Program-made: the position numbers and the translations under genes | Assembly: GCA_018433885.1 (NCBI GenBank) | Contig: JAHDQK010000025.1 | Coordinates: forward strand, 1 to 59,504 | Length of the DNA stretch: 59,504 nucleotides | From: Candidatus Cloacimonadota bacterium | Lineage (GTDB): Bacteria > Cloacimonadota > Cloacimonadia > Cloacimonadales > Cloacimonadaceae | Direction of reading: 5' to 3' | The notes under the pieces: generated by a model | What the model was told of the DNA's origin: nothing | The model's database searches: none | Seen by the model: only the letters and a program-made list of their open reading frames with translations | Part shown: piece by piece, positions 1 to 59,504 of the stretch | How positions within the stretch are numbered: the stretch's first letter is position 1 | Layout: the number at the start of each line of letters is the position of its first letter

Positions 1-959
1 GTGGACAGAGCCTTGATCAGCATCATCAGTGAAGCTTACTTTGCCGGAGTTTCTACTCGAAAGATGAACAAGTTGTTTGTGGACTTGGGTTTGGAAAACA
101 TAGATCGCAGCTTTGTCAGCCGCTGCGCTGCTCAGATCGATGAAGAAGTGGAGATATGGAAGAATAGACAGCTTGATAGTCGCTACGCGTATATCTGGCT
201 GGATGCGATCTACACCAAGATCAGAACCGAGGGCAGGGTTAATTCTACGGCAGTGTTGATAGCGATTGGGGTTAGAGAGGATGGGCACCGAGATGTCCTA
301 GGCCTGCACTTGGGGAACCGTGAAAGCTACTATAACTGGAAAGACTTTCTACAGAATTTAAAGGCTCGTGGTCTACAAAGATCAGAACTCTGGATCAGCG
401 ATGAGCATGATGGTTTGATAAAGTCAATAGAAGAATGTTTCCCCGGACAGCTTCGACAACGCTGTATCGTCCACTGGATGCTTTAGTGCTCAGAGCAAAG
501 TTTCCAAGACTGATTTGCTGTGGCTGCTGCCGCTAACAAAAGACCTGGTAGGTTCCCGGACCAAAGAGTCCTTTGAATTGGCCTGGAAAGAGCTTAACAG
601 GGCAGCCCAGTCTAAGGGCAAGGACAATCTATTGGATTGGCTGGATAGCACTTACCATGAGATATCGGTCTATCTTGATTTCCCTGCAGCACATTGGAGC
701 AGAATCAAGTGTACCAATTCGCTGGAGCGCTTGAATGAGGAGCTCAGACTTGAGAGAGAAATGCATCCGGATATTCCCTGACGATAAGAGTTGCCTTCGG
801 CTGTTTGGTGCGATCCTGCAAGGCTATTCGGAGGACTGGATAAGCGGGAAGCTATATCTTTCGGAACCAATGGAAAGAATCAAAGACACCATGAAAAAGC
901 CCATACCATTTGAGGCAACGCGCGACGGGCTGGAGCCCTGCTCCGTCGCAGCAAGGTAG
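1..959 (+). pseudogene. IS256-family (mutator-type) transposase, double frameshift, 5' truncated by window
   Basis: The three reading frames join into one DDE transposase of the IS256/Transposase_mut family. Frame 1 (to 486) carries the first catalytic Asp in YIWLDAIY and the second in WISDEHDGL, followed by RQRCIVHWM. Frame 2 (from about 482) continues with SKVSKTDLLWLLPL and holds the catalytic Glu region TNSLERLNEELR. Frame 3 (from about 745) continues with CIRIFPDDKSCLRLFGAIL, the conserved tail that normally follows ERLNEE directly. Two separate +1 shifts (near 481 and near 740-760) therefore break the gene, and the N-terminus lies outside the window. The protein is almost certainly inactive. 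No terminal inverted repeat can be assigned because the left end is not visible. It borders the accessory operon that starts at 1083 and is consistent with transfer-prone DNA. The family call is confident; whether other copies of the element are intact is unknown. Confidence 0.9.
922..949. repeat. 7-bp inverted repeat (hairpin) at the end of the transposase remnant
   Basis: GCGACGG at 922-928 pairs perfectly with CCGTCGC at 943-949 around a 14-nt loop that itself contains GGGC/GCCC. It lies in the last codons of the frame-3 transposase tail. No T-run follows, so it is not a typical intrinsic terminator. It may be a structural element of the insertion sequence end, or simply GC-rich coding sequence. 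Confidence 0.3.
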
Positions 960-978
960 ATTATTTATGAAAAAGAAC

Positions 979-1007
979 TTGACTAGGATTAGCAAGATGA
1001 AAACAAT
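979..1007 (+). promoter_or_regulatory. possible promoter for the five-gene accessory operon
   Basis: TTGACT (979-984) is followed after 17 bases by AACAAT (1002-1007), which match the -35 and -10 consensus at 5/6 and 4/6 positions. It lies 75 bases upstream of the first predicted start codon (1083) and downstream of the transposase remnant. Weak evidence, based on hexamer match and position only. Confidence 0.25.
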
Positions 1008-1082
1008 GCAATTGGTCGCTTGGCCTTACATAGATTGTGAGTAACGAGGGATGTCAGATGCCCTCAAACAACCAGAGAAACA

Positions 1083-1244
1083 ATGAGTTGGAATTTACAC
1101 CAACATTTGGGACTCTACATTCGATTCTTCTTTGGGAACTATGATGCAATCTGCAGGTATGCAGTAAACGTTGTACTATCTGACCAAGTAGGTATGAATG
1201 ATTTTGAATCAGTGAAAGATGTTCTGTCATGGGAGATGATATGA
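1083..1244 (+). CDS. small protein of unknown function, first gene of the accessory operon
   Basis: This is a 53-aa frame with protein-like composition, beginning MSWNLHQHLGLYIRFFFG and ending DFESVKDVLSWEMI. The in-frame stop upstream is at 1038-1040 and the first ATG is at 1083, preceded by a modest purine stretch (AGAGAAA). Its TGA stop (1242-1244) overlaps the ATG of the next gene in an ATGA arrangement, which is the main reason to believe it is translated and which also fixes the next gene's start. I recognise no family. It contains no membrane segment; the sequence mixes aromatic residues with an acidic C-terminal half. It could be a small accessory or regulatory subunit of the downstream helicase system. 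An alternative is a decayed longer gene whose 5' part was lost when the neighbouring insertion element landed. Function unknown. Confidence 0.55.
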   Translation: MSWNLHQHLGLYIRFFFGNYDAICRYAVNVVLSDQVGMNDFESVKDVLSWEMI

Positions 1245-1492
1245 AAATCGAAAACATGAAAAGCGTTCCTAAGAACCGAGAGGAATTCGAAAGAAATTTT
1301 AACATACTTGAAGAATCGAGCAGACAAGGCACTTTCCACATAGCAAACCATTTATCACGGTCGATACAGGGGATTACTAATGTGAGACTACTCCCCAATG
1401 GTAGGATCGATTTTAATACCGTTGATGAGAATGCGAGATTAATGGCAAACATGACCGCAAATATGGAGCATTTGAAAAATGTCAATGAATGA
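1241..1492 (+). CDS. small protein of unknown function, second gene of the accessory operon
   Basis: An 83-aa hydrophilic, probably alpha-helical cytoplasmic protein; characteristic stretches are NREEFERNFNILEESS, GTFHIANHLSRSIQGI and NVRLLPNGRIDFNTVDE. The start at 1241 is preferred over the ATG at 1229 because GGGAG (1231-1235) sits five bases before it and because it forms an ATGA overlap with the upstream 53-aa gene. Its 3' end overlaps the DUF1848 gene by 14 bases. The sequence NVRLLPNGRIDFNTVDENARLMANM recalls short helical adaptor proteins, but I cannot assign it to a named family. The strict coupling with the downstream DUF1848 and helicase genes suggests it is a dedicated component of that system, perhaps an adaptor or regulator made in stoichiometric amounts. 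Function unknown. Confidence 0.75.
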   Translation: MKIENMKSVPKNREEFERNFNILEESSRQGTFHIANHLSRSIQGITNVRLLPNGRIDFNTVDENARLMANMTANMEHLKNVNE

Positions 1493-2483
1493 TCTGCCCA
1501 TAAGTTTCAAGCCTAAACACATCACACATCCAGTGATCATTTCAGCATCACGCTCCACTGATATACCCGCTTTCTACTCAGATTGGCTAATCTCCAGGAT
1601 CAAAGCAGGCTATGTAAAATGGAAAAATCCCTTCAGCGGCGAGTTCACAAATGTATCCTTCGAGCAAGCCAGATTGTTTGTGTTCTGGACTAAGAATCCC
1701 GCTCCCATGCTGGATAATCTTACATTCTTTGATAACAATGGTTTGAGCTACTATTTCCAATACACCTTGAATGATTATGAACATGAAAATTGGGAATCCG
1801 GCTTGCCATGCTTGGAAGATAGGATTGAGACCTTTATCGGGCTTTCTGAGCGAATCGGAAAGGAAAAGCTGATCTGGAGGTTTGATCCGATAATCTTAAG
1901 CGACAAACTTGATCAGGATGAGATCTTGCGCCGTATCGAGAGGATTGGTCAAAGACTGCACCAGCATACAGAAAGGCTTGTTTTTAGCTTTATTGACATT
2001 GAAAACTACAGAAAAGTCAAACAAAATCTCTGTTCTATTCCAGACAGGCTGCATGAGATTGATACCCAGGCCATGGAATATCTGGCAAAAGGTATCTCAC
2101 AGATTAATGCAGGTTGGGGACTGAAACTTGGGACATGTGCTGAGAAAATCGACCTGGAGCAATTTGGCATCGAGCATAACAGATGCATTGACGATAGGCT
2201 AATCATAAGATTGTTCCCCCATGATAAAGAACTGATGGCCTATCTGGGCTATACCACTAATGATCAAACCGATTTTCTGGCCGACCAGAATACTGAATAC
2301 AGTTATATGAGAATTAAAGACAAAGGGCAACGCAAGGCTTGTGGCTGCATAAAAAGCAAAGATATTGGCCAATACAACACCTGTCCACATGGATGCGTCT
2401 ATTGCTACGCTAATACTGACCACGAAACTGCCTTGAAAAACTGGAAGAAAGCACAGGAGAAAGAACTTGAGACCATCGTATGA
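1479..2483 (+). CDS. DUF1848 family protein with C-terminal radical-SAM-like Fe-S cysteine motif
   Basis: A 334-aa protein with the hallmarks of DUF1848: N-terminal ISASRSTDIP (residues 21-30), FVFWTKNP (67-74), LIWRFDPIIL near residue 130, and a C-terminal cysteine block CGC (288-290) then CPHGCVYC (302-309), a CX3CX2C arrangement like that of radical SAM enzymes but at the C-terminus rather than the N-terminus. From family knowledge, DUF1848 members are uncharacterised and are thought to bind an iron-sulfur cluster through these cysteines; the enzymatic reaction is not known. It is probably a cytoplasmic redox or radical enzyme acting on a nucleic acid or nucleotide, a role inferred only from its helicase neighbour. 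It overlaps the upstream gene by 14 bases and the giant helicase gene by 17 bases, so expression is coupled. A second start at 1485 is possible. The family is recognised with high confidence; the function is open. Confidence 0.9.
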   Translation: MSMNDLPISFKPKHITHPVIISASRSTDIPAFYSDWLISRIKAGYVKWKNPFSGEFTNVSFEQARLFVFWTKNPAPMLDNLTFFDNNGLSYYFQYTLNDYEHENWESGLPCLEDRIETFIGLSERIGKEKLIWRFDPIILSDKLDQDEILRRIERIGQRLHQHTERLVFSFIDIENYRKVKQNLCSIPDRLHEIDTQAMEYLAKGISQINAGWGLKLGTCAEKIDLEQFGIEHNRCIDDRLIIRLFPHDKELMAYLGYTTNDQTDFLADQNTEYSYMRIKDKGQRKACGCIKSKDIGQYNTCPHGCVYCYANTDHETALKNWKKAQEKELETIV

Positions 2484-5400
2484 TCCGGTATCTGATCCAT
2501 TCATACAGGATCTTAATCAGCTGGAAGCTGTAACATTCCAGGATATTGTAAAGGCTGCAGGCAGGCACAAGGATTACAATGCCTATACTGATAGGGGGAA
2601 AAAGATCCTTGAAACGCCCGGTGAGTGTAACAGATACATTGAGCGTTTCTTTCAAATGCATTACTTCAAGATTATCGACAGCATTTCCAAGCTATTCAGC
2701 TACGATAAGATTCATGAATACAGCGGTAAGGGTATTATATTGTATGACTGGGCCTGCGGTCAGGGACTTGGTAGCTGGCTGTTTCTTAATCAATTAGCTG
2801 AACGCAGACTTAAGATAAAAGTGGCTGAGATCATACTGATCGAGCCGTCTGCCATCGCTTTGACAAGAGCCGAGATCCTGATTCGGTATATCGATAAAAA
2901 CGTGAAGCTTACGACCATCAACAGGATGCTAAGCGATATATCTGAGAAAGAACTGATCAGGACCGAAGATACCCTCCGCATTCATTATGTATCCAATTTT
3001 ATCGACATGCTCAGTTGGGAATCTATAGACCACTTGTCACAACTGATCATCGAATCCCAGGTACACCAAGACTACGCATTGGTTGCGCTGAGCCCATATA
3101 AAGCATCAGCACTGGACAGGTTTATTAACAACTTTCCTGAGAGCAATAGAGTATTAGTATCCCAGCGTAACTGCACCAAAGATAACTCCTGCGCTAACTG
3201 CAAATTCGATAAAGAATTCTGTTCTGACAGCATAAAAAGCAGAGGCACAAAAAGGATCGAAAGGATTGCCCTGATTACAGCCAAACAATCTCAAATCAGA
3301 TTTGTAGCACAGCCTCCCCAAGAGTTTGAAAAGGATCTGGAAGTCACCAATGTGGCATTGGCTTCGTATGTATGTGATCCAGTACTTAGGTTAATCAGGG
3401 AATCCCGGTTTATCTTCCCAGTAGAAGAAGCAAAGTTCACATTCAAACTGCCGCATCAGAGAAAAGATGCTCCGGAACAGGAGCTATCGGTATTGGATGT
3501 CCTGATGAACCAGATTGTGAGAGGCGTGCCAAGCTTTGTCCCGATCGAGATCGAAGATATGCTCGTTGAAGCCTATTCCGGGATCATTGAGAGAGAGATC
3601 AAGAATGGAAATATCGAAGATAAGTTCACCCTCCCAGCAGAAGAAATGCTTGATCTGTATCGCGGATTGCCATCCAAGCTTGCCTTGATTAACCAGGAAT
3701 TGCAGACTGTCGCAGTTGATGCACTGATCTATATGGCACAGACACAATACGCCTTGTTACAGTATTTAAAGTTAAACTACACCGCAGATCGAGTTCGTTT
3801 TATACTGCTTGAAAAAGAACGATTCTATGCCCACTTCTGTATGCTAAGTCTAATTAACATGATACAAAAGCTATCAGCGCTGGTCCCAGAAAGTAAGTTC
3901 CCCAAGATCGAGTATGAGGTGTATGGTGACATCCACGATTCTTTATTGGCCTCATGTAATTCAAAATTCGGCTTTTCAATCAGCGATCTGGCCTCGCTTG
4001 ATACCGCTTCTTTAAACAGAGAAGACGTGTTGGTTATATGCGGTGAGATCCCTGAAACCATTACAAATAAAGACATTGAGAATGCAATAACGGTAGGACC
4101 CACTAGTGAAGAAGCAGTTACTGAAAGATTTCACAGTAACGAACACATCCGTTATTCTCTATCAAATCAAGCCGATCCCACAAGGGAAAAACTGATTGAC
4201 GATTCTTTGCACTATTTTCTCAGATCATTGTTCCGCAAACAGGATTTCTGGCCCAGGCAAAGAGAGATTATCAGTAAAACCCTGGAATTGCACTCAGTAT
4301 TGGGAGTACTCCCCACGGGGGGAGGAAAATCCCTTATATATCAATACAGCGCTTTGATGCAACCTGGATTCTGTATCGTTATTGAACCCATCCGCTCGCT
4401 AATGAAAGACCAGCATGAAGAGCTTTCCGATCTGCAAATTGATTCCATATACATCAATTCGGATCTTGAGCCGGAAGAGAAAATAACAAGATTGAATCGT
4501 TTTGTCGGTGGAGAGAGCCTGTTCCTGCTTATGTCTCCAGAACGCATGCAGATGCCGCTAACCAAGATAGATTTGCTGTATATGTCCAACCAACGGCGCT
4601 ACGCTTCTTACTTTGTGATAGATGAGGCGCATTGCGTTTCAGAGTGGGGACATGACTTCCGTCCCAGTTATTTGAGCCTAGCAAAAAACGCAGTAGACTG
4701 TTTCAAGCCTAAGTTTGGCAAGCCATTACCGCTGATAGCCCTGACTGCTACAGCATCTCTCGATGTGCAGCATGATGTTCAGAAAGAAATGACCATGCAA
4801 GGGTCTTTACCGCCAGAAATAGTAACTGATCCAATCAGGAGACAGGAAATCGACTACTATTTCCTTAGAACATCAGACAAACATGAAGAACTGGATAAGC
4901 TACTCAGCTCTCTGACAGACGAATCCTGCCAAGTCCCAATCTCAAAAGAGAACGCTGCACTGGTCTTTTGCACATACAAAACTGGACCAACAGGAGTATT
5001 TGGAAGCCGAAACGAAGGTTTCTACTATACTCTCAAGAGACGATTCGGTGATCATATCGGTGTGGGCTGCTTTAGTGGGACCGATGAAAAAGACACTCAA
5101 GTATCCGTTGAGGATATGAACAACTATCAGGACTTGTTTAAAAGAAGTCAGATTGGCATCATGGTGGCGACCCAGGCCTTTGGTATGGGTTTTAACAAAC
5201 CTAACATCCGTTATAGCTTTCATGTAGATCTACCTAAATCCATTGAGTCATTTGTACAGGAATCAGGACGGATAGGTCGTGATAAGGCTGTCTCAAACAG
5301 TTATTTGCTTTATAATGAGGGAGATAGGGCTAACAAGCTTGAGCAGATTAAAAAGTCTCATGTGTCTGAAGAACTGGCGGCAATTGTTTTTAAAGTTATC

Positions 5401-6738
5401 TTTGAGATCAAGGCTGAGATAAACAAGCAAGATATCAAGAAACTCATTGCAGGAATTCACAATTATAAAACAAGCCCTTCTGATCAGGAGCCTCAGAAAA
5501 TCTATTTTAACCAAGCTGTTGATGACAATGATGTTAACTGGAAGAACAGACCATCTTGTTTTTACGACCTCAGTTCGGAAAAACTCTTTTATACTCATTC
5601 CAAGCCTGCAAGTAAGGATTTTTATTTTTCAGTAGATTTTGCGTTGAAACACACCTCTCTGTTAGCAGAAATATTGGTGCCGGTTTATAAGCGTAGCCTC
5701 TTGGATATTATAGAATCACGAAGCAACTTGATACATCACCACAAGATATCTATATACCAGCTATATAAATCTCTAGTTTGTAATCCTGGATATCTTCAAC
5801 ATGCCAAAGAAGTCGGATGGGACTTAGTGTTCAAGAATAAAAAGGATGAAAATGCATTTATTGAGAAGGTAAGGACTCAATGCGAATTTGTTATGTACAG
5901 ACTTCAATTGTTAGGCATTATTGACGGCTATACTTATGACTATTCAAGCCGTGATTTCGAAATCGATTTCAAGGCTCCTCCATTGGAAGATATAATCAGC
6001 AACTATGAAGTGTATTTGTTCAAGTATCGTGCCAAAGCCTACATCGAAAGGCGCATGCAAGCAATGAAGGGACTGCTTGCTAATGATGACTTGTATGCCG
6101 GGTATTCCCTTGTATTTGATGATCTCTCCAGCTTCTTTGATGAAAACATTCAGAAAAAAAGAAACCAGGCCTTGCAGGAGATGTACCAGACAGCCGATCT
6201 TGGGAAGAAAAAAAGCAAGGAAGAAATCAGAGATCTGCTTGATCACTACTTTAATTCGAAGTTTATCAGCGATCTGACGACTGATACAGATGGGGGGAAA
6301 GAAGAGAAATGGGAAACATTACTCAAGTACATAAATGAGGTAGCCGATCCAGCTAATGGTTCCAGGATCGAGAACCTCGAACATATGGAGGGTGCATGTT
6401 CCCGCTTACTGCAAGAGTATCCAGATAACTACGTCCTCCTGATCCTGCGCTCCATGACTCTGTTGTGTCTTGCCAATAGCACCCAAGAGATGATAAGCAC
6501 AGGTATGGACTATTTCAGAAAAGGATGGGCTTCATTGTTCGAGAGCATTGATGAAGAAGGTATGGAAAGGATTTATGATCAGGTATGCCTACCCTTCCTG
6601 GCTGTGTTACACCAAGATCTGGCAGACCACGAATACCAGGTCTGCCACAGTGTCAATTTCGCACTTTACGCTAATAGATTACTTAAAAACCATAACGAAT
6701 ATTTAAAAACTTACAGAGGTACTGATGGACAACTATGA
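2467..6738 (+). CDS. fusion of methyltransferase-like domain, cysteine cluster and RecQ-type superfamily 2 helicase
   Basis: A 1423-aa protein starting at TTG, with AGGAGA (2455-2460) six bases upstream. Residues about 85-225 look like a class I SAM-methyltransferase fold: motif I LYDWACGQGLG (D94) and an acidic strand end ILIEPSAIAL. A cysteine set C236, C242, C245, C252 follows and could bind zinc or Fe-S. Residues about 580-960 are a RecQ-like helicase: FWPRQREII, Walker A LPTGGGKS (K621), DEAHC (D719), WGHDFRPSY (the RecQ aromatic-rich loop), ALTATAS and QESGRIGR (from Q931). The last 450 residues carry no recognisable RQC or HRDC domain, but one stretch (YRLQLLGIIDGYTYDYSSRD) resembles a winged-helix segment. 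Probably an ATP-dependent DNA unwinding core of the locus; whether the N-terminal domain still methylates or binds SAM is unknown. It overlaps genes on both sides (17 and 14 bases). The architecture resembles large defence-system helicases, but I cannot match it to a named system. Confidence 0.85.
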   Translation: MRPSYDPVSDPFIQDLNQLEAVTFQDIVKAAGRHKDYNAYTDRGKKILETPGECNRYIERFFQMHYFKIIDSISKLFSYDKIHEYSGKGIILYDWACGQGLGSWLFLNQLAERRLKIKVAEIILIEPSAIALTRAEILIRYIDKNVKLTTINRMLSDISEKELIRTEDTLRIHYVSNFIDMLSWESIDHLSQLIIESQVHQDYALVALSPYKASALDRFINNFPESNRVLVSQRNCTKDNSCANCKFDKEFCSDSIKSRGTKRIERIALITAKQSQIRFVAQPPQEFEKDLEVTNVALASYVCDPVLRLIRESRFIFPVEEAKFTFKLPHQRKDAPEQELSVLDVLMNQIVRGVPSFVPIEIEDMLVEAYSGIIEREIKNGNIEDKFTLPAEEMLDLYRGLPSKLALINQELQTVAVDALIYMAQTQYALLQYLKLNYTADRVRFILLEKERFYAHFCMLSLINMIQKLSALVPESKFPKIEYEVYGDIHDSLLASCNSKFGFSISDLASLDTASLNREDVLVICGEIPETITNKDIENAITVGPTSEEAVTERFHSNEHIRYSLSNQADPTREKLIDDSLHYFLRSLFRKQDFWPRQREIISKTLELHSVLGVLPTGGGKSLIYQYSALMQPGFCIVIEPIRSLMKDQHEELSDLQIDSIYINSDLEPEEKITRLNRFVGGESLFLLMSPERMQMPLTKIDLLYMSNQRRYASYFVIDEAHCVSEWGHDFRPSYLSLAKNAVDCFKPKFGKPLPLIALTATASLDVQHDVQKEMTMQGSLPPEIVTDPIRRQEIDYYFLRTSDKHEELDKLLSSLTDESCQVPISKENAALVFCTYKTGPTGVFGSRNEGFYYTLKRRFGDHIGVGCFSGTDEKDTQVSVEDMNNYQDLFKRSQIGIMVATQAFGMGFNKPNIRYSFHVDLPKSIESFVQESGRIGRDKAVSNSYLLYNEGDRANKLEQIKKSHVSEELAAIVFKVIFEIKAEINKQDIKKLIAGIHNYKTSPSDQEPQKIYFNQAVDDNDVNWKNRPSCFYDLSSEKLFYTHSKPASKDFYFSVDFALKHTSLLAEILVPVYKRSLLDIIESRSNLIHHHKISIYQLYKSLVCNPGYLQHAKEVGWDLVFKNKKDENAFIEKVRTQCEFVMYRLQLLGIIDGYTYDYSSRDFEIDFKAPPLEDIISNYEVYLFKYRAKAYIERRMQAMKGLLANDDLYAGYSLVFDDLSSFFDENIQKKRNQALQEMYQTADLGKKKSKEEIRDLLDHYFNSKFISDLTTDTDGGKEEKWETLLKYINEVADPANGSRIENLEHMEGACSRLLQEYPDNYVLLILRSMTLLCLANSTQEMISTGMDYFRKGWASLFESIDEEGMERIYDQVCLPFLAVLHQDLADHEYQVCHSVNFALYANRLLKNHNEYLKTYRGTDGQL

Positions 6739-7519
6739 CAACATTGCACATGACCTGAAACAGACTATTGACGAATACAGGCAAAATCTGGAATATTTGA
6801 AGGATAGGTTTGCCGATATTGGCAATATTATTACTGAGTTGGATCAGATAAAGCTGCAAGCGCAACACTCGGAATTGAAGGGACAGGAGTTGTTCGAAAA
6901 ATTGTCCGGTCTGGAATTGAAACACGCTGACCTGTCGAATCAGATGGCAGTGCTGTCGGCGGATTACGATAGTGCATTAACCAACCTCAAAAACCAGCAC
7001 AATGAATGGAGTAAGGCTATTGATAGCATAGTTCGTGATGTATCGGCTTCGATAACCGATCTGAGAACGGATTACAATGATAGATTGAACAAAGCAGTGG
7101 CTGAGATATCTCTTCAGGCCAAGCAGGAAGCCGCCTCGATTGAGCAGTATTTGCAGCAATTCTCTAAAGAACAAGTAGCTGAAATTGAGCGAATCAAACA
7201 AGAACTTGTTAGCAATATCATCCGATCATTAGGCGATAGCTCAACCCAATTGATGAATCTCAATCGTGAATTGCACAATACTTGTGAAGACCATAGAGAA
7301 AAGGTAAAATCAATCCTTATAGAGAAGGTTGAAGAGCATGCAAGTCTTCTAGAGCAAAAGATTGAATCAGTTGAGGTATTATCTGCTCAGAAAATTGAAG
7401 ATCTCCGTAATGCGGTAATGTTGGATATCAAAACTACCCGAAAAACTAACATTGCTGGTTTTATCATTATTCTGGCCTTCATTATTGGACTGATAGTTTT
7501 TCTTATAATGTCCTTGTAG
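6725..7519 (+). CDS. coiled-coil protein with C-terminal membrane anchor
   Basis: A 264-aa protein. Residues about 5-235 are almost entirely heptad-like and charged (for example QTIDEYRQNLEYLKDRFADI and KVEEHASLLEQKIESVE), predicting long coiled coils. The C-terminus (about 243-264) is a single hydrophobic segment, GFIIILAFIIGLIVFLIMSL, preceded by KTTRKTN. That is the layout of a tail-anchored inner-membrane protein with its coiled coil in the cytoplasm. The ATG overlaps the end of the helicase gene by 14 bases, so it is the last gene of the same translational unit. A plausible role is to tether or oligomerise the helicase complex at the membrane, or to sense or transmit a signal; this is inference only. 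No enzymatic motif is visible. Homology-based naming is not possible because coiled coils match many unrelated proteins. Confidence 0.85.
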   Translation: MDNYDNIAHDLKQTIDEYRQNLEYLKDRFADIGNIITELDQIKLQAQHSELKGQELFEKLSGLELKHADLSNQMAVLSADYDSALTNLKNQHNEWSKAIDSIVRDVSASITDLRTDYNDRLNKAVAEISLQAKQEAASIEQYLQQFSKEQVAEIERIKQELVSNIIRSLGDSSTQLMNLNRELHNTCEDHREKVKSILIEKVEEHASLLEQKIESVEVLSAQKIEDLRNAVMLDIKTTRKTNIAGFIIILAFIIGLIVFLIMSL

Positions 7520-8471
7520 TTTTGTAGTATGGGTCATAGAACCATGAAAGACTCGATTATTACCTAATTTTTTTAGTCAGAATCCATATTAGCAAATGCT
7601 TACTGACGGATAGCTGTAACAACCTGCCAAACTGCTGTCATAATCTGGCATTATAGTGTCACCTAGAGAAGATTTTTCTGCGATTATGCCATACGGGTTT
7701 AACGTTATCAAGTTCCCGATAAGCACTAATCCTATTTAAACTCCTGAGTTGACCCAGTATACCTTTCTGGACTTTTCTGCCGATTTTGGGCACGTTTAAA
7801 ATGCATTCTGTTGATATATTGAGGAACAAACACTATTATTCCTTATGCGACATCTCAAGCAATGTTCTGTAAAAATGTGTTTCAGATTCCGTTCCCCAAG
7901 CTGTCCTCCCCCCCCTTCCCCATTGCCCCAAAGAATCGGCAAGCATTTTCGCAGCCGGCTTGATGCTGTGCATACTGCTACGGCACCTGATGGCGACTGC
8001 TTCGCGCAATGGGGATGAAATCCGCCAAAGCCCTTTTATGGGGGATTATGGATAAAGTTCAACAAGTAAGAGATTGTATTTCAAAAGCCATTCCCAGTAT
8101 CAGATTACCCTCTTTTTCACGGCTTTTTGGACTTCATGTTTTCCTTGAATGCCATATGCATTAACAATGCCTTGTGTCGCCCGCAGGGGGCACTTGATCG
8201 ATCTTAATCGGGTTACGAGGGGCTCCGCTACGCGCATCAACCACCCCCAAAGCCTTTATTGGCTACACAAAACACTAAATCCCCCAAAACATCATAACGC
8301 TGGACATAAGGTCCTTTACTTTCTTCTGAGCCTCCCTCCCGGGATACCAGTTCCTCTGAAGTGATTTTTTCAGTGAGGATTTATCTTCCCTATGAATAAC
8401 ATAAAACCTCAGGAGATAGACCAGTTTCATCATACTTTAGTGATTTTTTCTCATAGACCGCGAAAATCCGC
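7520..8471. other. long intergenic region, no convincing gene
   Basis: About 950 bases between the accessory operon and the etfA gene. Reading both strands I see no ORF with protein-like composition; the 71-codon frame at 8149-8364 is rejected. Visible landmarks are a pyrimidine-rich run near 7909-7925, one copy of a dispersed element at 7993-8022, and a G+C-rich patch at about 8175-8260 that differs from the A+T-rich DNA around it. No clear intrinsic terminator follows the accessory operon. The mixed composition would fit decayed mobile DNA on the right flank of the accessory locus. Confidence 0.6.
7993..8022 (+). repeat. dispersed intergenic element, copy A
   Basis: Contains GACTGCTT (7995-8002), five bases, then AATGGGGATGAAATC (8008-8022). 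The same GACTGCTT-N5-AATGGG spacing recurs at 26035 and 43348, and a related inverted copy with GCGAC-N10-AATGGGGATGARATC lies at 25961-25990. All copies are intergenic. Confidence 0.5.
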
Positions 8472-8499
8472 TTGACAATTAATGCCGCCGCAATAGTGT
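8472..8499 (+). promoter_or_regulatory. possible promoter for the etfA-amidohydrolase-queE operon
   Basis: A perfect -35 hexamer TTGACA (8472-8477) is followed after 16 bases by TAGTGT (8494-8499), a poor -10 match. The pair lies just upstream of the ribosome binding site AGGAGA (8507-8512) and the ATG at 8518. The -35 is persuasive; the -10 is weak, and the transcript would be nearly leaderless. Confidence 0.35.
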
Positions 8500-8517
8500 A
8501 AAACTCAGGAGAGAAGA

Positions 8518-9708
8518 ATGATTGAAGTTATCATCGAAAAATGCGTTGGTTGCGGTGCCTGTTTAAAAGCATGCGCCTACGACGCCATTCAAATAGAATC
8601 CCGTGTTGCCGATATAAATCTTGATAAATGTGTCCTTTGCGGAGCTTGTGTACAAGCCTGCCCCTTTGATGCCATTGTAATTCGCAAGAAAGCGCAGGAA
8701 CATATTGACAAAGCTCTTTACCGCGGAGTGTGGGTATTTGCTGAGCAGCGCGAAGGCGTGATTGCCGGAGTATCCCACGAGCTTTTGGGCAAAGGCAGGG
8801 AGCTGGCGGATCAGCTATCCTGCGAGCTTTCTGCGATCCTCTTGGGCAGCCGTTTAAACGGAATGCCGGAGGAGCTTATCGCCTATGGTGCGGATCAGGT
8901 TATCTGCATTGATGATCCCGCTCTGGAGCATTTCCGGGACGAGAAATATAGCGAAGCGCTAAGCTATCTGGCAGAAAAATATCGCCCGGAGATCATTCTT
9001 GCCGGTGCCACGGTGATCGGCCGCAGCTTCATCCCCAGAGTAGCGATCAAGCTAAATACAGGGCTTACTGCGGATTGCACCGGGCTTGCCATCGACGACG
9101 AAAGCGGTAATCTCCTGCAAACGCGTCCCGCTTTTGGGGGCAACATCATGGCGACCATCATCACCGCCAATAACCGTCCACAAATGGCGACCGTGCGTCA
9201 TAAAGTCATGAATCCCATCCCCCGGGACGACTCCCGTAGCGGAATCGTGATCCGGGAAGAGTATTCTTTTGATCTGGAAGAAGATAGAAGCACCTTTATA
9301 ACTTTTGAAAAAGAGAAGACAAATCTGATCAACATCACAGACGCAAACGTAATCGTGGCGGGGGGACGTGGTATCAAAGATGCCAAGAATTTCGCCATGA
9401 TCGAGGAGCTTGCCGAAGCTCTGGACGGCGCGGTAGGAGCATCGCGCGCGGCGGTTGATTCTGAATGGATTGCCTATTCTCACCAGGTTGGCCAGACGGG
9501 TAAAACCGTGAAACCAAGTATCTATATCGCGATCGGAATCTCCGGAGCCATCCAGCACCTTGCCGGGATGAGCTCTGCAGATTACATTGTGGCGATCAAC
9601 AAAGATCCCGATGCCCCGATCTTTAAGGTTGCAGATTTGGGAATCGTGGGAGATCTTTTTGAAGTGGTGCCGAAACTTATTAAAAGGATTAAAGAAGTAA
9701 GAACATGA
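8518..9708 (+). CDS. etfA: electron transfer flavoprotein alpha subunit with N-terminal 2x[4Fe-4S] ferredoxin domain
   Basis: 396 aa. The N-terminus is a bacterial-type double-cluster ferredoxin: C9, C12, C15, C19 and C38, C41, C44, C48, each set CX2CX2CX3C. It is fused to an EtfA/FixB body ending in the FAD-binding signature region (GAVGASRAAVDSEW, QVGQTGKTVKP, GISGAIQHLAGM, VAINKDPDAPIF). EtfA normally pairs with EtfB to carry electrons between acyl-CoA dehydrogenases, ferredoxin and quinone pools; fused-ferredoxin forms are known from anaerobes, including ones linked to electron-bifurcating acyl-CoA reductases. Cytoplasmic. The start is supported by AGGAGA five bases upstream. Its stop overlaps the next gene's ATG (ATGA). 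What is odd is that no etfB lies beside it; the upstream kilobase is non-coding. Either etfB is elsewhere or the protein works with a distant partner. High confidence in the family. Confidence 0.95.
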   Translation: MIEVIIEKCVGCGACLKACAYDAIQIESRVADINLDKCVLCGACVQACPFDAIVIRKKAQEHIDKALYRGVWVFAEQREGVIAGVSHELLGKGRELADQLSCELSAILLGSRLNGMPEELIAYGADQVICIDDPALEHFRDEKYSEALSYLAEKYRPEIILAGATVIGRSFIPRVAIKLNTGLTADCTGLAIDDESGNLLQTRPAFGGNIMATIITANNRPQMATVRHKVMNPIPRDDSRSGIVIREEYSFDLEEDRSTFITFEKEKTNLINITDANVIVAGGRGIKDAKNFAMIEELAEALDGAVGASRAAVDSEWIAYSHQVGQTGKTVKPSIYIAIGISGAIQHLAGMSSADYIVAINKDPDAPIFKVADLGIVGDLFEVVPKLIKRIKEVRT

Positions 9709-10910
9709 AGATCTTAGCCAGCCTTAGCGTGATCTCATGGGATGATGTGCGCGAAGGTGTGGTGCTGACCCCGGTAAAGGACGACAGTTCAGAAAAACCA
9801 CTGGAAATCCCCAATAGCGTAGCTTACGTGCCGATGATCAATTCCCACGATCATCTGGTGGGGAATTGGGTACCCCGTGCCGGGGACAAGCGACCATACC
9901 CGAATTCTCACATCTGGGTGGAAGATATGAAGAATTCCTTCAGCTTCCACGAGCGTAGTAAGTTTTGGCTGAACGACGGTTCGTTTCAGCTTATGAACCC
10001 CCAAGCTCTTGCAGTAGCCCGCCTGGGCGCATACAAAAGCTTATTCTCCGGATGTTCTGTGGTGCATGATCACGGACCCATCCAGAGCGACGCGTATTAC
10101 CGTAGCATGCCGATCGTGGTGCCATCCCGCTACCGCCAATGCCATTCTATCACGCTGGGCAATTGGTGGGGTGGTGAAAGCGCAACCAAGGAGATGGAGC
10201 TCAGCCAGGAGAAGATGCCTTTTATCATCCACCTGGGTGAAGGTACAGATAACATCACCAAAGCAGAATTCTCCGAGCTGGATAAACAGAACCTTTTGCG
10301 CCCCAACACGTTGATGATCCATGGCATCGCCTTCTCCGAATATGAGATCCGCCGTATAGCCATGGTGGGCGCAACGGTTTGTTGGTGTCCCACCTCGAAT
10401 TTGTATTTGATCGGCGAGACCTTCAAGATCGATCAAGCTCTCAAGCACGGAGCAAACGTGGTGATCGGAACGGATTCCACCATGAGCGGTGGTACAAACC
10501 TGATCGCAGAGTTCGAGATTATCCGCACCAACTTCCCGCATCTGCCGCTAAATCAACTCTATAAGATGGTAACCGAAAACGCGGTAAAAGCCCTGTATCT
10601 GAGCCCGGAATACGCCAAGTTGAATCCAGAAGACACCCGCAACCTTCTGCTTGTGGATCAGTTGGAAAAAGATCCCTTCGAGAACCTGATGGGTTTGAAT
10701 ATGGCGGGGATCAAGCTCTTGGTGGTGGATGGCATCCCGCGCTATGGAGATAGCCATTTTCTGGAGAATTTCCCAGATGTGGGCGAGGAATATACCATCT
10801 TCCGTACCGGGAACCGGGAGAAATTTGTGATCGGTGATCCTTTGGAGATCAATGATCAGATCGATGCCGCGCTGGGATACCACAAAGACTTTCCATTTTT
10901 ACCCTTTTAA
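9705..10910 (+). CDS. amidohydrolase-superfamily protein (TrzN/SsnA/cytosine-deaminase-like)
   Basis: 401 aa. The metal-binding set of the mononuclear amidohydrolase superfamily is visible: INSHDHLVG (H48, H50), IIHLGEG (H176), MIHGIAF (H206) and VIGTDSTMSGG (D257). Such enzymes hydrolyse or deaminate C-N bonds in heterocycles (guanine, cytosine, S-adenosylhomocysteine derivatives, s-triazines). The substrate cannot be told from sequence alone. The protein has the barrel core and a short C-terminal extension; the N-terminal beta-sandwich of typical members is brief. Cytoplasmic, no signal peptide. It overlaps etfA by four bases (ATGA) and is followed four bases later by queE, so the three are one operon. 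The association with QueE (deazaguanine synthesis) makes a purine- or pterin-like substrate attractive, but that is inference. Confidence 0.8.
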   Translation: MKILASLSVISWDDVREGVVLTPVKDDSSEKPLEIPNSVAYVPMINSHDHLVGNWVPRAGDKRPYPNSHIWVEDMKNSFSFHERSKFWLNDGSFQLMNPQALAVARLGAYKSLFSGCSVVHDHGPIQSDAYYRSMPIVVPSRYRQCHSITLGNWWGGESATKEMELSQEKMPFIIHLGEGTDNITKAEFSELDKQNLLRPNTLMIHGIAFSEYEIRRIAMVGATVCWCPTSNLYLIGETFKIDQALKHGANVVIGTDSTMSGGTNLIAEFEIIRTNFPHLPLNQLYKMVTENAVKALYLSPEYAKLNPEDTRNLLLVDQLEKDPFENLMGLNMAGIKLLVVDGIPRYGDSHFLENFPDVGEEYTIFRTGNREKFVIGDPLEINDQIDAALGYHKDFPFLPF

Positions 10911-10913
10911 CGC

Positions 10914-11540
10914 ATGAAAAGCTTGGAAATCTGTGAGATTTTCTATAGCCTGCAGGGAGAATCCAATTATATGGGTATGCCCTGCATCTTTGTGCGTTTG
11001 GCACGATGCAACCTGCGCTGTAGCTATTGCGACACCCAATATTCCTATGCCCCCGGCAACAGGATGAGCTTTGAAAAAATCATCTCGGAAATAGCCATGT
11101 ATCCCGCCAAGGTGGTAGAGTTTACCGGGGGAGAACCCCTCTGGCAGGAAGATACTCCCCAACTGATGCAGATCCTGTTGGACATGGGTTACAAGGTTCT
11201 AATGGAAAGCAATGGCGCAATGTATATCGACGAAATCCCGCATGAAGTGATCAAGATCCTGGATGTAAAATGCCCCGGAAGCGGAGAAGCAGGCAGTTTT
11301 CAGCGTGCCAATCTCTCGCTAATGGCAGCTTGGGACGAGCTAAAGTTTGTGCTGACCGGGTTTCACGACTACCGGTATGCGGTGGATTTCATCACCCAAT
11401 ACAAACTGGAAGGTAGGGTAATCCACTTCTCTCCGGTTACCACAATGCTACCTGCTGAACAATTGGCAGAATGGATGCTAAGGGATGGAGTGCAGGCGAA
11501 ACTGAGCCTGCAACTACATAAGATCCTCAACCTCCGCTGA
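10914..11540 (+). CDS. queE: 7-carboxy-7-deazaguanine synthase (radical SAM)
   Basis: 208 aa. QueE converts 6-carboxy-5,6,7,8-tetrahydropterin to 7-carboxy-7-deazaguanine, the ring-forming step of queuosine and other 7-deazapurine pathways. Signature features: EIFYSLQGES near the N-terminus, the radical SAM cluster C32, C36, C39 (CNLRCSYC), and EFTGGEPLWQ (TGGEP at 71-75). Length and layout match the family. Cytoplasmic [4Fe-4S] enzyme. It follows the amidohydrolase after three bases. Its last 14 bases overlap, on the opposite strand, the end of thiS, so the two operons converge with no room for a shared terminator. No queC, queD or queF is seen in the window. High confidence. Confidence 0.95.
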   Translation: MKSLEICEIFYSLQGESNYMGMPCIFVRLARCNLRCSYCDTQYSYAPGNRMSFEKIISEIAMYPAKVVEFTGGEPLWQEDTPQLMQILLDMGYKVLMESNGAMYIDEIPHEVIKILDVKCPGSGEAGSFQRANLSLMAAWDELKFVLTGFHDYRYAVDFITQYKLEGRVIHFSPVTTMLPAEQLAEWMLRDGVQAKLSLQLHKILNLR

Positions 11541-11727
11541 TCAGGTGCACTACCATCAGCTCCGCTCCCGCCGGGATCACGGTGCTATCGTAATCTGCCT
11601 TTGGCACCAAAACGCCGTTCAGTTTGATCACCAGCATGGGGAAGCTGTAGTTCATCAGCGTGAGGGCATCCCGCACAGTCATGCCTTCCTGCCAGTCCAC
11701 CTTGTTACCATTTATCGTTATCTGCAT
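11527..11727 (-). CDS. thiS: ThiS-like sulfur carrier protein
   Basis: 66 aa with the ubiquitin-like beta-grasp pattern of ThiS: MQITINGNKVDWQEGMTVRD, a central NGVLVPKADY, and the C-terminal VHLISGG. The terminal Gly-Gly is adenylated by ThiF and then thiocarboxylated to carry sulfur for thiamin thiazole formation (or a related cofactor). It lies directly downstream of thiF in the operon with a nine-base gap. The tail overlaps the tail of queE on the other strand. The other thiazole genes (thiG, thiH) are not in the window, so the carrier could serve another sulfur-transfer pathway; the sequence alone cannot settle this. Confidence 0.88.
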   Translation of the reverse strand: MQITINGNKVDWQEGMTVRDALTLMNYSFPMLVIKLNGVLVPKADYDSTVIPAGAELMVVHLISGG

Positions 11728-11736
11728 TCTCGTGTC

Positions 11737-12351
11737 CTATCCTTGATATCTTTTTACCAGCAACTCCAAGCAGAGATTTGCCTGCATTGCCGCCACGATC
11801 ATTACCCGCGGTGCAATCGGAGAGATTCCCGCCTTCAGCTCGCTGACTTGATCTCCCACGATGTAGAGGTAATTGCTTTGTGAGATGCGGATGTCTTCAC
11901 TTCTACCGTATCCGGCGAGACCTGAGGCACAGATCATGGGGATATCCGGAAACGCCAAGAGCCAAGTCTCGATCAGCATTTGCTTCTGCTCGGCTTTGTC
12001 GAATGCCTCAATCATGATATCTACCTCGGAGAAGATCTCGGGGATGTTATCCCGCAGAAGCTTTACCGGGTGTTCACTCAGCGATATATAGGGGTTGATC
12101 TTGCGAATATTATGGGTTAATGCCTCAGTTTTAAGCATGCCAATCTGATCCAGATTGAATGCTTGCCGGTTCAGATTTGATACCGATACCCGGTCAAAAT
12201 CCGCGATAGTGAGATGCCCGATGCCTGCTCGCGCCAAGAGAATCGCCGCATTGGAGCCCAAACCTCCGGCTCCGGCAATGCCCACTCTGGCTTGTTGCCA
12301 GATCGGGAAGGCAAAAGGATCGCGCTCGCAGAAGTAATCCACTTTGTTCAT
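11737..12351 (-). CDS. thiF: ThiF/MoeB-type E1-like adenylyltransferase
   Basis: 204 aa, the short form of the ThiF family. The nucleotide-binding Rossmann motif VGIAGAGGLGSNAAI is followed by IADFDRVSVSNLNRQAF, the ATP and Arg-finger region of E1-like enzymes. It activates the C-terminal glycine of a ThiS-like carrier, here encoded immediately downstream. The short form lacks the C-terminal rhodanese or extended zinc region; I see no CXXC pairs. Its start overlaps mobB by four bases (ATGA), placing it in the long housekeeping operon. Cytoplasmic. High confidence in the family; the pathway (thiamin or another sulfur-containing cofactor) is inferred from thiS. Confidence 0.9.
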   Translation of the reverse strand: MNKVDYFCERDPFAFPIWQQARVGIAGAGGLGSNAAILLARAGIGHLTIADFDRVSVSNLNRQAFNLDQIGMLKTEALTHNIRKINPYISLSEHPVKLLRDNIPEIFSEVDIMIEAFDKAEQKQMLIETWLLAFPDIPMICASGLAGYGRSEDIRISQSNYLYIVGDQVSELKAGISPIAPRVMIVAAMQANLCLELLVKRYQG

Positions 12352-13097
12352 GGCAAGATATTGATCTCGATCCTGGCGTTATCCGGGATGTCCCGCAGGT
12401 TCTTCAGAATTGCCAGGATACTGTCTTTGAGGATGTCTTGCACAAAAGGTACGATCTGCACTTCCTTGCCATCCGCCGTAAGAGTGATCTTGGGGGATCC
12501 ATCCAATACACAATCCTCCCGCCGGGCTTTGCCCTGCAGGATAGCTGCCGCCATCTGCAGGCACGTGGTGCCGCAACGTGAACAACAGTCTGGATCAGCC
12601 GCGGGAAGCAGTTCGAAACTCCGGGCAAGGATCATTTCACAAAGTGCGTTGGTTTCATCCGGAATTGGGTATACCGGAAGCAAATCGTTCTTATATCCGG
12701 AATTGGCTATGATCCCGCTGATTCCGATCGTGGTATCGTCCAAGAGGCCTTCCAGATCCTTTGTTTCTTTGGCACAAACGATCTTGGGTACCGGGGCGTC
12801 TTTCATGCCCTCGATAACCAGGATGTCCGCGGAAAGATGCGGGACGATCTCGTTTAGAGCCAAGGTTCGGGGGAAGATCAACGAAGTATCATACAAGCCG
12901 CGGGCAACGGTCTGTTTGCTGCCGGCGTCGATATGGAGCGCACTGTTCTTGCCTGGTGTATCGGCACGGAATTTCTCGCTGTGAATATCCTTGATGGTCG
13001 CCACCCGATATCCCAATTCGCTGAGCCGGCGCACGATATTCACCACCGTGGTGGTTTTCCCGGTGTGGTGATATCCGATTACTGCGATCGCTTTCAT
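12348..13097 (-). CDS. mobB: MobB-like molybdopterin-guanine dinucleotide GTPase with C-terminal cysteine cluster
   Basis: 249 aa from the ATG at 13097, chosen because it overlaps the ispF stop (TGATG) and starts MKAIAVIGYHHTGKTTT, the P-loop form of MobB (G8-T15). Further MobB features: ATIKDIHSEKFRADTPG and ILVIEGMKD. MobB binds GTP and assists attachment of GMP to molybdopterin. Beyond residue 165 is an extension with C171, C172, C175, C179 and C196, suggesting a metal or Fe-S site not present in E. coli MobB. A xanthine-dehydrogenase-type molybdoenzyme is encoded 9 kb away (22068-25776), a plausible client. No mobA or moa genes are in the window. The longer reading frame (to 13148) is rejected because its N-terminus is unlike the family. 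Confidence 0.88.
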   Translation of the reverse strand: MKAIAVIGYHHTGKTTTVVNIVRRLSELGYRVATIKDIHSEKFRADTPGKNSALHIDAGSKQTVARGLYDTSLIFPRTLALNEIVPHLSADILVIEGMKDAPVPKIVCAKETKDLEGLLDDTTIGISGIIANSGYKNDLLPVYPIPDETNALCEMILARSFELLPAADPDCCSRCGTTCLQMAAAILQGKARREDCVLDGSPKITLTADGKEVQIVPFVQDILKDSILAILKNLRDIPDNARIEINILP

Positions 13098-13570
13098 CAG
13101 GCAGGCTGGATCAGAACCACCACCGTGGCGCTCATCCCATCTCCGCAACCGGAGATTCCGAGCCCTTCCTCGGTAGTCGCTTTAATCGATATTTGTTCGG
13201 GATCACAATCCAGATCCTGGGCAATATTAAGCCGCATTTGAGCGATATATGGCGCTAGCTTGGGGGCTGCCGCGCAGATTGTGGCATCCATGTTCGCAAT
13301 TCTGTATTGCCTTGCCAAAACCATATCATAACAGCGTTTGAGCAGGATTCTGGAGTCAATATCTTTGAAAGCAGGGTCGCTATCGGCAAAATGCTGGCCG
13401 ATATCCCCCATCGCCAAAGCCCCCAACAGGGCATCACACACGCTGTGAATCAGCACATCGGCATCCGAATGTCCCAAAAGGCCGGTATCGTGGGGGATCT
13501 GCACTCCGCCCAGGATCAACTTGCGTCCGCTTGTAAGGCGATGAACGTCGTATCCAAAACCTATGCGCAT
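13097..13570 (-). CDS. ispF: 2-C-methyl-D-erythritol 2,4-cyclodiphosphate synthase
   Basis: 157 aa. IspF cyclises 4-diphosphocytidyl-methylerythritol 2-phosphate in the non-mevalonate (MEP) isoprenoid pathway. The metal ligands are visible: GYDVHRL (D8, H10) and LLGHSDADVLIH (H34, H42); the C-terminal KATTEEGLG and GCGDGMSATVVVL are typical. Normal length. It belongs with ispD (16308-17015) in the same operon, glmS lying between them. It abuts mobB by a one-base overlap. Cytoplasmic homotrimer by family. High confidence. Confidence 0.97.
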   Translation of the reverse strand: MRIGFGYDVHRLTSGRKLILGGVQIPHDTGLLGHSDADVLIHSVCDALLGALAMGDIGQHFADSDPAFKDIDSRILLKRCYDMVLARQYRIANMDATICAAAPKLAPYIAQMRLNIAQDLDCDPEQISIKATTEEGLGISGCGDGMSATVVVLIQPA

Positions 13571-13573
13571 GGC

Positions 13574-16297
13574 TCAATCCACCGTGATGGATTTTGAGAC
13601 GTTCTTGGGAACATCTGGGTGTACCCCGTGGTCTTTCACGCCAAGAAGGTCCAGCTTCTTCATTTTACGGATGCTCATGCGCAGAGCCAGAAGCTGAAGA
13701 ACGATCGTGGCGGAGAAGCAAGTCATCAGACTGTCTCCGGTTTTGGGCAACATGATGTATTCCCAACCGTAGTATATGCCTTCCTTGGGGTTCTGAGAGG
13801 CGTTTTTAAGCAGATTATCGTTTTCCTCGGCTATCACATAGGTGTTTGCGCCGCGGATCTTATGGGTATTGATTTGCGAGATCGTCAGGTTCACATCCCG
13901 TTCATCCGGTCCGGTTACATAGATCAGAGGGTAGTTTCGGTAAAGAGGCTCAAAGAAATCCTGATCCTGAATAGAGTTTTTAAAGATCTTGGTGCCTTCC
14001 GCAGAAAGATTGAACGGCATATTGTGGGTAAACACATAGTCCGCAAGAGCTTTGAGGATGTCCTTGCGTTCTTTCTGAGGGATGTTTTTGGCTTCAGCTT
14101 GCTCGTCGATAGTATCGATCATGGCGCTGAAAGCTCTTACAAAGCTGCGCACATGCTTTACGCCAAACACCGTGTTTTTCCCGAGGATGGTGTTGGGACC
14201 GTGTTTGAACTCGCTGGCTTCCCTGCCTTCAGCATGGTTGAGTACCGTTTCACGAATCTTCAGCGCACCCTCCATCGCCACTCCGCTGATCTTGGTGGCA
14301 AGAATATGCATGGATGGCTCCATATAGATCTTCGCCGCCATTTTATCAATCATGTCGTCGGTTTTGCCTACCGTTTCTTTGAGCAACATGGGGATATCGC
14401 CTAGGGATTTATGACGCCGTTGCAAAGTGGCTTTTTGTTTGGAATACTCTTCCGGGCTAAGCCCGGTTGCCAGCTCGTCCAGCTTCATTTGAGCCACTCG
14501 GATGGCGAGGTAATAGAACAAGGTTATCTGGTTCATGAAGCTCTTGGTGGCAGGTACGGCGATTTCCGGCCCGCAGAGGATAGGAATCGCAACATCACTT
14601 TTCTCCTGACCCAAAGTGCTGTTCATGTTGTTCACCAGAACCACTTTCCGCACATCCAGATTGGTGGAATCGATATCGTTGAAGATATCAATAAGATCCT
14701 TGGTTTCGCCACTCTGGGATACGCCGATGATGAGGTCGTTGTTCTTTATGCAATTGGAATATTCTCCCCGGAAATCTCCGGGTAGAATCGGGATTAGCTC
14801 GATCCCTGCGATTTCATTGAAGAATAGCGCGGCGATCTTGGTGGCATGGAAGCTGGTGCCGCAAGCGATGGAGTAAGCATTACGGTTGCATTTAAAGGTG
14901 TTTTTCACCAGTTCCAGGAAATTCTGAACACTATGTTCAAACTCCGATACAGAGACCTGTTCCGAGATGCTATCCAGAGCTTTGGCAACAATTAAGCGTT
15001 TGCGATCAAACTCGCTGCCCAAAACCTCGATGAAGATGTTCTTTTCGTTCGAGAAGAAGTACTTCTTGTCAAAGTCCTCCTTTACTGCCACATCAAAGAT
15101 CGCGCTGTAGTTCTTCTGGGCGTGATCGATAAAGGTGGCTACTTCTTCAGAGATACATAGCTCGTCGAAACGCTTTTGCTTCTCTGCCATCGCGGAACTT
15201 CCTACAATCTCCAGCATGGCGGTGCTGAGGTAATCCTTCACTCCGGATTGGGAGATCACATCCAGCATATACTTGCCGGTATTGGAACCCCCTTGGAAGA
15301 GCTTGATCAGCTTGCCTGTGGACTCGCTCTGAGCATATATTTCCTGTTCCATGAAGTATTCAAAATCCGGTAACAGCTCCACGTCCTCTGCTCGCAGTTT
15401 GGAGTATACGGGCTTCACATCGATCAAATCGCCCGTAGCATAGGTCTCGTCCGGTTGCCCCAAGCGCTTGAACCGCAGATTCTTCTGGGCATAAACCTGA
15501 TAGTATTCCGAAGTGTATTCTACAAACTCGCCCTCGCGCAGATTCACCAACATCTTTGTAAAACGCAAAACGGCAGTGAGATCTGAGGATGCCAATGAGA
15601 AGGGCATATCGTCCACCGTGCCGACTCCAAAATAGAGGCTGGAACCCGCTTTGATCGCCCAGGATGTCTCGGTTTCCGGATCCACGATTACAGCGGCATA
15701 GGAGCCAATCATCTTCTCCGCAGTTTGGATTATCGCGCGGCGCATACATGCCTTGCGGGCATCGTGATCCGCGGGATTATTGGCTTTATCCAGCTCAATA
15801 TCAAAGTAGTGTTCCACACTATGAACCAGCATTTCACCATCGTTATCGGAAAGCACCGTGTGCCCTTCCTTGGTGAGGAATACCTTCAGTTCGCGGGTAT
15901 TGGTGATGTTTCCGTTGTGCGCGCCAAAGAGATGGCGTTTGCATTTTACTTCGTGGGGTTGGGCGTTAACTTTATCCACAAAACCGAATGTTGCCCAGCG
16001 CACCTGTCCGCAAAAGATCTTTCCGGGCTGTTTCTCGATGCCCAGGGTTTTTACCAGGGTGGAAGGTGCTCCCACATCCTTTAGAAGAGTAATTTCTTTA
16101 TTCTCTTTCAAGAAGGCGGCTCCCGTACTGTCGTAGCCTCTGTACTCCAGAGCTTTCAGCAATTGGGATGCGTGTTTACCAAGATTGATGGATACCTTTG
16201 GCAATGCCATACCCAATACTCCGCAACCCAGCCCAAAAATGGGCAGGCGCAAGGTAATCTGTAAATCTTTAAACTTGTGTAGAATGCTGCGTCGCAT
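13574..16297 (-). CDS. glmS: glutamine--fructose-6-phosphate aminotransferase (isomerizing), long form
   Basis: 907 aa. It makes glucosamine-6-phosphate from fructose-6-phosphate and glutamine, the first step toward UDP-GlcNAc for peptidoglycan and LPS. The N-terminal class II glutamine amidotransferase is recognised by CGVLG, EYRGYDSTGA and HNGNITN; the two SIS domains by ACGTSFHA, GVSQSGETKDL and ETVLNHAEGREASEFKHGP; the tail KNVSKSITVD matches the family. Oddities: the catalytic cysteine is C25, not C2, and no start codon sits directly before it, implying a cleaved propeptide as in PurF or glutamate synthase. The protein is also about 300 residues longer than E. coli GlmS, with extra sequence mainly between the amidotransferase and first SIS domain (about 330-490). 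It starts ten bases after ispD with AAAGGGA upstream. Confidence 0.93.
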   Translation of the reverse strand: MRRSILHKFKDLQITLRLPIFGLGCGVLGMALPKVSINLGKHASQLLKALEYRGYDSTGAAFLKENKEITLLKDVGAPSTLVKTLGIEKQPGKIFCGQVRWATFGFVDKVNAQPHEVKCKRHLFGAHNGNITNTRELKVFLTKEGHTVLSDNDGEMLVHSVEHYFDIELDKANNPADHDARKACMRRAIIQTAEKMIGSYAAVIVDPETETSWAIKAGSSLYFGVGTVDDMPFSLASSDLTAVLRFTKMLVNLREGEFVEYTSEYYQVYAQKNLRFKRLGQPDETYATGDLIDVKPVYSKLRAEDVELLPDFEYFMEQEIYAQSESTGKLIKLFQGGSNTGKYMLDVISQSGVKDYLSTAMLEIVGSSAMAEKQKRFDELCISEEVATFIDHAQKNYSAIFDVAVKEDFDKKYFFSNEKNIFIEVLGSEFDRKRLIVAKALDSISEQVSVSEFEHSVQNFLELVKNTFKCNRNAYSIACGTSFHATKIAALFFNEIAGIELIPILPGDFRGEYSNCIKNNDLIIGVSQSGETKDLIDIFNDIDSTNLDVRKVVLVNNMNSTLGQEKSDVAIPILCGPEIAVPATKSFMNQITLFYYLAIRVAQMKLDELATGLSPEEYSKQKATLQRRHKSLGDIPMLLKETVGKTDDMIDKMAAKIYMEPSMHILATKISGVAMEGALKIRETVLNHAEGREASEFKHGPNTILGKNTVFGVKHVRSFVRAFSAMIDTIDEQAEAKNIPQKERKDILKALADYVFTHNMPFNLSAEGTKIFKNSIQDQDFFEPLYRNYPLIYVTGPDERDVNLTISQINTHKIRGANTYVIAEENDNLLKNASQNPKEGIYYGWEYIMLPKTGDSLMTCFSATIVLQLLALRMSIRKMKKLDLLGVKDHGVHPDVPKNVSKSITVD

Positions 16298-16307
16298 AAG
16301 TTTCCCT

Positions 16308-17015
16308 TTATATCAATATATTCTTTTCAATAATCAAGTGAGCCAAGGTGAGATCCCATTCATCGGTGATCTTGATGTTCATATCCCCGGTAAGGTGATA
16401 ACGTACTTTCGCGCCATAATACTCCACCAGAGCCGCATCGTCTGTACTCACATAACCATCCTGATATGCCTTTTCGTAGCTTGCTTTGATCAGGTCGAAA
16501 TCAAACACCTGGGGGGTTAAAATCTGTAGCAATCGATCACGCACAAGGGTCTGTCCGATATAATCCCCAGTCACTTCCTTGATCGTATTTTTCAAACGGC
16601 ATGCGGGCACCACCGCCTTCTCTCTGAGAGCTATGCCCTGTAGCTCTTCCAATAGATCATGGCTGATAAAGGGGCGCACGGCATCGTGGATATATACCAG
16701 AGCGGTGTCTTCCGGACACTGTTGCAAAGCGCCGAAAACACTGTCCTGACGCTCCAAACCGCCCGCCATCACGAGATATGGCTTGGGCGCGGGGTCGAAG
16801 TATTGACGAATCATCGATTCACACAATGCCAAATCCTCTTCCGGCGCGGTTACAATGATGTTTGAGATGATCGGTGACGAGAAAAACGGATCCAGGCTGC
16901 GGATCAGGATAGGTATCCCAGCCAGCATCCGGTATTGTTTTTTTACCTCTCCACCCATGCGCAGGCCAGACCCGGCTCCGGTGATGATCGCGGTTACCGA
17001 GATCAGGCTATCCAT
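16308..17015 (-). CDS. ispD: 2-C-methyl-D-erythritol 4-phosphate cytidylyltransferase
   Basis: 235 aa. IspD transfers CMP to methylerythritol 4-phosphate in the MEP pathway. The nucleotidyltransferase fold is marked by AIITGAGSGLRMG, KKQYRMLAGIPIL, IHDAVRPFIS, LTPQVFDF, STDDAALVE and GDMNIKITDEWDL. Normal length. The start overlaps the end of the upstream radical SAM gene by 13 bases, with GAGGAG inside that gene as ribosome binding site. Same operon as ispF. Cytoplasmic. High confidence. Confidence 0.96.
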   Translation of the reverse strand: MDSLISVTAIITGAGSGLRMGGEVKKQYRMLAGIPILIRSLDPFFSSPIISNIIVTAPEEDLALCESMIRQYFDPAPKPYLVMAGGLERQDSVFGALQQCPEDTALVYIHDAVRPFISHDLLEELQGIALREKAVVPACRLKNTIKEVTGDYIGQTLVRDRLLQILTPQVFDFDLIKASYEKAYQDGYVSTDDAALVEYYGAKVRYHLTGDMNIKITDEWDLTLAHLIIEKNILI

Positions 17016-17950
17016 CGGTAGAATACTCCTCGTTCTTTGCGTTCAGCATAAAGCTTGCCCTCGGTATTTAGTTCGCGCAACACCTTGGATATTTCGTTGA
17101 TGTGGATATCCAGATTAGCAGCGAGATCTTCCGCGGTGGAAGGTCTCCGGGTGATCGTACCGCGGATCAGCTCCACCAATTCCGCATCCAAAACGTTCAT
17201 ACCGGTTTGGTACTTTATCTTGGCAATGATCTCCACGGGCATGGGGAGTGTTTCCCGCATATACTTGCGGATTTCCTTCAGCCTCTCCGGGCTTGCCGCT
17301 TCTACCCAGTCCTCTGCTCCGGGGCGGTCCAGGGAGTTCAATTGAACCAGATTTGGGTTGATCTCCCGGATGGCATCTCGCAATAGCTCTAGTTCTGATG
17401 GTGTGTCTGTGATCCCTGGAACGATGAACACTTCCAGCCAGATATCCCCATTGTATGCCGTTCTCAAGCGTTTCAAGCCTGCGATAAGCCCTTGGGCGGT
17501 AAGATCCGGATGGGGGCGGTTTACTTTCTGATACACATCGTCTGAAGCGGCATCCAATGAAGGCAAAATCAGATCGCAAGGCAATACTGCCTCTAGCACA
17601 TCAGGATCACTTAACAGCGCCCCATTAGTCAGTAGGGCCAGTTTGTATTCCGGATACCTGCTTTTGATGTGGTGGATAACTTCGCCGATGGAGCTATTCA
17701 GAGTAGGTTCTCCGGCTCCCGAAAAGGTGATGTAATCCAAGTGTGGCTTGCTTTTCAGGAAGCTATCCAGCTCGGTCATTATTTCCGCGGGGGAAAAGAA
17801 CTCCCTGCGGGTCGTCTCAAGATGGGTGGTGCTTTGTATCTCACAATACACGCAATTGAGCGGGCAATACTTATAAGGAACCAGGTCCACTCCCAGGGAA
17901 ATCCCCAATCTACGGGAGTTTACCGGTCCAAACAGGTGTTTATATTTCAT
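17003..17950 (-). CDS. radical SAM protein (COG0731-like) with C-terminal winged-helix domain
   Basis: 315 aa. The start MKYKHLFGPVNSRRLGISLG and the cluster C29, C33, C36 (CPLNCVYC) define the COG0731 type of radical SAM protein; TFSGAGEPTLN and LLTNGALL complete the core. The last 60 residues (AEDLAANLDIHINEISKVLRE then GKLYAERKERGVFYRW) form a winged helix-turn-helix, giving a possible nucleic-acid-binding module. The substrate is unknown for this subfamily; tRNA modification is a common guess because of the relation to wyosine-type enzymes. It lies between bamA (three-base gap) and ispD (13-base overlap). No signal peptide. Family certain, reaction not. Confidence 0.85.
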   Translation of the reverse strand: MKYKHLFGPVNSRRLGISLGVDLVPYKYCPLNCVYCEIQSTTHLETTRREFFSPAEIMTELDSFLKSKPHLDYITFSGAGEPTLNSSIGEVIHHIKSRYPEYKLALLTNGALLSDPDVLEAVLPCDLILPSLDAASDDVYQKVNRPHPDLTAQGLIAGLKRLRTAYNGDIWLEVFIVPGITDTPSELELLRDAIREINPNLVQLNSLDRPGAEDWVEAASPERLKEIRKYMRETLPMPVEIIAKIKYQTGMNVLDAELVELIRGTITRRPSTAEDLAANLDIHINEISKVLRELNTEGKLYAERKERGVFYRWIA

Positions 17951-17953
17951 TTC

Positions 17954-20206
17954 TTAGAACGTGGTACCAAACTGCAGGTGCGGCTCCCAGCTCCGGTTTT
18001 CCACCCCGTAGGCATAATCGAAACCGATCAAACCGAAGGGGCTACGGATGCGGATACCTGCACCAATGCCTTTCTTGAAGTTAAGGAAGTTGAAATCCCT
18101 AAGATGGTTGTAACTTTCTCCGGCGTCGAAGAATGCCACACCGATAATCTGGTCTCCGGCAATGGGATAACCCAGTTCTGAAGAGAAGATGATGGCTCTG
18201 GTTCCGCCACCGGCTGGGCCAATAGAGCGGTCTGCATAACCGCGAATGCCATCCACTCCCGTTCCGCCTAGGTAAAACTTCTCGTCTGGGGGAGCGTCTT
18301 CAGAATCTCCATAGGGAGTAATATACGAGAACCGCCATTTGGTTCTGAAGGTTAGCTTTTTCCAAGCTTCGGCATACCAGTTCACCTGCGCGATCTGTTT
18401 AAAATAGTCGAAGTCTCCCATAAACGGTCCCCCTGCCAGCTCAGAAAACAGCGTGATCTGAGAGCCTTGGGTAGGGAAGAAGATGTTGTCCCGGGTATCC
18501 CGGCTGAGGGTGAAGTTCATGGCAGAAGTGTAGCGCCAGCCCAGGGTATCGAGATCTATCAGGGTGGCATTTGCCAAGCTGTCTGCCATCACCGCCGAGG
18601 TATTGGTGATGTTGTATTTCTTGCTATAGAATGAATATCCCAAAGACGCTCTGGTGCGATCCACCCACGGGATTGGTTGCCCCAAACGGACTGCCGCACC
18701 GCGCGTATAGATTTCGTAATAGAACGAGCTCCAGTTTTTGCGGGTATAATAAACGTTTGTACCCAGCAGGACATCGGTATCGTAGAGGTTGGGGTTGGTG
18801 AAGTTCAGCTCAAAGTTCTGAGTACCGCCCCCAAAATCCCAAGTGATGCCTGCACTCCAGTTGTTCCCAAACAGATTGTTCTGGGATACGGATAGCTGCC
18901 CCACCAGTTTATCCAGCGAGTTATACCCTACTCCGCCATTTGCCACTCCGCTGGATTTATCGGTTACATCTATCTGTAAGTCGATATCTCCGTTGTTGTT
19001 GATTCGTTCGTAATCCATGGAGATATCCGGTTCGATGAACCCGAGGTTATAGATATTCTGTTGGCTACGGATTACCTGAGACTGCCGATAATAATCCCCG
19101 GGAGCGATCTCAAGCTGGCGACGCAGAACCTTTTCTTTGGTACGTTCGTTTCCGGTGATGTGAATCTGGCGGATCTTGGCACGAGTGTTTTCGTTGATCT
19201 GAAGATTCACCTTCAGAGTATCCGCTGCCCGCACATAGTTACTACGGATATCGGCATAGATAAAGCCTTCATCGAAGTACATGGCATATACTTTAGACAT
19301 CTGGGAATCGAACTTTTCCTGATCAAAAGTATCCCCTTCTCTCATGCTGAAATTGGTGGTGATGGCACTCGTTTCGAAGTGGTTGTTGCCTTGTGCCTCA
19401 AGACCGCCGTAGCGATATTTGGTCCCCTCGTTGATCGTGATCACCAGTTCGTGGTGGCGATCCGATATTTGTTGCAATTCATAGGGGCCTACACTCACGT
19501 CTATGTGACCGTTCTTGCGGTAGAAATTCGCCAAAGAGACGATGTCCGCATCGAATTTCTCCTGTTCAAAACGGCCTGAACGCAGGAAGCCTTGCGGCTT
19601 GGTCTTCATTCGCCGGATAAGTTCTTTATCCTCATAACTATCATTACCGATGAAGGTTATCTGTTTCAAGACCACTCTGCTTCCCTCTGTAACCCTGATA
19701 GTGAGGGCTACTTTGTGTTCCGGCAGTTCTTGCTCTTGAATCTCGATCTTGGCATTGCCAAAGCCTTTGGTTACATACTCAGCTTTTAGCTTTTGCAGAA
19801 GCTGCGCCTTCAGATTACCGCTCCAATAGGAGCCAACCCTTAGGTTTACCAGCTCTTCCACTTTCTCTTTTTTTACGACCTTGAAGCCTTGGAAGCTGAT
19901 GGAACTTACCGCTGGGTTTTCCACTACCTGAACGATCAGATTGATCCCGGCTCGATACGGTTCCGAGTGAATCTGGATATCCGAAAAAACCCCCATGCGA
20001 TAGAGATTGCGGATCGAGCGTGATACATCCTCGGGATCAAGGGCGTCCCCCACTCTCAGGCTCATGGCAGATGTTACCAGTTCCGGAGCGATATTGCGGG
20101 TGCCTTCCACCCGGATTTCATATATAGTCTCACCCACGCCCCAAAGACTGCCAAAGAGCGCAAGTATGGCGATAATGAGCAAGTTATGCTTGAAAAATCT
20201 CAGCAT
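17954..20206 (-). CDS. bamA: outer membrane protein assembly factor BamA (Omp85 family)
   Basis: 750 aa with a signal peptide (MLRFFKHNLLIIAILALFGS). The N-terminal half holds POTRA repeats (for example IYEIRVEGTRNI, VLKQITFIGNDSYED, KIRQIHITGNERTKEKVLRR); the C-terminal half is the 16-strand Omp85 barrel with VDGIRGYADRSIGP and the final aromatic residue of FGTTF. BamA inserts beta-barrel proteins into the outer membrane, so the organism is didermic. Start: GGAGG five bases before the ATG. It is the first gene of the operon that continues with the radical SAM protein and ispD. Downstream ispD and glmS are also envelope-related supply genes. Length is normal for five POTRA domains plus a barrel. 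Confidence 0.95.
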   Translation of the reverse strand: MLRFFKHNLLIIAILALFGSLWGVGETIYEIRVEGTRNIAPELVTSAMSLRVGDALDPEDVSRSIRNLYRMGVFSDIQIHSEPYRAGINLIVQVVENPAVSSISFQGFKVVKKEKVEELVNLRVGSYWSGNLKAQLLQKLKAEYVTKGFGNAKIEIQEQELPEHKVALTIRVTEGSRVVLKQITFIGNDSYEDKELIRRMKTKPQGFLRSGRFEQEKFDADIVSLANFYRKNGHIDVSVGPYELQQISDRHHELVITINEGTKYRYGGLEAQGNNHFETSAITTNFSMREGDTFDQEKFDSQMSKVYAMYFDEGFIYADIRSNYVRAADTLKVNLQINENTRAKIRQIHITGNERTKEKVLRRQLEIAPGDYYRQSQVIRSQQNIYNLGFIEPDISMDYERINNNGDIDLQIDVTDKSSGVANGGVGYNSLDKLVGQLSVSQNNLFGNNWSAGITWDFGGGTQNFELNFTNPNLYDTDVLLGTNVYYTRKNWSSFYYEIYTRGAAVRLGQPIPWVDRTRASLGYSFYSKKYNITNTSAVMADSLANATLIDLDTLGWRYTSAMNFTLSRDTRDNIFFPTQGSQITLFSELAGGPFMGDFDYFKQIAQVNWYAEAWKKLTFRTKWRFSYITPYGDSEDAPPDEKFYLGGTGVDGIRGYADRSIGPAGGGTRAIIFSSELGYPIAGDQIIGVAFFDAGESYNHLRDFNFLNFKKGIGAGIRIRSPFGLIGFDYAYGVENRSWEPHLQFGTTF

Positions 20207-20472
20207 TTTACCTCCACTTATACGGTATCTTACTACATCTTTGAAAGCCGCTTTTTAGTAAAGGATTTTTTTGCCCAAACATCACTTATTCCCGGTTTAC
20301 CACCAGAATCCTGAAATCACCTATCCAGGATTAGAGTGTACATGCTTCGCAGGGGAATGCTGACGCTTAAAAAACTTGTAAAAAGCACTGCCTGAAACTT
20401 CGCGACAGGAACCCCCGTTCTTGCCTGCGATATTGCGGGTTATTACTCTTCTATAGCGGCAATACTGCGAAT

Positions 20473-21879
20473 CTATCGACGCAGCTTTGCGGGAAACACA
20501 ATCTCCAGTTTGTCCCTGCGTGCCCGATACCATTCGTCCAGATGCCGGGTCTGTTCTTCTTGTAGCGCGCTTTCCAAGATGCTGGCTTTTTGTGCTTGCC
20601 AGATGCGCTCTGTGCGAGCGGTGCGTTTCTCCACCCATGCCAAGTAATAAAAGCCGTCCTGCTCCACCAAGGGTGCAAATTCCCGCTCCGGAGTACTGAG
20701 AATCGCGCGGGAGAGGGCTTCCACTCTGCCGATACCGGGCAAGCTATCTTCTGCCTTCATATCCTTGGCTTCGATGATCTGAAACCCTGCTTTTGCCGCT
20801 TCAGAGAGATAATCCGGGGATTTATGGCTGCGGATAAACTCCGGCACGTAGTTTTTTAAAGCTTCCTGCCGCTTAAGTGACCGTGCCCTCAATCGCAATA
20901 CCTGCGCTTCCACTTCAAAATCCACATAATACTCTGGTACAGAAGAAGCTATCTCCATGATGAAGATATCCCCAAAAGGACTGTGATACAGCTCCATGAG
21001 GTCACCCACATTCCCGGAAAACACCCGGTTCACCAAGCCTGCATCCCTGCCGATACCCCGGATGATGGAATCTTCACTGCCGAAATAGGGACTTTCCGTG
21101 ATATTGTAACCAAGTTCTTTTGCGGCTTCCGCCAGCCCTTTGGCTACAGCCAGTTCATACAATGCTCTGCTCTGCTGTTCAAACTCGGCTCGTTTCCCCG
21201 CGTTTTCCCGGGAGTTTAACCCCTGAAACGCCACATAGCGCAGGCTTCTGCCGTTTTCGCGACGGTATATCTCCAAGTTCGCGTCATAAAGCTCGCGAGC
21301 ATCTTCCTGGGTAGCTTCGATATCCGAAAGTTTATTATAATCGAAGAAGATGATCTTTGCGTCGGCACTATTACCCTTTTGCAGCCAGTCCTGGCGCACT
21401 TTTTGGCTGTCGATTACCGCCTCACTGCGGATCTTTTGTACCAATTTACGATAGCCAAACACATCCCGGCTGAAATCCATCACAGATTTCTTGAATTCCG
21501 GGTTATCCTGTAAGGCTTTCTGATATTTGCGAGGATCGAACTTTCCATCTGTGTTGAAGTCTTTCAGAGCGCGGATTCCTGCCGGAGCGTTGTTCTTTAC
21601 TTCCTGCTCCAGCTCCGCTTCACTTACCGTGATCATCCCCTCGGCGATCGCTTTGTTATACACATACATTCCGATCAGTTCTTCAAAGTATTGGGCTAAA
21701 AGGTTCAGTGAATCCGCGGGACTGATGGATGCGCGATTTTGATATTGCAAATAAGCTTCAAAACCATCTTTGAGTTCTTGCTCGGTATAAGCGCGATCCC
21801 CGATTCTGGCTGCGGGAGAAGCAAACAGCATAACCGCACAAACTAAACCAAGGCTTAGTACTATATATTTTTTTAACAT
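20473..21879 (-). CDS. periplasmic SurA/PpiD-like peptidyl-prolyl isomerase-type chaperone
   Basis: 468 aa from the ATG at 21879, preferred over 21915 because GAGGAA precedes it and because it opens a signal peptide (MLKKYIVLSLGLVCAVMLFA). The N-terminal half is a SurA_N/PpiD_N-type helical domain (ELKDGFEAYLQYQNRAS, AEGMITVSEAELEQEV). The middle (about 230-330) looks like a degenerate parvulin domain (SLRYVAFQGL, SVGDLMELYHSPFGDIFIMEI-type ending) and the C-terminus is helical and charged. Expected role: periplasmic chaperone delivering outer-membrane proteins to the BamA encoded 266 bases downstream. It has no C-terminal membrane anchor. The isomerase active site may be degenerate. Confidence 0.8.
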   Translation of the reverse strand: MLKKYIVLSLGLVCAVMLFASPAARIGDRAYTEQELKDGFEAYLQYQNRASISPADSLNLLAQYFEELIGMYVYNKAIAEGMITVSEAELEQEVKNNAPAGIRALKDFNTDGKFDPRKYQKALQDNPEFKKSVMDFSRDVFGYRKLVQKIRSEAVIDSQKVRQDWLQKGNSADAKIIFFDYNKLSDIEATQEDARELYDANLEIYRRENGRSLRYVAFQGLNSRENAGKRAEFEQQSRALYELAVAKGLAEAAKELGYNITESPYFGSEDSIIRGIGRDAGLVNRVFSGNVGDLMELYHSPFGDIFIMEIASSVPEYYVDFEVEAQVLRLRARSLKRQEALKNYVPEFIRSHKSPDYLSEAAKAGFQIIEAKDMKAEDSLPGIGRVEALSRAILSTPEREFAPLVEQDGFYYLAWVEKRTARTERIWQAQKASILESALQEEQTRHLDEWYRARRDKLEIVFPAKLRR

Positions 21880-22067
21880 GGTGATTCCTCTATGGCTTAT
21901 TACCCTGCAGGCCACAAAAACCTGCGAAGCTTGTCAAGCACAAAACCGATCAGCTCGGCGAACAAGCTGGGCTTCTCCCACGACCTTCTCCGTGATAGGC
22001 TACCGACCTCAGATTTTCCGGTATCGATTACAAAGCGAGAAGGCAAATGTATTTGCTCCCGCGGAAC

Positions 22068-24335
22068 CTATTGCAACGCAGAGATTAACGCCTCCGGTGT
22101 AGCCGGAAACCGCAGTTCCGCTTCCGGCTTCACGCTTCTGATGGCATCTTGCAAGGCAAAGAACACTGCCATACCATATATCAACGGCGGCTCCCCGGTA
22201 GCTTTTGAACCAAATACGCTTGCTTCGGAGGAATCGCTCTCCACCAGCTGGATATCCAGTTTTTCCGGAATATCCCGGATGCCGGGGATTTTGTAAGTGC
22301 TGGGATTTGCGCTCAGATAGCGTCCCTTGTTATCCGCCACCACTTCTTCCATAGTGCACCAGCCCATGCCCTGAACAAAAGCTCCGGTAACCTGCCCCAT
22401 ATCGATCTCCTGGTGCAAGCTTTTCCCGTTTTCGTGAACTATGTGAGTAGAGATGATGCGATGCTCGCCGGAAAGTGTGTTTAGCTCCACTCTCGCAATA
22501 GCCGCACCATAGACATAGTAATAGAAGGGACGTCCCTCTCCCAGCTCACGGTCGAACCACAGATCCGGAGTGGCATAATAGCCATACGCGCCCAGCGCAA
22601 CGCGTTCCTGATGCGCACGCACCACCACCTGGGTAAAGCTTAGCTTGGGCTGTTCCGTTCCTGCGCAATAGACCATACCGTTTTCGAAGATCACTCTCGC
22701 ATCCGGGGAATTTCCCTGTTCCGCAAGCATCTTGGCGGCAATAGGTTCCAGATTCGCTCTCAGTTTCTCCGCGGCGATGCGGGCTGCGTTGCCATTGATG
22801 TCGCTACCGGTGGAAGCTGCCGTGGGCGAAGCGTTTCCCGTGCGCTGAGTATGGGAGGATTCCACTCGGATTCTTTCGAAGGGTATTCCCAGCACCTTTG
22901 CCACAACTATCGCAACTTTGGAGTTTAGCTCCTGACCCATTTCCACGCCCCCAGTGGATACGGAAACGCTGCCATCGATATAGATCCAGATCAGAGCGGA
23001 TCCCTGATTCAAAAAGGCTGTGGTGAAGGAAATCCCAAATTTCACGGGCATTATCCCCATGCCCTGTTTCAGGATCCGATTCTCTTTGTTGAACTTGCGA
23101 ATTTCACTCAGACTATTCTGATAATCTGCATTTTTTGCCACCAGATCCAGGGTTTTGGTAGCCCCGGAGTCTTTGATGATCTGCCCATAGGGGGCGATAT
23201 CGCCGTTCTGGTAGGCATTAATCTTTCGGATTTCAAGCGGATCTTTGCCCAATATCCGCGCGATTTTTTCGATGGCAGATTCGATCACAAAGATACCCTG
23301 GGGTCCGCCAAAGCCACGAAATGCGGTATTGGGGGGCAGATTTGTGCGGCAGGCTCTACCCCGGATGCGGGCATTGGGAATGTGGTAGATATTATCTGCA
23401 TGAAACATGGCGCGCTCTAAAATCGCTACCGATAGATCCGCATAAGCTCCGCCATTACACATCAGTTCAATGTCCCATGCCCGGATTTTTCCCTGGGCAT
23501 CGCAACCGATCTTCCAGTTACTCAGAAACGGATGCCGTTTCCCGGTAGCACGCATATCTTCATCCCGGCTGAGGATGATCTGCACCGGACGCCGGGTAAG
23601 ATAAGCGCCCAGAGCTGCCATCACTCCCCAGATCGTTGCGGCACGTTCTTTGCCGCCGAATGCTCCGCCCAATCTTGGTACTTCCACCGCTATCCGGTGA
23701 GCGGGGATTCCCAGCACGTGGGAAGCCACTTCCTGAACTTCCATGGTGCTTTGAGTGGCACACAGAAGATGAATCAGATCGTGATCCACAGGGATCGCGC
23801 GCACCCGCTGGCTTTCCATATAAAAGTGTTCCTGCCCTCCGCTGAAAGAGCTTCCTTCCAGAATATGAGCGCAATCTTTAAACGCGCCTTTCACATCTCC
23901 CCGCTCGATCTTGCGTTCCGGGATGTACCACTCCCCTCTCTCATCCGCTTCCGTAATCTCCAGAATTGGGGGCAATTCTTCATATTCCAGCCCGATCAAC
24001 CCCACTGCGGCTTCCGCGATGCTTTCGTCTTCTGCCAAAACCATTGCCAGAGGCTGGTGTTGATACATGATCTTTGATTCCGGAAACAGGGGTTCGTCCT
24101 TGATTACATGGCCGATCATGTTTTCTCCGGGAACATCCTGCGCGCATAGCACTGCATGAACTCCGGGAAAGATTTTAGCCCGGGAATGATTTAGCGAAAG
24201 GATCCTGGCATGAGCTACCGGCGAAAAGAAGAACTTTGCGTAGAGCATGCCGGAAAGCGGAGCTTCATCGCCTATGAAGCGGGATGAACCGCTCACATGA
24301 AGCTTGCCGTTGATGTGATATGGTAGCTTAGCCAT
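22068..24335 (-). CDS. xanthine-dehydrogenase-family molybdopterin-binding subunit
   Basis: 755 aa from the ATG at 24335 (GGAGGAGT just upstream). It is the large molybdenum-cofactor subunit of the xanthine oxidase family: GGQEHFYMESQ (Gln near the Mo), GGAFGGKE, RGFGGPQG, VEMGQELNSKV, and the catalytic glutamate region ATGEPPL (E715). The enzymes hydroxylate purines, aldehydes or aromatic heterocycles using water. The substrate is not determined from sequence; XdhB-like purine oxidation is a reasonable default. Cytoplasmic by absence of a Tat or Sec signal. It overlaps the FAD/Fe-S subunit gene by eight bases and forms the complex with it. mobB (12348-13097) may supply cofactor maturation. 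No XdhC chaperone gene is visible. Confidence 0.9.
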   Translation of the reverse strand: MAKLPYHINGKLHVSGSSRFIGDEAPLSGMLYAKFFFSPVAHARILSLNHSRAKIFPGVHAVLCAQDVPGENMIGHVIKDEPLFPESKIMYQHQPLAMVLAEDESIAEAAVGLIGLEYEELPPILEITEADERGEWYIPERKIERGDVKGAFKDCAHILEGSSFSGGQEHFYMESQRVRAIPVDHDLIHLLCATQSTMEVQEVASHVLGIPAHRIAVEVPRLGGAFGGKERAATIWGVMAALGAYLTRRPVQIILSRDEDMRATGKRHPFLSNWKIGCDAQGKIRAWDIELMCNGGAYADLSVAILERAMFHADNIYHIPNARIRGRACRTNLPPNTAFRGFGGPQGIFVIESAIEKIARILGKDPLEIRKINAYQNGDIAPYGQIIKDSGATKTLDLVAKNADYQNSLSEIRKFNKENRILKQGMGIMPVKFGISFTTAFLNQGSALIWIYIDGSVSVSTGGVEMGQELNSKVAIVVAKVLGIPFERIRVESSHTQRTGNASPTAASTGSDINGNAARIAAEKLRANLEPIAAKMLAEQGNSPDARVIFENGMVYCAGTEQPKLSFTQVVVRAHQERVALGAYGYYATPDLWFDRELGEGRPFYYYVYGAAIARVELNTLSGEHRIISTHIVHENGKSLHQEIDMGQVTGAFVQGMGWCTMEEVVADNKGRYLSANPSTYKIPGIRDIPEKLDIQLVESDSSEASVFGSKATGEPPLIYGMAVFFALQDAIRSVKPEAELRFPATPEALISALQ

Positions 24336-25776
24336 GATACTCCTCCGCATATTGAAGAATGTGGTTGATGATCATTTTGCGGCGATAATCCGCCGAACCC
24401 CGGACATCGCTGAGGGGAGAAAACTCCTCTGCCACTGCTTGCGCTACTGCCTGCCATGCTTTTCCGTCCATAAGGGGAACGCTTGAAGAAAAAACACTGC
24501 TGATCACGGGGGTAGCCGCTACTCCACCCAGAGCCAGAATGACACTTTCACCTTGAATCCGTATCGCCGATGCTACACTGGAAATATCTACGGATTTGCG
24601 TTTGGCTGTTTTCAACGAGCGGATGAATGCCTCTCGCGGAGGGATCGGGATGATGATCTCACGGATGTATTCCCCTTTTTGCAGGGCAGTTTTGCGATAA
24701 TCCAAAAAGAACTCTCTGAGGGGGATTTCTCGCGTGGCACCCAAGGATTCCAGGCGAAGACGCGCATCGTACACCAACAGAAGAGGAAGGCTATCGCCAA
24801 TAGGAGAAGCATTTGCGATGTTGCCAGCCAGAGTGCCGAAATTCCGGATTTGCTGGGAGGCGATCAGACGACAGAGTCTCACCAGTTCTGGCAAATCGCT
24901 TTTTATGATCCCGCTATCCATAATCCGGCTGTATGTGACCGCGGCACCGATATGGACACCATCGTTCTTTACCTGAATGTTCTTCAGTTCGGAGATCTCG
25001 CTGAGATCGATCAGTAGTTCAAACTTACGCCGGGCGATGTTTACCATCACCATGATGTCTGTACCTCCGGCGATTATCACTGCTTCCGGGTGTTTGTCCA
25101 GCAGCAGGGCTAGCTGTTGGCAGTTTTCCGGCTTCATATACTGCTCGATGGAATATAGTGTATCGCTGGTAGCAGAAACGGTCTGGGCGACATCCTTGAA
25201 CGTGAATAGTTGGGATTCTATCTTACGACACCAGGCGGGCACAATTCCCGCAGGATCAAAATTCTTGGATAGCTCCTGCGCCGCGTTCAGGATGGATTGA
25301 TATCCCGTGCAACGGCAAAGATTCCCTTCCAATGCCGCCATGATCGATTCCGTATCCGGATGCGGGATCGAGGCGAGCAGCGCGAACAAACTCATCACAA
25401 ACCCGGGAGTACAATAGCCACACTGAGTGCCATGATGTTCCAGAAGCGCGCGTTGGATCGGATGCAAGTCTTCCGGGGATCCCAAGCCTTCAACGGTGAT
25501 CAGGTGCTTCCCATGCAACTTTGCCGCAGGATACAAACAGGAGTTTATCGCTTCATACACTATCCCACCGTCTCGGGGATAGGATATCACCACCGTGCAA
25601 GCCCCACAATCGCCTTCGTTACAGCTGCACTTTGTGCCATACATTTGTAGTTTTTTATTCAAAAAGTCCAGGGTGCTGATTCCCGGGGAAAGCCTTACGA
25701 TCTGTTTCTTGCCATTAAGGAAGAATGATATCTCGTTATAACGGTATTCCGGGCTGCGCTTTGGAGTTTGTAGCAT
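24328..25776 (-). CDS. xanthine-dehydrogenase-family subunit with two [2Fe-2S] domains fused to FAD domain
   Basis: 482 aa. The N-terminal plant-type ferredoxin has C52, C57, C60 and C80 (SCNEGDCGACTV); the second helical [2Fe-2S] domain has C119, C122, C154 and C156 (GTQCGYCTPGF, GNLCRCTGY). From about residue 200 a CO-dehydrogenase-flavoprotein domain follows: VIIAGGTDIMV, IGAAVTYSRI, RNFGTLAGNIANASPIGDS. This is the XdhA-type fused small subunit, passing electrons from the molybdenum site in the partner to FAD and NAD+. It starts the two-gene operon, with the partner overlapping its 3' end by eight bases. A long upstream non-coding region (25777-26233) separates it from pilC. Confidence 0.92.
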   Translation of the reverse strand: MLQTPKRSPEYRYNEISFFLNGKKQIVRLSPGISTLDFLNKKLQMYGTKCSCNEGDCGACTVVISYPRDGGIVYEAINSCLYPAAKLHGKHLITVEGLGSPEDLHPIQRALLEHHGTQCGYCTPGFVMSLFALLASIPHPDTESIMAALEGNLCRCTGYQSILNAAQELSKNFDPAGIVPAWCRKIESQLFTFKDVAQTVSATSDTLYSIEQYMKPENCQQLALLLDKHPEAVIIAGGTDIMVMVNIARRKFELLIDLSEISELKNIQVKNDGVHIGAAVTYSRIMDSGIIKSDLPELVRLCRLIASQQIRNFGTLAGNIANASPIGDSLPLLLVYDARLRLESLGATREIPLREFFLDYRKTALQKGEYIREIIIPIPPREAFIRSLKTAKRKSVDISSVASAIRIQGESVILALGGVAATPVISSVFSSSVPLMDGKAWQAVAQAVAEEFSPLSDVRGSADYRRKMIINHILQYAEEYHG

Positions 25777-25960
25777 ATCTCACCTCTTGTGCAAAGGCTG
25801 GCACTGCCACAATTTCTGTAAAGTAATTTTTGCATTCACCAATATAATTCCCAGAATTTGTGCCATTCCACTACCCCAATTTTGGCTTCAGTTTACCCTT
25901 ACAAAGCGTGAGATCAGAGTAACATCGGAAAGCTGCGAGGATTGATTTTCGCTAATAAAT

Positions 25961-25990
25961 GATCTCATCCCCATTGGTAAATCAGGTCGC
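25961..25990 (-). repeat. dispersed intergenic element, copy D (inverted)
   Basis: Read on the minus strand it gives GCGAC, ten bases, then AATGGGGATGAGATC. Copy A (7993-8022) gives GCGAC, ten bases, AATGGGGATGAAATC: same length, with the first five and 14 of the last 15 bases shared, and only a few matches between. Confidence 0.45.
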
Positions 25991-26016
25991 CATGCCTCGT
26001 CCAAGCAGCATCCACA

Positions 26017-26060
26017 GCATCAAGACAGCATGGAGACTGCTTCAGGAAATGGGTGTGGAT
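26017..26060 (+). repeat. dispersed intergenic element, copy B
   Basis: GCATCAAGAC (26017-26026), then GACTGCTT (26035-26042), then AATGGG (26048-26053). Spacings (18 and 13 bases between starts) equal those of copy C. CCATGC at 25990-25995 can pair with GCATGG at 26028-26033, placing a hairpin just before GACTGCTT as in copy C. Confidence 0.5.
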
Positions 26061-26181
26061 TTATGGTGGCTCTGTTTGGTGACTGAAGTTCATGAAGCCG
26101 GCAAGAGCAATAGGAAGCACCTAATCTTTTGGTAAATGGCGGATTGCCAGTTCAAAACCAAGGCTTGCCAGTTTATAAAAA

Positions 26182-26204
26182 AACCCCGGTTCAAGACCGG
26201 GGTT
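26182..26204 (-). terminator. intrinsic terminator of the type IV pilus operon
   Basis: A perfect 9-bp stem AACCCCGGT (26182-26190) and ACCGGGGTT (26196-26204) with a five-base loop. On the minus strand it is followed by a run of T (complement of 26176-26183). It lies 30 bases beyond the pilC stop. A strong, classical terminator. Confidence 0.9.
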
Positions 26205-26233
26205 CAGGATATATAGATTCGTTGATTATTAAA

Positions 26234-27487
26234 TTAATTGAAGCCTTGGGAGATCGCTTCACCGAGATCGAAGATGGGCAGGTAGATAACCACGATAATG
26301 GTTCCCACCACGAGCGCCATCATAACAATCAACAGCGGTTCGATCAGCGAAGTAAGGCGGTCGATAACGCTATCCACGAGCTTCTCGTAGAATTGAGCGG
26401 CTTTGCCCAGAAGCTTGTCCATATCACCGGTTTCTTCACCGGTAGCCAGCATCTGAAGCAGAGTGGGAGGAAACTCGCCAGTTCTACGGAAGGCATTGGC
26501 TACGCCATATCCTTCTTTCACAAGCACTCTGGCTCGGCGAACGGCACCTTCAACCACAGCATTTTGCACCACGTTCTCGGTAAGTTCCATGGTGTCCATG
26601 ATCGGTACTCCAGCAGCCATCAGAATACTGAAGGTGCGGGAAAATTTACTCATTATGGAGTTTGTAACTACGCCCCCGATCACGGGAATGCGCAATTTCA
26701 GGGTGTCCATTACAAATCTTCCGCGGTCGGTAAGATATACCAGAAACAGGGCTACGATCGCCATTATAAACACCAATATCGCCAGGAACAGGTTATTTAC
26801 AATGAAATCACTAATAGAGATCGCGATTACGGTAGGTCTCGGAAGAGTGGCGTTGAAATCCGCATACACAGCGGCGAACATCGGGATGATGAAGTAGAAC
26901 ATTCCCCAGATCACGCCAATCAGGAATACGAGGATAAACACCGGGTATGCCATGGCGCTGGTAACCTTGCGTTTGGTATCTTCGATCTTTTCCAGGTAAT
27001 CCGAGAGTTCATCCAAAACCGTGTGCAAAGTACCGGAAGCTTCACCAGCCTGAACCAATGCCACATAGAGGGGGTTGAAGACACCGGGGTGCTGTTCCAT
27101 CGCCTCGGAAAGCGAGAAACCTTTGCGGATGTCGTCACCGATTTTACGCAGTACTTTGGCAAATTTCTTGTTCTTTTCTTCCTTCTCGAGGTCTGTGATC
27201 GCTTTTTCGATCGTGAGACCGGCGGAGAACATGGTGGAAAGCTGACGCGTGAAAAACACGAGGGTTCTCAGCGTGACTCCTGTGCGGAATTTGTAAATGG
27301 CAAGCATTACCTTGTCGAAGAGCGAGAGTTTGCCTTTGAACGCTCCTTCGGCAGCGGCTTTCACAGATATAATGGTAGAGCCTTCTTTGGCAAGCTTTTC
27401 CACCGCCATATCAAGGGTGTCGGCCTTGATCATGCCTTCCACACGGGCGCCCTTGGCGTCCTTAACGATATAGGCAAAATTTGGCAT
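26234..27487 (-). CDS. pilC: type IV pilus inner membrane platform protein PilC (GspF family)
   Basis: 417 aa. PilC is the cytoplasmic-membrane platform that couples the PilB and PilT motors to pilin insertion. It has two GspF domains (about 80-205 and 285-405) with the repeated pattern LVFFTRQLSTMFSAGLTIEKA and KFSRTFSILMAAGVPIMDTME, and three hydrophobic segments (about 180-205, 230-255 and 385-405), for example YPVFILVFLIGVIWGMF. Normal length. It is the last gene of the pilus operon, 24 bases after pilB, and ends at a strong terminator. High confidence. Confidence 0.95.
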   Translation of the reverse strand: MPNFAYIVKDAKGARVEGMIKADTLDMAVEKLAKEGSTIISVKAAAEGAFKGKLSLFDKVMLAIYKFRTGVTLRTLVFFTRQLSTMFSAGLTIEKAITDLEKEEKNKKFAKVLRKIGDDIRKGFSLSEAMEQHPGVFNPLYVALVQAGEASGTLHTVLDELSDYLEKIEDTKRKVTSAMAYPVFILVFLIGVIWGMFYFIIPMFAAVYADFNATLPRPTVIAISISDFIVNNLFLAILVFIMAIVALFLVYLTDRGRFVMDTLKLRIPVIGGVVTNSIMSKFSRTFSILMAAGVPIMDTMELTENVVQNAVVEGAVRRARVLVKEGYGVANAFRRTGEFPPTLLQMLATGEETGDMDKLLGKAAQFYEKLVDSVIDRLTSLIEPLLIVMMALVVGTIIVVIYLPIFDLGEAISQGFN

Positions 27488-27511
27488 ATTGTAGTACCTT
27501 CTTAATCTATC

Positions 27512-29221
27512 TTATTCTACGATGGTCATCTTGATGACTTCGCGGATGGTTGTGAGACCACGTTTCATCTTGGATACTGCCGCATCGTGCAGAGTACGCA
27601 TTCCGGAGTTTAATGCGGAAGCACGGATGAGATCCTGGTTTCCGCCATCATAGATGAGCTGACGGATTTCTTTGTCCACAGTAAGCAATTCAAAAATACC
27701 GGTACGGCCAGAGAAGCCGGTGTTATCGCAGTGTACGCAGCCTTGACCCATCTTGAACTGAGCTTCTTTTACATCCTGCTCGGTGAGTCCGGCATCGATG
27801 ATTTCCTGTTCGGTAGGCTTGTAATCGGCAATGCAATAGGGGCATATCTTGCGCACAAGACGCTGTGCCATCACCAGAGACAGCGAAGAACCCACAAGGT
27901 AGGGCTTGATCCCGATGTCTATCAGACGTGTAACGGTGGAAGGGGCATCATTGGCGTGGAGGGTGGAAAACACGAGGTGACCGGTAAGGGAGAACTTGAT
28001 GGCGATGTCCGCGGTCTCTTCGTCGCGAATTTCACCGATCAGCACGATATCCGGGTCCTGACGCAACACTGAACGCAGTGCGGAACCGAAGGTGAGCCCG
28101 ATCTGTTCTTTGGTCTCGATCTGTGTGATCCCTTCCAAGCGGTATTCCACGGGGTCTTCCACTGTGATGATGTTTGTTTCGGGATCTTGGATTTCTTTCA
28201 AAGCGGCGTGCAAAGAGGTGGATTTACCACTACCGGTGGGACCGGAAACGATGATGATGCCATAAGGGCGGCGGATAATGCGGTCGAAGATCACCATGTC
28301 TTCTTCCTCAAAGCCCAGAGTGCCGAGTTTGAACCCGAAATCACCCTTGTCCAGAAGACGCATCACCACTTTCTCGCCCAATACTGTGGGAGTGATGGAT
28401 ACACGAACGTCCACGCTCTTTACGGATGTCTTCAATGCGATATGACCATCCTGAGGCAAACGGCGCTCGGCAATATTCAGCTTACTCATCACTTTAACCA
28501 GAGAAATCAGCCCAGCGTGCATCCCGATAGGGGGAGTCATCACTTCACGCAAAGCACCGTCGATACGATAGCGCACGCGGGTGCTCTTGATAAGAGGTTC
28601 GATGTGAATATCGGTGGTGTTTGCTTTGATGGCTTCGTTGATGATGAGGTTCAAAAGTTTCACCACAGGGGCATCTGCATCGCTGGATGCTGCGGAGATG
28701 GAGATTTCGTTCTCTTCTTCATCCACCGCGACGAAGTCGAAGCCACCCACGGCGTCCTCAACCTGGCTTGTGGTGCGGATACTCTTGTAGTACTTCTCGA
28801 TGGTATCGTGCAAAACTGTATCGCCGATCAGTTCGGGTTTGATGTTCTTGCCAATCAGCTTTTTTAGGCTATCCAGAACGGTAAGGTTTTCCGGGTCTGC
28901 CAAAGCCACGACCACGCCGTCACCTTCTTCCCGTAGGGCAATACATCTGTTTTCCAGAGCATATGGTTCCGGGATCAAGGCTACTACCTTGAGATCCAGA
29001 TCCATCAGTTCGTTTTCTCTCACGATGTCATAACCGAGCTGTTGATGCAGCGCAGCCAGAAGTTGTTTTTCGGTAAGGTATCCCAGCTTGATAAGAGTCT
29101 CTCCGATCTTTAGGCCGAAATTTGTCTGCTTGATCAGAGCCTCTTTCAGTTTGTCTTCAGTTACATAGCCTTCGTGAAGTAACACTTCACCCAGCCGGGC
29201 AAATTGCGGGTTGAAACTCAT
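27512..29221 (-). CDS. pilB: type IV pilus extension ATPase PilB (GspE family)
   Basis: 569 aa. Hexameric cytoplasmic ATPase that powers pilus extension. The N-terminal MshEN/GspE_N domain (residues 10-150) is followed by the motor: Walker A GPTGSGKST (K333), Asp box ITVEDPVEY, Walker B IVLIGEIRDEE (392-402), His box STLHANDA. The tetracysteine zinc site of GspE/PilB is present: C460, C463, C495, C498. Normal length. Starts with AAGGA upstream. Between pilB and the preceding Ig-lipoprotein gene are 140 bases that may hold a small ORF (29255-29440). Confidence 0.95.
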   Translation of the reverse strand: MSFNPQFARLGEVLLHEGYVTEDKLKEALIKQTNFGLKIGETLIKLGYLTEKQLLAALHQQLGYDIVRENELMDLDLKVVALIPEPYALENRCIALREEGDGVVVALADPENLTVLDSLKKLIGKNIKPELIGDTVLHDTIEKYYKSIRTTSQVEDAVGGFDFVAVDEEENEISISAASSDADAPVVKLLNLIINEAIKANTTDIHIEPLIKSTRVRYRIDGALREVMTPPIGMHAGLISLVKVMSKLNIAERRLPQDGHIALKTSVKSVDVRVSITPTVLGEKVVMRLLDKGDFGFKLGTLGFEEEDMVIFDRIIRRPYGIIIVSGPTGSGKSTSLHAALKEIQDPETNIITVEDPVEYRLEGITQIETKEQIGLTFGSALRSVLRQDPDIVLIGEIRDEETADIAIKFSLTGHLVFSTLHANDAPSTVTRLIDIGIKPYLVGSSLSLVMAQRLVRKICPYCIADYKPTEQEIIDAGLTEQDVKEAQFKMGQGCVHCDNTGFSGRTGIFELLTVDKEIRQLIYDGGNQDLIRASALNSGMRTLHDAAVSKMKRGLTTIREVIKMTIVE

Positions 29222-29254
29222 CTTTATATCCTTATCTTGTAATTTATTTATATA

Positions 29255-29440
29255 TTAGAATTTAGCTGCGGTATCCGCAATGTTCTCTTCGATATATACT
29301 CCTTGTTCTTTAATGGTGAGCGCAGGAGGTGTTGACCCCCCACGCTCAATTATCTCAGGGTTTAGAACGGGGGAGGCCCAGGGTGTGTCCACACTGTGAG
29401 CGGACATGTTCCGGGTTGTTCTGTGGTTCCCACGATCCAT
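29255..29440 (-). CDS. possible small ORF between the Ig lipoprotein gene and pilB
   Basis: A 61-codon frame whose 3' half (ending EENIADTAAKF) has protein-like composition, while its 5' half overlaps the end of the Ig-lipoprotein gene in another frame. No good ribosome binding site precedes a start codon. It may be a real small gene, a remnant, or chance. Reported because it occupies the only gap before pilB. Confidence 0.2.
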   Translation of the reverse strand: MDRGNHRTTRNMSAHSVDTPWASPVLNPEIIERGGSTPPALTIKEQGVYIEENIADTAAKF

Positions 29441-31599
29441 CCTTGAATCTCAAGCATGGATTCCAGCGGACCTGCCGCAGGATCCAGAGCTGGAGGATAT
29501 TCTGCATTCCAAGTCTTCACTCTGCCATAAGCTGCGCCGGTATCGGTAAAGATACGGTTGGCAATCCCCGTCAGATAGTTCGGACCTGGATAGTAATTTG
29601 TGTTAAACACAATCTGCCCGCGCGAACTGCTCAGCATAATCTCACTGTTGGAAATCCGGTTGCCCTGACCATCCATCAAGGTTACGATAATATCCGCTTC
29701 TTTAGTTGCGGGGTTGTTATTCGCACCAAAATGAACGGCACCCGGATCGGTATCCATATAGAGGTTCGGGCTGTTCAGAGGCAGTTTATCCATGTAGAAA
29801 CCAGTTCTATCACCACTGGAGGCATAGATGGTTATTTCAGTATTGGTAAGAGTTCCGTGGTAGGTGATGGTGGTAAAAGCCACACCTTCCAGAGAATCGC
29901 CTTCCACGCTCACGTTACCCACGGTTCCGGCACCTTCGATCTGTGCGTCTGCACCGATCAGATTGAACCATACCGCGGTGTTCACGGTCACAGGGTTGTT
30001 ATGCATGTCGCGCACATGAGCACCGGCTACTATTCTCCACACACCACCCTGCATTTCTGTACCGGTGTTGTATCCACCAAAGAAGGGGGTGATGGTATAA
30101 GGAGGACCAGCTTGGATGATCACGTTCGGCTTGGTAGCCTCAATCGTTACTCCGGCATTGTTTACGCACCTTGCATTGATCATCAGAACCCCGGATTCCG
30201 AACCGGCATTAACCGAGATCTGAGCTTCACCACCATTTGAGGTAACTGGTACCCACTGACCAGCAGGCTGGTTGTTCAGGTTCGCTCCTGCAGGAGGATT
30301 CAAGTTTGCGATTCTGAATTCAACGGTATAGGGGGAATCCACAAGGTTGAAGTTGATGTCGCGAAGTTTAACGCGCAAGATGGCAGAGGATGCTCCACCT
30401 GTGTTTGCAACATTCAATTTGATCGCTTCTTCCTGGGTGAAATCCATGGAAAAGACATCGTCCGAAGCTATCGTGAAGATGAGCTGCGTTACAAGAGTGT
30501 CGTTATTCGCGGTTGCGCGGATTGTCGCCGAACCGGCGGAAAGCCCGGGGGTGAAACGTACTCTGGCTTTTCCGGCAGCATCGGTGTACATCGGAATGGT
30601 CTGGTTGGTATTCATGAAGGTACCCAGATCAGTGCTGAAATCCACTCTCTGGTTTTGAACCAAGTTCGAATGCATATCCTTCAGGGTCGCAACCATGAAG
30701 ATGTTGTGGGGGCTGCCCACTTCGCTGGTGATGGATTCAATATCCTGACCATCGATGTTCAGATAGCTTTTAAGCTCTATCGCAGAGGGGCTACCGGGTT
30801 TGATGATGATGTCACGAGAATCCGACTCTCCGCCAATGGTGGCAGTAATGGTAGCCAATTCTGCATCTGGAGCTGTGTTTGACTGAGTTCCAGAATTGTA
30901 AAGCACCGTAGCCTTCCCATTGAAGATCTTGGCGACAGTCTCCTGACCGAGGTCGTTTCCTTGGTTATCAAAGAATCTGCCGGCGGTGCAACTGAAGGTC
31001 ATCAGTGAGTTGTTCGGCAAGTAATTACCCTCGGTATAGGCTCTGGCAGATACGGGAATCTGCTGCGATACGTTCATTTCGTAGGGAGTGCCAAGGTTGG
31101 GGGTGTTGTTCACTTCCAGCACTACGCTATCTACCGGCGGGATTTCTTCGATCGTAACCTTAACATGGGTGGTGTCGGCAGAAAGCACAGAATCCGGGAC
31201 AGATTCATGGAACTTGCGAACGATCGCAGTGATGGTGGCAAGGCCCACATCGCCCGCATCCCAGAAGGTGCTCTTGGCGACGCCGGTGCTATCGGTGGCA
31301 ACGTTTGTGATAATGCGGCCCAGGTCGGTTCTGAACAGAACCATCTGGTTGCGAACGCCAAAACCTTCACCGTCCTTTACTTCCACTTCGATGGTGGAAT
31401 AAGTAACGTTGTTATCGGCATAGATCACTTCCGGAGTGGCTGTCATGCGAGTTATGATGCGAATGTCGCTCAATTTCGGGGGAACCGGAGGTGCCGGTAT
31501 GATCGGCGGTGGATTGCGTTTATCGCAGGAGGCTGAGAAGCTCACCAGGATAATGGCAATCAGTGTAAGAATTGGTACTAATGAATTGAGTCTCTTCAT
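29362..31599 (-). CDS. lipoprotein with bacterial Ig-like (Big_1/invasin-type) repeats in the pilus operon
   Basis: 745 aa. A lipoprotein signal ends at C25 (LVSFSASC then DK), so it is anchored to a membrane facing the periplasm or surface. A proline-rich linker (PPPIIPAPPVPP) leads into a series of about six Ig-like domains, recognised by the recurring patterns VEVKDGEGFGVRNQMVLF, TDSTGVAKSTFW, TDAAGKARVRFTPG and VTLMDGQGNRISNSEI, typical of Big_1 repeats. It sits between pilQ (one-base overlap, TAATG) and pilB, an unusual place, and so is probably made with the pilus. Likely roles are stabilising the secretin, cell-wall contact, or adhesion; none is proven. Function inferred from context. 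Confidence 0.82.
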   Translation of the reverse strand: MKRLNSLVPILTLIAIILVSFSASCDKRNPPPIIPAPPVPPKLSDIRIITRMTATPEVIYADNNVTYSTIEVEVKDGEGFGVRNQMVLFRTDLGRIITNVATDSTGVAKSTFWDAGDVGLATITAIVRKFHESVPDSVLSADTTHVKVTIEEIPPVDSVVLEVNNTPNLGTPYEMNVSQQIPVSARAYTEGNYLPNNSLMTFSCTAGRFFDNQGNDLGQETVAKIFNGKATVLYNSGTQSNTAPDAELATITATIGGESDSRDIIIKPGSPSAIELKSYLNIDGQDIESITSEVGSPHNIFMVATLKDMHSNLVQNQRVDFSTDLGTFMNTNQTIPMYTDAAGKARVRFTPGLSAGSATIRATANNDTLVTQLIFTIASDDVFSMDFTQEEAIKLNVANTGGASSAILRVKLRDINFNLVDSPYTVEFRIANLNPPAGANLNNQPAGQWVPVTSNGGEAQISVNAGSESGVLMINARCVNNAGVTIEATKPNVIIQAGPPYTITPFFGGYNTGTEMQGGVWRIVAGAHVRDMHNNPVTVNTAVWFNLIGADAQIEGAGTVGNVSVEGDSLEGVAFTTITYHGTLTNTEITIYASSGDRTGFYMDKLPLNSPNLYMDTDPGAVHFGANNNPATKEADIIVTLMDGQGNRISNSEIMLSSSRGQIVFNTNYYPGPNYLTGIANRIFTDTGAAYGRVKTWNAEYPPALDPAAGPLESMLEIQGWIVGTTEQPGTCPLTVWTHPGPPPF

Positions 31600-32987
31600 T
31601 ATTCCTCCTCACCTTCATATTCGATCAATGTGCGGGTGAGTCTTGTATCAAGTTTGGGTTCCGGGCTGGGTTCGTTCATGGATACGAGCCTGGGAGTAAT
31701 CTCCATGATCAGATCTGTGGTTTCGATAAGCTCATAACGATGTTGGAAAATGCGACCCACGAAAGGAAGATCGCCCAAGAAGGGAACCTTGTTGGTCTTC
31801 TGGGTGATACTGGATGTAAGAAGGCCACCCACTATTATCTTATGTTCGTTTGGCACGGTAACGGTGGAAGATACGCGGCGTACTTTGGTGCGAGGCACGT
31901 ATCCACCTACCAGATCCATCACAGAGGATACTTCAGGCTGAATCTTGGCTGTGATGTTTCCATCCTTGTTTACAGTGGGGGTTACGGAAAGGACAATACC
32001 TACATCTTCACGTTCTACTTGAATCTGTTTGTCGTTATCCATCACTACAAAAGGTAGTACTTCACCGATATGCAGCGTAGCTTCTTCGCCATTCAACGCG
32101 GTCACACGGGTGTCCGTGAGCAACTGCGCAGCATTGTTTTCCAAAAGCCAATCGATGGTGATATCAAAAGCAGTGAGCTGACGGCTGAAATGACCTATGT
32201 CATTAAAACCATCAAGTCTCTGGAAATATTGTTGATCCGGCAATTGTTCAAAATCAAGCGGTTCGCCATGAGGCAGATAGCCGGTTCCATCACTGTAGTT
32301 GAAAGGCAAACCAGTGCCATTGGCACTTACGGGATCTTCTGCCAAAATTGTGGTGAAATGATTCAGGCGGCTCCAATCGATACCGGCTTTTTTGGCATCA
32401 GAAAGGTTCACCTCGATCAGGCGTACACGGATCTCGATCTGATCTTGCACGGTATCCATGCTCTGAACCAGAGTACGAATCTGCTCGAATGTTTCCTGGT
32501 TTGCATAAACCATGATTGCGTTCTGACCCTGCACCGGAACGATGTGTCCACCGGAATTGGCAAGAGATGCGGCAACCTTGGTAGCATCAAGATTGTTCAG
32601 ATAAAGGATGTTGCTGCGTTCACCTACTTCTTCCATAATGTTTTGTTTGGGACCCACCACAAAGGTGTTTCCAGAAACGATACGATATGAAAGGCCGGTA
32701 GTTCTGGCAACAAGGGCGACCGCAGTTTCGATCGGCACGTCTTTGATGTTGATGGTCACACGTCTTTCGTTGCTGGCATCATCTTTTCCACTTTGCTCAA
32801 CGGCAAGCACGATGTTGGTGCCGGAAAGGCGAGACAGAGCGTTCAACACGGACGACAGGGTAGCATCATCGGCATTGAATGTGACTTTTCTGGTTAAAGG
32901 ATTCTCTTGTGCTACGAGCGCTGAGAATGCGAAAAGCAGCACCAGGATCAAGCACAGATATTGCTTACTTGCAAGCATGTGTTTCAT
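31599..32987 (-). CDS. pilQ: type IV pilus secretin PilQ (short form)
   Basis: 462 aa from the ATG at 32987 (GGGAG upstream, opens a signal peptide MKHMLASKQYLCLILVLLFA). Residues about 30-120 form an STN/N0-type domain (VTFNADDATLSSVLNALSRLSG), then one N1-type domain (NILYLNNLDATKVAASL, VYANQETFEQIRTLV), and the C-terminal secretin domain with RVTALNGEEATLHIGEVLPF and VPFLGDLPFVGRIF. It forms the outer-membrane pore for the pilus. Compared with proteobacterial PilQ (about 700 aa) it lacks the N-terminal AMIN domains. It precedes the Ig lipoprotein with a one-base overlap and follows the PilP-like gene. Confidence 0.93.
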   Translation of the reverse strand: MKHMLASKQYLCLILVLLFAFSALVAQENPLTRKVTFNADDATLSSVLNALSRLSGTNIVLAVEQSGKDDASNERRVTINIKDVPIETAVALVARTTGLSYRIVSGNTFVVGPKQNIMEEVGERSNILYLNNLDATKVAASLANSGGHIVPVQGQNAIMVYANQETFEQIRTLVQSMDTVQDQIEIRVRLIEVNLSDAKKAGIDWSRLNHFTTILAEDPVSANGTGLPFNYSDGTGYLPHGEPLDFEQLPDQQYFQRLDGFNDIGHFSRQLTAFDITIDWLLENNAAQLLTDTRVTALNGEEATLHIGEVLPFVVMDNDKQIQVEREDVGIVLSVTPTVNKDGNITAKIQPEVSSVMDLVGGYVPRTKVRRVSSTVTVPNEHKIIVGGLLTSSITQKTNKVPFLGDLPFVGRIFQHRYELIETTDLIMEITPRLVSMNEPSPEPKLDTRLTRTLIEYEGEEE

Positions 32988-33013
32988 ATTTACTCCCACT
33001 GTTATAATATATT

Positions 33014-33559
33014 TTACCAATTACCGCTAATTCCCGATTTGATGTACATATTGGGTTCATCATCTTTCAGAACGGGACGTGGCATCAGGTTTGAAGTATA
33101 GGTAGTTCCGCCCATGGTGTAGCGGATGTTCTTGTCATTTATCTCGAGAATTCGGCGGCCGGCTACGATATCACCCACACGGGCTTCGTGGATGGCATCC
33201 TGATATTCGATGTAGGCAATCTTGTTGCCCAATTCATCGATAGCGGTGGTCGCCAGACGGAAGGTGTTGCGAACCATATCTTCAAATTCTTGTAATCTGT
33301 CGGCTTTGTCTTTGATGATGTTTCCTTGACGCAGGGGATCCTGACGTGTGCTGAAAACAAACATCTTGCGGTCTTGAATGGAATTCTCGATAGTGCGGAT
33401 CTTGCTCATCAGGCTGTCTGATACAGATTCGCGGCTATAGATCGAATTCTCCGGCACAGAACTTACGGTCCGGTTGATAAATACAAGGCGGACGGCAAGA
33501 AAACCGATGATTATCACGATCAGGGAAACGGCGAGGTCTTTTACAAATCTTGCTTGCAT
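33014..33559 (-). CDS. PilP/GspC-like pilus alignment protein
   Basis: 181 aa. One N-terminal membrane segment (VKDLAVSLIVIIIGFLAV), a charged helical stretch, and a small C-terminal beta-rich domain (DAIHEARVGDIVAGRRILEI, NDKNIRYTMGGTTYTS) like the secretin-binding domain of PilP or GspC. Its place between pilO and pilQ is that of pilP in other genomes. It would link the inner-membrane PilNO complex to the PilQ secretin. Unlike classical PilP it appears to have a transmembrane anchor rather than a lipobox. Start has AGGAGG six bases upstream. The assignment rests on position and topology more than on sequence motifs. Confidence 0.7.
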   Translation of the reverse strand: MQARFVKDLAVSLIVIIIGFLAVRLVFINRTVSSVPENSIYSRESVSDSLMSKIRTIENSIQDRKMFVFSTRQDPLRQGNIIKDKADRLQEFEDMVRNTFRLATTAIDELGNKIAYIEYQDAIHEARVGDIVAGRRILEINDKNIRYTMGGTTYTSNLMPRPVLKDDEPNMYIKSGISGNW

Positions 33560-33560
33560 C

Positions 33561-34112
33561 TTAGGCCTCCTTTTTCACTTTGAAGATAGAGAGCTCGAGC
33601 AACACGCGGTAACGAGATGCGGCATTGGGAGAAACGACATCTTTATCCGACACTTGAGCTGGGCTGATATCCAGGCTCTGGATTTTGATGATGTTGTCCT
33701 GGGATTCCAGATCGGAGATAAATTGACCAATCTGAACATATGTGGCTTCGAGTTCCAAGTTAAAGGTGTTTTCAATCAGGTTCGGCAGCGAGAACTTGTT
33801 GGTGTCCGAAAGCTTGTTGATGGAGATCTGACGTTCATGCGCCATCCTTCCGATTGCGGTCTTGAAATCGTTAATCTCATCAAAGCTGAACTGCCTGCTG
33901 GTGGAAAGGCTATTATCGATGATCATCGCAAACTGGCTGAGTTCCTGGTCCAGAATTCTGGCACTGTTCAGCTTTTCCTGGCTTACTTTGATCCGGTTAT
34001 CTAAGTTTTCGATGTGAGCGAGGTTTTTCTCCAGACTGTCGCTGGCAAGCATATAGAAAGCCACCGCGGCGCCAATCATGATCAGAATCAGGATCAAATA
34101 ACGTTCTTTCAT
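33561..34112 (-). CDS. pilO: PilO-like type IV pilus assembly protein
   Basis: 183 aa from the ATG at 34112, which overlaps the pilN stop (ATGA). One membrane segment (YLILILIMIGAAVAFYML), a coiled-coil stretch (LDNRIKVSQEKLNSARILDQ), and a C-terminal ferredoxin-like domain with the PilO pattern NTFNLELEATYVQIGQFISDLESQ. It forms the PilNO heterodimer of the inner-membrane alignment complex. The longer reading frame to 34145 is rejected because the extra residues overlap pilN and add nothing. Confidence 0.85.
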   Translation of the reverse strand: MKERYLILILIMIGAAVAFYMLASDSLEKNLAHIENLDNRIKVSQEKLNSARILDQELSQFAMIIDNSLSTSRQFSFDEINDFKTAIGRMAHERQISINKLSDTNKFSLPNLIENTFNLELEATYVQIGQFISDLESQDNIIKIQSLDISPAQVSDKDVVSPNAASRYRVLLELSIFKVKKEA

Positions 34113-34699
34113 CTGATACCTCCCATGGCTGAGGGGGTGTAACACTCGATTACAAAATCGAAGATGGCGGTATCTTTTACCACTTGTTTAACCACCTGAC
34201 CTGCTTTGATCTCCGGGAAATCGTTCGAGATTTCCGGATTGCTTTTCAAGCGTTGAATGAATTCGTTGATCAAATCGAACTCCCGAACATTACTATCCAC
34301 TTCGGTGATACCATTGATGGTGAGAATCCCGTTGGCATAGCTGAATTTGCGTACTGCCAGCTTGTTATCTATCTCTTCACTCAATGCGACCATTTTGCGC
34401 GCCCAGAAGATGCGGTTGGTAAAGGTCTGGGCAAGGCGGTCAAGATCGTTTGAAGAAAGATAATCGCCACTGGTTTGATAGCTCTTTAGTTCTGCTTCAG
34501 TCTCAGCGAGATACTTTTCGCGAGCTTCCACTTTGCTTGTGGTATTGCTAATGATGTAGAACCAAGCGGCCAATACAATGATAAAGCCGATTACAAACGC
34601 GATGCAGGCATTTCTGAAGGTGCGGTTCTCACGCTCCTTCTCCAGACGCTGTTCACCGTATTTGTTTAAGTTTATCTTGAAGTAAAAATCGTATGTCAT
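34109..34699 (-). CDS. pilN: PilN-like type IV pilus assembly protein
   Basis: 196 aa. The N-terminal YFKINLNKYGE resembles the PilN motif (INLLP-type) that binds PilM. One membrane segment (FVIGFIIVLAAWFYIIS), a coiled coil, and a C-terminal small domain (NGILTINGITEVDSNV, LINEFIQRLKS). GGGGAG four bases before the start. It follows pilM after ten bases and overlaps pilO (ATGA). Role: inner-membrane partner of PilM and PilO. Confidence 0.85.
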   Translation of the reverse strand: MTYDFYFKINLNKYGEQRLEKERENRTFRNACIAFVIGFIIVLAAWFYIISNTTSKVEAREKYLAETEAELKSYQTSGDYLSSNDLDRLAQTFTNRIFWARKMVALSEEIDNKLAVRKFSYANGILTINGITEVDSNVREFDLINEFIQRLKSNPEISNDFPEIKAGQVVKQVVKDTAIFDFVIECYTPSAMGGIR

Positions 34700-34709
34700 C
34701 GCTCTCCCC

Positions 34710-35780
34710 TTACTCCACTCTCATTGCCAGACCTATGGCAAGAGCAAGCTGCGGATCCTTTTTATCATGGAATTTTTCGGGCATTTCCACATTCGTGAAG
34801 GGCATAAACACCTCGGTAGGTACATTCACCTTATCCTGCAGATATTCCGGAAGCCCCTTAAGTTTCGCTGTGCCACCCGTGAGCAGAATCTTACGGAAAT
34901 CGCTGTTGCCAGCTTCTTTCACATAGAAACGCAGGGAACGGCGCAGTTCTTCGGCAATTGCTTCTTCGGTAGGCTTCTCAGAAATGTCGAGCATGCTGAT
35001 AGTCTGCACAGTAGGGTTATTCGGATCGTCCAGAAGACCGTGTTTGAACTTATACTCCTCAGCTTCCGACCATTCCATCTGGCGTTTGCGCATGATATCC
35101 TGAGTGAAGTTGTAGCCACCATAGGGAATATCGCGGGCAAAAAACTTCGCATCCGGCCCCCAGATGATCATATTGGTTCTATGCGCACCAACATTCAGTA
35201 TCACATACACGCCTTCTTCGGTGAAGGCATTCATGATAAAGCTGTTGGCGACCGCCAAAGAATCGATATCCACAATGTGGGGATTCAGATTTGCGGTGGC
35301 AAGGATTCCTGTATGTTGGTTCAGAACTTCCTTGGATGTGGCGGATAGCAAGATGTTCATGTTATTCGTCTTCTCTTCCACAGAAAGTACCTGATAATCC
35401 AGCACCATATCCGAACCACTGATTGGGATGTGCTTTTTTGCCTCGAAGAAGAGCGCGGATTCCAGCTCATCATCTGGCAGAAAGATGGTCTTGATCTGCT
35501 TGATGCTGGTGTTATCCCCGCCTATCGAAGTAACCAGGTGTTTGATGTTTTTGGGTGATATCCTCAGAGTCTTCAACATCTCTACAATCACCGGTGCAAA
35601 TCGCTCCGGCCGCAGATCGCTTAGGACATACTCCACCCCTTGAGGCACGGTTGGGCGCACCTCATAGTTCAAGAGCTTAAAGCCATCATGAAGCTTCTTG
35701 AGGTGAACGATTTTCACACTGTGGGTACCGATGTCGATTCCCACAGTCTCTTTGAATCGAACGGCTTTGTTCTTCTTCAT
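34710..35780 (-). CDS. pilM: PilM, actin-like type IV pilus assembly protein
   Basis: 356 aa. Actin-like ATPase fold: phosphate-1 motif VGIDIGTHSVKIVHLK near the N-terminus, adenosine region LLTGGTAKLKGLPEYL near the C-terminus, with IVDIDSLAVANSF and ILNVGAHRTNMII between. Cytoplasmic scaffold that binds PilN's N-terminus. Normal length. Ribosome binding site AGAGGAAA before the ATG. It opens the pilM-N-O-P-Q block, as in most genomes. High confidence. Confidence 0.93.
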   Translation of the reverse strand: MKKNKAVRFKETVGIDIGTHSVKIVHLKKLHDGFKLLNYEVRPTVPQGVEYVLSDLRPERFAPVIVEMLKTLRISPKNIKHLVTSIGGDNTSIKQIKTIFLPDDELESALFFEAKKHIPISGSDMVLDYQVLSVEEKTNNMNILLSATSKEVLNQHTGILATANLNPHIVDIDSLAVANSFIMNAFTEEGVYVILNVGAHRTNMIIWGPDAKFFARDIPYGGYNFTQDIMRKRQMEWSEAEEYKFKHGLLDDPNNPTVQTISMLDISEKPTEEAIAEELRRSLRFYVKEAGNSDFRKILLTGGTAKLKGLPEYLQDKVNVPTEVFMPFTNVEMPEKFHDKKDPQLALAIGLAMRVE

Positions 35781-35823
35781 ATTTCCTCTTTATTCCACAT
35801 ACATTATATTCTATATCAGTCCG

Positions 35824-37761
35824 TTAGAAGTAACGGTTAAATTCCCCTATATCAGGCAGAACCACGCTCCAGGAACCATGGGTCAAGGGCTCTTTACCGC
35901 CTGCGAGGCGCGCTTCCGGATAGAAGAGCGGCTGAGTGTTGAGGAAGCGTTTATCGAAGTTGTAATTCTTGCGATAACCGGTTCCGGATCCGGTAGTACC
36001 CGGATATCTTCTGGCTTGCAGAACCAGACCCCCGATCACGGGATCCGGGAATGGAGTCAACACCACAGGACCTCCGCACATATCAAGAGGGATATTCCAT
36101 ACTCCGCTGTTTGAAGGATACTCGTTGTCGTTTCCGCTACGATGCACGAAGCCACGCCGGCGTTGAGCCACTGCGCCAAAGATGTTAATCGTGCCGCGTT
36201 CTGTATAAGGATCGCGTTCCGGCCAAACAGGATTGTACCACGGATAATCCAGTGTCGCAGGCCATGGTTGGGCTTGGGTGGGTGGGAAGCGTCTGCGGTG
36301 CAGATCGATCCAATCAAAGTAATACTGTTCTCCCTGGAACATTACGTTTACCGCGGGGGTGGAGCCATGGGGGTGTTGATACTCAAAGGTAAAGACACCG
36401 TGCTCAAAGTTCGCATCGCTGGGGTTTGAAGGACCACCATCACCCAGCGCGCACATTGCGGCATAGATGAAAATGCCACCTCCGGCTGGCTCTGGATAAT
36501 CTGAATTGGAGCCCACGTTAGGATGAATGCGAGTCGAATCTGAAGGGTTCATATACGCGTATTTGACATAAATTGAGCCTTCGGAAACGATGCCGACCAT
36601 ATCGGCGCGGTTGTTAATTGGGTTCACGTTCAGGTTCGTTCCACGCAATTTGATGTCACCGATCAGAGAAATATCGCGTGAGCTACCCCAGGTCTGATAC
36701 CCGGCAAAATTGCCCTTTAGCCAAAGATCGCCATAGACGAAAATACCAGCGTTTCGCAGGTTCCCGATTGTCGTAGAAGTCCATGTGGTATCTGGTACTC
36801 CGACAAAATAACTATACAAAGAGTCGGAATCTTCTACGGGCAAGTTGGGATAAGGATTCCACACATCGACAGCAACGCGTAAGGGTTCGCTGATTTCACC
36901 TGTATACACCTCTGCGGATGAACCATCCACGGTAACCATGTAGATTACTTCTCGATTCGAGTTGGGTGATCCCAACCTAATGCGGGCGTTGTTGCGCAGG
37001 GTCTCGGCTGTTGCGGGGAAATCGTAACCGGAATATTCCTCGATCAAACCACCCTGAAAGACTTGTTCCAGTGGATAGCTCTGGGGGGTAGAGATGATGT
37101 TTCCGGTGGTAGTTACCAGATTCAGGAAAGTAGGCCAGCCATTGTTTGAACCACCTCCAGCTTGTTTCATATAAATATCGGAGTTACTATGGATTTTACC
37201 CTCGATCACGTCCTGACCATAAAAATAAACCGGATTGCCGGCAGGGGAGGTATCCTGATCCGAGAAATACATGAATTCTGCAAGTGAGGATTGATTTAGC
37301 TGAAGCGAAGAGGCAGTAAAGACCTGAGTGCTGTTATCGTTAAAATTGCTGAGCGCATTGCCCACGGCGGTATTTACCAAAGTCTTCAAGCGGAAGACGT
37401 CGGTCATCGTGGTACCCTGGATACCGGTATCAGAGCCGATGATCGTGCTTTCCTGAGTCTTCGAAAGCAGGCTACGAATCCTGAAAGTACGCCTTAGCTT
37501 TCCAGAATCGATCACAAGCTTCTTTTCCGGAATCGTGATCACTTGGTTCAGCGTGAGTGGGTTCTGGACAAGGAAATTCTGCCCACGATAGGCATCCGAG
37601 CGTAGCAAATGAATGCTTTGCTGTTGCTCATAATCGTAGCTGTAATTCCTAAAATCCCGTAAGACCAGCCCGGACATGGTGAGACCGGAGACCATCCCCA
37701 TTACTGCCATAAGCATTACTATGGAGAGGTTGCCGTTTTCTTTTCTGAGTATACTAAACAT
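35824..37761 (-). CDS. large PilX-like pilus-associated protein
   Basis: 645 aa from the ATG at 37761 (GAGGTG six bases upstream; a GTG at 37770 is an alternative). The N-terminus has a single hydrophobic helix after a basic and polar start (KENGNLSIVMLMAVMGMVSG), like PilX-type proteins, but lacks the Gly-Phe cleavage motif of true prepilins. The bulk (about 100-640) is a beta-rich, aromatic, Asn/Pro/Gly-rich passenger with patterns such as GIFVYGDLWLKGNF, ISLIGDIKLRG and GIVSEGSIYVKYAY, suggesting a beta-solenoid or DUF4900-like fold. It sits between the minor prepilins and pilM. It could be a tip protein or minor-pilin-complex component; the function is inferred from position only. Confidence 0.7.
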   Translation of the reverse strand: MFSILRKENGNLSIVMLMAVMGMVSGLTMSGLVLRDFRNYSYDYEQQQSIHLLRSDAYRGQNFLVQNPLTLNQVITIPEKKLVIDSGKLRRTFRIRSLLSKTQESTIIGSDTGIQGTTMTDVFRLKTLVNTAVGNALSNFNDNSTQVFTASSLQLNQSSLAEFMYFSDQDTSPAGNPVYFYGQDVIEGKIHSNSDIYMKQAGGGSNNGWPTFLNLVTTTGNIISTPQSYPLEQVFQGGLIEEYSGYDFPATAETLRNNARIRLGSPNSNREVIYMVTVDGSSAEVYTGEISEPLRVAVDVWNPYPNLPVEDSDSLYSYFVGVPDTTWTSTTIGNLRNAGIFVYGDLWLKGNFAGYQTWGSSRDISLIGDIKLRGTNLNVNPINNRADMVGIVSEGSIYVKYAYMNPSDSTRIHPNVGSNSDYPEPAGGGIFIYAAMCALGDGGPSNPSDANFEHGVFTFEYQHPHGSTPAVNVMFQGEQYYFDWIDLHRRRFPPTQAQPWPATLDYPWYNPVWPERDPYTERGTINIFGAVAQRRRGFVHRSGNDNEYPSNSGVWNIPLDMCGGPVVLTPFPDPVIGGLVLQARRYPGTTGSGTGYRKNYNFDKRFLNTQPLFYPEARLAGGKEPLTHGSWSVVLPDIGEFNRYF

Positions 37762-37799
37762 AATATTCACCTCAGTTTAACTTTTCAGATTCTTCATCT

Positions 37800-38492
37800 T
37801 TATTTACCTGAGTGTTTCTTGGCCACTGTCGTTTTGTATCTGACGGTTTGGTATTCACGTTTATAAGGAAGTGGATCATCCTTGATCATCACTCTGGCTT
37901 CGATTTCCAAGCCGATAAGAGCAAGCTGGTTGTCTTCGATCATCCGATAATACTGGTCTTTGTTTTCGTTGGACACCTTGAAAGATACTACTTCCACTTT
38001 GTCTGCCTCGCTTCGTTTGGGAAAGATATACAGCGGAGCTGGAACGCGGGAACCTCTGTAGATGTAGGATGCCCGGATCGCGCCATCGTCGAGATAGTAT
38101 TCCAGATAGTCTCCACCCTGGTTTGTATATTCCGGGGTGGATGGGGTTACTCTTACTCTGCTGCCATAGCCCAAGAAGGGTTGAAAATCCGGAATCGTGA
38201 TTTCCTTGGCGTTTGAGATGCCCCAAAACTGTCTGTGGGCGGGATCATAGTTTTGGTTGGTAATCAGATGTCGCTCCTGGGCAGGCATTCGCATACCGTA
38301 GCGCATCAAGTGAAAAGTCTCCATAACACCCTGTTGCAGGGATACATAGGAGTCTATTGAGTTATAAGATTTAAAGAAGGCGATCACTCCCACGGCCGAC
38401 ACGGCGATCAGTATGGTGGACATCAGCACGACGCTGATAACCTCAATAAGAGATGTTCCTTTTTCGTTTCGCAGAATATTAGTCATCATCAT
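37800..38492 (-). CDS. minor prepilin, PilW-like
   Basis: 230 aa. Type III prepilin signal: leader MMMTNILRNEKG then T-S-L-I-E, with the cleavage site after G12 and the conserved Glu at +5 (E17), followed by a hydrophobic helix (VISVVLMSTILIAVSAVGVI). The rest is a C-terminal globular domain. The first of three consecutive ATGs overlaps the upstream prepilin stop (TAATG). Minor pilins of the PilW type prime pilus assembly. It needs a prepilin peptidase, which is not encoded in the window. Confidence 0.85.
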   Translation of the reverse strand: MMMTNILRNEKGTSLIEVISVVLMSTILIAVSAVGVIAFFKSYNSIDSYVSLQQGVMETFHLMRYGMRMPAQERHLITNQNYDPAHRQFWGISNAKEITIPDFQPFLGYGSRVRVTPSTPEYTNQGGDYLEYYLDDGAIRASYIYRGSRVPAPLYIFPKRSEADKVEVVSFKVSNENKDQYYRMIEDNQLALIGLEIEARVMIKDDPLPYKREYQTVRYKTTVAKKHSGK

Positions 38493-38956
38493 TACCGTGG
38501 ATAGTGGTCTTCTTGCAACACGACCTTATGAGGATCTCTACGGGTGGGGTAATCCCAAGTAACTGTAGCATATACTCGTTTATAAGGGTAATACTGGTTG
38601 CCATATACTTCGAGTTTGTCTTCGACAGTCACACTGAGATTTGCCATCAGCTGAGTATCCTCATCCAGATCGACCAGTAAGACCGGGCGATTCACAAAGG
38701 GCAACAACACCTGGACAGACTGATCCAAATTGTAGCGGTTGTAAAAGTACTGGCGTTCCAATTCGGAAGACGCCAACAAAGTTGCCGCACGGTACTGATG
38801 GTTCAGGACAGACTGTTTATGGCCATACATTATACCTATATAAACAGTCAGAACCAAAACCGCCAGTACGACTACGGCAATCATCAATTCTATCAGAGTG
38901 ACCCCCCGCTCATCTTTGAGCAGGCAGGTGTTGTGTTCTAAAAAGCGGGGTGTCAT
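38492..38956 (-). CDS. minor prepilin, PilV/GspI-like
   Basis: 154 aa. Prepilin signal with basic leader ending KDERG (G18), then VTLIE with Glu at +5 and the hydrophobic helix LMIAVVVLAVLVLTVYIG. The following ASSELERQYF stretch resembles GspI/PilV-type minor pilins. It lies 14 bases after pilT and overlaps the next prepilin by one base (TAATG). Likely part of the minor-pilin initiation complex. Confidence 0.85.
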   Translation of the reverse strand: MTPRFLEHNTCLLKDERGVTLIELMIAVVVLAVLVLTVYIGIMYGHKQSVLNHQYRAATLLASSELERQYFYNRYNLDQSVQVLLPFVNRPVLLVDLDEDTQLMANLSVTVEDKLEVYGNQYYPYKRVYATVTWDYPTRRDPHKVVLQEDHYPR

Positions 38957-38970
38957 CCTAAACCATCCCT

Positions 38971-40026
38971 TTAGAAACCGGCGCCGGAGGCAAAGAGTTT
39001 CGGGTTTTCTGCCACTTCTTCTGCCACGGTGCGTTCCACATAGTTGTTCATTACCAGGTTATACAGAGATTGATCTCTGGTCTGCATCCCTTCTTTGGTT
39101 GAAGATTGGATGACGGAAGGAATCTGGTATGTTTTTTCTTCGCGGATCAGGTTTCTCACGGCAGCGTTTGCCAGCATGATTTCCACGGCCGGCACGCGAC
39201 CCTTTCCATCCTTGGTGGGCAACAGGGTCTGGGATATCACCGCTTCCAGAGATTCCGAGAGCATGGAGCGTACCTGTTGTTGCTGCTCTTTGGGGAACAT
39301 ATCGATTATACGGTCGATGGATTTTGTACAACTTCCTGTGTGCAGGGTTGCAAAAACCAAGTGACCGGTTTCGGCAGCTGTCAACGCAAGTGACACTGTC
39401 TCCAAATCACGCATTTCCCCGACCAGGATCACGTCCGGATCCTCACGCAGAGCGCTACGCAGCGCGGCGGTGAAGCTCCAGGTATCGTGTCCCAGCTCAC
39501 GCTGGTTGATCAGGCTGTTTTTACTGCGATGTACAAATTCAATGGGGTCCTCTACCGTGATAATGTGACAGAACCGGTTGTCGTTGATGCTGTCTATCAT
39601 TGTAGCCAAAGTAGTGGACTTTCCGCTTCCGGTGGGTCCTGTCACCAGGATCAGACCTTTTTCTTTTTTGGTAAGACGTTTGAGAATCTCCGGCAGCTTC
39701 AGTTCATCGTAGCTTTTGATCTCATTGGGGATCACACGGAACGCCGCCGATATGCCATTGATCTGATGAAAAGCGTTTACACGAAAACGAACATCGTTGG
39801 AAAGCTTCGTGGAAAAGTCGATCTCCAGATTCTTTCTGAACATTTCCTGCTGCACTTCGTTCATCACGCCATAGACGAGATTCTCTACATCTTCCTGGCT
39901 AAGCACCGGAAGGTTGAGTTTTTTCATCTTACCGTTGACTCGCACCATGGGGTGCGAGCCTACGGCAACATGAAGGTCAGACGCTCCCGCCTCAGCGGTA
40001 AAGCGTAGTAGTTCATGAATCGTCAA
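38971..40026 (-). CDS. pilT: type IV pilus retraction ATPase PilT
   Basis: 351 aa, starting at TTG (40026) with GGAGG eight bases upstream; no ATG gives a better N-terminus, and MTIHELLRFTAEAGASDLHV is the family start. Walker A GPTGSGKST (K136), Asp box ITVEDPIEF, Walker B ALREDPDVILVGEMRD (the PilT signature), His box ATLHT. It depolymerises the pilus and drives twitching motility. Normal length and, unlike PilB, without the tetracysteine zinc site. It follows pilA directly, an order seen in few systems. High confidence. Confidence 0.95.
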   Translation of the reverse strand: MTIHELLRFTAEAGASDLHVAVGSHPMVRVNGKMKKLNLPVLSQEDVENLVYGVMNEVQQEMFRKNLEIDFSTKLSNDVRFRVNAFHQINGISAAFRVIPNEIKSYDELKLPEILKRLTKKEKGLILVTGPTGSGKSTTLATMIDSINDNRFCHIITVEDPIEFVHRSKNSLINQRELGHDTWSFTAALRSALREDPDVILVGEMRDLETVSLALTAAETGHLVFATLHTGSCTKSIDRIIDMFPKEQQQQVRSMLSESLEAVISQTLLPTKDGKGRVPAVEIMLANAAVRNLIREEKTYQIPSVIQSSTKEGMQTRDQSLYNLVMNNYVERTVAEEVAENPKLFASGAGF

Positions 40027-40044
40027 AGTACCGTCCTCCCTAAA

Positions 40045-40482
40045 TTAGTCGGTCTCCATTCCTCCGGACTCGGGGTTGGTCCAGGTATCGATGCCATAAC
40101 CGCGGAATTTGGCTTCCACTACGTCATAAACAACTTGTTTACCTTCGCCGCCGGGGAAATCCTGCAGAGAAGTGGCGATGTACTGACGGGGGGGATTTCC
40201 GGTAACTTCAAACTTCCAGTTCTTAAGGGTGCTTTCACCAAGGTTAGCGTCTTTCTGAGCGTCTTCGATGGTGTAACCTTCGGTAGTTCCGGTGGTTTGC
40301 AACTGAACATCAAAGGCTTTGCGGATGGTAGTAATTGCGGTTTGAGCTTCTGTACTACGGGATTTTTCCACATAACGCAGATAACGTGGCACCGCGATCG
40401 CAGCCAAAATAGCGACGATGATAACCACCACCAACACTTCGATAAGGGTGAAACCCTTCTGGTTTTTCAGTTTTCTGAGCAT
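40045..40482 (-). CDS. pilA: major type IV pilin
   Basis: 145 aa. Type IVa prepilin: short leader MLRKLKNQKG cleaved after G10, then FTLIEVLVVVIIVAILAAI with Phe +1 and Glu +5 (E15). The C-terminal domain is small and charged, rich in Gly and Thr, and lacks the disulfide-loop cysteines of many Proteobacterial pilins, resembling the short pilins of Geobacter or Cloacimonas type. AGGAGG precedes the ATG. First gene of the pilus operon, so its upstream region (40483-40977) must hold the operon promoter. High confidence that it is a pilin; being the major one is inferred from its position and short leader. Confidence 0.92.
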   Translation of the reverse strand: MLRKLKNQKGFTLIEVLVVVIIVAILAAIAVPRYLRYVEKSRSTEAQTAITTIRKAFDVQLQTTGTTEGYTIEDAQKDANLGESTLKNWKFEVTGNPPRQYIATSLQDFPGGEGKQVVYDVVEAKFRGYGIDTWTNPESGGMETD

Positions 40483-40977
40483 TTTAGTATCCTCCTGGGG
40501 GATCGTTTTTTTTCATGATTAAGCTATATGCACGATGTGTGCCAAAAAAGCGCAAAACCTGTGCGCCAAACTTGCTTTTTGTCTCTAAAATTCAAATTCC
40601 AGACCTTTACAATTCTTGTCAACTAATATTTATTTATTTCCTGTTAAGTAACTTAACTCTGCGCTTAGCTTGGATCGCCTCCATCCTTGATATATCGCGC
40701 TTTTTTATGCTTCTGGCGGGAATGATTCATATATTGATCTTGAAAAGAAACAAATAACGCCACCTGTCATTTCTCCCGGTGAAGCCCCCCACCTCCACCA
40801 CTCCAAGATTGATGATCAAGTGAGAGAAATTCCCCGCAGGATATCCGGCTAATAATGGTATCAGAGAGAGCAGATAGTTCAAACACCATATAATTTTACA
40901 AAAGGCTTGACGCAGATAAGGAGCTTATGATTTTGTCACAATTTGGATTTTATCAATTGCGAAAAAAGGAGCATAGA
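40483..40977. other. divergent intergenic region upstream of pilA and the foldase gene
   Basis: 495 bases separating pilA (leftward) from the foldase (rightward). For pilA there is a -35-like TTGACA on the minus strand at 40622-40617, but no clear -10 follows. For the foldase, TTGACG (40907-40912) lies close to the start, also without a convincing -10. Two similar segments, GTGTGCCAAAAAAGCGC and GTGCGCCAAACTTGC, lie about 24 bases apart upstream of pilA and could be a regulatory repeat. No small gene recognised. Confidence 0.5.
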
Positions 40978-43011
40978 ATGTCATTATCCGCACCTAAACT
41001 ACTGTTAATCAGCATGATATTGCTGTTTGCCGGAACCCTAGTTGCCGCCCCCAATACCCCGATTCCGGTAAGCAACTCAAACCAGCTTGAGCAAAGCGAC
41101 ATCCTCGCTGAGTACGATGGCGGCAAGATCCTGCGTGAAGATATCATGGACAGAATCAATAAACTGCCAGCCCAGCATCAGAGCCGCTTTCTTACCACCG
41201 ACGGCCAACTCCAAGTGCTGGACATCGTAGCCACAGAGGAAGTCTTTTATAAGAAAGCAAAAGACCTGGGCATCGATCAGAACCAAGAAGTTTTGGACAG
41301 ATTGGCAGATCTGGATAGAAGATTCTATCTTCAGGAATACTATAAAAGAAATGTGACCGAACTAACAGAGATCACAGATGCTGACCTTGAGAACTATTAC
41401 AACGAAAACCTCAGCCAGTTCTATATGAACCCCAACATTACCATCCATTATATCCAAACCGCCAGCGAGCAGGATGCTCTAGCTGCCATCAAAGAACTGA
41501 ATGAAGGTGCCAGCTTTGCCTCTGTTTCCGATAAATATAACCAAAACACCTATGCCAAGGGCCTTAAAGGCGTGATCAAAAACGTTCGCCTGAACGGCAA
41601 TATTCCCGGCGTGGGCAACGACCTTGAATTAGAAGCAATTATTCGCAATACCACTGCGGATGCCGCTGTAGTTCACGGTCCCCACCAAACTGCGATGGGT
41701 TGGCACATCTTCCGCACGGTAGATTGGCTGCCCGGCCGCCAGCGCGAATTTGTGGAAGTGAAGAGCGAGCTGGAACAGCGGGTGCGTCCTCTTAAAGATA
41801 AAGAGCTGTTGGAAGCATTAAGAGAAAACCTGAAAACCAAGTATCAAGTTACTATTGATACGGAAATGGCAAACCGAGTGAACCTTCAGGAAAAAGCCTT
41901 GAACGACCCCATCCTGGAGTCCCTGATTGTTTCTGCTCCGAACTCCACCCTGAACATCTCCGTAGGTCAGCTTTTGATAGAGTTCAATAAGTTATCTCCC
42001 CAGGAACAGGTTTTCTACACTCGTGGCGATGGACCTGTGGCTTTTGCCGAACAACACTTGATCCAGAAACTCTTCCACCTGGATGCCAAAGCTCAGAACT
42101 ACGAGCAGTACTTCCTTGAAAATGAAGAATATAAGATGTTGCGTCGCAACACCGTCCTCCGCCGCGCCTTCGAGATATTGGTGCTTGATTCCATCGAGAT
42201 CTCAAACGAAGAGATCACCGCCCGTTACGAGAAAGACAAAGAAGAGTATGCCATGCCCGCGCATCGTAGCATTCAAGTGCTTTTCTTTGAAAACGATAAA
42301 ACCGCCAAAAAGGCTTGGAGAAAGTTCAATACCGCCCACAAAAGAAAAAACGAGAAGAACATCACCAAGATCATCAATAAATACTCCACGCGACCGGATA
42401 AATCCATCTATGAAAACCAATACGACAATGGCATCGTTACCGGCTTGGTGCAGGACGCAGATTTTTCCAGAAGAATCTGGGATAATCCCGTGGGATACCT
42501 ATCCCCCGTTTTCAAGACTGTCAATGGCGACATCGTGTTTTTCCGCACTCTCTCCGAGACCCCGAAAAGCTACCGTCCCTCGGTGGAAATCGAACCCCGC
42601 ATCTATAACCTGATCAAACAAGAAAAAGAAAGAACCCGCCAAGAAGAAGTAAAAGAACAGCTCTTTGTAGAGTACAATCTGAAACGTTACCCGGAACGGA
42701 TTAAGCTTACGGTAAGTGCTGAAAAACTCTTTGAATTTGCGGATAACGCTGCCCGGAACCGGAATTATAAGGATGCTACTGTATTCTACGATCAGATCAT
42801 TGATAACTACAAAAATGGTACCGACGATTACAAAGCCTTCTTCATGAAAGCATTTCTGGTAGCTGAAGAGCTTAAGGACACCGATGCCGCCATCCGGTTG
42901 TTCAAATACTTCGTGGAAAACTACCCGGAAGGTGATTTGCACGAATCCGCTCATTTCATGATCAACAGTCTGGAAGGTAATCTCGATGGCTTCGAGAACT
43001 TCGAAGAATAG
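40978..43011 (+). CDS. periplasmic PpiC/SurA-like peptidyl-prolyl isomerase with C-terminal TPR region
   Basis: 677 aa from the ATG at 40978, chosen because GGAG lies seven bases upstream and it opens a signal peptide (MSLSAPKLLLISMILLFAGTL ending AA). A second ATG at 40927 with AAGGAG close by is possible. A SurA_N-like helical region follows, then a parvulin-like domain (about 130-245; NPNITIHYIQT, AMGWHIFRTVDW), and a second, more degenerate one (about 400-520; RSIQVLFFEND, VNGDIVFFRTLSE). The last 110 residues form TPR-like helices (AARNRNYKDATVFYDQIIDNY, AIRLFKYFVENYPEG). Expected role: outer-membrane protein folding in the periplasm. It ends at a strong terminator and is transcribed alone. 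Confidence 0.85.
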   Translation: MSLSAPKLLLISMILLFAGTLVAAPNTPIPVSNSNQLEQSDILAEYDGGKILREDIMDRINKLPAQHQSRFLTTDGQLQVLDIVATEEVFYKKAKDLGIDQNQEVLDRLADLDRRFYLQEYYKRNVTELTEITDADLENYYNENLSQFYMNPNITIHYIQTASEQDALAAIKELNEGASFASVSDKYNQNTYAKGLKGVIKNVRLNGNIPGVGNDLELEAIIRNTTADAAVVHGPHQTAMGWHIFRTVDWLPGRQREFVEVKSELEQRVRPLKDKELLEALRENLKTKYQVTIDTEMANRVNLQEKALNDPILESLIVSAPNSTLNISVGQLLIEFNKLSPQEQVFYTRGDGPVAFAEQHLIQKLFHLDAKAQNYEQYFLENEEYKMLRRNTVLRRAFEILVLDSIEISNEEITARYEKDKEEYAMPAHRSIQVLFFENDKTAKKAWRKFNTAHKRKNEKNITKIINKYSTRPDKSIYENQYDNGIVTGLVQDADFSRRIWDNPVGYLSPVFKTVNGDIVFFRTLSETPKSYRPSVEIEPRIYNLIKQEKERTRQEEVKEQLFVEYNLKRYPERIKLTVSAEKLFEFADNAARNRNYKDATVFYDQIIDNYKNGTDDYKAFFMKAFLVAEELKDTDAAIRLFKYFVENYPEGDLHESAHFMINSLEGNLDGFENFEE

Positions 43012-43039
43012 AGTATAACTAATTATTCAGCGATTACTT

Positions 43040-43068
43040 AGGTGGATCTCTTCGATCCACCTTTTTTT
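43040..43068 (+). terminator. intrinsic terminator of the foldase gene
   Basis: Perfect stem GGTGGATC (43041-43048) and GATCCACC (43054-43061) with a five-base loop and an extra A-T pair, followed by seven T (43062-43068). A textbook Rho-independent terminator, 29 bases after the foldase stop. Confidence 0.95.
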
Positions 43069-43308
43069 ATCAGGAAGACTTCACCAAAGCTTGCTTGCCC
43101 CGCAGAACATGTAAAAGAATATGATAACACCCCGCTTGGAGCGGATAAATCTTGGAAAGTAAGATTGTGGGAAATGGCATCTGGGGGATTTGCACCAATA
43201 CAAACGCTATGCTCAAGCGAGTAATGACAGGATGCCCCTTAATAATCCATTAGTTTCTACAAGCGGGGAAGGAAACCTCACACCCTTTGCGCGAAGGAAT
43301 CTTAATGC

Positions 43309-43375
43309 CGTCTTCCAGCAATGTGGACTGCATCAAGACGGCTTCGGGACTGCTTATCTGAATGGGGATGAATGG
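43309..43375 (+). repeat. dispersed intergenic element, copy C, with hairpin
   Basis: GCCGTCTT (43309-43316) pairs perfectly with AAGACGGC (43335-43342) around a 18-base loop; then GACTGCTT (43348-43355), five bases, AATGGGGATGAATGG (43361-43375). GCATCAAGAC (43330-43339) has the same distance to GACTGCTT as in copy B. Confidence 0.5.
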
Positions 43376-43392
43376 TTTAAGTTTGGGGCATT

Positions 43393-44094
43393 TTACTGCC
43401 GCACTCTACCCACCAGTTCGCCGTTGATCCATCCGCCATCGCCATTGGGTAGATTCACAAACAGCCAATCTCCAGCGGTTTTACGGATATCAAGAATCAC
43501 ACCCTCGTGAATAGTGGCTACCCGTTTCGCGGAGTCCTCCGGATTTTCCCGCAATTCTGCGCTTTCCTCCAGCAATACCGCCTGCCGGTTTCCCTTGATG
43601 CGATACGCTTTGAAGGCGCTTACAGACACGGATATCAGGAGCAGACAGAGCATGGTTCCCAATACCAAGCCCGGCAAGCCGCGTTCTTTGGCAGGATCAT
43701 AGTTTATATACCATAGTAAACTAAGCGAACTGAGTATCAGCAGCCCCAGGTTCAGAACCGCCATCCGGTTCATGTTCATGAAGTCGTAAACTTCCAAAAA
43801 CACTCGCACGAGGAAGAGTCTTTGCGGATACAAATCCCGATCCTTGGACAACCGGATGCTGTAGTTTAGGTTTTCGCGTGCCGCTTTGTGAGCGGAATCC
43901 AGGTGCAAAGCTTTCAAAAAATACAGGCTCGCCATTCCGCTCTGCCCGGTTTGCCAATAGGTAACACCCAGATTGTAATATAGGTCAGGATTTTGTAATC
44001 CTTGTTCATCCAAGGCTTTCAGTTTTTCGAATTCGCTGGCACAGAGGCTGCAGAAAAGCAATAACAGCAAGGTAATCAGAAAACAGCGTTTCAT
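43393..44094 (-). CDS. batE: BatE-like protein (TPR plus SH3-type domain)
   Basis: 233 aa. Signal peptide (MKRCFLITLLLLLFCSLCAS), TPR repeat pair (LYYNLGVTYWQTGQSGMASLYFLKAL), two membrane segments in the middle (VLNLGLLILSSLSLLWYI and LVLGTMLCLLLISVSVSAF), and a C-terminal bacterial SH3 domain (VATIHEGVILDIRKTAGDWL, GDGGWINGELV). This is the BatE arrangement of the aerotolerance/BAT operon. It starts four bases inside batD (ATGA) and ends the operon. Likely a periplasm-facing scaffold for the BAT membrane complex; the biological role of BAT proteins is poorly defined. Confidence 0.85.
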   Translation of the reverse strand: MKRCFLITLLLLLFCSLCASEFEKLKALDEQGLQNPDLYYNLGVTYWQTGQSGMASLYFLKALHLDSAHKAARENLNYSIRLSKDRDLYPQRLFLVRVFLEVYDFMNMNRMAVLNLGLLILSSLSLLWYINYDPAKERGLPGLVLGTMLCLLLISVSVSAFKAYRIKGNRQAVLLEESAELRENPEDSAKRVATIHEGVILDIRKTAGDWLFVNLPNGDGGWINGELVGRVRQ

Positions 44095-45836
44095 TTCACA
44101 CCCCCCAGCCGGCTATAAGCTGAGACAATGGATTGGAGTAGCAGTATATCTCTGCCGATGTCGTCCGCACTCGCCTGTTGTGGGCTGAAGCGATGGCGTT
44201 CGCAGTTATCGATAAACGCTTGTGTTTCGGTAATCAAGCCCGCCGGAATATTCATATTTGCCAGAAGCTCCATTTTCTGCGGAGTAGAAAGACCATTGGC
44301 GATCCCGTATTTCTGGCTTAGATAGCGCATCAAATTACTCTCCGCAATCCTGTAGAAATCGGTGTTGTTTGCGGTCTTGGAATCCCGCAAGAACTTTTGT
44401 AACACTTTATCTGCCATCAATCTGGCATAGGCTTCCGGCTCCCGTTGACGTTTGATGCGCAACAGACTGAAATATAGCCCCACTCCCGTCGCACCTAAAA
44501 CTAAAGCCGCAAGCAGCCAATACCAAAAGCGGGACATCAGGTTCCTGTATGGCGGATACATATCCCTCGCGATCATGGGGCGCAGGGTCTGCGCTTTGCC
44601 ACCATCCAAGAGCCCCGAGAAATAGCTGATCACATTTGCGCTTTGTACTTTTATTGGTTGAGCCTTTGTGCAGTATTCACGGTAGGAGCGAAGGGCGGGA
44701 TCAAACCATGCGAAACGTAGCGCAGGTAAGCTGTATGTTCCTTTCTCGGATGGAACAATGGTATAGTAAAGGGTTCTGCTGCCTTCTATTCCGGCTTTCA
44801 GATTATCCACAGAGGTCGGGCTGGATACCTGCGCATCGCTCTCCGGGAAAGATGGATTGCCAAACTGATTGAAGTTGCCTCTCCCGGATATCCGCAAACT
44901 CAAAGTTACCGCCTCTCCCAGGCTGATCTCATCGGCGCTGATCTCATAGCTTAGTTTGAAGTTTCCCACGGCACCCGTAAAGCCTTGGATATTCTGCGGT
45001 TCCGGCAAAGGCAAGACATCCAGCCAGGCATCCTCGGAGCGCACCGTCTGGCTCATATAGCCAAATTCATAAATTCTGGCGCTCCCGCTAATCTCCGGTG
45101 CCCGCAGTTCCCCGGTCGCGTTTGGGGAAAGTACAATCTGCTTGATCAGTGCCCTCTGAAAGCGTTTACCCTGATGATTCACCACCTCATAGTCCAAGCT
45201 GTTAGGCTGTTCAAAGGGGCTTTTGCCATAGCCGGGGAAATCCTGTTCGTTATTCAGACTAAATGAGCGAACCATCTGATCTGTGTAGAGATAGTATGAT
45301 ACAATAGTAGGCTGACCTTTGTAAACAGTTTGACGTTTGGGTAAAGCCAGGATCATCGTGGTGCCCGTCATCCGCCCCCCCTGCCAGGAAGCGTAAGGAT
45401 CCACTATGGCATTGCCCCCCAAAGCATTAGATGATCCCTGCGATGGCGGAGCGGAACTCTTTATCACAGTTATGCTGATCGGATTGGTGCTGTAAACTTT
45501 GTTACCCACCCTGATCCGCTGAGCCGGAACCTGGGTGCTTCCCACCTTCAGCGGGATGTATATATAGGTGAAAGTGCGGATGTATTCCCGCTCGCTGCGT
45601 AGCCCACTGAGGGTGCTGATACTGCGGCTGGAACTGCGTGTGCTCACGAAGCTGAAGAGTTCGATCTCCGGCGCTTTGGGTTCTGAGAGATCAAACCGGT
45701 TGTTACTCCTGATGCGGATGGTATATTCCAGACGATCTGTCTGACTCAGGCGCGTTTTATTCACGGAGGCATCTACCGAAATCCCAGCCAAAACAAATGG
45801 CATCAGGCAGATTATAGCAAAGATCACACGTTTCAT
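44091..45836 (-). CDS. batD: BatD-like protein
   Basis: 581 aa from the ATG at 45836, which follows the batC stop and opens a signal peptide (MKRVIFAIICLMPFVLAG). It has BatD-type beta-sandwich domains (TRLSQTDRLEYTIRI, IYIPLKVGSTQVPAQRIRVG, GRGNFNQFGNPSFP) and one membrane segment near residue 430 (WYWLLAALVLGATGVGLYF), with a cytoplasmic tail. The upstream 66 residues of the open frame overlap batC and are rejected. It belongs to the BAT operon. Confidence 0.88.
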   Translation of the reverse strand: MKRVIFAIICLMPFVLAGISVDASVNKTRLSQTDRLEYTIRIRSNNRFDLSEPKAPEIELFSFVSTRSSSRSISTLSGLRSEREYIRTFTYIYIPLKVGSTQVPAQRIRVGNKVYSTNPISITVIKSSAPPSQGSSNALGGNAIVDPYASWQGGRMTGTTMILALPKRQTVYKGQPTIVSYYLYTDQMVRSFSLNNEQDFPGYGKSPFEQPNSLDYEVVNHQGKRFQRALIKQIVLSPNATGELRAPEISGSARIYEFGYMSQTVRSEDAWLDVLPLPEPQNIQGFTGAVGNFKLSYEISADEISLGEAVTLSLRISGRGNFNQFGNPSFPESDAQVSSPTSVDNLKAGIEGSRTLYYTIVPSEKGTYSLPALRFAWFDPALRSYREYCTKAQPIKVQSANVISYFSGLLDGGKAQTLRPMIARDMYPPYRNLMSRFWYWLLAALVLGATGVGLYFSLLRIKRQREPEAYARLMADKVLQKFLRDSKTANNTDFYRIAESNLMRYLSQKYGIANGLSTPQKMELLANMNIPAGLITETQAFIDNCERHRFSPQQASADDIGRDILLLQSIVSAYSRLGGVK

Positions 45837-45837
45837 A

Positions 45838-46410
45838 TCACCACCAATTATCGGTACGGGGCGTGCCCTGCCTCTTTTGGTTTTGGCGTTCGCGGGCTTC
45901 CAGGTTGTCCAAAGCCTCCAGCAGATTTCTTGCGTCTTCATCGTCTCGTTTGTCTTCATCGGGTTGTGGCGGAGGAGGAGGGTTGTTTGCCAGCATATCC
46001 AGCGCAAGCTCAAGGTTGGCGCGGGCATCTTCATCTTTGGGGTTGCGGATCAAAGCTTCTTCATAGTTCTTGATCGCTTCCTGATAATCCTTGTTTTGGA
46101 AGGCAGCGTTGCCTTTGTCGTAAAACGCATCGGCAATATCCCCACCCTCTTTTAGGACTCGCTCAAAATCATCCATCGCCTGGAGATAATCACCCTGTTT
46201 GTAGCGGGATTTGCCCAGATTGTGAGCTGCCTCCGGGTCATCCGCGTCCTTCTGGAAAAGCTTTGCTGCGCTCTCAAAACGCTCTTTGTTGAAAAGCAAG
46301 CTACCCAGGCTGGATCTGAAAGCGCTGGGGCGAAACAGTAGTTCTATTACAAACACGAGCAAGATCGCCAACAGGATGATCCATATTGTCCGGCGTTTAC
46401 GGGACATCAC
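45838..46410 (-). CDS. batC: BatC-like TPR protein
   Basis: 190 aa. An N-terminal membrane anchor (IWIILLAILLVFVIELLF), then about three TPR repeats (EAAHNLGKSRYKQGDYLQAM, ADAFYDKGNAAFQNKDYQEA, ALIRNPKDEDARANLELALD), then a proline-rich acidic tail (NNPPPPPQPDEDKRDDED). Matches BatC, which pairs with the VWA proteins BatA and BatB. It overlaps batB by four bases (ATGA). Confident family assignment from order and TPR content. Confidence 0.87.
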   Translation of the reverse strand: MMSRKRRTIWIILLAILLVFVIELLFRPSAFRSSLGSLLFNKERFESAAKLFQKDADDPEAAHNLGKSRYKQGDYLQAMDDFERVLKEGGDIADAFYDKGNAAFQNKDYQEAIKNYEEALIRNPKDEDARANLELALDMLANNPPPPPQPDEDKRDDEDARNLLEALDNLEARERQNQKRQGTPRTDNWW

Positions 46411-47384
46411 TTTACCCTCCGCTCTTGCCTGCGGTAGCTGGAAATCAGGCTTTCCAACGTCAGCAAGATCAACGCTGCTATCGCAAATATGTGGTACTGC
46501 TCCCGATACAAAAAAGTCTTGCGGGTACGGGTATGTTCCTTCTCGTTACGATAGATCTGGGCAAGCACGATCTGAATCTCGGAAGCGGAAGGAGTGATGT
46601 GGAAAAACTCACCTCCGCTGATGGTTGCGATGCGCTCTAAAGTAGCGGCATCCAAGCGTGAAACGTGCTCTGCTCCGGTATAGGGATTTGTGATTATCGC
46701 GCCTTGCTGGCTACCCACGCCCATGGTGTAGATTCTCACTCCATCCGAAGCGAGGTCCCTAGCTTTGGCAACCGCGTTTCCCGGGATGTCTTCCCCATCG
46801 GAGATCAGGATCAACACTCCTCCCCCGCTACCGGCATTGAAGGAAATTCTCGCCATATCCAATGCCCTGCCGATGTCTGTTCCATAGCGGGCGGCGGAAT
46901 CCGAACTCAGGCTACTGAGGACCATCCGCACTGCCTCATAATCATCCGTGAGCGGGCACTCCAGGGTGGGAGCTCCGGCAAAAGAAATGATCCCCACCCG
47001 GTCGGTATCAAGTTGATCCACAAAGGCGGAAACTTGCAGAATCGAGCGCGTAAGACGGTTTGGCTGAATATCCGTGGCGTCCATGCTACGGGAAACATCG
47101 ATGGCAAAGACGATATCCATACCCCTGCTTTGCAGCTCCTGTTCTCTGAAATCCCATTGGGGACGTATCATGGCTATGATCACCAAGACAAAAGCCAAGA
47201 GCAGCAAAAACAACTTCAGTCCGCGGTAAAAAGGAGAAAGCTTGCCCAGATAGATCTGGAAAAACTCCGGCTCCGCGTATCGTTGAAGCCGTTTAGAGCT
47301 TGCCTTTCCCGATCTCAGAATGAACCATGCCAAGAGCGGGACAAAAATCAATAAGTAGAGAAAGTGGAGAGCGTGGATATTCAT
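46407..47384 (-). CDS. batB: BatB-like von Willebrand factor A protein
   Basis: 325 aa. Two N-terminal membrane segments (about 8-22 and 57-73), a VWA domain with MIDAS motif DVSRS (96-100), TDRVGIISFAG and LISDGEDIPG, and a C-terminal membrane segment (HIFAIAALILLTLESLI). Membrane-bound with the VWA domain probably periplasmic or cytoplasmic depending on topology. Neighbour batA is a paralogue; both MIDAS motifs are intact. Part of the BAT operon. Confidence 0.92.
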   Translation of the reverse strand: MNIHALHFLYLLIFVPLLAWFILRSGKASSKRLQRYAEPEFFQIYLGKLSPFYRGLKLFLLLLAFVLVIIAMIRPQWDFREQELQSRGMDIVFAIDVSRSMDATDIQPNRLTRSILQVSAFVDQLDTDRVGIISFAGAPTLECPLTDDYEAVRMVLSSLSSDSAARYGTDIGRALDMARISFNAGSGGGVLILISDGEDIPGNAVAKARDLASDGVRIYTMGVGSQQGAIITNPYTGAEHVSRLDAATLERIATISGGEFFHITPSASEIQIVLAQIYRNEKEHTRTRKTFLYREQYHIFAIAALILLTLESLISSYRRQERRVK

Positions 47385-47390
47385 GCTTTA

Positions 47391-48386
47391 CTACTCCGGA
47401 AACACCGGCATAATCCGGCTTTTAAGCAGGATTTCCAAGCCAATCAGGAGCAACGCGACAGCCAAAAAGATGGGGAATCGCTCTTCCCAATTGTAGTTCA
47501 ACCGCGTGCTGAGCTCGGATTTTTCCAAAGCATCCAGTTCTATCATGATATTACGCAATTCGGCAGCATCAGTGGCTTTGGCGGCGTTGCCCGTGCCGGT
47601 GATGGATGCTATCTGATTCAAGCTTTCCATATCCAGCTCGATTAATGTGGGGATGTTGCGCGTACCAAAAAAGGGATCAGCATAGGGAAAGGGAACCATC
47701 CCGCCGCTACCGACCCCGATCGGATAAACTTTAACATTCAGAGCGGCAGCCATGCGCGCGGCAGCAATGGGATCCACTTCTCCGGTATTACTTACTCCGT
47801 CCGTTATCAAGATCACTATCCGGGATTTTGCGGAACTGTCTTTCAAGCGTGCTACCGCTTTTGCCAGTCCCATACCTACCGCGGTACCGGAAGCCTGCAT
47901 GTTCACTTCCAGCCGGTCCAGAGCGTGCATCACAGCGGCATGATCGTAGGTAAGCGGGCTGGCAGTAATCGCGTATTCCGAAAAAGCGACTAAAGAGAAG
48001 CGATCGTTGGGGCGGCGAGAAACGAAATCCTTCGCCACCTTCACCGCCGCCCCCAGACGGTTCTGAGGCAGAAAATCCAGCGCTAGCATCGAGCCGCTAA
48101 CATCCAAAGCGATAACTACATCCACTCCCTGTTTGCGAAGATCTCGGGAGGCAGTTCCCCACTGAGGACGAGCAAGGGCTAAGATCAATGCCAAGAGAAT
48201 TAATGCCCTGAGACCGGGATACAAATACTTCCCCATGCGCATTCTGCCGGAAATCTTGAGCATCAGTTTCAACCTGCTGGCGGGCAAGGATGGTTTATCG
48301 GGCAGTCTGTACCTAAGCTCCAGATACAAGTATCCGGGGATCAGCAACAACAAGAGCAGGTATGGAGCCTGGGCAAATCTAAACAT
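47391..48386 (-). CDS. batA: BatA-like von Willebrand factor A protein
   Basis: 331 aa. N-terminal hydrophobic segments, VWA domain with MIDAS DVSGS (95-99), DRFSLVAFSEYA and LITDGVSNTGEV, and a C-terminal membrane segment (FPIFLAVALLLIGLEILL). Its ATG overlaps the end of the preceding gene by eight bases. The MIDAS motif is intact (Asp-x-Ser-x-Ser), so metal-dependent ligand binding is likely. BAT operon. Confidence 0.92.
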   Translation of the reverse strand: MFRFAQAPYLLLLLLIPGYLYLELRYRLPDKPSLPASRLKLMLKISGRMRMGKYLYPGLRALILLALILALARPQWGTASRDLRKQGVDVVIALDVSGSMLALDFLPQNRLGAAVKVAKDFVSRRPNDRFSLVAFSEYAITASPLTYDHAAVMHALDRLEVNMQASGTAVGMGLAKAVARLKDSSAKSRIVILITDGVSNTGEVDPIAAARMAAALNVKVYPIGVGSGGMVPFPYADPFFGTRNIPTLIELDMESLNQIASITGTGNAAKATDAAELRNIMIELDALEKSELSTRLNYNWEERFPIFLAVALLLIGLEILLKSRIMPVFPE

Positions 48387-49257
48387 GGGCTGGATTCCCG
48401 GATGCCCTCAGGCACAGGCGCAGAAAGTCTGTCTGGCGCATTATCTCCTCTATGCCCGGCTCTTGCCCGGCAAATTTCACCATGTCCGCATAGTAAAGAA
48501 CCTGCATATATTCCCTGTGCATCCCGGGTTTAAGCCGCGCAAGCTGCTCGGATATCTCGGAGGTGGTCATCTGAATCGCACCAAACGCGAAACTCCGCTC
48601 CAAAAACTCCCTAAGAATCATTGATAACCGGAAGTGATAGGAGATCACATCTTTGTGTTGCAAACCACTGGCAATCAGTTCATCAAGCTGGTTTAGCGCA
48701 ATCTGATAGGCAGGAATAAATGGCGTTGCCGGAGTTACTACCGGTTTCTGGGCTTGGGGTTTCGCGGGCTTGCGCAATGCGGCTATCAACAAAACAATCG
48801 CCAGTGCACTGGCTAAGAATGCCAACAATAGATATAACCAAAATGGAAACTGGAAGGGATACTGTCGTAAGGGTTTGATATCCCGGATCAAGGTATCGCC
48901 CTCGGCTCTGCCGCGCAATACAAACACCCGGAAGGCGTCCGTTTCTCCCCCCACTCCCAATATGCGCGAGTTCTTCAAACTAAGCTTGGGAAACGAGAGC
49001 GAACCTAAACGCAGAGGAACGATTTCCAGCCGGGCAATGCTACCCGTCCCTTGGCTGATTATCTCCTGACCGGTGACCCGGAAATCTGTGAGAGTATCCG
49101 GGATCGCGATCTCACTAAGCGGAAAATCCGTCTCGATGGTAAATTGAAAAGGCATCCCGATCATCAGGCTGTCCACGCCAGTTAAGCTCTGGGATACCAT
49201 CGCTCCCATGCTCCAAAATGTACAGACCATCACCAAGAGTAGCAGAAATCTCTTCAC
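48379..49257 (-). CDS. membrane protein of the BAT operon, DUF4381/BatD-like N-terminal domain, function unknown
   Basis: 292 aa starting at GTG 49257, preferred because GGAGG lies upstream, the start overlaps the DUF58 stop (GTGA), and it opens a signal peptide (VKRFLLLLVMVCTFW). An extracytoplasmic beta-sandwich (about 20-135; PFQFTIETDFPLSEIAIPD) is followed by a membrane segment (WLYLLLAFLASALAIVLLI) and a cytoplasmic helical domain with LNQLDELIASGLQ and FRLSMILREFLERSF, the pattern of DUF4381-like proteins that precede VWA genes in BAT operons. I cannot give a specific function. Likely a stabilising or scaffold subunit. Confidence 0.8.
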   Translation of the reverse strand: MKRFLLLLVMVCTFWSMGAMVSQSLTGVDSLMIGMPFQFTIETDFPLSEIAIPDTLTDFRVTGQEIISQGTGSIARLEIVPLRLGSLSFPKLSLKNSRILGVGGETDAFRVFVLRGRAEGDTLIRDIKPLRQYPFQFPFWLYLLLAFLASALAIVLLIAALRKPAKPQAQKPVVTPATPFIPAYQIALNQLDELIASGLQHKDVISYHFRLSMILREFLERSFAFGAIQMTTSEISEQLARLKPGMHREYMQVLYYADMVKFAGQEPGIEEIMRQTDFLRLCLRASGNPAHV

Positions 49258-50144
49258 TTCTTCCTCCGCAACTTCCGGAGCGCAAAAAACTGCCTGAGCA
49301 CCTTCACATAAGAATCCCGGTTCATAAATAGCAGATGATCGCAACCCAGGCTTTGCAGCTCGGTCTCAAGCTGCTTCTGGCGGAACCCTGTCTGCGCCTT
49401 ATAGTTTTCCCGTAGCTTCTTGCTGCCGGTGTTGATGCACTCCGTGATTCCAGTTTCAGGATCCCTGATCCTCAGATAACCCGCGTCCGGAAGCTCCAGA
49501 TCGCTATTGTCCAAAACCTGCAAGGCTATCACATCATGTTTGCGTGCCAATATCCCCAAAGGCTTTTCGAAACCTCTATCCAAGAAGTCCGAGAGTAAGA
49601 AGATCACCGAGCGTTTCTTCAGGATCCGGGCTGCGTACTCGCAGGCTCCTGCCAAAGACGTGCGGCTGCTTTTGGGTTCATGATACAGGATTTCCCGCAG
49701 AATCTCCAATGCCCTGTTGCGCCCCTTCCGCGGAGGCAGATACTTCTCCAGGGTGTCCGAATACATGATCAAAGAACACCTGTCTCCATTTGCAACCGCG
49801 GAAAAAGCCAAGGTCGCCACTATCTCTGCCACCCGCTCCTTCTTCAGGGCGTAGGATGTGCCCAAAAACAAACTTGCGGAAACATCCACCAAGAAGATCA
49901 CGTTCATCTCTCGGGTTTCCCGGTATTTCTTTACAAAGGGCAGACCCAACCTTGCGGAAACGTTCCAATCGATATCACGATAGTTATCTCCGGGTTGATA
50001 CTCCCGCACTTCGCTGAACTCCAAGCCCTGCCCCCGGAAACTGGAGTGATACTCTCCGCTGAAGATCTCATTCACGATGTTTTTGGTACGGATCTCCAGA
50101 CGGCGTATCTTGCGGATCAGATCGGCTGTGCTAACCAGATGCAC
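49254..50144 (-). CDS. DUF58 domain protein of the MoxR/BAT system
   Basis: 296 aa. DUF58 hallmarks: GQGLEFSEVREYQPGDNYRD then DIDWNVSAR (the GxEFxExRxYxxGDxxRxIDW signature), followed by a degenerate VWA-like domain FLVDVSASLFLG, in which the MIDAS is nearly complete (D-x-S-x-S). Soluble, cytoplasmic. It follows moxR after 17 bases. In families studied, DUF58 proteins act as partners of MoxR ATPases in protein complex maturation. Confident family call. Confidence 0.93.
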   Translation of the reverse strand: MHLVSTADLIRKIRRLEIRTKNIVNEIFSGEYHSSFRGQGLEFSEVREYQPGDNYRDIDWNVSARLGLPFVKKYRETREMNVIFLVDVSASLFLGTSYALKKERVAEIVATLAFSAVANGDRCSLIMYSDTLEKYLPPRKGRNRALEILREILYHEPKSSRTSLAGACEYAARILKKRSVIFLLSDFLDRGFEKPLGILARKHDVIALQVLDNSDLELPDAGYLRIRDPETGITECINTGSKKLRENYKAQTGFRQKQLETELQSLGCDHLLFMNRDSYVKVLRQFFALRKLRRKK

Positions 50145-50161
50145 ATTTATCTCCGAATTGT

Positions 50162-51148
50162 TCAGGGAACTTCGATCTCGTCCAGGATGCGACCGATGAT
50201 TTCTTCGCTCTTGATTTCCTCGGCTTCAGCTTCGTAGGACAATACTATTCTGTGCCGCAAAACATCCTTGCCAATGGCTTTGATATCATCCGGGATCACG
50301 TAGGCTCTGCCTTCCAGATATGCATTGGCTTTAGCAGCCCGCGCCAGGTTGATGCTTGCTCTGGGTGATGCCCCGAAGTTGATGAGGGGTCCCAAGGTGC
50401 CCAGCCGCGGATATCGCTCCGGATGCCTGGTTGCCATTACCAGATGTAGTATGTAGTCGTTCAACTTCTCTTCCATATATACCTTATGCATCACTTCGCG
50501 CATGGCTTCGATCTGGGCAGGTGAAAGCACCGGCTTGATTTCTGCCGGTTTGGGATCCACCATCAGTTTCAGGATGCGTCGTTCTTCTTCCATCGAGGGA
50601 TAGCGGATCAAAAGCTTCATCATAAACCGGTCAATCTGAGCTTCAGGCAGAGGATATGTGCCCTCTTGCTCGATCGGGTTTTGGGTCGCCATTACGAAAA
50701 AAGGCTTGGGTAGAGGTTCACTGGTATCGCCCAAGGTTACCTGACGCTCTTGCATCGCTTCCAAAAGAGCTGATTGCACTTTGGACGGCGCGCGGTTGAT
50801 CTCATCTGCAAGAATGAAGTTAGCAAAAATGGGGCCTTTCTTGGGGCTGAATTCGGCAGTTTTCTGGTTGAAAATCAAGGTACCCGTGATATCTGCCGGG
50901 AGCAAATCGGGAGTAAACTGGATGCGGGCAAAACTGGCTTGAAGACTGCTGGCAAGGCTACTCACGATGAGGGTCTTGGCAAGGCCGGGAACCCCCTCAA
51001 TAAGCACATGGCCATCCGCGAGAATCGCAATTAGCAGCCTGCTGATGATGGCATCCTGTCCGATTACCGCTTTCGCGATTTCTTCTCGGACAAGCCTGAG
51101 TGATGCGGAACTGTTTGCTACTTGTTCTTGAATTTCTTCGATCAACAC
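50162..51148 (-). CDS. MoxR-family AAA+ ATPase
   Basis: 328 aa from GTG 51148 (GGGGG just upstream; a TTG at 51166 would add six residues). MoxR signature: EGVPGLAKT (Walker A, 52-59), LILADEINRAP-type Walker B here FILADEINRAP (115-121), LLEAMQERQVT, VMATQNPIEQEGTYPLPEAQ, and GASPRASINL (sensor 2). It is the chaperone-like ATPase of the BAT system, thought to remodel VWA-containing protein complexes. First gene of the eight-gene operon moxR-DUF58-X-batA-B-C-D-E. High confidence. Confidence 0.94.
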   Translation of the reverse strand: MLIEEIQEQVANSSASLRLVREEIAKAVIGQDAIISRLLIAILADGHVLIEGVPGLAKTLIVSSLASSLQASFARIQFTPDLLPADITGTLIFNQKTAEFSPKKGPIFANFILADEINRAPSKVQSALLEAMQERQVTLGDTSEPLPKPFFVMATQNPIEQEGTYPLPEAQIDRFMMKLLIRYPSMEEERRILKLMVDPKPAEIKPVLSPAQIEAMREVMHKVYMEEKLNDYILHLVMATRHPERYPRLGTLGPLINFGASPRASINLARAAKANAYLEGRAYVIPDDIKAIGKDVLRHRIVLSYEAEAEEIKSEEIIGRILDEIEVP

Positions 51149-51183
51149 ATAACCCCCTGGGTTCAAATATCTGTGGATAACGG

Positions 51184-51213
51184 AAAAAGGGAATCCGGAT
51201 TCACCGTATTCCC
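51184..51213 (-). terminator. probable terminator between rpmB and moxR
   Basis: GGGAAT (51189-51194) pairs with ATTCCC (51208-51213); the minus strand then reads five T (complement of 51184-51188). A 12-base perfect palindrome GAATCCGGATTC (51191-51202) sits inside and could form an alternative stem. The T-run is short, so termination may be partial. It lies 40 bases after the rpmB stop. Confidence 0.5.
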
Positions 51214-51253
51214 GATTATCTAAGCAAAAGCTCTTAGGCGCGTAAGATGTATC

Positions 51254-51451
51254 TTATCTGGATACGGCTTTACGGACTTTATTCGCTTTGAGGCAAGAGC
51301 TACATACTTTTACACGTTTGGTTCCGCTGCCCATAATGGCGCGAATTTCGTGTAAGTTCGGATAGAAACGACGCTTGGTTGCGTTCACGGCGTGTGAACG
51401 ATGGTTCCCAACCTGAGCAGTCTTTCCGCATACATCGCATATTCTTGACAT
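51254..51451 (-). CDS. rpmB: 50S ribosomal protein L28
   Basis: 65 aa: starts [20 protein letters not shown], with [14 protein letters not shown] and [17 protein letters not shown]. The two CXXC pairs (CDVC, CSSC) make it the zinc-binding form. Normal length for bacterial L28. Transcribed alone between the kinase gene and moxR, with a possible terminator after it. High confidence. Confidence 0.97.
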
Positions 51452-51519
51452 GATAAACCGTCCCTTAAATTATTGATTTGAGTGCCAAGGTATTTATGCC
51501 GCTGTTTTTGACAAGGCTT

Positions 51520-52635
51520 TTATTTCACACTCTGGGGAATGCGAATATCAAAGCGGCTTCCGCCTTGCTCCAAGGGTATGTATTCCAGCCTGCCCCGATG
51601 CTCTTGCACAAGTTTTCTGCAGATAGGCAAACCCAGTCCCGTTCCGTGAAGCTTACCTTCAGAAACAAAGGGATCAAATATACTTTCTCGGATCTTGATG
51701 GGTACTCCGGGGCCGTTATCTATCACGCTGATTTGAAGCCAGCCGGAGTTGGTGGATGCCAGAATCTTGATTTCTCCATCCGTATTCATGGCTTCGCTGG
51801 CATTTTTGATAAGATTCATCAGCACGCGGCGGATCTTGGCTTCATCAAAGTGAACATAGTCCTTCACCTTGTTTTCCACCAGAAAACTGATATTGCGTCC
51901 CTTCAAGGTAGCCTCGTTGATTTCCTTGAGGTCGTCGAAGAAATCGCTCAAGTTCACTTTTTGAATCAAGGGAGTAGTCTCGACCCCGCGGGCAAAATCC
52001 AGGATTTCACGCACCAGCTGATCGATCAGTTTGGTTTGTTTTACAATGCTCTGGCTGAACTCCCCGCTCCCGGGAAAGAGGCTCTCGATCAATTGTGCGG
52101 TTAGAACGATCACCGTAAGCGGCGTCTTGATATCGTGGATGATCTTGCTGGCTGCCATCCCAATCGCCATCAGGCGGTTTTTGCCGATCATCTCGTCCAT
52201 CAGGCTCACGAAGCGTTCGTTTGTTTCCCTTAAACGTCCGGATAGGGTTCGCATCAGGTTAAACATCACTTCCGGATGCTTGAAAGTAATATTCACAAAG
52301 ACATCTTTGGGGATCAGGAGCAACTCCACATCCTCGATAGCTTCCACAGTTGCGCTACGTGGCTCTTCGTTGATCAAGCCCATCTCGCCGAAGAACTCGC
52401 CGGGTTCTAAAGTAGTAAGATCTGCTTGAGGTGTATCCGGATTGCGCAGGTTCTTGTAAATGCGAACTCTACCTTTACAGATGAAATACAGATTATCCGC
52501 GGATTCTTGTTCCGAGATGATCTGGGATCCCTTATTGAACCTGATGCGCTGAAGATCAGAGGCAAATTTGCTTACTTCTTCTTCCGAAAGACCATGAAAA
52601 ATTCCTATCTTATCACAGGCGTCTAAATGAGTCAT
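51520..52635 (-). CDS. histidine kinase with N-terminal cyclic-nucleotide-binding domain
   Basis: 371 aa from the ATG at 52635; the longer frame to 52818 lacks a ribosome binding site and protein-like sequence, whereas AGGGGGAG lies just before 52635. Residues 10-130 form a cNMP-binding (CRP-like) fold with PGEFFGEMGLINEEPRSATVEA. Then a HisKA/HATPase_c kinase: IIHDIKTPLTVI (H167, phosphoacceptor), NLIKNASEAMN (N box), DNGPGVP (G1), GTGLGLPI (G2). Soluble. No response regulator gene adjoins it, so the partner is elsewhere. Cyclic-nucleotide binding is inferred from the domain; the pocket's PRSATV phosphate cassette is intact. Confidence 0.88.
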   Translation of the reverse strand: MTHLDACDKIGIFHGLSEEEVSKFASDLQRIRFNKGSQIISEQESADNLYFICKGRVRIYKNLRNPDTPQADLTTLEPGEFFGEMGLINEEPRSATVEAIEDVELLLIPKDVFVNITFKHPEVMFNLMRTLSGRLRETNERFVSLMDEMIGKNRLMAIGMAASKIIHDIKTPLTVIVLTAQLIESLFPGSGEFSQSIVKQTKLIDQLVREILDFARGVETTPLIQKVNLSDFFDDLKEINEATLKGRNISFLVENKVKDYVHFDEAKIRRVLMNLIKNASEAMNTDGEIKILASTNSGWLQISVIDNGPGVPIKIRESIFDPFVSEGKLHGTGLGLPICRKLVQEHRGRLEYIPLEQGGSRFDIRIPQSVK

Positions 52636-52828
52636 CACTCCCCCTTGGGAAACGGCTTTTTTCTTATTTAGCATGTTTAAGCGTTCAACAATATTTGTCA
52701 AGGACTTTCCCGATTTCCGTTTCCTTGGGGAGGGGATAGTTGCTGATTGGTGCGTTAGCTTATGCCAGTTTCGCACATTTATGGAAGGGACGACCATCAA
52801 GATCGTCCCTGTTATCAACCTCGTAGAG

Positions 52829-54811
52829 TTATTTAATCATCAGCATTTTACGGATCTGCTGATAGCCCCCGCCAGTAATCCTAAGATAGTAGATTCCGCT
52901 GGAACAGAGGTTTCCCTGGTTGTCTTTACCATCCCAATCCACTCTGTGTTTTCCCGCATTTTGCGGGCTTTCCTTGAAGCTTCGAACTGCTTGCCCTTTC
53001 AGGTTATAGATCGTAATATCGCACTGCCCCGCAACCTTCGTTTGGTATTCGATGGTTGTGTGTTGCCGGAAGGGATTGGGATAGTTCGAGATGTTTGCCA
53101 CGGGCACCAAGACATCGTCTTCCACATCGGTATAGGTCAGGTTCACCAGCTTGGTTTCACTTTCCAGATACACTTCAGTGGGGGTAAGGAAGATCGCGCC
53201 CACCTTTATCTCGTACCAAGTATGCGGATCCATACCGCTCAGGCTGTAGCTGTTTACTGTTCCAGGAAGAGTGATTACATTCCACTCGGTGGCGGGTGCC
53301 CCAAAGGGCTTCCAGAGTAGCTCATATTCTGAGGGTGGGGTAGCATTGTGCCAGCGGAGGTCAAAAGTATCCGGGGCTTGGTTCACCGGGTCCCTTAAGA
53401 ATGGGATGCTGGTGTATCCTGCACTGGGATCTATGATCAGATCGTTTTCCACAAACGCCTCAATCGCCAGAGACTTTGCCTTGAGATCGTCGATGGAATT
53501 TCCCACAAATAGAACTACATAATACGTAAGGTTCTGCCCTGGGAGAAGATCCAGCCGCTTGTAGTAGTTCCCGTCTTCATCTGTTTCCATATATTCGTAG
53601 GTGCCGGGTTGTGCCCCGAAGTGTGTGTACAAAAAGCGCGTGTCATTGGGCGTGGGCTGTTCATAACTCATAATATCGGGATCTTCTGGACGTAGTGGCG
53701 TGTATTGTGCAGTATCGGGATTTCTCCCCGTCGCCAGCCAATACTTTTGGTTGGAAGTTCTGTGGTAGGGAGATAAATCCCTCGGATTCCGGTCGTCCGG
53801 ACCTTGCCCTACCCGCCAGTACCAGTTGTGGAACATCCCCTGAAAACCCGGCACTACTACTTTCGAAGCGATAAAGTAGGGGGAAAGTCCGCTATCGCCA
53901 TCAGCATCTCGTGTATAGGCAAATTCGTATCCCGCACCCTTCACATAGCCGGACACATCGTCCGCAGCCAGCTCGACGCCCCAGTTTACCGGGCCCACAT
54001 CGCCATCCAGATAATGCGACAAAGCCAAATCCCGGATTGTATCGGTATCATCCATATTGAACACGTCGTATTTATTGACCAGCATCCAATCATGATCTTG
54101 CACAGGCCAACAATAACTTTCCTGATGCACGGCGAGACCCAGGGGATAGTGAGTACTGCTTGCCCGGGAAAGTCCCCAATCCCGGTCTCCGGGCGAGTTG
54201 AACGGACAGTAGTCGTAATAATAACTGCTATAAGTAAGAAATCCAGGTGTCTGGAAACTTCCCGGTTGCGGGATGCTGAAACAGAATGTCTCGTTTTCAT
54301 AAGGATCAAAATCCAATGGAGCTGGTTCTCCTGCAACGCTTTCCAGAACGATATCCTGATTTGCGTAATACTGATTATTCGGAATATCCGGATTATAGAT
54401 GTTCAAGGGATTATAGGCAGGCAGGAACTCAAAGAGATCCATATCACCATCAAAAGCGACAGTCGTAAGTGAGTCCAATACCACCGCCATATCCGGAGTC
54501 CAGTCTGGATGACCTTCATATACCAAGGGGGTATCGTTTGTGGGCGGATACGAAGCCCAATAGAGCAATCTGCCCAATTCATCCCGGCGATAACGCTTTC
54601 CGGAAACCCAAGTTGCGCTGCCATAGACAAGTTTATGCAGGTCTTTGAAGACAAGCTGGCTAATCTTCCCGTTATTGCCCATCTGGAAGGTATACAAACC
54701 GTTGTTCACGTCTTTGAGATCCAGCCGTTTATCCATCGATGGAGCTTCCGCGGGCAAGGCGATGAGGCTAAGAGCCACCAAGAGCATCAGGCAAGTAAGT
54801 AGCTGTTTCAT
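52829..54811 (-). CDS. secreted protein with Fn3-like domain and FlgD/type-IX-like C-terminal domain
   Basis: 660 aa. Signal peptide (MKQLLTCLMLLVALSLIALPAEA). The large N-terminal region (30-450) is beta-rich and aromatic with Asp/Asn/Gly-rich stretches; an Fn3-like domain spans about 470-560 (APDTFDLRWHNATPPSEYELLW). The C-terminal 85 residues (SNYPNPFRQHTTIEYQTKV to KMLMIK) match the FlgD-like/T9SS type A export or anchoring domain: YPNPF, WDGKDNQGN, SGIYYLRI. Such tails are frequent in Cloacimonadota and Bacteroidota. Its start overlaps the lipoprotein's stop (ATGA), so the pair is translationally coupled. Function unknown. Confidence 0.85.
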   Translation of the reverse strand: MKQLLTCLMLLVALSLIALPAEAPSMDKRLDLKDVNNGLYTFQMGNNGKISQLVFKDLHKLVYGSATWVSGKRYRRDELGRLLYWASYPPTNDTPLVYEGHPDWTPDMAVVLDSLTTVAFDGDMDLFEFLPAYNPLNIYNPDIPNNQYYANQDIVLESVAGEPAPLDFDPYENETFCFSIPQPGSFQTPGFLTYSSYYYDYCPFNSPGDRDWGLSRASSTHYPLGLAVHQESYCWPVQDHDWMLVNKYDVFNMDDTDTIRDLALSHYLDGDVGPVNWGVELAADDVSGYVKGAGYEFAYTRDADGDSGLSPYFIASKVVVPGFQGMFHNWYWRVGQGPDDRNPRDLSPYHRTSNQKYWLATGRNPDTAQYTPLRPEDPDIMSYEQPTPNDTRFLYTHFGAQPGTYEYMETDEDGNYYKRLDLLPGQNLTYYVVLFVGNSIDDLKAKSLAIEAFVENDLIIDPSAGYTSIPFLRDPVNQAPDTFDLRWHNATPPSEYELLWKPFGAPATEWNVITLPGTVNSYSLSGMDPHTWYEIKVGAIFLTPTEVYLESETKLVNLTYTDVEDDVLVPVANISNYPNPFRQHTTIEYQTKVAGQCDITIYNLKGQAVRSFKESPQNAGKHRVDWDGKDNQGNLCSSGIYYLRITGGGYQQIRKMLMIK

Positions 54812-56952
54812 TTGTTCCTCCCCTTGGCATATGATGTTCCAGAAATATCGGAGAATATGTGTTGCAATGCCAGCGTTGCATCACTTTGCTCCATGAAAGA
54901 AAGCGGGAATCCCAACAGGAACACCTTGCTCTCCTGATTTTGATACCGATACGCCACATATTTGGATGAATATAGGTCGAACTCATCTTGAGAAGGCGAG
55001 TATTCACCCTCTCCTACCGCTTTGCATCCAAAGCCATAGATTAGCTCGCCTGAGAGTAGAGGATCAAACAGCGTAACGCAGGAAAGCCCTTGCACAGAGC
55101 CTATCACGGCACTGAATGGAGTAGCCGTATTCAACGCGATATCCGGATAAGAATCCAGCCCCTCTGCACTCACCAGATAGGGGTTGATTGCAAGCGAATT
55201 TGAAAAAGTGCTCAAATACTGGATATTATCGATCCCCAACCGTTCTTCCAGAAATTCCGCTCCTCCCGCATTGCTGGCAACGCTTTGCAGAGCTTCCTTC
55301 ATTCGGTTTGTGGAACTTATCACGAGATTTCCCTGATTCTTCAGATAGAAATCCATGCCCTCGTACATCTTATAGAACAAGGGATTGGATGCCGGACTAT
55401 CCGCATGAATCAACACCGCCCGATAATTGTTCAGAACAGGGGCGGGAAGAACGTCCGTCAAACCGAAGTCGATCTCATGCACTGGCCCCATAAAGCCGGG
55501 AATCACACTCTGGTAGAAATCATCTATCGTGGTCTCCGGGGAAAGCGTGGAGTTATGGGGATCGTTATCCACGACCAACACGCCACTGCGGGCTTCAGGA
55601 GCTTTGTAAGGAACAAGGTTAAACATTAGTTGTGCGGGCTCGCTACGAACTCCCTGAAGATCCTCCGCCATCACCCTGAAAGTGTGGTTTCCATTGGCTA
55701 GATCTTCCAAAATGGCATGACGGAATCCGTGGTTGAGGTTCAGGATGCGAGTCCAGGTTCCCTGTTCGTCGGTAATTATCTGGTTTCCCATCTGTTGATG
55801 ATCTGCGATGGGAAACGCCCCACCATCCAGTTGTAACCAGAATGCTTGGATTGAGCTGCCATAGTTCACACCGTTTGAGTTCAAAACGATTCCGGTCTCT
55901 TCTCCTTCCAGCGGATCATCCAGCGGCATCACCGGGTATTTGTTGTAATACAAGCCATGATACCCCCAATGCAGATGTAGCTTGAAATCATCGGAGTTGA
56001 TCGCCGAGAGCACTCCATCCACTTCCCACAGACGGCGATTATAGCGCTGCCCATCACCGGGGATCAAAGCTTGATAGTTCATCGTCAGATCAGGGCTAAG
56101 GCTATAGTGATAGTTGCCAAAGCCTGCCAGGGTTTGCGGATAGATCACCGCCACCGGCTGAAAACCATCCACTACCTGAAAGTAGATGTTACTCGGCTCG
56201 GCTTGCTCAACACCCAATCTGCTAACCACATAGTATTCGAACTGAGTGTAGGTGTTTGGCGCGTTGAATGCCAGAGCTGGAGTAGTGGAGCCAGAAAGAT
56301 GAACCTTGCGAATATCCGGACTATCGATGGAACTGAACCATTGCCCGGTAGTGATTGGCACCAAATCAGAATTCAGGATGTTGATCCGATACATGAAGTG
56401 ACCGGCATACATGCCATCTACAAAGACATCCCCGATCGCCTCGCGAAGCCGGAATTCGATCCCCGCTGAAAGCTGATCACCAGGATTGATCTGATTTTCC
56501 AGATAACTACCTAAAATCCTGTTGCTTTTGAAAGCTGAAAAGAGATCCTCGATATGACCATCTAAATGTTTCACCTTCACAGCCACTTCCGTGATCAGAT
56601 TAGTTAATGTTCCAGCATCGGAATCGAAAGTAAAATTGAGCTTGGATTGTGAGGTCCAGATATCATCCCCAAAGAGGATCCAGCCTTGATCATCAGTTTG
56701 ATATCCCGGAAGAGTTTTTCCGGGCAGACATTGTGGCCGATATGCATACTGCAAAGGGGCAGGTTTTTCGGCATCCACCCTGATCTCTTGCAGATATGAG
56801 AATTCTCCGCCATCCAGATTGATCTTCTCCTCAGAGAAACCCAAGCGCGGAGCACCGTTTTCCAAAACGCCCAAGGGATTTTTGCTTTCGCAGGAAAACA
56901 AAATCAAGAGCGTTAAGACGAATAGCAACAACACGTTTGTTGTCTTCTTCAT
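54808..56952 (-). CDS. large lipoprotein, beta-rich, partner of the downstream secreted protein
   Basis: 714 aa from the ATG at 56952 (AGGAGG seven bases upstream). Lipobox LILFSC with C21. The first 430 residues are beta-sandwich-like (LQEIRVDAEKPAPLQYAYRP). Residues about 460-600 (RSGVLVVDNDPHN, NYRAVLIHADSP, FYLKNQGNLVISST) resemble an alpha/beta Rossmann-type fold like that of ThuA or class I amidotransferase-like proteins, though no catalytic triad can be claimed. Ends overlapping the next gene (ATGA). Surface or periplasmic location inferred from the lipobox. Function unknown. Confidence 0.8.
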   Translation of the reverse strand: MKKTTNVLLLFVLTLLILFSCESKNPLGVLENGAPRLGFSEEKINLDGGEFSYLQEIRVDAEKPAPLQYAYRPQCLPGKTLPGYQTDDQGWILFGDDIWTSQSKLNFTFDSDAGTLTNLITEVAVKVKHLDGHIEDLFSAFKSNRILGSYLENQINPGDQLSAGIEFRLREAIGDVFVDGMYAGHFMYRINILNSDLVPITTGQWFSSIDSPDIRKVHLSGSTTPALAFNAPNTYTQFEYYVVSRLGVEQAEPSNIYFQVVDGFQPVAVIYPQTLAGFGNYHYSLSPDLTMNYQALIPGDGQRYNRRLWEVDGVLSAINSDDFKLHLHWGYHGLYYNKYPVMPLDDPLEGEETGIVLNSNGVNYGSSIQAFWLQLDGGAFPIADHQQMGNQIITDEQGTWTRILNLNHGFRHAILEDLANGNHTFRVMAEDLQGVRSEPAQLMFNLVPYKAPEARSGVLVVDNDPHNSTLSPETTIDDFYQSVIPGFMGPVHEIDFGLTDVLPAPVLNNYRAVLIHADSPASNPLFYKMYEGMDFYLKNQGNLVISSTNRMKEALQSVASNAGGAEFLEERLGIDNIQYLSTFSNSLAINPYLVSAEGLDSYPDIALNTATPFSAVIGSVQGLSCVTLFDPLLSGELIYGFGCKAVGEGEYSPSQDEFDLYSSKYVAYRYQNQESKVFLLGFPLSFMEQSDATLALQHIFSDISGTSYAKGRNK

Positions 56953-56985
56953 TATACCACCTCCTGTATTCATAGGCTGGCAAAT

Positions 56986-57012
56986 GATTTATCCTTCTCA
57001 TAATGGTGTCAA
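56986..57012 (-). promoter_or_regulatory. possible promoter of the lipoprotein-secreted protein operon
   Basis: On the minus strand TTGACA (57012-57007) is followed after 15 bases by TAAATC (56991-56986), a partial -10. It lies about 35 bases before the lipoprotein start. Perfect -35, short spacer, poor -10. Confidence 0.35.
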
Positions 57013-57152
57013 GCAAAATTTGCAGGCACCTGAGCTCTATCATCGATCTTATCCTTGCCAGATATGCGTCTTTTTTGAGATAGTATCATCTCCCTATGCT
57101 GATTGTAGCTTTGCAGCTTTGAGGGAATCCAGAGCTGGATTTTTTCCCACAA

Positions 57153-57196
57153 TAAAAAAAAAGGCGACGGCTATCCGAAGATCATGCACGTCGCCT
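57153..57196 (-). terminator. intrinsic terminator downstream of sdpI
   Basis: AGGCGACG (57162-57169) pairs with CGTCGCCT (57189-57196) around a 19-base loop; the minus strand continues into about nine T (complement of 57153-57162). Strong stem and T-run, 21 bases after the sdpI stop, separating sdpRI from the lipoprotein operon. Confidence 0.9.
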
Positions 57197-57216
57197 GTTA
57201 ATATCTATGTTATCTG

Positions 57217-57870
57217 CTATTTACGTTTTAAATACAACACAAAGGAATACACGAGCGGAGACAGCACTACCGCCATAATCAGCCAGGCAAGAGATGCCAT
57301 CACTGCACCTGAAAGAGGGACCACTCCGCTTAAGATCATCAGAAAACCACCCAAGAGAAACACCTTGCCGCCCACCCGATGGGTTTTGTGCCAGTTCTCC
57401 TCATCCGAGATCGCCCACGGGGTGCGGATACCCACAAAGAAGTTGCGCGGAACTTTGGGCAGGATGTTCCCTAAAACTGCCAGCATCAAACCGATGATGA
57501 TCAACACCGGGTTCACCGGAAGTTCAATCCGGATCAGAGGATGCGCCAGCATATACAGATTCAGAAGTGAGAAGAAGACCAACAGCATGAAGGTCATCTT
57601 GGGCAACACTTTCTCGAACCGGGGTGCTTGCTGTTTGTAACGGGGGGAGTATAGCGGCAACAAAAACATCAGGAGAAACAAGCCGATGTTCAAGCCCAGC
57701 GCAAACAGCACAGCCCCTCCTTTGCTGGTGTAAGCATCGATCTCACCCCGGGCATTCCAATGGATTGGGATCGAGGCGTCTGCCGGCACCACCATCGCCA
57801 GATACCCCACCGAGATGATGTAAACCGCTAATAAGATCAGACTTGCGGAAAATTGTTTGATGCGTTTCAT
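57217..57870 (-). CDS. SdpI-family membrane protein (DUF1648/SdpI)
   Basis: 217 aa, six or so membrane segments (for example SLILLAVYIISVGYLAMVV, LNIGLFLLMFLLPLY, VLIIIGLMLAVLGNIL, VFLLGGFLMILSGVV). The N-terminal DUF1648 pattern VPADASIPIHWNARGEIDAY and the C-terminal VPRNFFVGIRTPWAISDEENWHKTH are typical of SdpI proteins. In Bacillus, SdpI gives immunity to the SdpC toxin and signals to SdpR. Here its ATG overlaps the sdpR stop (ATGA), so it is a pair with the regulator; no SdpC-like toxin gene is visible. Family confident, role inferred. Confidence 0.88.
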   Translation of the reverse strand: MKRIKQFSASLILLAVYIISVGYLAMVVPADASIPIHWNARGEIDAYTSKGGAVLFALGLNIGLFLLMFLLPLYSPRYKQQAPRFEKVLPKMTFMLLVFFSLLNLYMLAHPLIRIELPVNPVLIIIGLMLAVLGNILPKVPRNFFVGIRTPWAISDEENWHKTHRVGGKVFLLGGFLMILSGVVPLSGAVMASLAWLIMAVVLSPLVYSFVLYLKRK

Positions 57871-58142
57871 GATTCCTCACTTTTACTGCGTAGATTTACC
57901 ACCCATGCCAGAATGTCCTCAAAAATGCTGGTGTTTAACCGATAGTGGATGTACTGTCCTTTTTTGGACGAATAGATCAACCCCGCCAACCGCAAGATCT
58001 TGAGATGCTCGCTGAGGCTGGCTTTACTGAATTCGAAATGTGCGGCGATCTCCCCCGCGGTGAGACTACCGTGTTTCTTCAGGAGATTCAGGATTTTTCT
58101 CCTGTTCTGATCGGCAATGGCTTTGAAGACGTTATCGGACAT
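57867..58142 (-). CDS. ArsR-family transcriptional regulator (SdpR-like)
   Basis: 91 aa. A winged helix-turn-helix: MSDNVFKAIADQNRRKILNL, GSLTAGEIAAHFEFSKASLSEHLKILRLAGL, KKGQYIHYRLN. No metal-binding cysteines are present, as in SdpR. It probably represses its own operon through the adjacent SdpI membrane protein, as in Bacillus. AGGA precedes the ATG. A possible operator lies at 58158-58177. Confidence 0.9.
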   Translation of the reverse strand: MSDNVFKAIADQNRRKILNLLKKHGSLTAGEIAAHFEFSKASLSEHLKILRLAGLIYSSKKGQYIHYRLNTSIFEDILAWVVNLRSKSEES

Positions 58143-58157
58143 ACGCGATCCTTAGTT

Positions 58158-58177
58158 ATTTAGTTTAATGCCTAATT
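58158..58177. promoter_or_regulatory. possible operator of sdpR
   Basis: An imperfect inverted repeat ATTTAG (58158-58163) and CTAATT (58172-58177), five of six pairs, lies 16-35 bases upstream of the sdpR start, where an autorepressor site would sit. Arms are short; low confidence. Confidence 0.25.
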
Positions 58178-58631
58178 ATCCCAGGCTCATTTCTCGTCAA
58201 GAATTTTCTGCGCTTTTCGTATTTTTTCCCGGGGACATAAAGTCTCACCGAGAATTGCAAATCGTATCAACAAAAATTGCAAAGGGGGGGGAAGGCTCTT
58301 TCTAAGACATTAGAAAGCAGTCAGTATAATCTGATGCCCTGAGGGTGAGACTGAACAAGAAATCTCGGAGATCATGCAGGACGATCCCCAATACATCACT
58401 CCTGATCTTCTTGGCAAGACCAGCGATCTTACATAATATGACCGGGTCGGAGAGCGTATCATTATCATCAGACAAAAGCTGCACGAGAGGAGAGACTATA
58501 CTTAACAGATTGTAATAAAGCAAATTACCCCCACCCCCCATAATTAACTTGACATTTCATTGAAGCTCAGTTCCTATGCAAATAAGATAAATCATAGTAA
58601 AAAAACTATGACTTCACATATGGAGGAACCC
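58178..58631. other. intergenic region upstream of the secreted protein gene
   Basis: The rest of the sdpR-to-58632 gap (58143-58631, 489 bases in all). TTGACA at 58549-58554 is a -35-like hexamer, but no good -10 follows. AATTGCAAA occurs twice (near 58250 and 58275), and a G-run lies near 58282-58290. A 20-codon plus-strand frame at about 58373-58435 (MQDDPQYITPDLLGKTSDLT) looks partly protein-like but has no ribosome binding site; it may be a remnant. Confidence 0.45.
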
Positions 58632-59411
58632 ATGAAAACAGCAATGCTACTCTGCATCCTGTTTATGTTTGGCTCCGGGCTGATGGCGCTTACCGGCTAT
58701 GGCACCACCGCTCCGGTCATTAACGACACCGTTGATCCCACCCTTTCCATCACCGCTCCCAATGGCGGCGAAGCATGGTACATTGGCGATACCCGTGATA
58801 TCACCTGGAACGCCTCGGATACCAATATCCTGTCCAATAGTGTTTATCTGTGGTACAGCCTGAATGGCGGTACCGATTACACCAACATCATCGAGAATAC
58901 CAATAACGATGGCATCCATCCCTGGGCTTTACCTTCCGTGCAGAGCTACAATGCCAGGGTGCGGATCAAAGTCTCCGACAGCTTTGGCAACTACTCCCAA
59001 AAAGCCAGCGCCAGTCCATTTTCCATTACTTACGTTCCGCCCCTACCCCCTGATGGAGTAGCCGTGAATACCAGTAACGGAATAGACGCAGTAATCACCT
59101 GGCAACCGGTGACACAGAACATCTATAACAGTCCTCTCACTCCGGATGGCTATATCGTGCTCTACAACGAAACTCCCTATGAGGATGACCAATATTATTA
59201 CTTCCTGGGGCGTAGCTACACCACTACTTACACCCATCACGATGTAGCGGAATTCCGAAACCAGATGTTCTACAAGGTGCTGGCATATAAAAACTACCGC
59301 GGAGATGTGGATAATGTGCTACAATCAGCGCTGGCCAATCCTGAAGCCAAAATCAGCCTGGCAGAGCTTAAGGCTGCACTGCATAGCTACAATATCGGAG
59401 GTGAGAAATGA
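58632..59411 (+). CDS. secreted protein with Kre9/KNH-type and Fn3-like domains
   Basis: 259 aa from the ATG at 58632, preceded by GGAGG five bases upstream and opening a signal peptide (MKTAMLLCILFMFGSGLMA). Residues about 35-130 show the Kre9/KNH (Ser-Thr-rich GPI-anchored-like) pattern TAPNGGEAWYIGDTRDITWN. An Fn3-like domain follows (VNTSNGIDAVITWQPVTQN). The longer frame from 58560 adds a non-signal extension and is rejected. Its stop overlaps the next ATG (ATGA). Probably a periplasmic or surface structural protein; function unknown. Confidence 0.82.
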   Translation: MKTAMLLCILFMFGSGLMALTGYGTTAPVINDTVDPTLSITAPNGGEAWYIGDTRDITWNASDTNILSNSVYLWYSLNGGTDYTNIIENTNNDGIHPWALPSVQSYNARVRIKVSDSFGNYSQKASASPFSITYVPPLPPDGVAVNTSNGIDAVITWQPVTQNIYNSPLTPDGYIVLYNETPYEDDQYYYFLGRSYTTTYTHHDVAEFRNQMFYKVLAYKNYRGDVDNVLQSALANPEAKISLAELKAALHSYNIGGEK

Positions 59412-59504
59412 AGTGGATTTATAGCGTACCGGCGCTCGCCGTAGCGCCTAAACAAAAAGGCGGATCAGCGTCCGCCTATACCTTACGTCTGTTACTGGCA
59501 GCCA
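59408..59504 (+). CDS. start of a further gene, truncated by the window end
   Basis: An ATG at 59408 overlaps the TGA of the preceding gene, with GGAGGT (59397-59402) six bases upstream, the best ribosome binding site in this part of the window. The visible 32 residues begin MKWIYSVPALAVAPKQKGG and end TLRLLLAA, and no stop is reached. Too short to identify; the pairing suggests another secreted or surface protein. A perfect inverted repeat AGGCGGA/TCCGCCT lies inside it. Confidence 0.6.
   Translation, partial: MKWIYSVPALAVAPKQKGGSASAYTLRLLLAA

Follow-up and report, generated by a model that had tools for sequence, protein, structure and literature searches.

A helicase-centred operon with a methyltransferase and a DUF1848 protein in a Cloacimonadota genome: a possible variant of defence against foreign DNA

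Five overlapping genes near the left end of contig JAHDQK010000025.1 (Candidatus Cloacimonadota bacterium, GCA_018433885.1; the whole stretch of 59,504 nucleotides is called the window here) raise the question whether they act together against foreign DNA, and which of them belong together. All lie on the plus strand. They comprise a 53-aa ORF of doubtful coding status (gene 1, 1083..1244), an 83-aa Avs1c-like small protein (gene 2, 1241..1492), a 334-aa DUF1848 protein (gene 3, 1479..2483), a 1423-aa methyltransferase-RecQ fusion (gene 4, 2467..6738) and a 264-aa coiled coil with a C-terminal membrane anchor (gene 5, 6725..7519). Re-measurement of the four junctions gave overlaps of 4, 14, 17 and 14 bases, as in the initial annotation. 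Codon-usage bias was clear for genes 3-5 and weak for the Avs1c gene, and promoter and terminator scans of the locus found no excess over shuffled sequence.

The operon is flanked on the left by a broken IS256 element (1..959, plus strand), which we place outside the system. The reported breakage was borne out by a Pfam Transposase_mut match (5.9e-54 on 1-486) and by ORFs split across frames (1-486, 515-781 and 735-959). As the window begins at the contig start, the remnant is also cut by the assembly. On the right, about 0.9 kb without long ORFs follows, and similarity to congeners starts again at about 8460. The GC content of the operon is 41.7%, versus 49.4% for the DNA to its right, and a homologue of the helicase was found in 0 of 11 congeners. 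Lower GC and absence from congeners support the conclusion that the operon is accessory and was imported horizontally. Of the mobile or defence island proposed previously, the import was thus upheld, but the neighbours scanned in the window included no further defence genes. A tRNA marking an island boundary was looked for and none was found.

Searches of Pfam, PADLOC and NCBIfam gave no match for the 53-aa ORF, no homologue was found, and its codon bias was no better than that of another reading frame. Gene 2, whose start was set at 1241 rather than 1229 due to the better fit to its homologues, is an Avs1c homologue according to NCBIfam NF041811 (90.5 bits, cut-off 70) and PADLOC Avs1c (3.6e-22). 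The earlier inventory of the operon therefore held for the DUF1848 protein, the fusion and the coiled coil (PF08902, Pfam and profile matches, and hydropathy, respectively), but only one of its "two tiny proteins of unknown family", the 53-aa ORF, remains without a family.

Because of Avs1c, automatic annotation would call the locus AVAST type 1. The operon shares the Avs1c homologue with that system, but a search of the genome at E<=0.001, run without positive control, detected neither Avs1a nor Avs1b, indicating that Avs1c stands without its AVAST partners. The 53-aa ORF showed no similarity to Avs1b C-termini, and an Avs1b remnant upstream of the Avs1c gene was likewise rejected, as none was detected. 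On these grounds the AVAST type 1 assignment was rejected. Elsewhere, Avs1c follows avs1a and a protease gene in four plasmid loci (L049, L051, L052 and L053), has other neighbours in a fifth (L050), and corresponds to a stretch inside a longer protein in L054. Apart from the window, none of the DUF1848 or RecQ loci compared contained it.

We then asked which genes recur together. UBA5614 (G027, loci L015/L018), a Cloacimonetes MAG of the same family as the window genome, has the DUF1848 protein (60% identity) and the fusion (34%), and after them comes a tail-anchored coiled coil of diverged sequence. In a further genome (G043), DUF1848 stands together with a fusion gene that the contig end truncates after its first part. 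The co-occurrence of the DUF1848 gene with the 1423-aa fusion gene, for which the initial annotation had asked, was thus found in both genomes. Among 125 Cloacimonadota genomes, 4 have the methyltransferase domain and 19 have DUF1848; of those 4, 3 carry DUF1848 immediately upstream of the domain. A scan of the genome collection with the whole fusion as query returned nothing, and with the methyltransferase part alone it returned G027 only. Co-selection of all five genes as one set, as read from the overlaps, did not stand: just three recur together, in G027, and Avs1c and the 53-aa ORF do not.

These observations bear on the possibility that the locus is a decayed patchwork beside an IS element, functionless today. 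The broken IS256, the lone Avs1c, the doubtful first ORF and the ORF-poor DNA to the right would fit such a picture. It is at odds with three long, intact genes whose motifs are conserved and which show codon bias and translational overlaps, and with the retention of the same layout in G027. We consider decay extremely improbable.

The fusion gene starts with TTG at 2467, preceded by AGGAG. Pfam did not detect the N-terminal methyltransferase, and support for this part of the fusion comes from a profile built on homologues and from a model that predicts a Rossmann fold of seven strands (core pLDDT about 70-90). Residues 1-270 (2467..3276) are assigned by alignments, the model and Foldseek to a predicted class I SAM methyltransferase domain with a Rossmann fold and a glycine-rich motif I (DWACGQG), together with a C-x5-C-x2-C-x6-C motif (C236, C242, C245 and C252). 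Foldseek gave 337 PDB matches at E<=0.001, mainly methyltransferases among the 50 of the 337 that were listed. Chains 8d8k_0 and 8css_7, which we take to be from mitoribosome assembly structures, suggest a resemblance to mitochondrial Rsm22/METTL17. Among named profiles only generic methyltransferase ones matched, weakly, and when the cassette proteins were compared by sequence with solved structures, only generic methyltransferases came up.

The RecQ helicase core (4204..5406) matched TIGR00614 with 238 bits and Pfam DEAD (1.1e-19) and Helicase_C (4e-12), with Walker A, DEAH and motif VI intact, in line with the earlier description of a methyltransferase-RecQ fusion. Behind the helicase lies a domain peculiar to this RecQ family (5821..6555), defined by a family profile. 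The profile matched 9 of the 125 Cloacimonadota genomes, with E-values of about 1e-46 or below in every case, and this C-terminal domain is shared by RecQs of Haliscomenobacter, Salinibacter, Rhodothermus and Thermomicrobium, of Enterobacteriaceae plasmids, of a prophage-like contig and of further Cloacimonadota. In a tree, the family separated from the four ordinary RecQs included (100/98). Within it, the window grouped with G027 and G035 (100/99), and this clade was nested among relatives that bear the nuclease.

Most of 11 aligned relatives have a DUF559/Vsr-like nuclease between the two halves, in the scaffold region that corresponds to 3484..4176 in the window. The alignment placed such a nuclease in seven loci (L019, L005, L006, L007, L016, L025 and L009), Pfam gave a hint of it in L077, and the stretch is missing from the window fusion and from G027. 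The DUF559-like nuclease is a common, not universal, feature of this RecQ family. Its absence in the window and G027, within nuclease-bearing relatives, is most simply read as a loss along their branch.

In the 264-aa product of gene 5, residues 243-261 are strongly hydrophobic (7451-7507, hydropathy 3.31), in agreement with the tail anchor noted earlier. In all 14 distinct loci compared, which represent at least 5 phyla and are not a random sample, the gene after RecQ encodes a coiled coil whose C-terminal part holds a hydrophobic segment, and the junctions are mostly overlapping or a few bases apart. The locus is better divided into a core module, consisting of the extended RecQ and the adjacent coiled coil with its C-terminal membrane helix, and a portable two-part cassette, consisting of the methyltransferase domain and DUF1848.

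The cassette moves between scaffolds. On phage contigs (L024 and L033/L034) the methyltransferase domain is carried by a NERD-UvrD protein, with DUF1848 directly upstream and, in L024, a trypsin-like protease gene upstream as well. In L037 the methyltransferase-DUF1848 pair is cut by the contig end, in L031 DUF1848 precedes a UvrD-like gene, and in L019 the cysteine tail of DUF1848 alone is kept before a methyltransferase-nuclease-RecQ protein. On a Moraxella plasmid, AlkB replaces DUF1848 beside the same methyltransferase domain (6e-34 to the profile), the gene for this AlkB-family dioxygenase (9.1e-31) following about 10 bases later. The AlkB pairing was seen in one plasmid lineage, in two records with an identical protein.

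DUF1848 itself was assigned by Pfam PF08902 (2.4e-94). Seven cysteines are invariant in an alignment of 19 homologues, namely those of a C-terminal CxxxCxxC motif (C302, C306 and C309; 2382..2405), at which the start of the Radical_SAM profile aligns, and four further ones. The predicted model (pLDDT 85.6) alternates strands with helices, and a fold search with it against the PDB gave only poor, barrel-like matches. A sequence search of solved structures found no relative, and a search of the open-access literature found no paper on the family. The Radical_SAM profile scored 17.8 bits, or 20.6 bits once the protein was permuted (cut-off 29.5), and permuting raised the score by 0.7 to 2.8 bits in four comparable proteins. 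A relationship to radical SAM enzymes, perhaps with permutation, is likely but unproved on this evidence; for the circular permutation this is due to a gain of just 0.7-2.8 bits.

Our preferred reading, held tentatively and somewhat short of an even chance, is that of an accessory helicase-centred system against foreign DNA in which the methyltransferase and DUF1848 would act on one methyl mark, DUF1848 erasing it. The membrane-anchored coiled coil may tether the RecQ protein as its partner, and RecQ may bind or unwind abnormal DNA, for example phage replication or recombination intermediates. The fused methyltransferase would methylate the exposed nucleic acid, its presumed substrate, and DUF1848, as a putative two-cluster radical-SAM-like enzyme, would act on the same mark, most likely by erasing it from host DNA; AlkB would be its counterpart as eraser in the Moraxella version. 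Replicating, unwound invader DNA might then accumulate lesions faster than they are erased.

The case for defence draws on neighbouring genes, settings and distribution. Relatives often lie next to known defence genes, among them DISARM DrmA, GmrSD with HsdR, HsdM, ShosA with HsdR, and viperin, and the relatives are found on plasmids and phage contigs and are patchily distributed (9/125 genomes). From these sequence-level data a helicase-centred defence variant, possibly with a new cassette, appears possible. The exchange of DUF1848 for AlkB and of RecQ for NERD-UvrD suggests a single methyl mark as the target of both the methyltransferase and its partner. AlkB enzymes demethylate bases at the positions used for pairing, and do so mostly in single-stranded nucleic acid. 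This preference would suit a methyltransferase fused to a helicase and favours, with modest confidence, an eraser over a second-step modifier. Against the preferred reading stand the missing nuclease domain in the window, RecQ loci in housekeeping contexts, lone DUF1848 genes, the single AlkB lineage and the low radical-SAM profile score and poor fold matches of DUF1848. In a bolder version, which we consider unlikely, DUF1848 would be a circularly permuted radical-SAM enzyme that reverses a methyl lesion by a chemistry other than that of AlkB, and the cassette, as a portable writer and eraser on nucleic acid, would arm the mutually unrelated RecQ and NERD-UvrD helicases against phages by toxic base methylation.

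The same cassette could instead serve restriction-modification. The methyltransferase and then DUF1848 or AlkB would build up, step by step, a hypermodified self mark in DNA, and a nuclease-helicase would destroy unmarked DNA, the nuclease being supplied elsewhere or lost in the window. The cassette does sit on nuclease-helicases in L024 and L033, as does the methyltransferase domain in L019, and a separate upstream gene in L015 has a restriction-enzyme-like motif (read by eye). In addition, 2OG oxygenases act on methylated bases in phage hypermodification. However, neither the window fusion nor the operon contains a nuclease, the methyltransferase is weakly matched by generic profiles only, and fusion of a modifier to a helicase would be unusual for restriction-modification. 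We view this alternative as rather unlikely.

Most DUF1848 genes in Cloacimonadota stand alone. Elsewhere, DUF1848 adjoins a flavodoxin (L087), and in L044 it follows a gene for O6-methylguanine repair at a distance of about 17 bases, with Ada close by. Both arrangements also fit the preferred reading. That of L044, and RecQ-coiled-coil loci amid housekeeping genes (L016, L077, L078 and L082), would suit a role in genome maintenance, with an extended, membrane-tethered RecQ and repair enzymes handling alkylated or stalled DNA. The patchy distribution, the lower GC and the plasmid, phage and defence-gene contexts argue against it, and we regard it as decidedly unlikely.

The comparison with known systems supports the initial view that the locus is unlike named ones: neither PADLOC nor NCBIfam has a model for the set as a whole, and a search of the open-access literature turned up no description of it. 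DpdF of Dpd (7-deazapurine in DNA) shares a RecQ-type core with the window fusion. The match was confined to RecQ, at 146.6 bits versus a full-length cut-off of 550, and other Dpd genes are absent from the operon; the Dpd assignment was therefore rejected. The relative in L007 matched PADLOC DpdF over 469-1471 (2e-112), including nuclease, RecQ and C-terminal parts. PsyrTA/RqlHI likewise have a RecQ-type helicase with a fused enzyme domain, but the order of the fusion differs, and their PRTase and DprA-like parts are absent from the operon. A membrane coiled coil is not mentioned in the portions of the sources available for these systems. The PsyrT model covered the helicase part only and the operon has no DprA-like gene, so PsyrTA was also rejected.

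RqlHI is a RecQ-type toxin-antitoxin pair (PMC4670107), a precedent for the possibility that the methyltransferase-RecQ protein is toxic and DUF1848 (with Avs1c) its antidote, mainly for persistence of the island. L007 points the same way: it carries ShosTA-like parts, with ShosT-like toxin domains fused to the same RecQ family and a ShosA antitoxin gene upstream. Such a role would be compatible with defence, but leaves the coiled-coil partner unexplained, and we judge it very improbable.

In Hachiman, a helicase senses DNA damage and controls, or licenses, an effector (PMC12278908); the helicase of HamAB is of a different type from that of the window, and the effector is the HamA nuclease. 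The NERD-UvrD nuclease-helicases (PADLOC C3a187) share the methyltransferase-DUF1848 cassette in L024 and L033, but their helicase superfamily is unrelated to RecQ and no coiled-coil partner was noted. The window DUF1848 also matched the DRT-associated DUF1848 (PADLOC RTasDUF1848, 6.7e-39), but the operon lacks a reverse transcriptase.

For the widespread DUF1848 family, the analysis proposes a function that can be put to the test, the first of its kind, and it brings out a group of RecQ proteins with an obligate membrane partner. It also suggests that immunity may use reversible, helicase-coupled methylation of nucleic acid as a weapon or as a self mark. In one further locus (L027), the methyltransferase domain has as neighbours a UvrD helicase and a protein that combines an ADP-ribosyltransferase with a glycohydrolase domain and so is itself a writer and an eraser on one chain.

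Among the relative loci from other genomes, plasmids or contigs (numbered in their own coordinates), the RecQ family was found on enterobacterial plasmids fused to ShosT-like HAD and PRTase domains (L007, 2690-8777), with ShosA upstream and the tail-anchored coiled coil downstream of the fusion. The methyltransferase domain was present at the end of a protein encoded in an apparent operon (L027, 48-4261) together with a UvrD helicase and a two-component ADP-ribosyltransferase/glycohydrolase protein.

Directly upstream of the DUF1848 gene, three loci encode unrelated-looking proteins with a glycine-rich "GCGP/GCGA" stretch (L092, 2279-3163, minus strand; L043, 8123-8998; L104, 1-645). Pfam recognized no family for these proteins, which are possibly additional methyltransferase-like partners. 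The 537-aa protein upstream of DUF1848 in L015 (12542-14155, minus strand), without a match in Pfam or PADLOC, contains a restriction-enzyme-like motif, as read by eye. In L019, the 111-aa ORF (8540-8875) preceding the methyltransferase-nuclease-RecQ gene comprises only the cysteine-rich tail of DUF1848, and represents either a remnant or a mini-version.

An Avs1c-like stretch occurs within a 577-aa protein of a Photobacterium plasmid (L054, 6908-8641). The window itself contains a QueE-like radical SAM gene (10914-11540), whose weak PADLOC viperin match (2e-9) is probably a superfamily cross-match.
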